Source: Flavobacteriaceae bacterium
Lineage (GTDB): Bacteria; Bacteroidota; Bacteroidia; Flavobacteriales; Flavobacteriaceae
DNA: 33,116 bases
Assembly: GCA_022424955.1 (NCBI GenBank)
Contig: JAKMGK010000009.1
Location: 1 to 33,116, forward strand
Direction of reading: 5' to 3'
The position numbers and the translations under genes are program-made. This document shows, piece after piece, positions 1 through 33,116 of this stretch. Numbering within the stretch: position 1 is the stretch's first letter; every line of letters begins with the position of its first letter. The notes under the pieces are model-generated. The model saw only the letters and a list, made by a program, of their open reading frames with translations, made no database searches and was not told where the DNA came from.

Positions 1-72
1 CATCAAGGATTGTAATGCCACAGGGTTGCGCAAGTGAAAAAACCCACTTATTTTTGATAAAAAGCACGATGT
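1..72 (+). other. Upstream flank; possible 3' end of an unseen gene and weak hairpin
   Basis: The window opens inside an intergenic or terminal region. One frame (2-37) is open from the edge and ends with TGA at 35-37, so it could be the last 11 codons of an upstream gene, but that is too short to identify. A short inverted repeat (AAGTG at 32-36, CACTT at 45-49) followed by ATTTTT could be a weak terminator. No convincing TAnnTTTG promoter for yaaA is visible here. Confidence 0.2.
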
Positions 73-834
73 ATGAAAATGATAGTCTCTCCTGCAAAAT
101 CCCTCAATTTTGAAGATAAACTACCTACCACTCAATTTACCGAAGCACGCTTTTTGCCAGAGGCAGAACGCATCAACAAACTCTTAAAGAAAAAGTCGGT
201 AAAGGCCCTGGGAAAACTTATGGGAATTTCAGAGAATCTATCGCAACTCAATTGGCAACGCAATCAAGAATTTAATCTTCCCTTTACGCCAGAAAACGCG
301 CGACCTGCTGTCTATGCTTTTGATGGGGATGTTTATACTGGTTTAGACGCCTATAGTCTCCCACAAGACAAAATAGCCGACTTACAGTCACAATTGCGTA
401 TCCTTTCAGGTTTATATGGTTTACTAAAGCCATTAGATCTTATCCAGCCGTATCGTTTAGAAATGGGAACAAAAATGCCAGTGGGCATAAAGAAAAATTT
501 ACCCGCTTTCTGGAAAGAGAAAGTAACCCAGACCCTCAATGAAGAAATGCAAGAAGGGGAAGTCTTACTCAACTTAGCCAGTAATGAATATTTTGCTGCT
601 ATCGATACTAAGGCGCTCAATGCAAACATTATTACGCCACAGTTCAAAGATTTTAAAAACGGTCAACTTAAAATGATTTCCTTCTTTGCGAAAAAAGCTC
701 GCGGAATGATGGCGCGCTATGTGATCGACAATGCTGCAAAAAATTTAAGCGATATCCAGGGTTTCACTACCGATGGCTATCAATACAGCGAAGAACATAC
801 CGAAAAAGCTTTTCAGCCCGTATTTATTCGCTAG
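73..834 (+). CDS. yaaA: Peroxide stress protein YaaA (DUF328/UPF0246)
   Basis: This 253-aa protein carries the family's hallmark N-terminus (MKMIVSPAKSLNFE), and its length matches the family (about 250-260 aa). Further family-like stretches are YAFDGDVYTGL near residue 80, LSGLYGLLKPLDLIQPYRLEMGT near 110-130, and NLASNEYF and FKDFKNGQLKMISFFAKKARG in the second half. In E. coli YaaA limits intracellular free iron and so lowers Fenton damage under hydrogen peroxide; the protein is a cytosolic DNA-binding-fold protein without a proven catalytic activity. The ATG at 73 gives MKM; the ATG at 79 (MIVSPAK) is a possible alternative start. The 3' end overlaps the convergent bTHX gene by 11 bp. The family call is secure; the function in this organism is by homology. 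Confidence 0.93.
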   Translation: MKMIVSPAKSLNFEDKLPTTQFTEARFLPEAERINKLLKKKSVKALGKLMGISENLSQLNWQRNQEFNLPFTPENARPAVYAFDGDVYTGLDAYSLPQDKIADLQSQLRILSGLYGLLKPLDLIQPYRLEMGTKMPVGIKKNLPAFWKEKVTQTLNEEMQEGEVLLNLASNEYFAAIDTKALNANIITPQFKDFKNGQLKMISFFAKKARGMMARYVIDNAAKNLSDIQGFTTDGYQYSEEHTEKAFQPVFIR

Positions 835-940
835 CCTTATCTTGTTGCTCTTTCCGTTTGTTGCGTTTTGTATTCCGGCGTACGCCAAAAGTCTTGTTGA
901 CGATTTTCCCGCGACGGGTTTTTTTGTCTCCTTTTCCCAT
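824..940 (-). CDS. Small ribosomal protein bTHX (Thx family), 38 aa
   Basis: This ORF is not in the supplied track; I read it from the minus strand. It starts with ATG at 940-938 and ends with TAA at 826-824. The product begins MGKGDKKTRRGKI, followed by VNKTFGVRRNTKR, then a very basic tail ending DKASE. The MGKGDKKTrrGKI block followed by G-x-R-R-x-x-K is the signature of the bTHX/Thx 30S protein family, a short basic peptide first found in Thermus 30S subunits and common in Bacteroidota. Members sit between 16S rRNA helices in the subunit head. The gene is divergent from the glycosylase gene (51 bp between starts) and its last 11 bp overlap yaaA tail to tail. The C-terminal tail is somewhat longer and less conserved than the core. 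No clear promoter was identified for it. Confidence 0.82.
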   Translation of the reverse strand: MGKGDKKTRRGKIVNKTFGVRRNTKRNKRKEQQDKASE

Positions 941-954
941 AAGTAGTAGATTTG
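923..954 (+). promoter_or_regulatory. Candidate Bacteroidota promoter for the UDG-family gene
   Basis: A TTTG at 923-926 is followed by a 20-bp spacer and TAGATTTG at 947-954, matching the Bacteroidota -33 (TTG) and -7 (TAnnTTTG) consensus. Transcription would start around 957-961, leaving a 5' UTR of about 30 nt before the ATG at 992. The -33 part lies inside the divergent bTHX coding sequence. Confidence 0.5.
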
Positions 955-993
955 GTGAAATAAAACTAATTGTTTTTTAGCAACTCACCAAAT
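950..993. repeat. Perfect 9-bp inverted repeat flanking the glycosylase leader
   Basis: ATTTGGTGA at 950-958 and TCACCAAAT at 985-993 are exact reverse complements separated by 26 bp. The left arm overlaps the predicted -7 element and the right arm includes the first two bases of the glycosylase start codon. It may be a protein-binding operator or, if transcription starts further upstream, an RNA stem covering the start codon. Confidence 0.5.
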
Positions 994-1654
994 GTTTTAC
1001 CACACGCATCCTTATCCTCCCTATATTTTAGAAGACAGTACGCGTTTGATTGTGGGCACCTTGCCACCGCCGCGTTTTACCACAGGGGATTTAAATGATG
1101 TAGATGTGGATTTTTGTTATGGCAGCAGTAATGGCTTATTGTGGAAAGTGTGGGATCGTATCTATGATCTGGGTTTGGTATATGAAAACACACACTTTGC
1201 CATCGAGCAACGTAAGGCGTTTTTGAAGCGGGAAAAAATAGGGGTTTGCGATATTGTTGGAGCGGCTTATCGGGATAAAATTGATGCTTCAGATTTAGGA
1301 ATGCAACAAGTTAAATTAAGAGATTTACTAGGGATTTTACAAAAGTATCCAGCAGTATACAGCTTGATTTTTACAGGCGGAAATAGCAAGAATGGTCCAG
1401 AGTATTTCTTTCGCAAGCTACTTAAAACAGCGAAAATCCCTTTGGAATGCCTAGACGATCAGGTTCCCCGAAAGCATCAATTTGTCTGTGCAGGTAGAAA
1501 AATAACAACCCACAGTCTCACGGCTCCCTCAGGAACCGCTAATCGCGCCATTGGGAGTATGCCAATTTACAAAGTAGCCAAAGCCCAAGATCCCCATTAT
1601 ACCACCCTTGACTTTCGCGTGGAACAGTATAGAAAAGTATTTTTTAACGAATAG
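992..1654 (+). CDS. Uracil-DNA glycosylase superfamily protein
   Basis: The 220-aa product has the layout of the UDG superfamily, closest in look to the MUG / hypoxanthine-DNA glycosylase branch. Motif 1 is VGTLPPPRF (residues 21-29), followed by CYGSSNGLLWKVW, which corresponds to the 'YY.HP.N.FW' segment whose Asn helps catalysis in relatives. A late SLTAPSGTANRAIG segment corresponds to the second (Pro-Ser, minor-groove) motif. Enzymes of this superfamily flip out and excise deaminated or damaged bases from DNA, starting base-excision repair. Motif 1 is not a textbook match to any one numbered UDG family (GTLPPP rather than GINPG or GEAPG), so the substrate (U, hypoxanthine or other) cannot be assigned. 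It overlaps trpA tail to tail by 11 bp. Confidence 0.7.
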   Translation: MFYHTHPYPPYILEDSTRLIVGTLPPPRFTTGDLNDVDVDFCYGSSNGLLWKVWDRIYDLGLVYENTHFAIEQRKAFLKREKIGVCDIVGAAYRDKIDASDLGMQQVKLRDLLGILQKYPAVYSLIFTGGNSKNGPEYFFRKLLKTAKIPLECLDDQVPRKHQFVCAGRKITTHSLTAPSGTANRAIGSMPIYKVAKAQDPHYTTLDFRVEQYRKVFFNE

Positions 1655-2405
1655 ATTGGACAAAATCCTCAATCTTGTTAACCCCTTCTTTTTCTAAAAA
1701 CTTAATAAAAGCTGATCCAATGATGGCTCCACGAGAATGTGAACTAGCTGCTTCATAGGTTTGGGCATTGCTAATACCAAAACCAACCACAGTAGGGGTG
1801 TTGAGGTTCATATTGGCGATGCGTTGGAAATAGTCTGTTTGGGTGTTGCCAAAACTACTTTGTGCTCCGGTTACAGCTGCACTGGAGACCATGTAGATAA
1901 ATCCATTAGACACTTGGTCGATATAACGAATGCGCTCTTCGGGAGTTTGTGGGGTGATGAGGAACATATTATATAAACCGTGTTGATCAAATAAAGCTTT
2001 GTAATCCTCGTGATAAACATCTACGGGCAAATCTGGAATAATCAAGCCGTCGATTTCAATGGCTTCACAGCGTTGACAAAATTTTTCGATACCATATTGC
2101 ATCATGGGATTAAAATACCCCATTAAAACCAACGGAATGTCAATGTGTTCTCTTATGTTTTCTAGCTGTGTAAAGAGTTTTTCTGTGGTCATCCCATTGC
2201 GCAATGCTTGGGTAGAGCTTTCTTGGATGGTAGGCCCATCGGCTAAAGGATCAGAAAAGGGAAGGCCAATCTCGACCATATCCACTCGTGCGGCTTGTAG
2301 ATTTTTTAAGATAGGTACCGTGTCTTCAAGGCTAGGGTAACCTGCAGAAAAATAAATGGACAAGAGTTTTTTGTCCTCTTGAAATTTTTGGTCAATTCGA
2401 TTCAT
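1644..2405 (-). CDS. trpA: Tryptophan synthase alpha subunit
   Basis: TrpA (253 aa) is the last gene of the trp operon. It cleaves indole-3-glycerol phosphate to indole and glyceraldehyde-3-phosphate; indole is channelled to TrpB. The segment VEIGLPFSDPLADGP carries the two catalytic acids, Glu45 and Asp56 (E. coli Glu49 and Asp60). The phosphate-binding glycines are visible later in VGFGIS and GAIIGSAF. Length is slightly below the E. coli protein (268 aa) but complete. Its ATG overlaps the trpB stop by one base (TAATG), so translation is probably coupled. No terminator is visible past its stop; the gene instead overlaps the convergent glycosylase gene by 11 bp. Confidence 0.97.
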   Translation of the reverse strand: MNRIDQKFQEDKKLLSIYFSAGYPSLEDTVPILKNLQAARVDMVEIGLPFSDPLADGPTIQESSTQALRNGMTTEKLFTQLENIREHIDIPLVLMGYFNPMMQYGIEKFCQRCEAIEIDGLIIPDLPVDVYHEDYKALFDQHGLYNMFLITPQTPEERIRYIDQVSNGFIYMVSSAAVTGAQSSFGNTQTDYFQRIANMNLNTPTVVGFGISNAQTYEAASSHSRGAIIGSAFIKFLEKEGVNKIEDFVQSIR

Positions 2406-3586
2406 TATAACTTAAAATAGTCAATATAGGTATCCAAGTCTTTGTCTCCACGACCTGAACAATTAAATACAATTACTTCTTCTGGTCCAAACTTACGCAC
2501 GTCTAGTGCGGCAAAAGCGTGGGCCGTTTCAATAGCGGGAATAATTCCTTCCATTTGAGAAAGGGTTAAGCCCCAGTCCATTGCTTCTTGATCTGGGATA
2601 GAGATAAATTCTGCACGTTTACTTCTAAATAAATGAGCGTGCATGGGCCCCACACCAGGATAGTCTAATCCAGCCGAAATAGAATAAGGCTCGGTTATTT
2701 GTCCATCTGGGGTTTGCATCAACAAGGTTTTGCTTCCGTGAATAATCCCTTCTTTCCCCAGGGCAGAAGTGGCGGCACTTTCGCCAGTATCAATGCCTTT
2801 TCCAGCTGCTTCGACAGCGATAATATTTACTCGTTCATCGTTGAGGTAGTGGTAGTACAAACCAGCAGCATTGCTTCCGCCCCCTACACATGCAATCACA
2901 TGATCGGGATAATCGCGGCCTTCTAATTCATGTAATTGCCATTTTGTTTCTTTACTAATAACCGATTGAAAACGAGCTACCATATCGGGATAAGGGTGTG
3001 GTCCTACTACAGAACCAATGATATAGTGTGTATCAACAGGATTATTGATCCAATCGCGAATGGCTTCGTTAGTGGCGTCTTTTAGTGTTTTACTCCCAGA
3101 TTGTGCTGGTCGAACTTCGGCACCTAGCATTTTCATACGCGCTACATTGGGCGCTTGTCGCTTAATGTCTAATTCTCCCATGTATACAATACATTCGATT
3201 CCCATTAAGGCACAAACGGTAGCAGTGGCTACTCCGTGCTGTCCTGCCCCAGTTTCTGCGATAATGCGGTTTTTTCCAAGGCGTTTAGCTAATAAAATTT
3301 GTCCAATGGTATTGTTGACTTTATGCGCACCAGTGTGACAAAGGTCTTCTCTTTTGAGATAAATTTTAGTATTGTATCGTTCTGACAAACGTTTTGCAAA
3401 ATACAAAGGTGTGGGGCGACCCACATAGACCTTGAGCAAATCGTCAAATTCTTTTTTAAAGTCTGGTTCTGCAGCAATTTTCAAATAGTTTTCCCGTAAT
3501 TCTGCTACATTAGGGTACAACATTTCTGGAATAAAGGCGCCACCAAAGTCGCCGTAATATCCTTTTTCATCTACATTATAGTTCAT
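2405..3586 (-). CDS. trpB: Tryptophan synthase beta subunit
   Basis: TrpB (393 aa) condenses indole with L-serine to give tryptophan using pyridoxal phosphate. The PLP lysine is Lys89 in HTGAHKVNN, followed by the conserved ETGAGQHGVA loop. The phosphate-binding glycine-rich turn is CVGGGSNAAG and the C-terminus has FNCSGRGDKD. The N-terminus (GYYGDFGGAFIPEML) is the standard TrpB1 start, so this is the canonical alpha-partnered type rather than TrpB2. Its first 11 bp overlap trpF and its stop overlaps the trpA start, fitting stoichiometric co-translation with TrpA. Confidence 0.98.
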   Translation of the reverse strand: MNYNVDEKGYYGDFGGAFIPEMLYPNVAELRENYLKIAAEPDFKKEFDDLLKVYVGRPTPLYFAKRLSERYNTKIYLKREDLCHTGAHKVNNTIGQILLAKRLGKNRIIAETGAGQHGVATATVCALMGIECIVYMGELDIKRQAPNVARMKMLGAEVRPAQSGSKTLKDATNEAIRDWINNPVDTHYIIGSVVGPHPYPDMVARFQSVISKETKWQLHELEGRDYPDHVIACVGGGSNAAGLYYHYLNDERVNIIAVEAAGKGIDTGESAATSALGKEGIIHGSKTLLMQTPDGQITEPYSISAGLDYPGVGPMHAHLFRSKRAEFISIPDQEAMDWGLTLSQMEGIIPAIETAHAFAALDVRKFGPEEVIVFNCSGRGDKDLDTYIDYFKL

Positions 3587-4193
3587 ACAATTCTTTTTTA
3601 AATTGTTTTAGCGCTTCTATTTTTTTAAGCCCTGGAGCGAGTTCAAATTTACTATTTACATCAATAGCAAAGAGGGGTAAATTGGTATTTAATAATTCTT
3701 TGATTTCTTGTGTGTTTTCTAACCCAATTCCGCCACTTAAAAAGAAGGGTTTTTGAGAGGGGTATTCTTTTAAAAGACCCCAGTCAAAGGTGTAGCCATT
3801 TCCGCCCGGCAGGGCTCCTTTGGTATCAAATAAAAAGAAATCACAACTGCTTTCATAAGCCTCAAGCGTGCTAAAGTCAAAAGTGTTTTTAACAGAAAAC
3901 GCTTTGATGACTTCTACCCCAAAACCCTGTATCAATTGACAATAATTAGGCGTTTCTTCGCCGTGTAATTGTACTGCTTGCAATTGATGTGTGCTAATGC
4001 TACTTTGAATATAATCCACAGATGCATCGACAAAAACACCTGTTTTTTTTATGCTTTTATCCAGTTTTGGCGTGGTCTCATTGACATAACGACTCGAGGG
4101 TGCCCAGAAAATAAAGCCTATATAATCTGGTTGCAAATCGCTAAGCGCAACAATATTATTGGGTTCTCGCATGCCACAGACTTTTAATTTCAT
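3576..4193 (-). CDS. trpF: Phosphoribosylanthranilate isomerase
   Basis: TrpF (205 aa) converts N-(5'-phosphoribosyl)anthranilate to the carboxyphenylamino-deoxyribulose phosphate used by TrpC. The catalytic cysteine lies in LKVCGM at the N-terminus (Cys6) and the catalytic aspartate in FLFDTKGA near residue 124. The C-terminal phosphate-binding loops appear as LSGGIGLEN and AIDVNSKFE. Here TrpF is a free-standing protein, not fused to TrpC as in enterobacteria. It overlaps trpC by 4 bp (ATGA) and trpB by 11 bp, which suggests coupled translation within the operon. Confidence 0.97.
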   Translation of the reverse strand: MKLKVCGMREPNNIVALSDLQPDYIGFIFWAPSSRYVNETTPKLDKSIKKTGVFVDASVDYIQSSISTHQLQAVQLHGEETPNYCQLIQGFGVEVIKAFSVKNTFDFSTLEAYESSCDFFLFDTKGALPGGNGYTFDWGLLKEYPSQKPFFLSGGIGLENTQEIKELLNTNLPLFAIDVNSKFELAPGLKKIEALKQFKKELYEL

Positions 4194-4975
4194 GCTTCTA
4201 ACTGTTGTATAAAATCTTGTGCCGCTGCACCAGGATCGTTTGTTTTCATAAAGTTTTCGCCCACTAAAAAACCTTGATAACCATAGGTCATTAAATCTTT
4301 GATAGCGCTTACGTCACTTATTCCACTTTCAGATACTTTGACAAATTCTGCGGGGATTTTTTCTGCTAAAGTTCTACTTGTGTCTAGAGAGACCTCAAAG
4401 GTTTTAAGATTGCGATTATTTACGCCTAACATATCTATGGTAGGGAGGATAGATTTTTCAAGCTCCTCTAGATTATGCACTTCTAATAAAACATCTAAAC
4501 CTAAGCTTTTTGCGGTAGTAGAGAGTTGCTGTATTTCTGCACGCGTTAAAACGGCAGCGATTAATAAGATGATATCGGCCCCGTGGGCTTTGGCTTCAAT
4601 TAATTGATATTCGTCAATGATGAATTCTTTCCGCAATAGCGGAAAATCTGTTGCGGCTCTTGCTAAGGTTAAATCGTCTAGCGATCCCCCAAAATATTTA
4701 CCATCTGTTAAGACAGACATTCCGCAAACTCCAGCGTTTTCATAGCCTTTAGCCACCGTTGCTATAGAGAGGGAACTATTGATATTTTGTTTCGATGGGG
4801 AACGACGCTTATGTTCTGCGATAATCCCAGAGGCACTTGCTCTAAGACGATCTGATAAAGCATTAGCGGGCCGATCAAATAGTGGAGAGGCTTCCCAGTA
4901 AGTGGATGGAAATAATTGCTTCCGTTGAGCAACTTCGATTTTTTTGTCGGCAACAATTCGGTCTAGGATGCTCAT
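4190..4975 (-). CDS. trpC: Indole-3-glycerol phosphate synthase
   Basis: TrpC (261 aa) performs the decarboxylating ring closure that makes indole-3-glycerol phosphate. The N-terminal helix (MSILDRIVADKKIEVAQRK) and the catalytic-lysine motif IAEHKRRSPSK are visible, followed by LRKEFIIDEYQ, the GADIILLIAAVL strand, LGVNNRNLKTFEV and the SESGIS phosphate loop. This is a complete single-domain (beta/alpha)8 enzyme. It shares 4-bp ATGA overlaps with both trpD upstream and trpF downstream. Confidence 0.97.
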   Translation of the reverse strand: MSILDRIVADKKIEVAQRKQLFPSTYWEASPLFDRPANALSDRLRASASGIIAEHKRRSPSKQNINSSLSIATVAKGYENAGVCGMSVLTDGKYFGGSLDDLTLARAATDFPLLRKEFIIDEYQLIEAKAHGADIILLIAAVLTRAEIQQLSTTAKSLGLDVLLEVHNLEELEKSILPTIDMLGVNNRNLKTFEVSLDTSRTLAEKIPAEFVKVSESGISDVSAIKDLMTYGYQGFLVGENFMKTNDPGAAAQDFIQQLEA

Positions 4976-5967
4976 GTTTTACTTAAGTTTTGAAGTTTAG
5001 TTAAGGCCTCAAATGCTTTTCCAGAAAGCAAGGATTCTTTGGCTTTTTCAAAGCCTTCAATTGGGGATAAATCTAATGCGGTAGCAATGGCCATTCCCGC
5101 GTTAGCACAAACGACTTCTTGTTGCGCCTGGGTTCCTTTGTTTTGAATAACATTCATAAAAATCTTTGCAGAAGAATCCACATTATCTCCACCAGCAATT
5201 TGATTCGCTTCGAGTGGCAATACCCCAAAGTCTTGTGGGGAAAGCACGCGTTCACTTTTTTTGCTAAAAGCCTTTGTGGGGCCCGTTAGCGAAATTTCGT
5301 CATAGCCATTTAGGGCATAGAGAATGGTAAAGTTGGTGTCTGTCTTTTGAAAAAGATAGTGGTATAAACGCGCTAATTCTAGGTTAAATACTCCCGTCAA
5401 TTGATTTTTAGGAAAAGCAGGATTAACCAGCGGGCCTAACATATTGAAAAAAGTTTTAACCCCTAGCTCTCGTCTAACTGGGGCCACGTTTTTCATGGCA
5501 GGGTGGAAGAGGGGAGCATGAAGAATACAAATCCCCGCTTGATCTACACAGCGTTTTAAAAAATCTTGCTCATTTGAAAATTTGACCCCTAAAGCTTCTA
5601 AGACGTTACTTGAACCACAGCCAGAAGAAACCCCATAGTTTCCGTGCTTAGTCACTTTTATACCAGCCCCAGCGGTAACAAAAGAAGAAAGGGTAGAGAT
5701 ATTAAAAGTGTCTTTTCCGTCTCCTCCAGTACCACATAAATCGATGGTATCAAACTCACTTAAATCGATGGCGATACACAATTCGAGTAGTGCCGCGCGG
5801 AAACCTTCGAGTTCCTCTAAGCTAACACTACGCATCATATAAACAGTGAGGAAAGAAGCGATTTGAGAGGTGTTATACTGTCCATCGGCGATATTGATGA
5901 TCATTTGCCTCGCCTCTTCTTTGCTGAGTTGTTGATGTTGTATGAGTCTGTTGAGTATGGCTTTCAT
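4972..5967 (-). CDS. trpD: Anthranilate phosphoribosyltransferase
   Basis: TrpD (331 aa) transfers the phosphoribosyl group of PRPP to anthranilate. The PRPP/metal motif LCGTGGDGKDTFNIST is intact, followed by AGAGIKVTKHGNYGVSSGCGSS and the Glu-rich NGYDEISLTGPT segment that holds the second metal site. It lacks a fused glutaminase domain; that role is filled by the separate trpG located 2 bp upstream. Length is typical of stand-alone TrpD (330-345 aa). It overlaps trpC by 4 bp. Confidence 0.97.
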   Translation of the reverse strand: MKAILNRLIQHQQLSKEEARQMIINIADGQYNTSQIASFLTVYMMRSVSLEELEGFRAALLELCIAIDLSEFDTIDLCGTGGDGKDTFNISTLSSFVTAGAGIKVTKHGNYGVSSGCGSSNVLEALGVKFSNEQDFLKRCVDQAGICILHAPLFHPAMKNVAPVRRELGVKTFFNMLGPLVNPAFPKNQLTGVFNLELARLYHYLFQKTDTNFTILYALNGYDEISLTGPTKAFSKKSERVLSPQDFGVLPLEANQIAGGDNVDSSAKIFMNVIQNKGTQAQQEVVCANAGMAIATALDLSPIEGFEKAKESLLSGKAFEALTKLQNLSKT

Positions 5968-5969
5968 GC

Positions 5970-6533
5970 TTAACTATTGATCCAGTTATCTAATATTTTT
6001 TTTCCGTGTGGAGTGAGTACAGATTCAGGGTGGTATTGCACCGCACAAACGTCATAGGTTTTATGCCGCAGCGACATTAATTGTCCTTCTTCATCTACAG
6101 AAGTAGCGATAAGTTGGTCTGGTAAAGGACTTTCTACCACCCAGGAATGGTAGCGCCCAATATCAAAAACTGGGGGGAGGTCTTTAAATAAGACATCTTC
6201 TTGAATGACTTTTACGGGGGTAGCTATTCCGTGATAGACCTTGTCTAAGTTCTTGAGACTAGCGCCAAAAACCTCACCAATCGCCTGTTGACCTAGACAA
6301 ATCCCTAAGATTTTTTTAGCAGGAGCATAGCGTTCAATCGCTGCTTTTAGTAAGCCAGATTCGTCTGGAATTCCAGGGCCTGGTGAAAGGAGGAGTAGCG
6401 GGTAGTCTTCTAGCTCGTCTAACTCAAATTGATCGTTTCTTTTTACGGTAACTTCGCAACCTAGTTCTTCAAGATAGTGAACCAGATTGTAGGTAAACGA
6501 ATCATAATTGTCGATAACAAAAACTTTCTTCAT
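5970..6533 (-). CDS. trpG: Anthranilate synthase component II (glutamine amidotransferase)
   Basis: TrpG (187 aa) is a class I glutamine amidotransferase that supplies ammonia to TrpE. The catalytic triad is visible: nucleophile Cys79 in GICLGQQ, and His168 and Glu170 in YHPESVLTPHG near the C-terminus. The oxyanion segment is LLSPGPGIPDESG. TrpG cannot be told from PabA by sequence alone and in many bacteria one protein serves both enzymes, but its place between trpE and trpD with 2-bp gaps on both sides favours the tryptophan role. Confidence 0.96.
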   Translation of the reverse strand: MKKVFVIDNYDSFTYNLVHYLEELGCEVTVKRNDQFELDELEDYPLLLLSPGPGIPDESGLLKAAIERYAPAKKILGICLGQQAIGEVFGASLKNLDKVYHGIATPVKVIQEDVLFKDLPPVFDIGRYHSWVVESPLPDQLIATSVDEEGQLMSLRHKTYDVCAVQYHPESVLTPHGKKILDNWINS

Positions 6534-6535
6534 TA

Positions 6536-7936
6536 TTATACGTTTTCTGCGAGGGTTAGTGCTTTGTCTAAGGCCGCTAATTTATTATATACTTCTTGTA
6601 ACTCACTTTCTGGGACAGAATTGGCAACAATTCCTGCTCCTGCTTGATAGTGGAGTTGATGGTTTTTACTCAAAAAAGATCGGATGATGATGGCGTGATT
6701 AAAATTACCGTGAAAGTCCATATATCCTATGGCACCGCCATAAAAATTACGTTGGGTAGTTTCATAACGATCAATTAATTGTAATGCTTTGTGTTTTGGC
6801 GCACCACTTAGTGTACCCGCCGGGAAAGTATCTGCCACTACCCGGAAGGTTTTGGCTGCTTTTTTCATGGTGCAAGTTACTTTAGACACCAAGTGAATGA
6901 CATGGGAATAAAATTGAATTTCCCTGTTTTTTTCTACGGCTACTTCAGAGCCATTTCGACTTAAATCATTTCGGGCTAGATCAACCAGCATGACGTGTTC
7001 GCTGTTTTCTTTAGGATCTTTGGCTAATTCTCCAGCGGCGAGAGCGTCTTTTTCGTCATCGCCTGTTCGGCGGAAAGTCCCTGCAATGGGATGGATTTCT
7101 GCTTTGCCTTCTTGGACAATTAATTGTGCTTCTGGCGAGCTTCCAAAAATTTTAAAGTCTCCGTAGTCAAAGAAAAACAAATAGGGAGAAGGGTTGATCG
7201 AACGCAGGGTGCGATAGACATTAAACTCATCGCCTTTAAATCCTTGAGAAAAGCGCCGTGAGAGAACCAGTTGGAAAACGTCCCCTCTAAAACAGTGCTC
7301 TTTCCCTTTTTTGACAAAATCAATAAACTGTTCATCGGTTAGATTTGATGTTTTATCGCCTACTTTTTCAAAACTAAAATAACTGCTGTTTTTTGCATTG
7401 AGCAGTATTTCGATTTCCCCTAAATTATGCTCTCCTTTATAAACGTGTGAAAATAAATGTGCTTCATGATTAAAGAGGCTAATGGCAATAATATTTTGAT
7501 AAACTGCATAGTATATATCTGGAATATCCTGCCCAGGTTTTGCCTTGTTGAGGTCAATATTTTCGAAACGATCTACTGCATCGTGAGCGACATAACCAAA
7601 AATTCCATTGCTAATAAACTTAAATGGGAAGCGTTCGCTATCGAATTGTTGCGAAAATTGATGAATACGTTCTGGGATATCCATGCTAGTCTCTGCTTGC
7701 ACAACTGTCGAACTTCCATCAGGATAATGCGTACTTAAAACGCCGTTTTTTAATTCAATTGATGCAATGGGGTTACAGCAGATATAGGAAAAATCATTAT
7801 TATTTGCATGATAGTCACTACTCTCTAATAATAGGGAATGAGGGAAGATATCGCGGAATTTGAGATAGGCGCTTACAGGTGTAAGCGTATCGGCGAGTAT
7901 TTTCTTATGTTCTGTTTTAAGGGCAAATTTTTTCAT
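6536..7936 (-). CDS. trpE: Anthranilate synthase component I
   Basis: TrpE (466 aa) makes anthranilate from chorismate with ammonia from TrpG and is the first committed enzyme of the pathway. The N-terminal LLLESSDYHANN segment corresponds to the LLES motif that binds feedback-inhibiting tryptophan, so allosteric control is probably kept. The chorismate-binding half shows FQLVLSRRF, PSPYLFFFDYGDF, the conserved GTFRRTGDDEKD and LVDLARNDLSR blocks, and FPAGTLSGAPKHKA. It is the first structural gene after the attenuator, with the ATG 9 nt past the end of the terminator U-tract. The length is shorter than E. coli TrpE (520 aa) but has all core blocks. Confidence 0.97.
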   Translation of the reverse strand: MKKFALKTEHKKILADTLTPVSAYLKFRDIFPHSLLLESSDYHANNNDFSYICCNPIASIELKNGVLSTHYPDGSSTVVQAETSMDIPERIHQFSQQFDSERFPFKFISNGIFGYVAHDAVDRFENIDLNKAKPGQDIPDIYYAVYQNIIAISLFNHEAHLFSHVYKGEHNLGEIEILLNAKNSSYFSFEKVGDKTSNLTDEQFIDFVKKGKEHCFRGDVFQLVLSRRFSQGFKGDEFNVYRTLRSINPSPYLFFFDYGDFKIFGSSPEAQLIVQEGKAEIHPIAGTFRRTGDDEKDALAAGELAKDPKENSEHVMLVDLARNDLSRNGSEVAVEKNREIQFYSHVIHLVSKVTCTMKKAAKTFRVVADTFPAGTLSGAPKHKALQLIDRYETTQRNFYGGAIGYMDFHGNFNHAIIIRSFLSKNHQLHYQAGAGIVANSVPESELQEVYNKLAALDKALTLAENV

Positions 7937-7945
7937 AGGGTGCCA

Positions 7946-7980
7946 AAATTAAAAAAGGCCTGTCGTGATGACAAGCCTTT
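7946..7980 (-). terminator. trp attenuator: intrinsic terminator before trpE
   Basis: Read on the minus strand, AAAGGCTTGTC (7980-7970) pairs with GACAGGCCTTT (7964-7954) across a 5-nt loop; one pair is G.U. A U-rich run follows directly. The hairpin sits between the leader peptide (ending 8018) and the trpE ATG at 7936, where a terminator must be conditional if the operon is to be expressed. Confidence 0.85.
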
Positions 7981-8003
7981 GATATGTTGATACAGCGTGT
8001 TTC

Positions 8004-8025
8004 ACGAATAAATTATTTTATTCGT
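8004..8025 (-). promoter_or_regulatory. Leader hairpin overlapping the trpL stop codon
   Basis: ACGAATAAA and TTTATTCGT (minus strand, 8025-8017 and 8012-8004) form a perfect 9-bp stem with a 4-nt loop, beginning just after the tandem Trp codons and including the leader stop codon. It is in the position of the 1:2 pause hairpin of classical attenuators. A ribosome stalled on the Trp codons would block its 5' arm. Its 3' side continues into TCGTGA (8007-8002), which can pair with TCACGA (7968-7963) in the loop and 3' arm of the terminator, a possible 6-bp antiterminator nucleus. Confidence 0.6.
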
Positions 8026-8059
8026 TCCACCAATTTGAGCTGTTGTTTCTCGTTTTCAT
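8018..8059 (-). CDS. trpL: trp operon leader peptide with tandem Trp codons, 13 aa
   Basis: The ORF reads M-K-T-R-N-N-S-S-N-W-W-N-E-stop (ATG 8059-8057, TAA 8020-8018). Two adjacent TGG codons (8032-8027) in a 13-residue peptide directly upstream of a terminator and trpE are the textbook sign of ribosome-mediated attenuation. When charged tRNA-Trp is scarce, a ribosome would stall on the pair and change folding of the downstream leader RNA. The ORF was absent from the supplied track because of its size. A candidate promoter lies only a few bases upstream, so the peptide may be translated from a nearly leaderless mRNA. The antiterminator pairing visible by eye is short, so the exact switching structure is uncertain; the leader peptide itself is convincing. 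Confidence 0.85.
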   Translation of the reverse strand: MKTRNNSSNWWNE

Positions 8060-8064
8060 TGAGT

Positions 8065-8095
8065 CAAATATAATTCAAAAAATTAATGTGTTCAA
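8065..8095 (-). promoter_or_regulatory. trp operon promoter
   Basis: On the minus strand TTG (8095-8093) is followed by 20 bp and TATATTTG (8072-8065), matching the Bacteroidota -33/-7 consensus. Only 5 bp separate the end of the -7 element from the trpL ATG, so transcription should begin at or within a few bases of that start codon. Confidence 0.65.
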
Positions 8096-8110
8096 TATTG
8101 AAGAGAGAAA

Positions 8111-8191
8111 TTATTTTTTGGCGTGTGATCCATCACAAAATCCATCTGGATTTTGTGTATTTCCACAACCACATTTTGGTCGATTAGGCAT
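8111..8191 (-). CDS. CDGSH-type iron-sulfur microprotein, 26 aa
   Basis: Not in the ORF track. The minus strand reads ATG at 8191-8189 to TAA at 8113-8111. The 26-residue product is little more than a CDGSH motif: KCGCGNT, then QNPDGF, then CDGSH, followed by AKK. Three Cys and one His in C-x-C-x9-C-D-G-S-H order are the ligands of a 2Fe-2S cluster in the mitoNEET/CDGSH family; here the spacing between the second and third Cys is nine rather than the common eight. Full-length family members are about 70-100 aa, so this is an unusually minimal form. It lies 3 bp after the yceI stop in the same reading frame (TAA AAT ATG), so coupling or readthrough is possible. CDGSH proteins normally bind redox-active clusters as dimers; whether 26 residues can do so is unknown. 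Confidence 0.72.
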   Translation of the reverse strand: MPNRPKCGCGNTQNPDGFCDGSHAKK

Positions 8192-8194
8192 ATT

Positions 8195-8767
8195 TTATAT
8201 TTTTAAGGTTACATCTAGTTCAAAATTATTGTCTATTGCTTTGTCTCCTAGATTGTCAAAGAAAGAATTTGATCCATAGCGAACATTGTGTTTAGAACGA
8301 TCGATATTTACTTTAGCCTTTGCTTCGTTTCCAATTACAGTTAAATCAAAGCTTGCCTCATTAGTAATTCCCTTGATGGTGAAGTCTCCTGATACAGCAT
8401 AAACTCCATTGCCTTTTGCCGTTACCTTAGTAAATACTAATTTGGCTTCTGGGTGAGTTGCTACGCCAAAAAAGTCATCAGAGCTTAAGTGTCCAATTAA
8501 TCTTTCAGCAGACCCTCCTTCTAAATCTGTGCAGGTCATTGAAGCCATGTCCACGATAAAGTTTCCACCAGTTACTGTGCCGTTGTCTAACGTAAAACTA
8601 CCAGATTTAAGGGAGATATTTCCTTCGTGGTACTTTCCAGTAAATTTTTCCCCTTTCCAGTGAATGTTACTAGCAGCAGCGTCAATCGCTGTTTCTTGTG
8701 CTTGAACGTTTTGTGCACCAAATAAAAAGGCTACACCTAGGGCAATGGATAAAATTGTTTTTTTCAT
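8195..8767 (-). CDS. YceI-family periplasmic lipocalin-like protein
   Basis: The 190-aa product starts with a typical Sec signal peptide (MKKTILSIALGVAFLFGAQNVQAQ, cleavage after AQA/AQ expected near residue 22-24). The mature part shows the YceI fold signature: ..SNIHWKGEKFTGKYHEG.. at the N-terminus, then LIGHLSSDDFFGVATHPEA and FTIKGITNEASFDLTV. YceI proteins form beta-barrels that bind isoprenoid chains such as polyprenols or ubiquinone-like lipids; the physiological role is poorly defined and often linked to stress. It follows marR by 39 bp and precedes the CDGSH microprotein by 3 bp, so the three genes look like one unit. Confidence 0.93.
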   Translation of the reverse strand: MKKTILSIALGVAFLFGAQNVQAQETAIDAAASNIHWKGEKFTGKYHEGNISLKSGSFTLDNGTVTGGNFIVDMASMTCTDLEGGSAERLIGHLSSDDFFGVATHPEAKLVFTKVTAKGNGVYAVSGDFTIKGITNEASFDLTVIGNEAKAKVNIDRSKHNVRYGSNSFFDNLGDKAIDNNFELDVTLKI

Positions 8768-8806
8768 AGAATTTAATTTGAATAATTAATGTGTGAAATA
8801 GGTAGG

Positions 8807-9241
8807 TTAGGTTGAAGTAAGTTTTGAGATAAGGTCAATCATTTTTTCTTTTTCGATAGGGCTAATATGTTGAACAAGTTGTGCTTCTTTTACTTCTAAT
8901 TTATTGTCAATGTTGGTTAAAAGATTTAAACCTTTTGTTGTAATTGTAATTTCAACTTTCCTTCTGTTGTTTTCACAAATATCTCTCTCGACCAACTTCT
9001 TTTCGATTAGTTTATCTACTAGTCTAGTGGTGTTGCTCATTTTGTGAATCATATGTTCATTAAGAGTTGAGAGATTAGCAGGTTTTCCTTTTTGACCTCT
9101 CAGGATTCGCAACACATTGAATTGGGGTAATGAAATCCCATAAGCCTTTGTCAATACATTCAACTCGTCGTTGAGTTTACTGCCCGATCGCAGTAAGGCA
9201 ACCACCAATTCTCTATTCAATAAGACATCTTTATTTGTCAT
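8807..9241 (-). CDS. MarR-family transcriptional regulator
   Basis: I place the start at the internal Met (MTNKDVLLNREL, ATG at 9241-9239), giving 144 aa, the usual MarR length. The longer track ORF (start 9322) would run through the promoter and operator described next and adds 27 residues without family resemblance. The winged helix is visible: GISLPQFNVLRILRGQ, the recognition region LNEHMIHKMSNTTRLVDKLIEKKLVER, and the wing ICENNRRKVEITITTKG. MarR dimers repress their own unit and are released by small ligands or oxidation. There is no cysteine pair diagnostic of OhrR; the only Cys seen lies in the wing (DICENN). The position ahead of yceI and the CDGSH microprotein suggests it controls both. 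Confidence 0.9.
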   Translation of the reverse strand: MTNKDVLLNRELVVALLRSGSKLNDELNVLTKAYGISLPQFNVLRILRGQKGKPANLSTLNEHMIHKMSNTTRLVDKLIEKKLVERDICENNRRKVEITITTKGLNLLTNIDNKLEVKEAQLVQHISPIEKEKMIDLISKLTST

Positions 9242-9245
9242 TACA

Positions 9246-9266
9246 ACAATTGTATGTACAAACATA
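9246..9266 (-). promoter_or_regulatory. marR promoter -7 element with overlapping operator palindromes
   Basis: On the minus strand TATGTTTG (9266-9259) fits TAnnTTTG. It overlaps the dyad TTGTatgtACAA (9250-9261), which in turn overlaps the perfect palindrome ACAATTGT (9246-9253). A repressor bound here would cover the -7 element and start site, as expected for autoregulation by MarR. No good TTG at -33 was found, so the promoter may be weak or activated. Confidence 0.5.
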
Positions 9267-9306
9267 AGCAAATTTTTAAAACTGGTAAGTTTTGATAAAA
9301 AAATGA

Positions 9307-9337
9307 TTTGAGGAGTGGACAATTCGAATTAAATTTG
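9307..9337 (+). promoter_or_regulatory. Promoter of the rhodanese gene
   Basis: TTTG (9307-9310), 19-bp spacer, TAAATTTG (9330-9337): a close match to the Bacteroidota consensus. The ATG at 9351 follows 13 bp after the -7 element, so the 5' UTR is short. Confidence 0.65.
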
Positions 9338-9350
9338 AAAAAAACAAATC

Positions 9351-9662
9351 ATGACTGAATTACACCAAGAGGATTGGAATGAGCAAAGACTAGCGACGAC
9401 TAATGCAGTTTTATTAGACGTTAGAACTGAGGAAGAATTTGATGAAAAACACCTTCCATCAGCAACCTTATTAGATATTCGCCAGCCGCAAGCATTTATG
9501 GACGCGGCACAAGGTTTAGCAAAAGAAAAAGCTTATTTTATTTATTGTCGTTCTGGCGCTAGAAGTGCTCAAGCATGCCAGTTATTAGATCAATTAGGGG
9601 TCGAAGCTACCTATAATCTTAAAGGCGGTATTTTAGCTTGGACTGGAGAAGTCGTCGAGTAA
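9351..9662 (+). CDS. Single-domain rhodanese-like sulfurtransferase
   Basis: The 103-aa protein is a stand-alone rhodanese domain. It has the DVRTEEEFDEKHLPSA motif (CH2A-like, with Asp and Arg near residues 23-25), the active-site loop CRSGARS with nucleophile Cys66, and the C-terminal GGILAW motif. The six-residue loop after Cys is the size used by sulfur-handling rhodaneses (as opposed to Cdc25-like phosphatases with seven). Such proteins carry a persulfide and pass sulfane sulfur to acceptors; the acceptor is not evident here. No signal peptide, so it is cytosolic. It has its own promoter and is divergent from marR. Confidence 0.9.
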   Translation: MTELHQEDWNEQRLATTNAVLLDVRTEEEFDEKHLPSATLLDIRQPQAFMDAAQGLAKEKAYFIYCRSGARSAQACQLLDQLGVEATYNLKGGILAWTGEVVE

Positions 9663-9679
9663 TCAAATACCCCAAATCG

Positions 9680-10205
9680 ATGAAAGAGGACTTCCTGCAT
9701 TATGTATGGAAGTTTCAAAAATTTCCCCACCATTCGATTAGTACAACTCGCCAGTATATACGCCTCGACTCAACAGGTTTTCGCCAAGATATTTGATGGC
9801 GAAACTAGAAAAACACAGTGGATGACTAAGGTAGGGGTGCCTTCTTACTGGAGCACCCATTATACCTTTGAAAAGTCTTCTCAAAATCGGGATAAAATAA
9901 TAACTTCCTCTTTTGTGGATCTTTTAAAGATCAACACATTGATTCCACTAGCTTTTTGTTATCAAAAAGCCAAAGGCAATGATCCAACCCGATTTATTTT
10001 TGACTTGATACATGAAATAAAGCCAGAAAAAAATGCCATGATAGCGGGATTTCAAGCTTTGGGGATAGAGGTGAATAATGCCTTAGATACACAATCGCTC
10101 CTTCAGCTAAGAAAAGCGTATTGTGAGTTAAAAAAGTGTTTACTTTGCAATGTGGGAGTATACCTTTTAAATCATCCCACTACAAGTTATGGCAAGGAAT
10201 TTTAG
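9680..10205 (+). pseudogene. DUF2851 gene with a large internal deletion
   Basis: The ATG at 9680 begins MKEDFLHYVWKFQKF, the conserved N-terminus of DUF2851 proteins, but after about 15 codons the sequence jumps to the C-terminal third of the same family in another frame: NFPTIRLVQLA, SYWSTHYTF, INTLIPLAFCY, KNAMIAGFQALGIEV, LRKAYCELKKCLLCNVGVYLL. Intact members are around 420 aa; roughly 230-250 residues, including the central block with the nuclease-like HNAGPDF/EIH motifs, are missing. The junction lies near 9716-9726, within an A/T-rich stretch (CAAAAATTTCC) and leaves a +1 frame difference, so the N-terminal frame ends in a stop soon after. The track ORF from 9702 (167 aa) is only the C-terminal remnant using a fortuitous ATG. 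The family's role is not established. Confidence 0.82.
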
Positions 10206-10410
10206 ACATTGGTTTGAAAAACACGGTTTTGCAGTTTCAACGCGGCTGGCAGAGCTGTTGGGGATGAAAGTAAAGAGTGTGCGTTTGTTTTTTATATATG
10301 CTTCTTTTGCCACTTTAGTGGGTGGGTTTGTGATTTATTTGACCCTGGCTTTTTGGTTAAAACTCAAAGATTTAATCTATACCAAACGCACTTCGGTATT
10401 TGATCTATAA
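10189..10410 (+). CDS. PspC-domain membrane protein, 73 aa
   Basis: A short protein made of a single PspC-like domain: an N-terminal amphipathic part (ARNFRHWFEKHGFAVSTRLAELLGMKVKSVRLFF) followed by one transmembrane segment (about residues 36-58, FIYASFATLVGGFVIYLTLAFWL) and a basic cytoplasmic-type tail ending TKRTSVFDL. PspC proteins take part in envelope-stress responses in enterobacteria, but the short flavobacterial forms have no proven function. The ATG at 10189 overlaps the end of the DUF2851 remnant by 17 bp, so it was probably co-translated with the intact ancestor. The gene itself is open and looks conserved. Confidence 0.8.
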   Translation: MARNFRHWFEKHGFAVSTRLAELLGMKVKSVRLFFIYASFATLVGGFVIYLTLAFWLKLKDLIYTKRTSVFDL

Positions 10411-10433
10411 AAAATCAATCCAATTGAGAATTT

Positions 10434-10480
10434 GTTATTAGGGATTATTTTAGGATATTCGATACCTAGAAACTAATAAC
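10434..10480 (+). repeat. Inverted repeat in the leader of the symporter gene
   Basis: GTTATTAG (10434-10441) and CTAATAAC (10473-10480) are perfect complements enclosing a smaller imperfect hairpin (TAGG-A-TAT / ATA-CCTA). It ends six bases before the symporter ATG. It may be an operator or a 5' UTR structure; no known riboswitch class is recognised. Confidence 0.45.
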
Positions 10481-10486
10481 AACCAA

Positions 10487-12034
10487 ATGCAATTAACTAC
10501 TAAGCGACTATTATACGTTTTATTTATACTCTTTTCAGCGCCATTATTTGCGCAAGAGCAAGGACTTGACGATCGAATCAATGAAGCGTTTACGCCCATA
10601 GCAAATTGGTGGGGTGCTGTTGTGCTTCACAACTTTCCTGGAACAGAGATCCCAACCATAATTTTTTTACTGGTAGGGGGTGCCTTGTTTTTTACAATCT
10701 ACTTTGGTTTTATAAATGTTAGGAAATTTCCAACGGCGATTAACACTGTGAGAGGGAAATATGATGAGGTTGATGATCATAGTAGTGATGGAGAAGAAGG
10801 AGAAGTTAGTCACTTTCAAGCGTTGGCCACTGCTGTCTCTGGGACAGTTGGAAACGGAAACATTGCAGGGGTAGCTTTAGCGATAGCTATTGGTGGTCCT
10901 GGAGCAACTTTCTGGATGATTCTTTGTGGATTAATTGGGATGTCAACAAAATTTGTAGAGTGTACCCTTGGGGTCAAATACCGCGATGTAGGGGAAGACG
11001 GAACCGTTTATGGAGGACCTATGTATTATCTAACCAAAGGATTAGAAGAAAGAGGTTTTGCCCGATTAGGAAAAACATTAGCGGTGATTTTTGCAGTGCT
11101 TTGTATTGGAGCTTCCTTTGGTGGTGGAAATGCAGCACAATCCAATCAAGCGGCCATGCAATTAGTAGAATCATTTGGGATGACAGGTGGGAATGCTAGA
11201 ACAATCATTGGTTTAATTATGATGGTTGTAGTGGGAATAATCATTATCGGTGGGATCAAACGAATCGCTCAAGTAACCGAGAAAGTAGTTCCTTTAATGG
11301 CCTTGATGTATATTTTGGCTTGCCTCTATATCATTCTTACAAATATCAGTTTTGTTGATGACGCATTTGGAATGATTTTCTCTCAAGCATTTAATCCGCA
11401 AGCAGGTCTTGGAGGTTTGTTAGGCGTATTAATTACTGGATTTAGGCGTGCCGCTTTTTCAAATGAAGCTGGGGCTGGTTCTGCTTCAATCGCACACTCT
11501 GCTGTAAAAACAAAATATGCTGCTTCTGAAGGTTTAGTGGCCTTATTAGAACCTTTTATTGATACCGTGGTGATTTGTACCTTGACTGCTTTAGTGATTA
11601 TTATTTTTAATGGCGATAGTACAATTTTCCAATACGGAGGAGAAGGAGGTATAGTCATGATTGATGGACAGCCTGCAGAAGGTGCTGCAATTACCGCCGC
11701 AGCATTTGCAAAATATATTTCATTTTCTGGACCATTTTTAACCATTGCAGTAGTCCTGTTTGCGGTTTCTACTATGATTTCTTGGTCTTACTACGGCTTA
11801 CAGTCTTGGATGTATGTTTTTGGAAAAAGTAAGATCTCTGATCTAACGTACAAGATCCTTTTCTTAATCTTTATCGTTATTGGAGCTGCAGGGGATATGT
11901 CTGCCGTTTGGACTTTTTCAGACGCGATGATTTTAGCCTTAGTTTTCCCTAATATGATAGGGTTGTTCTTCTTGTTCCCAAAAGTGAAAGAAGAATTAAA
12001 TCGTTATTTAGAGGCGATTGGGACGATAAAATAG
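10487..12034 (+). CDS. Alanine/glycine:cation symporter (AGCS family)
   Basis: The 515-aa protein belongs to the AGCS (SSS-fold related) family of sodium- or proton-coupled alanine/glycine importers. It has an N-terminal hydrophobic segment resembling a signal sequence (MQLTTKRLLYVLFILFSAPLFAQ), a first TM region at IPTIIFLLVGGALFFTIYFGFINVRKFP, and the substrate-site motif ATAVSGTVGNGNIAGVALAIAIGGPGA. The conserved GFRRAAFSNEAGAGSASIAHSA block lies in the second half, followed by several further TM helices and a hydrophilic end (KVKEELNRYLEAIGTIK). About eleven TM segments can be seen. It follows a structured leader and is followed at once by a strong terminator hairpin. Substrate is inferred from family only. 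Confidence 0.92.
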   Translation: MQLTTKRLLYVLFILFSAPLFAQEQGLDDRINEAFTPIANWWGAVVLHNFPGTEIPTIIFLLVGGALFFTIYFGFINVRKFPTAINTVRGKYDEVDDHSSDGEEGEVSHFQALATAVSGTVGNGNIAGVALAIAIGGPGATFWMILCGLIGMSTKFVECTLGVKYRDVGEDGTVYGGPMYYLTKGLEERGFARLGKTLAVIFAVLCIGASFGGGNAAQSNQAAMQLVESFGMTGGNARTIIGLIMMVVVGIIIIGGIKRIAQVTEKVVPLMALMYILACLYIILTNISFVDDAFGMIFSQAFNPQAGLGGLLGVLITGFRRAAFSNEAGAGSASIAHSAVKTKYAASEGLVALLEPFIDTVVICTLTALVIIIFNGDSTIFQYGGEGGIVMIDGQPAEGAAITAAAFAKYISFSGPFLTIAVVLFAVSTMISWSYYGLQSWMYVFGKSKISDLTYKILFLIFIVIGAAGDMSAVWTFSDAMILALVFPNMIGLFFLFPKVKEELNRYLEAIGTIK

Positions 12035-12040
12035 AAATTT

Positions 12041-12862
12041 ATGTCATTTAAAACCGCTATGGGTTTTTCGGTTCAACGAAGGACAATAGCGGTTTTTTTA
12101 TCCTCTTTTTTCTAGGGATACTACTTTATTCCCGGGCACAAAAACAATCTATTCCTGTCGGTGGGATGCTTGAGTTAGACGGTCTATTACAACACACCAT
12201 TTACTCCCTTAAAGCGATAGAATCTCCTAAAATTATTTACCCTTTAATCTTAATTTTATTAGCGATCAACGCGGGTATTTTTTGGATTTAAGTCCGCTAT
12301 AAATAGATCGTTTACACGCTTATCGCAAGCAAGGAAAATGGATTAATTCTGTGCGTGATTTTCAAAAAGTCACTGGGGTCGATTCGACTTGGTTACATAC
12401 CTTCAGTACATTTTTTAACTTTCCATCACGTGTAAAAAAAAGCATAAAAAACCAGCTAAAAAATCATTTCCACCTCTAGACTTTAATACTGCAACAGCAG
12501 ATCAACTAAAGCAAATCTATGGCGTTGGTGAGGTATTGAGCCAACGCATTATTCGCTACCGCGAAAGATTACAAGGCTTTGCCACAGAAACACAACTGTC
12601 AGAGGTCTATGTTTTGTCTCCAGAGGTGGTAGCGCGACTTCAAGACAGATGTAGTATCATTACACCACCTACATTTAAAAAGATTGCGTTGCAAGAAGCC
12701 AGTGTAGAAGAACTTTCAAAAATACCCTACCTCTCTTATGCAGAAGCGCTAAAAATAGTGCGTTTAAGGACAGAATTAAAGGGAATGCATTTTTCCAGCC
12801 TAGATTCAATCAAAGATTTTGATGGTCTAAAAATTAAAAGATTAGCCCTATATTTGTTTTAA
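12041..12862 (+). pseudogene. Helix-hairpin-helix (ComEA-like) protein, multiply disrupted
   Basis: Joining three frames restores a flavobacterial HhH protein of about 274 aa. Frame from ATG 12041: MSFKTAMGFSVQRRTIAV, then a shift in the T run at 12093-12099 into a membrane segment (FFILFFLGILLYSR). A second shift near 12243-12246 gives YPFNLNFISDQRGYFLDL. An in-frame TAA at 12300-12302 interrupts LSPL-stop-IDRLHAYR. After KWINSVRDFQKVTGV a third shift in the A run at 12434-12441 leads to FNTATADQLKQIYGVGEVLSQRI (first HhH) and a second HhH-like repeat to the end (YLF). All three shifts equal loss of one base in a homopolymer and together return to the original frame. The track ORF at 12536 begins at an internal TTG and is only the C-terminal part. 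Intact homologues have one TM segment plus tandem HhH motifs and are annotated as DNA-binding, ComEA-like. Confidence 0.8.
12050..12099 (+). terminator. Terminator after the symporter, inside the HhH reading frame
   Basis: AAAACCGCTAT (12050-12060) pairs perfectly with ATAGCGGTTTT (12086-12096), and a run of seven T (12093-12099) follows. The 25-nt loop holds a small TTCG/CGAA stem. The hairpin lies within the first 20 codons of the downstream helix-hairpin-helix pseudogene, and its T tract coincides with one of that gene's frameshifts. Confidence 0.75.
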
Positions 12863-12868
12863 AAAGCT

Positions 12869-14032
12869 ATGATGGATACACCAACATTAGTTTCTATGCA
12901 CGAAACTGAATCCTTAAAATTGGTTACTGACGCCGCAAAAGATTATGCTGAAAAACACCTGCGCCCTTTCGTAATGGAATGGGATGAATCTCAGCACTTT
13001 CCTGTTGAAGCTATGCGAGCCGCAGGACAGCTGGGTTTTTTAGGTGTAATTATTCCATCAGAGTATGGCGGTTCTGGGATGAGCTATCACGAATACATCG
13101 CGATCATAGAACAGATTTCTATTGTAGATCCTTCCATTGGACTTTCTGTAGCTGCACACAATTCTTTGTGTACTAATCACATTTATCTATTTGGAAATGA
13201 AGCACAGCGTTGTAAGTGGCTCCCTAAATTAACTTCAGGAGAACATATTGGAGCATGGGGCTTAACAGAACACAATACCGGTTCAGATGCAAAAGGAATG
13301 ACTACCACTGCTCGTAAAGAAGGAGACGACTGGATCTTAAATGGAACTAAAAACTTTATCACCCACGGTAAAAGTGGAGATATTGCAGTGGTCATTGCTA
13401 GAAATGGAGAAAAAGGTGACAACCATGGAATGACGGCATTTGTTGTTGAACGAGGAACGCCGGGGTTTACTGCAGGGAAAAAAGAAAATAAGCTGGGAAT
13501 GCGCGCATCTGAAACTGCTGAAATGGTTTTTGACAATTGCCGTATTCCAGATGAAAATAGATTAGGAGAAGTAGGGGAGGGGTTTATACAATCCATGAAA
13601 ATTCTTGATGGTGGACGTATTTCAATAGGAGCTTTATCACTAGGGATAGCCAAAGGGGCTTATCAAGCTTCTTTAAAATACTCAAAAGAGCGCCATCAAT
13701 TTGGTCAAGCGATTAGTAAGTTTCAATCAATTGCTTTTAAGCTTGCCGATATGGCGACAGAGATAGAAGCTTCAGAACTATTATTACACAAAGCTGCCAG
13801 AGACAAAATGCAAGGAAAGAATGTGACAAAAATTGGTGCCATGGCAAAGATGTATGCTTCTGAAGCCTGCGTAAAAATCGCTTCTGAAGCCGTTCAAATC
13901 CATGGGGGTTACGGCTTTACAAAAGACTTTCCTGTAGAGAAGTTCTACCGCGACGCTAAATTATGTACCATAGGGGAAGGGACCACAGAAATACAAAAAC
14001 TGGTCATTTCTAGAGATATTTTAAAGAATTAA
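12869..14032 (+). CDS. Acyl-CoA dehydrogenase
   Basis: The 387-aa product is a soluble FAD-dependent acyl-CoA dehydrogenase that introduces the trans-2 double bond in the first step of beta-oxidation or in branched-chain amino acid breakdown. The FAD/substrate motif GAWGLTEHNTGSDAKGM is in the middle domain, RHQFGQAI and QIHGGYGFTKDFPVEKFYRDAK are in the C-terminal domain, and the catalytic base is Glu370 in IGEGTTEIQ. The position of that Glu places it with the short/medium-chain and 2-methyl branched-chain types, not isovaleryl- or long-chain types. Chain-length preference cannot be read from sequence. The start may be Met1 or Met2 (adjacent ATGs). It lies 6 bp after the HhH pseudogene; no own promoter was seen. 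Confidence 0.94.
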   Translation: MMDTPTLVSMHETESLKLVTDAAKDYAEKHLRPFVMEWDESQHFPVEAMRAAGQLGFLGVIIPSEYGGSGMSYHEYIAIIEQISIVDPSIGLSVAAHNSLCTNHIYLFGNEAQRCKWLPKLTSGEHIGAWGLTEHNTGSDAKGMTTTARKEGDDWILNGTKNFITHGKSGDIAVVIARNGEKGDNHGMTAFVVERGTPGFTAGKKENKLGMRASETAEMVFDNCRIPDENRLGEVGEGFIQSMKILDGGRISIGALSLGIAKGAYQASLKYSKERHQFGQAISKFQSIAFKLADMATEIEASELLLHKAARDKMQGKNVTKIGAMAKMYASEACVKIASEAVQIHGGYGFTKDFPVEKFYRDAKLCTIGEGTTEIQKLVISRDILKN

Positions 14033-14064
14033 AAAAAGGTAGTGCTGATTTGATTTAAAGCCGT

Positions 14065-14072
14065 TATATTTG
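14065..14072 (+). promoter_or_regulatory. -7 element of the rpsU promoter
   Basis: TATATTTG matches TAnnTTTG 33 bp before the rpsU ATG. No TTG is found at the usual 17-23 bp upstream distance, only a TTTG 12 bp away, so this is called on the -7 element alone. Confidence 0.5.
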
Positions 14073-14089
14073 CACACATTTTAAAAGAG

Positions 14090-14096
14090 AGGAGGT
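14090..14096 (+). promoter_or_regulatory. Strong Shine-Dalgarno sequence of rpsU
   Basis: AGGAGGT ends 8 nt before the rpsU ATG and is fully complementary to the CCUCCU end of 16S rRNA. No other gene checked in this window has such a site, as expected for Bacteroidota, where bS21 with bS6 and bS18 hides the anti-SD. A strong SD on the mRNA for bS21 itself has been described in Flavobacteriia as an autoregulatory device: ribosomes lacking bS21 expose the anti-SD and translate rpsU. Confidence 0.85.
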
Positions 14097-14104
14097 TACG
14101 TTTT

Positions 14105-14299
14105 ATGTTAATAATTCCAATAAAAGAAGGCGAAAACATCGATAGAGCGCTCAAGCGTTTCAAAAGAAAATTCGATAAAACAGGCGGGATGCGTCAACTA
14201 CGTGCTCGCAAACAATTCTTAAAGCCTTCTGTGAAAAACAGAGCTAAGATTCAAAAGGCACAATATATTCAAGGCCTACGCGACGCAGAAATGCAGTAA
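14105..14299 (+). CDS. rpsU: 30S ribosomal protein bS21
   Basis: The 64-aa, highly basic product (MLIIPIKEGENIDRALKRFKRKFDKTGG...) is bS21, with the typical E-N-I-D-R-A-L-K-R-F-K-R-K core. It binds near the 3' end of 16S rRNA on the platform. In this phylum it helps to sequester the anti-Shine-Dalgarno tail, which explains why most messages lack an SD. Its own message has a strong SD, see the separate entry. It is transcribed from a TATATTTG promoter and followed by a strong terminator that abuts the next gene. Confidence 0.97.
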   Translation: MLIIPIKEGENIDRALKRFKRKFDKTGGMRQLRARKQFLKPSVKNRAKIQKAQYIQGLRDAEMQ

Positions 14300-14324
14300 G
14301 CAAATTGTGTTAAATAATTTCAAT

Positions 14325-14365
14325 GTTGTGGTTAAAGTTCTATCTTTAATCACAACGTTTTTTTT
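14325..14365 (+). terminator. rpsU terminator abutting the xerC start codon
   Basis: GTTGTGGTTAAAG (14325-14337) pairs with CTTTAATCACAAC (14344-14356), 13 bp with one G.U and a 6-nt loop. Eight T residues (14358-14365) follow and the ATG of the recombinase starts at the very next base. It should end rpsU transcripts and limit readthrough into the recombinase gene. Confidence 0.85.
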
Positions 14366-15259
14366 ATGGCCATAGTGAAGTTTATTGATTATGTCGAAAA
14401 GGAGAAAAACTACTCTCCTCATACCCTTACTGCTTATCAAAACGACTTAGAACGCTTTGCAAGCTTTTGTGCCACAGAATTTCAAGAAACATCAATAGAC
14501 TTAATCGACTATCCTTTAATTCGATCCTGGATTGTTTCTTTAGGTCAAGAAGGTAAGAGCAATCGCACCATAAACCGGAAAATATCTGTCTTGCGATCTT
14601 ATTATAATTTCTTAATGCGCATTGAAGTGCGTACAACCAACCCACTTCGCAAGCACAAACCATTAAAGGAGGAGAAGAAAGTGCAGCTTCCATTTACTGA
14701 AAAAGAAATTGCAGCCTTGTTAGATGGGGCACATTTTGAGGATACACATCAAGGCTTATTAGCAAAAACAATTATAGAGACCCTCTACAGTACGGGAATG
14801 CGAAGAACAGAATTAGTGCATCTTGAATACAGCCAAGTAGATTTTGAAAATAATCAACTAAAAGTAATCGGAAAGCGAAATAAAGAAAGGATTATTCCCA
14901 TGATACCGTCTTTGAAAAAGAAGTTGCATCACTTTGCCACTTTGGTAGCACCAGTGCGAAATAAAACAGGGAATCTTTATTTTTTTTGTAATCAAAAAGG
15001 GGGAAAAATAAGTGATACACTTGTCTATCAGTTAGTAAATGATTATTTTAATAGAGTATCAACGAAGGTTAAGCGAAGCCCCCATATGTTACGGCATAGT
15101 TTTGCGACCCATCTTTTGAATCAAGGAGCAGACCTCAATACAGTAAAAGATTTACTAGGGCATGCTTCACTTGCTGCGACTCAAATCTACACCAATAGTA
15201 GTATGGAACAGATCAAAGCGGTCTATAAAGACGCTCATCCTAGAGGATACAATAAGTAA
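14366..15259 (+). CDS. Tyrosine recombinase XerC/XerD-like
   Basis: The 297-aa protein has the two-domain Xer layout: a SAM-like N-terminal core-binding domain (FIDYVEKEKNYSPHTLTAYQNDLERF, residues 6-31) and a C-terminal catalytic domain. Catalytic residues are visible as Arg146 (STGMRRTEL), Lys in VIGKRNKER, His-x-x-Arg in HMLRHSFATHLL, His in LLGHASLAATQ and the nucleophile Tyr275 (QIYTN). Xer proteins resolve chromosome dimers at dif. Its fixed place beside rpsU and hpf in flavobacteria, and length near 298, favour a housekeeping Xer (usually annotated XerC or XerD) over an integrase of a mobile element; no att-like repeats were noticed. Translation starts immediately after the T tract of the rpsU terminator. 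Which Xer paralogue it is cannot be decided from one sequence. Confidence 0.9.
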   Translation: MAIVKFIDYVEKEKNYSPHTLTAYQNDLERFASFCATEFQETSIDLIDYPLIRSWIVSLGQEGKSNRTINRKISVLRSYYNFLMRIEVRTTNPLRKHKPLKEEKKVQLPFTEKEIAALLDGAHFEDTHQGLLAKTIIETLYSTGMRRTELVHLEYSQVDFENNQLKVIGKRNKERIIPMIPSLKKKLHHFATLVAPVRNKTGNLYFFCNQKGGKISDTLVYQLVNDYFNRVSTKVKRSPHMLRHSFATHLLNQGADLNTVKDLLGHASLAATQIYTNSSMEQIKAVYKDAHPRGYNK

Positions 15260-15284
15260 GTTTAATCATTAAATTCTTTGTCTT

Positions 15285-15581
15285 ATGAAAATCAATGTAC
15301 AAGCCACCAACTTTAACGTAGATCAAAAATTAGTTGACTTTACTCAGCGTAAAATCGATAAACTATATAAATTTTATGACAAAATTTTAAAGGTTGATGT
15401 TTTTTTTAAAGTTGAAAATACCCCAGCGCGCGTTAATAAATTTGCTGAAATTAAAATAGGAATTGTGGGTGAAAGCATTGTAGTCAAGAAGTTATGTAAA
15501 AGCTTTGAGGAGTCTATTGACTTAAGTGTTAAAGCAGCAGAGCGCATGTTAATCCGACACAAAGAACTTTTGCGATCCTAA
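15285..15581 (+). CDS. hpf: Ribosome hibernation-promoting factor, short form (HPF/RaiA family)
   Basis: The 98-aa product has the beta-alpha-beta-beta-beta-alpha HPF/YfiA signature: MKINVQATNFNVDQKLVDFTQRKIDKLYKFYDKI, then FKVENTPARVNKFAEIKIGI, and SFEESIDLSVKAAERMLIRHKELL. It lacks the C-terminal dimerisation domain of long HPF, so it is the short type, which binds the 30S decoding region in stationary phase and blocks mRNA and tRNA binding. It lies 25 bp after the xerC-like gene and directly upstream of the tRNA cluster, which has its own promoter. Confidence 0.9.
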   Translation: MKINVQATNFNVDQKLVDFTQRKIDKLYKFYDKILKVDVFFKVENTPARVNKFAEIKIGIVGESIVVKKLCKSFEESIDLSVKAAERMLIRHKELLRS

Positions 15582-15603
15582 GAATTATTTTTCTAACTTT
15601 TTC

Positions 15604-15635
15604 TTTGAAACAAAATAAATAAATCAATACATTTG
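15604..15635 (+). promoter_or_regulatory. Promoter of the tRNA cluster
   Basis: TTTG (15604-15607), 20-bp spacer, TACATTTG (15628-15635): full match to the Bacteroidota consensus, 24 bp before the first tRNA. Confidence 0.7.
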
Positions 15636-15659
15636 CACCGCTCGTAAGGGTAGATAAAA

Positions 15660-15733
15660 GCCGATGTAGCTCAGCTGGCTAGAGCAGCTGATTTGTAATC
15701 AGCAGGTCGTGGGTTCGAGTCCCTCCATCGGCT
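15660..15733 (+). tRNA. tRNA-Thr (TGT)
   Basis: Acceptor GCCGATG/CATCGGC, anticodon loop TTTGTAA giving TGT, which reads ACA, and a T-arm with GGTTCGAGTCC. Cloverleaf is complete; no encoded CCA. Confidence 0.95.
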
Positions 15734-15756
15734 CTTTGTTCTTTAAAATATTTATT

Positions 15757-15839
15757 GGGGAGATACTCAAGCGGCCAACGAGGACAGACTGTAAATCTGT
15801 TGTTTTTTAACTTCGCAGGTTCGAATCCTGCTCTCCCCA
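15757..15839 (+). tRNA. tRNA-Tyr (GTA)
   Basis: Acceptor GGGGAGA/TCTCCCC, anticodon loop CTGTAAA giving GTA, and a long variable arm (TTGTTTTTTAACTTCGC region), as expected for class II tRNA-Tyr. About 83 nt. Confidence 0.95.
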
Positions 15840-15847
15840 CACCTTTT

Positions 15848-15871
15848 AAAGGCTTTCTTGAGAAAGCCTTT
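15848..15871 (+). repeat. Perfect hairpin between tRNA-Tyr and tRNA-Gly
   Basis: AAAGGCTTTC pairs with GAAAGCCTTT (10 bp, loop TTGA). No T tract follows, so this looks more like an RNA processing element or a partial terminator than a full stop; the following tRNAs have no separate clear promoter. Confidence 0.5.
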
Positions 15872-15877
15872 ACTAAT

Positions 15878-15950
15878 GCGAGAGTAGCTCAGTTGGTAGA
15901 GCGTCAGCCTTCCAAGCTGAATGTCGCCGGTTCGAACCCGGTCTCTCGCT
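15878..15950 (+). tRNA. tRNA-Gly (TCC)
   Basis: Acceptor GCGAGAG/CTCTCGC, anticodon stem-loop TCAGC-CTTCCAA-GCTGA giving TCC, T-arm CCGGTTCGAACCCGG. Complete cloverleaf without encoded CCA. Confidence 0.95.
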
Positions 15951-15959
15951 CTCTTTAAC

Positions 15960-16031
15960 GCCGACGTAGCTCAGGGGTAGAGCGTTTCCTTGGTAAGGAA
16001 GAGGTCGGCAGTTCAAATCTGCTCGTTGGCT
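15960..16031 (+). tRNA. tRNA-Thr (GGT)
   Basis: Acceptor GCCGACG/CGTTGGC (one G.U), anticodon loop TTGGTAA giving GGT, which reads ACC/ACT. Together with the first tRNA-Thr it covers most Thr codons. Confidence 0.95.
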
Positions 16032-16043
16032 CTAAACAACACT

Positions 16044-16069
16044 AGGCTTCCCACAGGGTAGCCTTTTTT
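16044..16069 (+). terminator. Terminator of the tRNA cluster
   Basis: AGGCT-t-CCC / GGG-t-AGCCT stem (one T-T mismatch, 3-nt loop) followed by six T. It ends the tRNA transcription unit. Confidence 0.8.
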
Positions 16070-16226
16070 ATTTATCCCTACTCCTTGTTTTACCCTTTAA
16101 TATTGACCTAAACAATAGCGTCAATTTATTTTCTATTAATTTTTAACAGTTTAAATACAATTAAAAGTCTTTTTTAGGGTTTATAAAATACTTACCCCTA
16201 TAAATCAATTTGCGAACTTTTAACTT

Positions 16227-16712
16227 ATGACATCAGTAAGACTTTTGTTATTGACGCTTCTAATGTGCTTTCCTTTATTTAGCCTTGCACAATTTATAGG
16301 GTCGAATCAAGTGATTAATAATGGTAGAATGCGCTTTGGTAATGGGACACCTAACACAGAAATTGTTACTACTATCAATGGTGTAAGCCATACACTTAAT
16401 CTTGAAGAAGATTTGTTTTATGATTTAGACGAAGACGAATTTGTTCATCTTTTGCAAAATTATCGCGTTGAATTTGAAGTGGAAGACACTACGGTTGCTG
16501 TGATTGTCTTTTTTGATATCTTGACAGATAGAGACAATAATACTGTTGTAACCTCGCTTCCTAGTGGAGAAAATGGCCCTCTTGCTGTAGAAAATAAAAT
16601 GACCATCAATATTAATGGAGAAGTCACAGAAGTTAACGTTGACAATGCTACAGTGAATTATCCCAATGTTAGTTTTGACAATGGGCAATATTCTTTTAAT
16701 ATTTCTTTATGA
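16227..16712 (+). CDS. Secreted protein of unknown function, 161 aa
   Basis: I do not recognise this protein. It begins with a clear Sec signal peptide (MTSVRLLLLTLLMCFPLFSLAQ, cleavage expected after SLAQ or at SLA-Q). The mature part is about 140 residues, acidic, rich in Asn, Thr, Val and Asp, with alternating hydrophobic/polar stretches (EIVTTINGVSHTLNL, TVAVIVFFDIL, MTININGEVTEVNVDNATVNYP) that suggest beta strands. No cysteine remains after the signal region and no lipobox is present, so it is likely periplasmic or exported. The C-terminus (YSFNISL) is not a type IX sorting domain. It is a single-gene unit, isolated by terminators on both sides. The start gives a typical signal peptide; the 195 bp upstream shows no clear TAnnTTTG (nearest: TCAATTTG). 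Confidence 0.65.
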   Translation: MTSVRLLLLTLLMCFPLFSLAQFIGSNQVINNGRMRFGNGTPNTEIVTTINGVSHTLNLEEDLFYDLDEDEFVHLLQNYRVEFEVEDTTVAVIVFFDILTDRDNNTVVTSLPSGENGPLAVENKMTININGEVTEVNVDNATVNYPNVSFDNGQYSFNISL

Positions 16713-16731
16713 AAGATTACTTATATCATTG

Positions 16732-16757
16732 AAACCCTCTTTTTAGAGGGTTTTTTT
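16732..16757 (+). terminator. Terminator of the secreted-protein gene
   Basis: AAACCCTCT / AGAGGGTTT perfect 9-bp stem with TTTT loop and a run of seven T, 19 bp after the stop codon. Confidence 0.88.
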
Positions 16758-16829
16758 ATGCTTTATCCCTAAATAAGAGCAATAGATTCTCTTTAAGAAA
16801 TACTATCTTTAAATTGATAAATCAATAAT

Positions 16830-17690
16830 ATGCAAACACCAGAAGGATTAACCAGCCTACTTAGATTAAAGCAATTAGATCCCCATCGTTTTGAGGGAGA
16901 AAACTATCAAACAGTTTGGCAACGTGTTTATGGGGGACAAGTTTTAGCCCAAGCATTGCATGCGGCACATCAAACCGTTCCCGCAGACCGATTCGTTCAC
17001 TCACTCCATGGCTATTTTATTTTACCAGGCGATATCAAAACAACCATTGAATACAAAGTAGAAGCTTTACGCGACGGGGGTAGTTTCACCACCAGACGAG
17101 TAACTGCCCTCCAAAAAGGGAAAGCTATTTTTGTTTTAGCGGCTTCTTTTCAAATCCAACAAGAAGCTCTAGATCGCCACACTGCTTCTCCCGCAGCCAA
17201 AGACCCTGAAGGATTACTTTCTGATGTAGATCTTTTAAAGACGGAAGAAGGAATATCTGATAAGATGAAGTTGCATCTTTTAGCGCGTAACCCTTTTGCC
17301 TTTGAGTTTCGTCCTGAAAAAAAATACTCTCAAAAGGTAATGCCCAACGAAAATCGAAATATTTGGTTTAAGTTGAAGAAAGAGATATCATTGGATCAAC
17401 GTCAACAACAAGAGTTTCTGGCCTATGCAGTTGATTATGATCTTTTAGTAATGTCGGTCATTAGTCACTATCAAAACGAATATGATCAACCCTTGCAGGT
17501 CGCCAGTTTAGATCACGCTATGTGGTTTCATCGCCCTTTTGACGTGAATGAATGGTTATTGTTTTCTATGGATAGTCCTAATGTTTCTGGAGCACGATGT
17601 TTAGGGAAGGGCAGTATTTTTGATCGTAAAGGAAATCTAGTTGCTACTGTGATTCAAGAAGGTCTGGCAAGACCATTTAAATTAGATTGA
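16830..17690 (+). CDS. tesB: Acyl-CoA thioesterase II (TesB family)
   Basis: The 286-aa protein is a double-hotdog TesB thioesterase hydrolysing acyl-CoAs to free fatty acid and CoA. The N-terminal hotdog shows VYGGQVLAQALHAA and LHGYFILPGD; the C-terminal one shows the catalytic-Asp motif SLDHAMWFHRPFDVNEWLLF and the Gln in VIQEGLARP. The length equals E. coli TesB (286 aa). It faces two acyl-CoA genes on the other strand and overlaps the 4HBT thioesterase gene tail to tail by 9 bp. Physiological substrate is unknown. Confidence 0.93.
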   Translation: MQTPEGLTSLLRLKQLDPHRFEGENYQTVWQRVYGGQVLAQALHAAHQTVPADRFVHSLHGYFILPGDIKTTIEYKVEALRDGGSFTTRRVTALQKGKAIFVLAASFQIQQEALDRHTASPAAKDPEGLLSDVDLLKTEEGISDKMKLHLLARNPFAFEFRPEKKYSQKVMPNENRNIWFKLKKEISLDQRQQQEFLAYAVDYDLLVMSVISHYQNEYDQPLQVASLDHAMWFHRPFDVNEWLLFSMDSPNVSGARCLGKGSIFDRKGNLVATVIQEGLARPFKLD

Positions 17691-18110
17691 TTCGCCATAG
17701 TGTTCTCTAAGTTGACGAATCCAGTGCGCTGGAATCTCTGCTTTTTTAAGCATTTTAATATTGTAGGCCTTAATGGTGTTGTTAGAAATAGCCACTAATC
17801 TATTTTGAGCGATGCTATACAAATGTGCTTGACATTCTAGTCGGTCTTCTTTTAACTTGACGATATCAAAATCAATTTTAACTGTATCTGGATAAACCAC
17901 CGGAGAAATATACTTGATATCGCTCCAGGCTAGTATAGGGCCTATCTCTGATATGCCCGCTGTTTCGCCTTTCATTAATTGTTCAAAAAGTAAGAGACGG
18001 GTAGATTCTACCCATTTTAAATAAATTATATTATTGACATGTTGCATAGCGTCCATGTCCCCCCAGTGAACACGCACTTCGAGAGAGACAATTGGTTTTA
18101 TCTGCTTCAT
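17682..18110 (-). CDS. 4HBT-family acyl-CoA thioesterase (YbgC/FadM-like)
   Basis: The 142-aa protein is a single hotdog domain. The active-site motif WGDMDAMQHVNNIIYLKWVE near residues 16-35 matches the 4-hydroxybenzoyl-CoA thioesterase signature (catalytic Asp in GDMD; HVNN following). It is distinct from the TesB type encoded opposite. It overlaps the upstream enoyl-CoA isomerase gene by one base (TAATG), so the two are co-translated and probably act in the same acyl-CoA route, perhaps clearing intermediates that stall beta-oxidation. That role is inference. Confidence 0.88.
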   Translation of the reverse strand: MKQIKPIVSLEVRVHWGDMDAMQHVNNIIYLKWVESTRLLLFEQLMKGETAGISEIGPILAWSDIKYISPVVYPDTVKIDFDIVKLKEDRLECQAHLYSIAQNRLVAISNNTIKAYNIKMLKKAEIPAHWIRQLREHYGESI

Positions 18111-18868
18111 TATTTTTGTTTTAATTGCGCTGCAAAAGCTTGGACTCTTTTTTTGAGTTCAGGGTCTTTTCCACTAGCAATAAATTCACTCACCATTTGA
18201 TTTAAATCTCGATCGACAAGAGCAAGAAGTTGTTTACGAGCAAGTCTTTTACCCTCGATATAAACTGGTCCATAAACCTGTAGACATTTTTCAAGGTGTT
18301 TTTTGGCTAGGTCTAAGACTTGGTCAGCGGGAGCAATCTCTTGTACAATATTTTCTTCTAAGGCTTCTTTTGCAGAAAAGAGTTTAGCGTTTTGTAGGGC
18401 TTGAAATGCTTTTTGTTCCCCTAAGGTATAGCACCACAAATCCATCATTAATTCTGGCACAATCATGGAAAGTTTAAATTCATGCATCCCAATGACATGT
18501 TTAGGTTCTTCTGCCATAATACGATAATCAGCACAAAGGGTAAGAATTGTTCCACCCGCAGGGGCAAATCCTGTAATGGCACAAACAAAGGGTTTAGGGT
18601 AACGCACCATAGCTTGTAAAGCACCATAATAATCCATCCAGAAGGCATGGGTTTCATCTTCGGTCATCTGGGCTTGTTCGACCACGTCAAGACCAGCACT
18701 AAAGGCACCGGTGTGTCCTGTTAAGATCACTCCTTGAACCAATGAATTTTCTGCCAGGCTTAGGAAGCTTTCTTTTAATTCTCTAATCAATTGATGGGAA
18801 ATAGCATTGACCTTTCCATTGTTCAATTGAACAGTGGCGATATTGTTCTCTACTGTAGTATTTAGCAT
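18110..18868 (-). CDS. Enoyl-CoA delta isomerase-like crotonase-family protein
   Basis: The 252-aa protein has the crotonase fold: the first oxyanion-hole strand in TGAFSAGLDV and the second in GFAPAGGTILTLCADYRIM. The residue equivalent to crotonase Glu144 is not Glu (AGGT), whereas the Glu164 equivalent is kept as Glu130 in IGMHEFKL. One-Glu arrangement with PAGG..L.L.CDYRIM and IG.hE.kL closely resembles mitochondrial delta3,delta2-enoyl-CoA isomerase (ECI1), which moves cis-3 or trans-3 double bonds to trans-2 so unsaturated fatty acids can enter beta-oxidation. Hydratase activity is therefore less likely. It leads a two-gene unit with the 4HBT thioesterase. Confidence 0.8.
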   Translation of the reverse strand: MLNTTVENNIATVQLNNGKVNAISHQLIRELKESFLSLAENSLVQGVILTGHTGAFSAGLDVVEQAQMTEDETHAFWMDYYGALQAMVRYPKPFVCAITGFAPAGGTILTLCADYRIMAEEPKHVIGMHEFKLSMIVPELMMDLWCYTLGEQKAFQALQNAKLFSAKEALEENIVQEIAPADQVLDLAKKHLEKCLQVYGPVYIEGKRLARKQLLALVDRDLNQMVSEFIASGKDPELKKRVQAFAAQLKQK

Positions 18869-18960
18869 GTTTTTTATTTAAATCCGATTTAATATTCACG
18901 AAGATAGTACTATATTTAGCACTTCTTTAAAAAGAGAAGAACAGTTTTTTTGAAGCATTC

Positions 18961-19623
18961 ATGGAGATAAAAACAAACTATTATACCACTCAAAAGATTG
19001 CACGCTATTCCACTTATGGAACGCTGGGTCCTAAGACTAAATACTTTTGGTTTGCTTTACATGGCTCAAAGATGCTTTGCGAGCAAATGTTATATAAGTT
19101 TAAAGCATTTAATCCTGAAGAACATTTTGTGTTAGCACCAGAAGCTTTGCTTCGCTTTTATGAAAAAGATTTTGGGGGACCCGTTGTTGCCTCGTGGATG
19201 ACGAAGCGAGACCGTCTTGAAGAGATTGAAGATTTTAGCGAATACCTCTCTGGATTATACTCCTCTTTTGAAACGCAACTGCCCCAAGCTTGTGTCAAGT
19301 CTATTCTCGCTTTTTCACAAGGCGGTACAACGGCCTTTAGATGGTTACATACAAGAAAGGTTGAGGTAGATCACTTGATACCATATGCTTGCTGGATACC
19401 TGAGGATATTTCGCTTAGCGAAAGCAAAACAGATTTATCAAAAATTAATCTGTTGTTTACCTATGGAACAGAAGATCAATTCTTAACAGATAAACGCATC
19501 GCAATGGTCAACGAAGTCATTGCGCAAAATAAGTTAACGGTAAAATCATTGCCTTATAAAGGAGATCACCGCGTAAAGAAAGAACAACTTCAAAACATAT
19601 TTGAACACTATATTAAACAATAA
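18961..19623 (+). CDS. Alpha/beta-hydrolase (carboxylesterase/phospholipase-like)
   Basis: The 220-aa protein looks like a small serine hydrolase: a strand and oxyanion loop in YFWFALHGSKML, nucleophile Ser in LAFSQGGTTAFRW (variant of GxSxG with A-F-S-Q-G), Asp in FTYGTEDQF and His in KGDHRVKKEQ. The order Ser-Asp-His and the size match the carboxylesterase/phospholipase group. No signal peptide is seen. It is followed after 2 bp by the MoxR ATPase gene and then the VWA gene, so it probably belongs to that unit, but a functional link is not known. The start is the first ATG after the divergent intergenic region. Confidence 0.78.
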   Translation: MEIKTNYYTTQKIARYSTYGTLGPKTKYFWFALHGSKMLCEQMLYKFKAFNPEEHFVLAPEALLRFYEKDFGGPVVASWMTKRDRLEEIEDFSEYLSGLYSSFETQLPQACVKSILAFSQGGTTAFRWLHTRKVEVDHLIPYACWIPEDISLSESKTDLSKINLLFTYGTEDQFLTDKRIAMVNEVIAQNKLTVKSLPYKGDHRVKKEQLQNIFEHYIKQ

Positions 19624-19625
19624 TC

Positions 19626-20540
19626 ATGGCAGAAAAGAGCTATTGGGAAGGATCAGATCACTATTTGTGTGATACAGAATTAGCACAGGCATTTCACATT
19701 TCTAGAACCTTGGGGATGCCCCTTTTGATTGAAGGAGAACCTGGAACGGGTAAAACAGAGCTTCCCTTTCAGTATGCAAAAGCACAAGGACTAGAACTCC
19801 ATGTTTATCCTGCTGGATCAAAAAGTAACATTGAGCAGTTTGTCGCAAAATTTGATCACGTCAAATATTTAAGAGATTCGCAAGTTGAAATCCTTAATGC
19901 ACAAAGAGAAGAAAAAGGATTAGCCTCAAAAATGTCTACCGCTGGACGTGATACAGAATCTTTAGGAGATTATGTAAGCAAGGGGCCTGCGGCCAAAGCG
20001 TTTAGTTCGCCTAATTCGGTTTTACTAATTGATGAAATAGATAAAGCGCCACGGGAATTTCCTAATGATTTATTGTACGCGCTTAGTCACCGTAAGTTTT
20101 TGATGCCAGAATCAGGTGAAGTAATAGAAGTCTCAGAAGAAGACATGCCAGCCATTGTCATTACTTCAAACCGCGAACAAGAATTACCTACCGCTTTTAA
20201 AGGAAGATGTATTTATCATTACATTCAGTTTCCAGAAGCAGATAAAATGCGAGAAATCATTCAAAAGCACCACCCTAAAGTAAGTGATAAAATTGTTGAC
20301 ACCGCTTTAGATATTTTTTACCAATTGCGAAAAATTGGTTTAGAGCGTTCTCCTACCACAAGGGAATTATTGAACTGGTTAAAATACATCAAGACCTTTA
20401 GTTCAAAAGAAGCCATTGACAAACTCAATGCGCTTGACGGTCTGGGGACTTTGATTAAGACACAGGCAGACTATGAAAAGGTACAACGCCAATTGGCCCT
20501 TGGGGGAGGAACCCCCCCCATGGGAACTTCATTGAACTAA
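19626..20540 (+). CDS. MoxR-type AAA+ ATPase
   Basis: This 304-aa AAA+ protein has Walker A GEPGTGKT (residues 37-44), Walker B SVLLIDEIDK (about 135-144), sensor 1 in VITSNRE and an arginine-rich ERSPTTRELLNWL (sensor 2) region. It belongs to the MoxR/dynein-related ATPases, which usually work with a VWA-domain partner encoded next to them as chaperones for enzyme or metal-cofactor maturation. The partner here is the next gene, 5 bp downstream. No client gene (oxidase, metalloenzyme) is adjacent; the hydrolase gene lies immediately upstream. The C-terminus ends with a Gly/Pro-rich tail. Confidence 0.9.
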   Translation: MAEKSYWEGSDHYLCDTELAQAFHISRTLGMPLLIEGEPGTGKTELPFQYAKAQGLELHVYPAGSKSNIEQFVAKFDHVKYLRDSQVEILNAQREEKGLASKMSTAGRDTESLGDYVSKGPAAKAFSSPNSVLLIDEIDKAPREFPNDLLYALSHRKFLMPESGEVIEVSEEDMPAIVITSNREQELPTAFKGRCIYHYIQFPEADKMREIIQKHHPKVSDKIVDTALDIFYQLRKIGLERSPTTRELLNWLKYIKTFSSKEAIDKLNALDGLGTLIKTQADYEKVQRQLALGGGTPPMGTSLN

Positions 20541-20545
20541 ATCCT

Positions 20546-21868
20546 ATGTTTACCACACTTCCAGAACGTTTTAAAGCTTTTCACCTCAAGGTCGATGTTC
20601 GCACCCTTTTACTTTTGCAAAAAGCCATCGATCGCGAGCTGGTAAAAACAATTGGAGATTTATACAATGTCCTGCGTACCTTTATTGTAAAGAGTCCGGA
20701 ATTAATGGGGCCTTACACCCGCGCATTTTACGATTACTTTTTATCGATTGATATTCGCAACGGCGAACAATTACACGACGCTGTTCTTCGTTCTCAAACC
20801 TTTCAACAATGGAAAGAGCAAAAAGCAGGACGTTTAGAAGAGGATATGAGTCGTAAAGAAATGGCTAACCTATTCTTAGACGAAGTACACATTACCCATT
20901 ATGATATTCAAAAAGTGATTGATGGGAGAGAACTCTGGGAAAAAGATAGTGGTGATGTTGAAGATCAAGATCGCGAAGAGCAAGAAGATAATGGTGAAAT
21001 AAGACCCTTAGATAAAATGGCCGACTATTCTGATTTGACCCTGGAAGAATTAATGGCGCGAATGGAAGAAGTACTTAAACAGCAAAAGCGAGATCACAGT
21101 GGCGGCAGTCACTGGGTGGGTACAGGAGGAATTTCCCCCTATGGACATGGCGGTGCTGCAAAAGATGGTATTCGAGTTGGTGGCAGTGGAGGTGGAAAAA
21201 TGGCCCGTAAAGTAATGGGCGATGCCAACTTTTTTCCAGTAGATTTAGAGACTATTTTAAACGATAATAACATAGACGCTGCATTAGCTTCTCTTAAAGG
21301 AATTATAGAGGAATCGGCACAAGAAACCCTCGATGTGAAAGAAACCATTAATCGCGGTTTAGAACGGGGAGGCTTATTTCTTCCAGAGATTAAAAACGAG
21401 ACCGATGAGAAACTACAGGTTCTTCTCTTTATAGATAATGGGGGGTATTCAATGCACCCTTATATTAAAGCTGTGCAAACCTTGTTTCGCAAAATGAAAA
21501 CACGTTTCGCCTACGATTTAGAAACCTATTATTTTCACAATACCATTTATGGACAAGTTTATAGCGATGCACACCGCAGAAAACGCGTCCCTATTGAACG
21601 CATCTTATCAAAAAGCCCTAATTACAATGTCTTTTTTGTTGGAGATGCTGCCATGGCACCCTATGAATTGAGTAATCAAAGTATGAATACCTACATGGAG
21701 ATGACTAAGCATTTTTCAAAATGTGCATGGCTCAATCCAGAACCATTAAAGTTTTGGGAACACACCTTAACAATACAAATCATTAAAGAACTCATTCCCA
21801 TGGAATCACTTACTCCCGCTGGAATAGAGAAAGCTGTTCTAAGAATGAATAAGAATAGGAAAAAATAA
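20546..21868 (+). CDS. VWA-domain protein, MoxR partner
   Basis: The 440-aa protein has a helical N-terminal half, a charged acidic linker (DSGDVEDQDREEQEDNGE, about residues 133-150), a Gly-rich patch (GGSHWVGTGGISPYGHGG, near 185-210) and a C-terminal von Willebrand A domain beginning LQVLLFIDNGGYSMHPY. The metal-site motif is D-N-G-G-Y-S rather than D-x-S-x-S, a variant MIDAS, so metal binding may be altered. CoxE/YehP-like VWA proteins pair with MoxR ATPases to remodel client enzymes. It ends the unit. The gap to tuf holds the tuf promoter. Confidence 0.85.
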   Translation: MFTTLPERFKAFHLKVDVRTLLLLQKAIDRELVKTIGDLYNVLRTFIVKSPELMGPYTRAFYDYFLSIDIRNGEQLHDAVLRSQTFQQWKEQKAGRLEEDMSRKEMANLFLDEVHITHYDIQKVIDGRELWEKDSGDVEDQDREEQEDNGEIRPLDKMADYSDLTLEELMARMEEVLKQQKRDHSGGSHWVGTGGISPYGHGGAAKDGIRVGGSGGGKMARKVMGDANFFPVDLETILNDNNIDAALASLKGIIEESAQETLDVKETINRGLERGGLFLPEIKNETDEKLQVLLFIDNGGYSMHPYIKAVQTLFRKMKTRFAYDLETYYFHNTIYGQVYSDAHRRKRVPIERILSKSPNYNVFFVGDAAMAPYELSNQSMNTYMEMTKHFSKCAWLNPEPLKFWEHTLTIQIIKELIPMESLTPAGIEKAVLRMNKNRKK

Positions 21869-21984
21869 AGGTTAACGACCATTAAATAGATGGCCTTTCT
21901 CTGGAATATTTTTAAAGGAATTTGAATTGACAAAAAAAACTTTAAAAAGTTTCTAGTTTATAACAAGTTAATCATAAAAATTTT

Positions 21985-21992
21985 TAAATTTG
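21985..21992 (+). promoter_or_regulatory. -7 element of the tuf promoter
   Basis: TAAATTTG, 33 bp before the tuf ATG, fits TAnnTTTG; no ideal TTG lies 17-23 bp upstream. A 7-bp inverted repeat (AAACTTT/AAAGTTT, 21937-21952) lies further upstream and may be an upstream site or weak structure. Confidence 0.5.
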
Positions 21993-22025
21993 CACCTCTT
22001 AAAACACTAAAGAAAAACCTGTATT

Positions 22026-23213
22026 ATGGCTAAAGAAACTTTTGATCGGTCAAAACCCCACTTAAACATTGGAACTATTGGCCACGTTGATCACGGTAAA
22101 ACCACCCTTACTGCTGCAATTACTAAAGTACTAGCAGACGCTGGTCACTCTGAAGCTCGTAGCTTCGACCAAATTGATAACGCTCCTGAAGAAAAAGAGC
22201 GTGGTATTACAATTAATACTTCTCACGTAGAGTATCAAACAGAAAATCGTCACTATGCACACGTTGACTGTCCTGGTCACGCCGATTATGTGAAAAACAT
22301 GGTTACTGGTGCTGCTCAAATGGACGGTGCTATTCTTGTAGTTGCCGCTACAGATGGTCCTATGCCACAAACAAGAGAACACATCTTATTAGGTCGCCAG
22401 GTTGGTGTGCCACGTATTGTTGTTTTCTTGAACAAGGCCGATATGGTTGATGATGAAGAATTATTAGAATTAGTTGAAATGGAAGTACGTGAACTACTTT
22501 CTTTCTACGATTATGACGGAGATAATACTCCTATTGTTCTTGGTTCTGCTCTTGGAGCATTAAACGGAGAACAAAAGTGGGTGGATACTGTAATGAGCCT
22601 TATGTCAGAAGTTGATGCATGGATCGAGTTACCAAAGCGTGACATTGATAAAGATGCATTAATGCCTGTAGAAGATGTATTCTCGATCACTGGTCGTGGT
22701 ACTGTTGCAACTGGCCGTATCGAAACTGGAGTTTTCAATACTGGTGATGAAGTTGATATCATTGGTATGGGGGCAGAAAAACTTAAGTCTACTGTAACTG
22801 GAGTTGAAATGTTTAGAAAAATCTTAGATAGAGGTGAAGCTGGAGATAACGTTGGTATCCTATTAAGAGGGATTGAAAAGACAGACATCAAAAGAGGTAT
22901 GGTAATCTGTAAGCCAGGTTCTGTAACTCCTCACGCTAAATTCAAAGCAGAGGTTTATATCTTGAAAAAAGAAGAAGGTGGTCGTCACACACCATTCCAT
23001 AATAACTACCGTCCACAGTTTTACGTTCGTACAACTGACGTAACAGGGAACATCAACCTTCCTGATGGAGTAGAAATGGTAATGCCTGGAGATAACTTAA
23101 CGATTACAGTTGATTTAATCTCTCCTATCGCATTAAGTGTTGGTCTACGTTTCGCTATCCGTGAGGGTGGTAGAACTGTAGGAGCAGGTCAGGTAACTGA
23201 GTTGTTAGACTAA
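22026..23213 (+). CDS. tuf: Elongation factor Tu
   Basis: EF-Tu (395 aa) delivers aminoacyl-tRNA to the ribosome. All GTPase motifs are present: G1 [10 protein letters not shown], the switch I segment [18 protein letters not shown], and NKADMVD. Domain 2 shows [11 protein letters not shown] and domain 3 ends with [14 protein letters not shown]. It is a single intact copy in this window, placed between the VWA gene and tRNA-Trp/secE, as in many flavobacteria. The gene has its own promoter and a strong terminator, giving a separate highly expressed unit. Confidence 0.99.
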
Positions 23214-23239
23214 CCAAACAAGTTTTTTAAATGACCCTG

Positions 23240-23267
23240 AGGTGTCCGCCATTGGCGGATGCCTTTT
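23240..23267 (+). terminator. tuf terminator
   Basis: AGGTGTCCGCC (23240-23250) pairs with GGCGGATGCCT (23254-23264), with two G.U pairs, a 3-nt loop and TTTT. It separates tuf from tRNA-Trp/secE. Confidence 0.8.
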
Positions 23268-23280
23268 GTGTCAAATAAAA

Positions 23281-23353
23281 ACGGGTTTAGCTCAGTTGGT
23301 AGAGCACTGGTCTCCAAAACCAGGTGTCGGGAGTTCGAGCCTCTCAACCCGTG
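23281..23353 (+). tRNA. tRNA-Trp (CCA)
   Basis: Acceptor ACGGGTT/AACCCGT, anticodon loop CTCCAAA giving CCA, T-arm GGGAGTTCGAGCCTCTC. Cloverleaf complete. It lies 20 bp before secE, the standard place in this phylum. Its charging level would be what the trp leader peptide senses. Confidence 0.95.
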
Positions 23354-23372
23354 CAGTTTAAAAGTATCACAG

Positions 23373-23570
23373 ATGGCAGCAATTATTAACTATATCAAAG
23401 ATTCTTTCGAAGAATTAAAAAACAATGTAACCTGGACCCCCCGTGCCGAATTACAGCAATCTGCTGTTGTGGTACTGGTCTTTTCCATACTATTTTCATT
23501 AGCTATTTGGGGAGCCGACACTGTTTTGTCTGGTGTAGTGCAAGCCTATTTTAACCTGATTAACGGATAA
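23373..23570 (+). CDS. secE: Preprotein translocase subunit SecE
   Basis: The real start is the ATG at 23373 (MAAIINYIKDSFEELKNNVTW), giving 65 aa, typical of single-TM SecE. The track ORF starting at 23259 runs through tRNA-Trp and is too long at its N-terminus. The amphipathic helix (IKDSFEELKNNVTWTPRAEL) precedes one TM segment (SAVVVLVFSILFSLAIWGADTVL). SecE clamps SecY in the inner-membrane SecYEG channel. The gene follows tRNA-Trp by 19 bp and precedes nusG by 2 bp, so it is probably co-transcribed with both. Confidence 0.93.
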   Translation: MAAIINYIKDSFEELKNNVTWTPRAELQQSAVVVLVFSILFSLAIWGADTVLSGVVQAYFNLING

Positions 23571-23572
23571 AC

Positions 23573-24124
23573 ATGGCAGAAGCAAGCCCAAAAAAATGGT
23601 ATGTTGTTCGTGCAGTAAGCGGTCAAGAAGCAAAAATCAAAGATTATATTGCTTCTGAGATCAACCGCTTAGGCTATGACAGTTACCTAGAAGACATTCT
23701 AGTTCCTACAGAAAAGGTCGTGCAGATTCGCAACGGTAAAAAAATTAACAAGGAAAAAGTATACTATCCTGGCTACATTATGATTAAGGCTGATTTATCT
23801 GGGGAAATCCCTCACGTAATCAAATCAGTAACTAATGTTATTGGCTTTTTAGGAGAAACGAAAGGCGGAGAGCCAATTCCTTTACGTACAGCAGAAGTAA
23901 ATCGTCTTTTAGGTAAAGTGGACGAATTAGAATTAAGTAAAGAACATGTAGCGATTCCTTTTACAGTAGGGGAAAGCATCAAAGTAGTCGATGGGCCTTT
24001 TAATGGCTTCACCGGTACAATAGAAAACGTTAATGAAGATAAACGTAAGCTGCAAGTAATGGTGAAGATTTTCGGAAGAAAAACACCACTAGAACTTAGC
24101 TACATGCAAGTAGAGAAAATTTAA
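23573..24124 (+). CDS. nusG: Transcription termination/antitermination protein NusG
   Basis: NusG (183 aa) has an N-terminal NGN domain starting KKWYVVRAVSGQEAKIKDYI, with LEDILVPTEKVVQIRNGKK and YYPGYIMIKADL, and a C-terminal KOW domain with KVVDGPFNGFTGTIENVNEDKRKLQVMV. It binds RNA polymerase, and its KOW domain contacts uS10 or Rho, coupling transcription to translation. It lies 2 bp after secE, as in most bacteria. Confidence 0.97.
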   Translation: MAEASPKKWYVVRAVSGQEAKIKDYIASEINRLGYDSYLEDILVPTEKVVQIRNGKKINKEKVYYPGYIMIKADLSGEIPHVIKSVTNVIGFLGETKGGEPIPLRTAEVNRLLGKVDELELSKEHVAIPFTVGESIKVVDGPFNGFTGTIENVNEDKRKLQVMVKIFGRKTPLELSYMQVEKI

Positions 24125-24142
24125 ATGTTACTCATATAAATT

Positions 24143-24172
24143 GAATTTCCTAGGCTTCCACTCTGGAAATTC
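24143..24172 (+). promoter_or_regulatory. Hairpin in the rplK leader
   Basis: GAATTTCC (24143-24150) and GGAAATTC (24165-24172) are perfect complements around a 14-nt loop, 20 bp before the rplK start. No T tract follows. It could be an L1 or L11 autoregulatory site or just an intergenic structure; I cannot match it to a known L1-binding consensus. Confidence 0.35.
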
Positions 24173-24191
24173 TCAAATGTAAATTGAAACA

Positions 24192-24629
24192 ATGGCAAAA
24201 GAAGTAGACAAGCTAGTCAAATTACAAGTTAGGGGAGGTGCTGCGAATCCATCGCCACCGGTTGGACCCGCGCTAGGTGCTGCAGGAGTCAATATCATGG
24301 AGTTTTGTAAGCAGTTTAATGCTAGAACTCAAGATAAGCCAGGCAAAGTATTACCTGTTGTGATTTCTGTATACAAAGACAAATCATTTGATTTCGTCAT
24401 TAAGACACCTCCGGCGGCCGTTCAATTGATGGAAGCAGCTAAGGCTAAAAAAGGCTCTGGAGAACCCAACAGAACAAAAGTAGCCTCGGTTACTTGGGAT
24501 CAAGTCCGTACCATCGCAGAAGATAAAATGCAGGATTTAAATGCATTTACCATCGAATCTGCTATGAAAATGGTCGCTGGTACCGCTCGTTCTATGGGCT
24601 TCACAGTTAAAGGTGAGTCACCCTTTTAA
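24192..24629 (+). CDS. rplK: 50S ribosomal protein uL11
   Basis: uL11 (145 aa) shows the conserved N-terminus ([38 protein letters not shown]) and [24 protein letters not shown] in the linker. The C-terminal rRNA-binding domain ([33 protein letters not shown]) contacts the GTPase-associated centre. It is the first gene of the L11-L1-L10-L12 group and is followed by rplA after 19 bp. Confidence 0.98.
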
Positions 24630-24648
24630 TTTTTAAAGAAGAAAAGAA

Positions 24649-25338
24649 ATGGCAAGACTTACAAAAAAGCAAAAAGAAGCACGCGCAAAGGTTGACGCAA
24701 AGAAAACCTATTCGCTAGAAGAAGCATCTGCATTAGTTAAAGATTTAACCAATGTAAAATTTGATGCCTCGGTTGATTTAGCAATTCGATTGGGTATAGA
24801 CCCTCGTAAAGCGAACCAAATGGTTCGTGGTGTTGTTACCTTACCACACGGAACTGGAAAGAACGTTCGCGTTCTTGCTCTAGTTACACCAGATAAGGAA
24901 GCAGAAGCCAAAGAGGCAGGCGCAGATCATGTCGGATTAGATGAATACTTACAGAAAATCAAAGACGGCTGGACCGATGTTGATGTAATTGTAACCATGC
25001 CCAGTGTAATGGGTAAATTAGGTCCTTTAGGACGTGTATTAGGCCCACGTGGTTTAATGCCTAACCCTAAGACCGGTACAGTAACAATGGATGTCAAAAA
25101 AGCAGTTAGCGATGTAAAAGGAGGTAAAATTGATTTCAAAGTGGACAAAACAGGAATCGTTCATGCATCTATTGGAAAATCATCTTTTGATGCCCTTAAA
25201 ATCCAAGAAAATGCAGACGAACTGCTTAAGACCATCATGAAGTTAAAACCTTCTACCACAAAAGGGACTTATGTTAAGAGCATTTTTATGTCTTCTACCA
25301 TGAGCCCAAGTATTTCAATTGACACCAAAATCGCTTAA
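24649..25338 (+). CDS. rplA: 50S ribosomal protein uL1
   Basis: uL1 (229 aa) forms the L1 stalk that handles deacylated tRNA in the E site. It has [54 protein letters not shown] and [11 protein letters not shown], all standard blocks, at the usual length. In other bacteria L1 represses its own operon by binding the leader; a candidate hairpin is listed before rplK. Confidence 0.98.
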
Positions 25339-25359
25339 GATTTTTAAAACGTATTCGTA

Positions 25360-25875
25360 ATGACAAGAGAAGAAAAATCGCAAGTAATTGAAACGCTCAC
25401 GGCTGAGTTAGCAGACGCTAAGACACTTTATCTAACCGATATTGCTGGATTAGATGCAGCTACAACTTCAGACCTGAGACGAGCTTGTTTTAAAGCCGGC
25501 ATTCGTCTTTCTGTTGTAAAAAACACCTTGCTTGAAAAAGCAATGGAAGCATCAGACAGAGACTTTGGCGAATTATCTCAAGTATTAAAAGGGAATACTT
25601 CCTTAATGTTTTCTGAAACTGGAAACGGACCTGCAAAACTGATCAAAGATTTCCGTAAAAAATCGGATAAGCCGATTTTAAAAGGAGCCTTCATTGAAGA
25701 GTCAGTTTATATCGGGGACGATCAAATTGATACCCTTGTGGCAATCAAGTCCAAAGAAGAACTCATTGGAGAAATTATTTCCATTTTACAGTCTCCTGCC
25801 AAAAAAGTTATCTCTGGACTTCAGTCTGGTGGAGGACAATTGGCTGGAATTTTAAAAACTTTATCAGAGCGTTAA
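25360..25875 (+). CDS. rplJ: 50S ribosomal protein uL10
   Basis: uL10 (171 aa) anchors bL12 dimers to the ribosome stalk base. It has TLYLTDIAGLDAATTSDLRRACFKAGIRLSVVKNTLLEKAM at its N-terminus and a C-terminal helix (VISGLQSGGGQLAGILKTLSER) for bL12 binding. It lies 21 bp after rplA; a typical L10 leader is not obvious in this short gap. A hairpin spans its stop codon. Confidence 0.97.
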   Translation: MTREEKSQVIETLTAELADAKTLYLTDIAGLDAATTSDLRRACFKAGIRLSVVKNTLLEKAMEASDRDFGELSQVLKGNTSLMFSETGNGPAKLIKDFRKKSDKPILKGAFIEESVYIGDDQIDTLVAIKSKEELIGEIISILQSPAKKVISGLQSGGGQLAGILKTLSER

Positions 25876-25885
25876 GCCCTGATAA
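25861..25885 (+). repeat. Hairpin across the rplJ stop codon
   Basis: TTATCAG (25861-25867) pairs with CTGATAA (25879-25885) with an inner GC/GC pair. The stop codon is in the loop. It lies in the rplJ-rplL gap and may act in mRNA stability or in setting the higher L12 yield; no T tract is present. Confidence 0.35.
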
Positions 25886-25944
25886 CAAATTTGTGTACGC
25901 ACTCAACTAAATAATTATTTAATTAAATTTTTAAAAAATAAATC

Positions 25945-26319
25945 ATGGCAGATTTAAAAGATTTCGCAGAACAACTAGTTAATTTAACTGTAAAAGAAGT
26001 TAATGAATTAGCTGATATTTTAAAAGAAGAGTATGGTATCGAGCCTGCTGCAGCCGCTGTTGCTGTTGCTGGTCCTGCTGCTGGCGGTGGAGAAGCTGCT
26101 GAAGAGAAAACAGAATTTGATGTTATTCTCAAATCAGCTGGTGCCTCTAAACTTGCTGTTGTAAAACTCGTTAAAGAATTAACTGGTCTTGGCTTAAAAG
26201 AAGCTAAAGAATTAGTTGATGGAGCTCCTTCACCTGTTAAAGAAGGTGTTGCTAAAGACGAAGCAGAAGGACTAAAATCTTCTTTAGAAGAAGCTGGTGC
26301 TGAGGTTGAACTTAAGTAG
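25945..26319 (+). CDS. rplL: 50S ribosomal protein bL12 (L7/L12)
   Basis: bL12 (124 aa) has the N-terminal dimerisation domain ([34 protein letters not shown]), an Ala/Gly-rich hinge ([21 protein letters not shown]), and the C-terminal factor-binding domain with [33 protein letters not shown]. It recruits GTPase factors including EF-Tu. A strong hairpin follows before rpoB, so most rplL transcripts may end there. Confidence 0.98.
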
Positions 26320-26342
26320 TTCTTCCCCATCCCATTGAAATA

Positions 26343-26384
26343 GGTTATGGTCTTTGACACACGTCAAAGACCGTAACCCTTTTT
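26343..26384 (+). terminator. rplL-rpoB intergenic terminator or attenuator
   Basis: GGTTATGGTCTTTGAC (26343-26358) pairs with GTCAAAGACCGTAACC (26363-26378): 16 bp with a single G.U, loop ACAC, then CC? no - C and five T (26380-26384). It resembles the E. coli L12-beta attenuator in place and could let only a fraction of polymerases proceed into rpoBC. No promoter matching TAnnTTTG is visible between it and rpoB, so readthrough seems required. Confidence 0.8.
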
Positions 26385-26442
26385 CCGTTTTAAAAACCCC
26401 CATTTCTGAGTTTGCTTTTTAACCCGTTATAAAAAAGTACTG

Positions 26443-29400
26443 ATGCCGAAAACAACACAAAAAACCCGCCTTAGTTTTGCTTCAGCAAAACGCACCCCCA
26501 ACTACCCAGATTTCCTTGATATTCAAATCAAGTCTTTCCAAGATTTCTTTCAGTTGGAAACTAAATCTGCCGAACGTGCAGAAGAAGGTTTATTCAACAC
26601 TTTTAAAGAAAACTTTCCCATTACAGACACCCGTAATCAATTCGTTTTAGAATTTCTAGATTACTTCGTCGACCCACCACGTTACAGCATACAAGAATGT
26701 ATCGAACGTGGTCTAACCTATTCTGTGCCCTTAAAAGCACGTTTAAAATTGTATTGTACAGACCCAGAACACGAAGATTTCGAAACCATCGTACAAGATG
26801 TGTTCTTAGGGACTATCCCATATATGACCCCTAGCGGTACATTTGTAATCAATGGTGCAGAACGTATCGTTGTGTCACAATTACATCGTTCACCAGGGGT
26901 ATTCTTTGGTCAATCTTTCCACGCCAATGGTACCAAACTCTATTCGGCAAGAGTTATTCCGTTTAAAGGTTCATGGATCGAATTTGCAACAGACATCAAC
27001 AACGTGATGTATGCCTATATTGATCGTAAGAAAAAATTACCTGTAACTACTTTATTCCGCGCCATTGGGTATGAGCGCGATAAGGATATTCTTGAAATCT
27101 TTGACCTTGCAGAAGAAGTAAAAGTTTCTAAGACTGGCTTGAAAAAAGTGGTTGGTCGTAAACTTGCTGCTCGTGTTTTAAACACTTGGCATGAAGATTT
27201 CGTCGATGAAGATACAGGTGAAGTAATCTCAATCGAAAGAAACGAGATTGTTATCGATCGTGATACCGTGATTGAAAAAGATCACATTGAAGAAATTCTT
27301 GAAGCGAATGTTAAAACAATTCTTCTACATAAAGAAGATGCGCATATGTCTGACTATGCCATCATCCATAACACCCTTCAAAAAGATCCTACCAACTCTG
27401 AAAAAGAGGCCGTAGAACACATCTATCGTCAATTGCGTAATGCTGAACCGCCAGATGAGGAAACTGCACGTGGGATCATTGATAAATTGTTCTTTTCTGA
27501 TCAGCGTTATAATCTAGGAGAAGTAGGACGTTATAGAATGAACAAGAAATTGGGGAACGATATCGAAATGGACAAGCAAGTCTTGACCAAACAAGATATC
27601 ATCACCATTATCAAATACTTAATTGAATTGATCAACTCTAAAGCAGAGATTGATGATATTGATCACTTATCTAACCGTCGTGTACGTACAGTAGGAGAGC
27701 AGTTATCTTCTCAGTTTGGCGTAGGATTAGCTCGTATGGCAAGAACCATTCGCGAACGTATGAATGTTCGTGATAACGAAGTCTTTACTCCTATCGATTT
27801 GATTAATGCGAAGACCTTGTCTTCTGTTATTAATACCTTCTTTGGAACTAACCAGTTGTCTCAGTTTATGGATCAAACCAATCCACTAGCCGAGATCACC
27901 CACAAGCGTCGTCTATCGGCTCTTGGACCAGGAGGTTTATCAAGAGAGCGTGCAGGATTTGAGGTGCGAGATGTTCACTATACCCACTATGGCCGTTTAT
28001 GTCCTATTGAAACACCTGAAGGGCCAAACATTGGTTTGATCTCTTCTTTAAGTGTTTATGCTAAAGTGAATAACCTTGGATTTATCGAAACACCTTATCG
28101 CAAAGTAACCGATGGGAAAATTGATCTAGACAATCCAATTTATTTAAGTGCAGAAGAGGAAGAAGATAAATTGATCGCCCAGGCGAATATTCCTTTTGAT
28201 AAAAATGGAAAAATTACCGAGGATAAAATCATTGCCCGTGAAGAAGCAGATTATCCCGTTGTTGATCCTAAACAAGTACACTATACAGATGTAGCTCCTA
28301 ACCAGATCGCTTCTATCTCGGCTTCATTGATTCCTTTCTTAGAACACGATGATGCCAACCGTGCCTTGATGGGATCTAACATGATGCGTCAAGCTGTACC
28401 TCTTTTACGTCCAGAATCTCCTATTGTAGGAACAGGACTAGAGCGTCAAGTGGCTTCTGATTCTCGTGTATTAATCAATGCAGAAGGAGACGGAGTGGTA
28501 GAATATGTTGATGCGCAAAAAATCACGATTCGTTACAGCTATACAGAACTAGAAGAAAAAGTGCGTTTTGATAGTGATACGAAGTCTTATAACTTGATCA
28601 AGTTTAGAAAAACGAACCAAGGGACATGTATCAACCTTAAACCAATTGTTCGCAAGGGCGATAAGGTGACAAAAGGACAAGTCTTATGTCAAGGTTATGC
28701 TACACAAGACGGAGAATTAGCTTTAGGTCGAAACATGAAAGTAGCCTTTATGCCTTGGAAAGGGTATAACTTTGAGGATGCGATTGTGATTTCAGAAAAA
28801 GTTGTTCGTGAAGATATCTTTACTTCTATTCATATTGACGAGTATTCTTTAGATGTTCGTGATACAAAATTAGGGGCAGAAGAATTAACAAATGATATCC
28901 CTAATGTTAGCGAAGAAGCGACCAAAGACTTAGATGAGTTTGGGATGATTCGTATTGGGGCAGAAGTTAACCCTGGCGATATCTTAATTGGTAAGATTAC
29001 TCCAAAAGGAGAATCTGATCCAACGCCAGAAGAAAAATTATTACGTGCCATCTTTGGAGACAAAGCCGGGGATGTTAAAGATGCTTCATTAAAAGCACCA
29101 CCATCATTACGCGGGGTAGTGATCGATAAGAAACTTTTTACCCGTTCTGTCAAGGATAAGCGCAAGCGCAACCAAGATAAAGTAGAGCTAGAAGCACTCG
29201 AAGTTAGCTATGACGTTAAGTTCGAAGAGCTTCGCGGAATTATGGTAGAGAAATTATTCTCTATCGTTAACGGAAAAACATGTCAAGGAGTACAAAATGA
29301 CCTAGGAGAAGAAGTACTTCCAAAAGGGAAAAAGTACACCCTGAAAATATTATCTAAAGTAGAAGACTACACTCACCTTACTAGAGGGACATGGACAACG

Positions 29401-30255
29401 ACAGACGAAACTAACCGTTTAATCGCTGATTTGATTCACAACTATAAAATCAAAGAAAACGATTTACAAGGTGCCTTACGTCGTGAGAAGTTTACCATTA
29501 GTGTAGGAGATGAACTCCCTGCTGGAATCAAGCGTTTAGCAAAAGTTTACATTGCGAAAAAGCGCAAGCTTAAAGTAGGAGATAAAATGGCTGGACGTCA
29601 CGGGAACAAAGGTATTGTTGCACGTATCGTTCGTCATGAAGACATGCCATTCTTAGAAGATGGAACACCAGTTGACATCGTGTTAAACCCACTAGGGGTA
29701 CCATCGCGAATGAATATTGGACAGATTTATGAAACCGTATTAGGATGGGTTGGATTAGAACTCGGCGAGAAATATGCAACACCAATTTTTGATGGTGCAA
29801 GTACAGCAGAAATCGACGAGCTTATTGAGAAAGCTGGAATTCCACAATACGGACATTCTTACCTCTATGATGGAGGAACTGGAGAACGTTTTGACCAACC
29901 GGCAACGGTAGGGGTAATCTACATGTTGAAATTAGGACACATGGTAGACGACAAAATGCACTCAAGATCTATTGGGCCTTACTCTCTTATTACGCAACAG
30001 CCGTTAGGAGGTAAAGCACAATTTGGTGGACAACGTTTTGGAGAGATGGAAGTTTGGGCACTTGAGGCTTATGGAGCGTCAAGTACCTTACAAGAAATCT
30101 TAACCGTCAAATCTGATGATGTGATTGGTCGTGCCAAAACATACGAGTCAATAGTAAAAGGAGAAACATTGCCAGAACCTGGCTTACCAGAATCCTTTAA
30201 CGTATTGATGCATGAATTGAAAGGACTAGGATTAGACATTCGTCTAGAAGAGTAA
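26443..30255 (+). CDS. rpoB: DNA-directed RNA polymerase beta subunit
   Basis: RpoB is complete at 1270 aa. Key blocks: the rifampicin-site segment [33 protein letters not shown] with wild-type residues at the common resistance positions (Asp, His, Ser equivalents of E. coli 516, 526, 531), [31 protein letters not shown], and the C-terminal [19 protein letters not shown] and [24 protein letters not shown]. It forms the catalytic cleft with beta-prime. rpoC follows after 42 bp. Confidence 0.99.
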
Positions 30256-30297
30256 TCAAGGAAATTTCATTAACAACAACCAAAAAGAACATTAGTT

Positions 30298-33116
30298 ATG
30301 GCAAGAAATAGCGAAAATGTAACTCAAAAAAAATTCAATAAAATTTCCATTGGACTTTCCTCTCCAGAGGTTATTCTAGGAAATTCACGTGGTGAGGTCT
30401 TAAAACCAGAAACCATTAACTATAGAACCCACAAACCAGAACGTGACGGTTTGTTTTGCGAGCGCATCTTTGGTCCTGTAAAAGACTTTGAATGTGCCTG
30501 TGGAAAATACAAGCGTATTCGTTATAAAGGGATCGTTTGTGACCGTTGTGGGGTAGAAGTAACCGAAAAGAAAGTACGTCGTGATCGTGTTGGACACATC
30601 AACTTAGTTGTTCCTGTGGCACACATCTGGTATTTCCGTTCTTTACCTAATAAAATTGGATACCTTTTAGGCTTACCGTCTAAAAAACTCGACATGATTA
30701 TCTATTACGAGCGTTATGTTGTTATTCAAGCTGGACTTGCAGTAAACGAAGAGGGAGAATCATTACAGAAAATGGACTTCTTAACAGAAGAAGAGTACCT
30801 TAATGTAATGGAAAGCCTTCCAGACGATAACCAATACCTTGACGATAGCGATCCTAATAAATTTATTGCTAAAATGGGTGCAGAGTGTTTGATCGAATTA
30901 CTCTCGCGTATCGACTTAGAAGGACTTTCTTATGAATTGCGTCACAAAGCAAATAACGAAACCTCAAAACAGCGTAAAACAGAAGCCCTTAAGCGTCTTC
31001 AAGTTGTTGAGGCATTAAAGGATGCCAACACTCGTAAAGAGAACCGCCCAGAATGGATGATCATGAAGGCGATTCCTGTAATTCCACCAGAATTACGTCC
31101 TTTAGTCCCCCTTGATGGTGGTCGTTTTGCTACGTCAGATTTAAATGATTTATACCGTCGTGTGATTATTCGAAACAACCGTTTAAAGCGTTTAGTCGAA
31201 ATCAAAGCACCAGAGGTAATCTTGCGTAATGAAAAACGTATGTTACAAGAATCTGTCGATTCATTATTTGATAACACCCGTAAATCATCTGCAGTAAAAA
31301 CAGACTCTAACCGTCCATTAAAATCATTATCTGATTCCTTAAAAGGAAAGCAAGGACGTTTTCGTCAAAACCTATTAGGAAAACGTGTTGACTATTCTGC
31401 ACGTTCTGTAATTGTTGTAGGACCAGAATTAAAGTTATTTGAATGTGGTCTTCCTAAAGACATGGCAGCAGAATTATACAAGCCATTTATTACCCGTAAG
31501 TTAATCGAGCGTGGTATTGTTAAAACGGTAAAATCTGCTAAGAAAATTATCGATCGTAAAGAACCAGTTGTTTGGGATATTCTTGAAAATGTATTAAAGG
31601 GACACCCAGTACTATTGAACAGGGCCCCCACATTACACCGTTTAGGAATTCAAGCTTTCCAACCAAAATTGATCGAAGGAAAAGCGATTCAGTTACACCC
31701 ATTAGTCTGTACGGCATTTAACGCCGATTTTGATGGGGATCAAATGGCAGTTCACCTTCCTTTAGGGCCAGAAGCGATTTTAGAAGCACAATTATTAATG
31801 TTAGCTTCTCACAATATCCTTAACCCTGCAAATGGATCACCAGTAACTGTACCTTCTCAAGATATGGTATTGGGGCTTTATTATATGACTAAAGCGCGTA
31901 AGTCGACAAAAGATCTTGTAGTAAAAGGAGAAGGACTTACTTTCTATTCTGTAGAAGAAGTGCATATCGCTTATAACGAGAAACGTGTTGATTTGAATGC
32001 CACTATAAAGATTCGTACAAAAGTATTGAACGAAGAAGGTGCATTAGAATACCAAATCATCGATACCACGGTGGGACGGGTGCTCTTTAACGAAGTTGTC
32101 CCTGAAAAAGCAGGTTACTTTAATGAAGTTTTGACCAAGAAGAACTTGCGTGATATCATTGGACAGATCTTAAAAGTTACTAGCGTTCCAGAAACAGCAG
32201 AATTTTTAGATAAAATCAAAAGCATGGGATATGGTTTTGCCTTTAAAGGGGGACTATCCTTTAGTTTAGGAGATATTATTATCCCACCAGAAAAGTTACC
32301 ATTAATCGACGAAGCCAACAAGAAAGTTGACGGGATCATGGGGAACTACAACATGGGATTAATCACTAATAACGAACGTTATAATCAGATCATTGACGTT
32401 TGGACATCGACTAACTCGCACTTGACCTCTTTGGCCATGAAACGAATTAGCGAAGACCAACAAGGATTTAACTCAGTATACATGATGTTAGATTCTGGAG
32501 CACGTGGATCAAAAGAACAGATTCGTCAGTTAACCGGTATGCGTGGTTTGATGGCAAAGCCAAAGAAATCAACTGCTGGAGGTGGGGAAATCATCGAGAA
32601 CCCTATTCTTTCTAACTTTAAAGAAGGACTTTCAATTCTTGAATACTTTATCTCAACCCACGGTGCACGTAAAGGATTAGCAGATACCGCCCTAAAAACG
32701 GCAGATGCAGGTTACTTAACTCGTCGTCTAGTAGATGTATCTCAAGATGTGATCATTAACACAGTAGACTGTGGTACCCTTCGTGGTGTAACTGTAACGC
32801 CATTGCGTAAAAACGAAGAGATTATTGAAAAACTATCTGATCGTATCCGCGGCCGAGTAGCGCTAGAAGACATCGTTAATCCAAGAACTGGAGAGGTTGT
32901 TGTTGAAGCTGGAGTCGAGATTCAAGATCTAGTAGCAGATTCAATTGACGATATGCCTATCGCCTCTGTAGAAGTTCGCTCCCCATTGACTTGTGAAGCG
33001 AAACGCGGAATCTGTGCTTCTTGTTATGGTCGCAACCTTGCTACCGGTAAAATGGTGCAAAAAGGGGAAGCTGTTGGAGTTGTTGCAGCCCAGTCTATTG
33101 GAGAACCTGGAACACA
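30298..33116 (+). CDS. rpoC: DNA-directed RNA polymerase beta-prime subunit, 5' part
   Basis: The ORF track omits this gene because it runs off the window. It starts at ATG 30298 ([26 protein letters not shown]) and stays in frame to base 33116 (939 codons plus two bases), around two thirds of a usual Bacteroidota RpoC (about 1430 aa). Seen in order: the N-terminal zinc site [20 protein letters not shown], the clamp/rudder region, the catalytic [14 protein letters not shown] with three Mg-binding Asp residues (near residue 475-480), [21 protein letters not shown] (bridge helix preface), [25 protein letters not shown], and the second zinc site starting [15 protein letters not shown] close to the window end. 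The final residues (QSIGEPGT) are inside the bridge/trigger-loop conserved block. Confidence 0.98.

Follow-up and report, generated by a model that had tools for sequence, protein, structure and literature searches.

The window, by which we mean the whole stretch of 33,116 nucleotides that was analysed, comes from a marine bacterium and carries on its minus strand a gene for a YceI lipocalin, which is the sole YceI detected in its genome. Upstream of yceI lies a gene for a MarR-family regulator, whose true start probably lies downstream of the listed TTG, and downstream lies a very short open reading frame (ORF), termed micro-CDGSH here (Table 1). A sequence-only reading of this DNA had described the ORF as an ATG-to-TAA frame of 26 residues with a CDGSH motif, which begins 3 bp after the yceI stop codon and in the same frame. 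Exactly this was found: the yceI TAA is followed by AAT and then by the ATG of the peptide. The uncommon spacing of the motif, C-x-C-x9-C-D-G-S-H, could likewise be verified in the sequence. A degenerate DNA pattern of the motif matches the window once, and it matched none of 100 shuffles.

Two further features were observed. A trp attenuator, with tandem Trp codons in its leader peptide, separates the peptide gene from trpE; it reaches 33.5 bits against the Rfam model Bacteroid-trp (RF01692) and thus stays under the gathering score of 49. In the genome of the window there is, in addition, a gene for a protein of about 363 amino acids with two canonical CDGSH motifs, which is probably a type 7-like CISD.

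Table 1. Features in the window and at the loci compared with it.
Feature	Position	Strand	Description
micro-CDGSH ORF	8111..8191	(-)	26 aa, MPNRPKCGCGNTQNPDGFCDGSHAKK; ATG at 8191, TAA at 8111
core motif	8123..8173	(-)	CGCGNTQNPDGFCDGSH; putative ligands Cys7, Cys9, Cys19, His23
yceI	8195..8767	(-)	190 aa; N-terminal signal-like segment, YceI lipocalin; Pfam PF04264, 86.7 bits (cut-off 23.7)
MarR-family regulator upstream of yceI	8807..9322	(-)	Pfam PF01047, 38.2 bits; wing cysteine (RDICENNRR)
trp attenuator	7951-8079	(-)	between peptide gene and trpE
trp leader peptide	8059-8018	(-)	MKTRNNSSNWWNE
terminator-like hairpin of trp attenuator	7980-7951	(-)
two-motif CDGSH protein, genome of the window	G000 contig C47:14558-14752		about 363 aa
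Bacillales MAG locus L109	1537-2801	(-)	MarR stop overlaps peptide start, then Flavodoxin_2 azoreductase-type gene; DoxX upstream
CDGSH-YceI fusion loci			L117, L214, L215, L217-L221; L131 partial; L073 ambiguous (internal ATG)

Conservation of the short ORF and its linkage to yceI

The ORF is present in 16 of the 18 other genomes of the genus, with 75-96% identity and always directly adjoining yceI on its 3' side. The pooled pN/pS of the ORF is 0.10 with a pS of 0.59 (22 aligned codons, 17 genomes), compared with 0.26 for the last 60 codons of YceI. Mean pairwise identity amounts to 95% at codon positions 1 and 2 and to 58% at position 3, and it is 45% over the 60 nt past the peptide stop, a rough figure from an ungapped comparison. 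The putative cysteine and histidine ligands, whose loss in close relatives would have spoken against the sequence-only reading, are all four invariant. Judged from these codon comparisons, the micro-CDGSH gene is under strong purifying selection. The conserved place in the genus, the coding signature in the codon positions and the single motif match against none in the shuffles show that the ORF is almost certainly a real translated gene. The two genomes of the genus without the peptide ORF (G003 and G014) have no detectable YceI either; this double absence may reflect a shared loss or a missing contig, since the two MAGs are about 85% complete.

Because the ORF is very short and scores below the Pfam cut-off, and because a stop codon interrupts the motif in three relatives, it could be taken for a chance ORF or for the remains of a once complete CDGSH gene that is decaying. 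The interruptions are in-frame TAA codons at L095, L121 and L216, of which the last falls in the CDGSH portion of a YceI fusion and is followed by an ATG downstream; two other copies (L155 and L164) have no common start codon, and all of these may be products of decay or of assembly errors. However, the low pN/pS, the recurrence of the family across phyla, the presence of Shine-Dalgarno sites, the existence of YceI fusions and the separate canonical CDGSH genes in most genomes of the genus leave hardly any room for this explanation, which was ruled out by selection, conservation and fusions.

The sequence-only reading had further proposed that the motif is either a minimal stand-alone peptide or a domain that is added to YceI by stop-codon readthrough. 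The shared frame and the 3 nt gap in the window would suit readthrough, as would the fact that relatives possess CDGSH-YceI fusions. However, within the genus the peptide ATG follows the yceI stop at a distance of 2, 3, 4 or 5 nt, and all three frames relative to yceI are represented (10/19/14) in 43 loci of a wider scan, among the matches listed. The common frame in the window is therefore coincidental, and the gene encodes a small protein of its own. In addition, the known fusions carry the CDGSH motif at the N-terminus rather than at the C-terminus, and the Bacillales copies possess their own Shine-Dalgarno sequence. Readthrough was rejected, since spacers of 2, 4 and 5 nt in close relatives put the peptide in other frames, and its probability is next to nil; the other half of the proposal stands in the form of a conserved stand-alone gene.

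Among the matches listed, yceI is located immediately upstream of the peptide gene and on the same strand in 45 of 63 Bacteroidota loci, namely 43 loci plus L133 and L160, which were added by a six-frame search. Two others have the motif fused to YceI, one locus is cut and 15 are without an adjacent yceI; most of the Bacillales and Opitutae loci listed are also without yceI alongside. The pairing persists in several gene contexts: MarR-yceI-peptide followed by trp genes, a HxlR gene divergent from yceI-peptide, a Crp-like regulator in front of yceI-peptide, and yceI-peptide-FMN reductase, with pirin in some loci. In Polaribacter, the yceI-peptide pair has no adjacent regulator.

In three families of the same order (f8, f11 and f15), the two parts are joined in single ORFs of about 220 amino acids, which consist of an N-terminal CDGSH motif, a short basic linker, a hydrophobic segment and the YceI domain. 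The complete fusions score 77.6-88.6 bits against PF04264. In five of them the linker contains no ATG, GTG or TTG, and YceI is thus probably not produced there without the CDGSH part. Basic residues precede the hydrophobic segment, which suggests a cytosolic motif and an exported YceI. Gene order, shared absence in G003 and G014 and gene fusion support the link to YceI that had been proposed for the peptide, and micro-CDGSH is very likely a functional partner of YceI. Pairing and fusion probably reflect a common job in redox chemistry.

Distribution of the family and comparison with CISD proteins

The family has the consensus CxCGNTx[ND]xxGxCDGSH and mostly comprises 25-30 residues. A profile search, which leaves the spacing free, was run on 237 sampled genera of the Flavobacteriaceae and detected the family in about a dozen of them; all members there have the x9 spacing. 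A wider scan with one genome per species and a pattern that fixes the motif gave at least 119 stretches, 80 of which were read as loci, mostly in MAG assemblies. Among the matches listed, most of these 80 are ORFs of 25-30 amino acids in Flavobacteriales, including Polaribacter glomeratus, one member comes from a Spirosoma MAG, and eight come from Paenibacillus, Brevibacillus or other Bacillales (e.g., MGKCACGNTQNAEGNCDGSHAKKDK). In each of the eight Bacillales ORFs, the ATG is preceded by a GGAGG-type Shine-Dalgarno sequence, which independently points to translation. In Opitutae and in another Verrucomicrobiota MAG, also among the matches listed, the x9 motif occurs twice within a single ORF of 54-63 amino acids. 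In the phylum and class samples, which are weighted to near-complete genomes, only the window itself matched; the family is rare in these samples, which does not imply its absence, and no micro-CDGSH was found in a plasmid search. A search of the open-access literature found neither a published description of such a CDGSH family nor a paper that names both 'CDGSH' and 'YceI', and the novelty of the family is therefore provisional.

Three side groups were noticed. No yceI was seen near the tandem-motif loci L106, L118, L142, L143, L145, L158 and L162. A subgroup such as MSNKPKCGCGNTQNPDGFCDGSHNNQED stands alone, with no adjacent yceI (the second copy of L138, L140, L157, L168, L064 and L071). 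Furthermore, PSP1-domain (RicT-like) ORFs of about 390 amino acids end in the same x9 CDGSH motif (L108, L222, G726 and G808), and the PSP1 domain of L108 was confirmed by Pfam.

Known CDGSH iron-sulfur proteins (CISDs) share a 17-residue consensus, PhiCXCXX(S/T)XXXP PhiCDG(S/T/A)H, with an x8 spacing, and need a beta-sandwich with an N-strand and a P motif (Lin et al. 2011, PMC3174974). Micro-CDGSH contains the CISD ligand pattern CxC + CDG(S/T/A)H, and in CISD numbering it keeps C2, C4, T7, C13, D14, G15, S16 and H17 of types 1-7. C7, C9, C19, D20, G21 and H23 of the window peptide are invariant in 34 members, most of which were collected with a pattern that fixes those positions, while members from the genus and the family came from protein and profile searches. 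In contrast to CISD types 1-7, however, one extra residue lies between Cys4 and Cys13: the spacing is x9 in all members that were found without forcing it, and the full 17-residue consensus does not fit. P11 of the CISDs is replaced by Gly, and most members have Lys or some other residue that is not hydrophobic at position 1. The stretch ahead of the first Cys is just 3 (Bacillales) to about 10 residues long, that behind the His is short as well, and the N-strand, the P motif and the dimerisation sheet are missing. With 25-30 amino acids, micro-CDGSH is also shorter than the smallest CISD described in PMC3174974, the type 3 protein PcCISD with 53 amino acids. The Opitutae forms resemble the type 6 tandem CISDs (MmCISD, 3tbn; human CISD3/Miner2) in having two CDGSH motifs in one short chain, but they differ in their length of 54-63 amino acids, in the x9 spacing of both repeats and in the lack of an intervening sheet sequence.

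Profile models largely overlook the family. The window peptide reaches 15.1 bits against Pfam zf-CDGSH (PF09360; cut-off 29.5) and aligns to profile positions 32-48 of 48; other members reach 11-16.6 bits or give no match, and the Opitutae tandem, with 16.6 bits, is still under the cut-off. An NCBIfam search of the window peptide gave no match. The small size and the x9 spacing explain why both sets of models miss the family. When its profile was compared with that of canonical CDGSH proteins from the same group, the ligands lined up at the cost of a single gap (95%, E 3.5e-8), and the profile matches in the PDB were to CISDs only and weak (E 0.02-0.05). AlphaFold2 gave models of low confidence for the Opitutae tandem (pLDDT 64, pTM 0.34) and for a 30-aa member (pLDDT 68, pTM 0.24), and a Foldseek search of these models against the PDB found no match; the predicted structures are too uncertain to use. 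Given the extra residue, the lack of P11 and the lack of room for the CISD beta-sandwich, micro-CDGSH is, by sequence, not a CISD of types 1-7. It probably works like the CISD loop or descends from it.

A possible role in quinone reduction

The neighbouring genes that could be named by Pfam encode MarR, HxlR and cNMP-binding regulators, FMN_red and Flavodoxin_2 (azoreductase type) proteins, pirin and DoxX. Among the matches listed, an FMN reductase gene is located 3' of the peptide in 15 loci and pirin in five; in the window and in most loci, no FMN reductase lies beside the peptide. A wing cysteine is present in 18/18 MarR neighbours and a cysteine in the N-terminal region in 11/11 HxlR neighbours; the loci include many close relatives, neither count therefore consists of independent cases, and the MarR count comes with no base rate. 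MarR/DUF24 quinone sensors carry a cysteine at such positions and control an azoreductase (PMC6943732). The loci resemble the YodB/CatR-type (MarR/DUF24) quinone response of Bacillus in that HxlR- or MarR-type cysteine regulators occur beside azoreductase or FMN reductase genes. They differ in that the description of that response contains neither a CDGSH peptide nor YceI. In the sequences compared, the micro-CDGSH gene is accompanied by yceI and by recurrent cysteine regulators and flavin/quinone reductases, with conservation of the ligands and of the x9 spacing.

MitoNEET transfers electrons via its CDGSH cluster from FMNH2, which is produced by a flavin reductase, to ubiquinone (PMC9490426). 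YceI lipocalins bind ubiquinone-8, and a co-encoded cytochrome b561 was proposed to re-reduce the quinone (PMC9113575). As with the redox protein of the BcnA-LcoA system described there, micro-CDGSH, a putative redox protein, is co-encoded with a YceI lipocalin; the partner in BcnA-LcoA, however, is a transmembrane haem protein, whereas micro-CDGSH is predicted to be soluble and is fused to YceI in some lineages. On the basis of the mitoNEET chemistry, the quinone binding of YceI and the operons joining FMN reductase, CDGSH loop and lipocalin, a relay in oxidant defence is proposed. The peptide would be a cytosolic product of an operon shared with yceI, would dimerise (the Opitutae form would be made as a tandem) and would hold a [2Fe-2S] cluster via three Cys and one His. 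Electrons would reach the cluster from FMNH2, the product of either an NAD(P)H:FMN reductase or an azoreductase, and would be handed to a quinone at the inner membrane face, while at the outer face the YceI lipocalin would bind the same isoprenoid quinone or oxidised forms derived from it. Together they would act as a small quinone-reducing anti-oxidant device that is induced through MarR/HxlR sensors.

It is moderately likely that the peptide binds an iron-sulfur cluster. The flavin-to-quinone relay is a possibility to be held with considerable reserve. The explanation as a whole, a free-standing CDGSH loop that is encoded in an operon with yceI and forms a flavin-to-quinone device, is the best that we can offer and is tentative, with somewhat less than an even chance of being right. 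The beta-sandwich that known CISDs need, and for which a chain of 25 residues is too short, speaks against it, as do the loss of P11 and of the hydrophobic position 1, the mostly non-adjacent FMN reductase genes, the 15 of 63 Bacteroidota loci and most of the Bacillales and Opitutae loci (among the matches listed) without yceI, the low confidence of the AlphaFold2 models and the few relatives whose motif is broken by a TAA or whose ORF lacks a common start codon.

The relay competes chiefly with two other explanations, a zinc site and a function as a sensor. Three Cys and one His would also suit zinc, and the loop might be a mini-finger with zinc or mononuclear iron, i.e., a structural or regulatory Cys3His peptide that does not transfer electrons; the missing elements of the CISD scaffold and the short stretch recognised by Pfam fit this explanation. 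However, CDGSH together with T7, D14, G15 and S16, kept across phyla, is the signature of a [2Fe-2S] site, and the neighbours include flavin/quinone redox genes, so that a zinc or mononuclear iron site is unlikely. Alternatively, the cluster or the thiols could serve as a sensor or sink for redox state, NO or electrophiles and tune a regulator, YceI export or the iron supply without carrying electrons. The recurrent MarR/HxlR neighbours with their conserved cysteines, the position of the loop just before the signal/TM segment of YceI in the fusions and the binding of NO by the mitoNEET cluster all agree with such a role. The regulators, however, vary by lineage (MarR, HxlR, Crp-like) and none is adjacent in Polaribacter, whereas YceI stays, and the FMN reductase linkage favours electron flow; a sensor is thus also improbable.

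Returning to the relay, its widest reading is that proteins of about 25 residues from several phyla bind a mitoNEET-type [2Fe-2S] cluster without the CISD scaffold, that they form an NAD(P)H-to-quinone route with a flavin reductase and a YceI lipocalin, and that in some lineages they are welded to YceI with the loop inside and the lipocalin outside; in this full form the reading is doubtful. If a cluster is bound, few natural iron-sulfur proteins would be as small as this peptide, and the CDGSH loop would work without the beta-sandwich that was held to be obligatory, which would bear on the origin of the CISDs. YceI lipocalins, whose role is unsettled, gain a genetically linked and sometimes fused partner, which makes the re-reduction of YceI-bound quinones a testable question.
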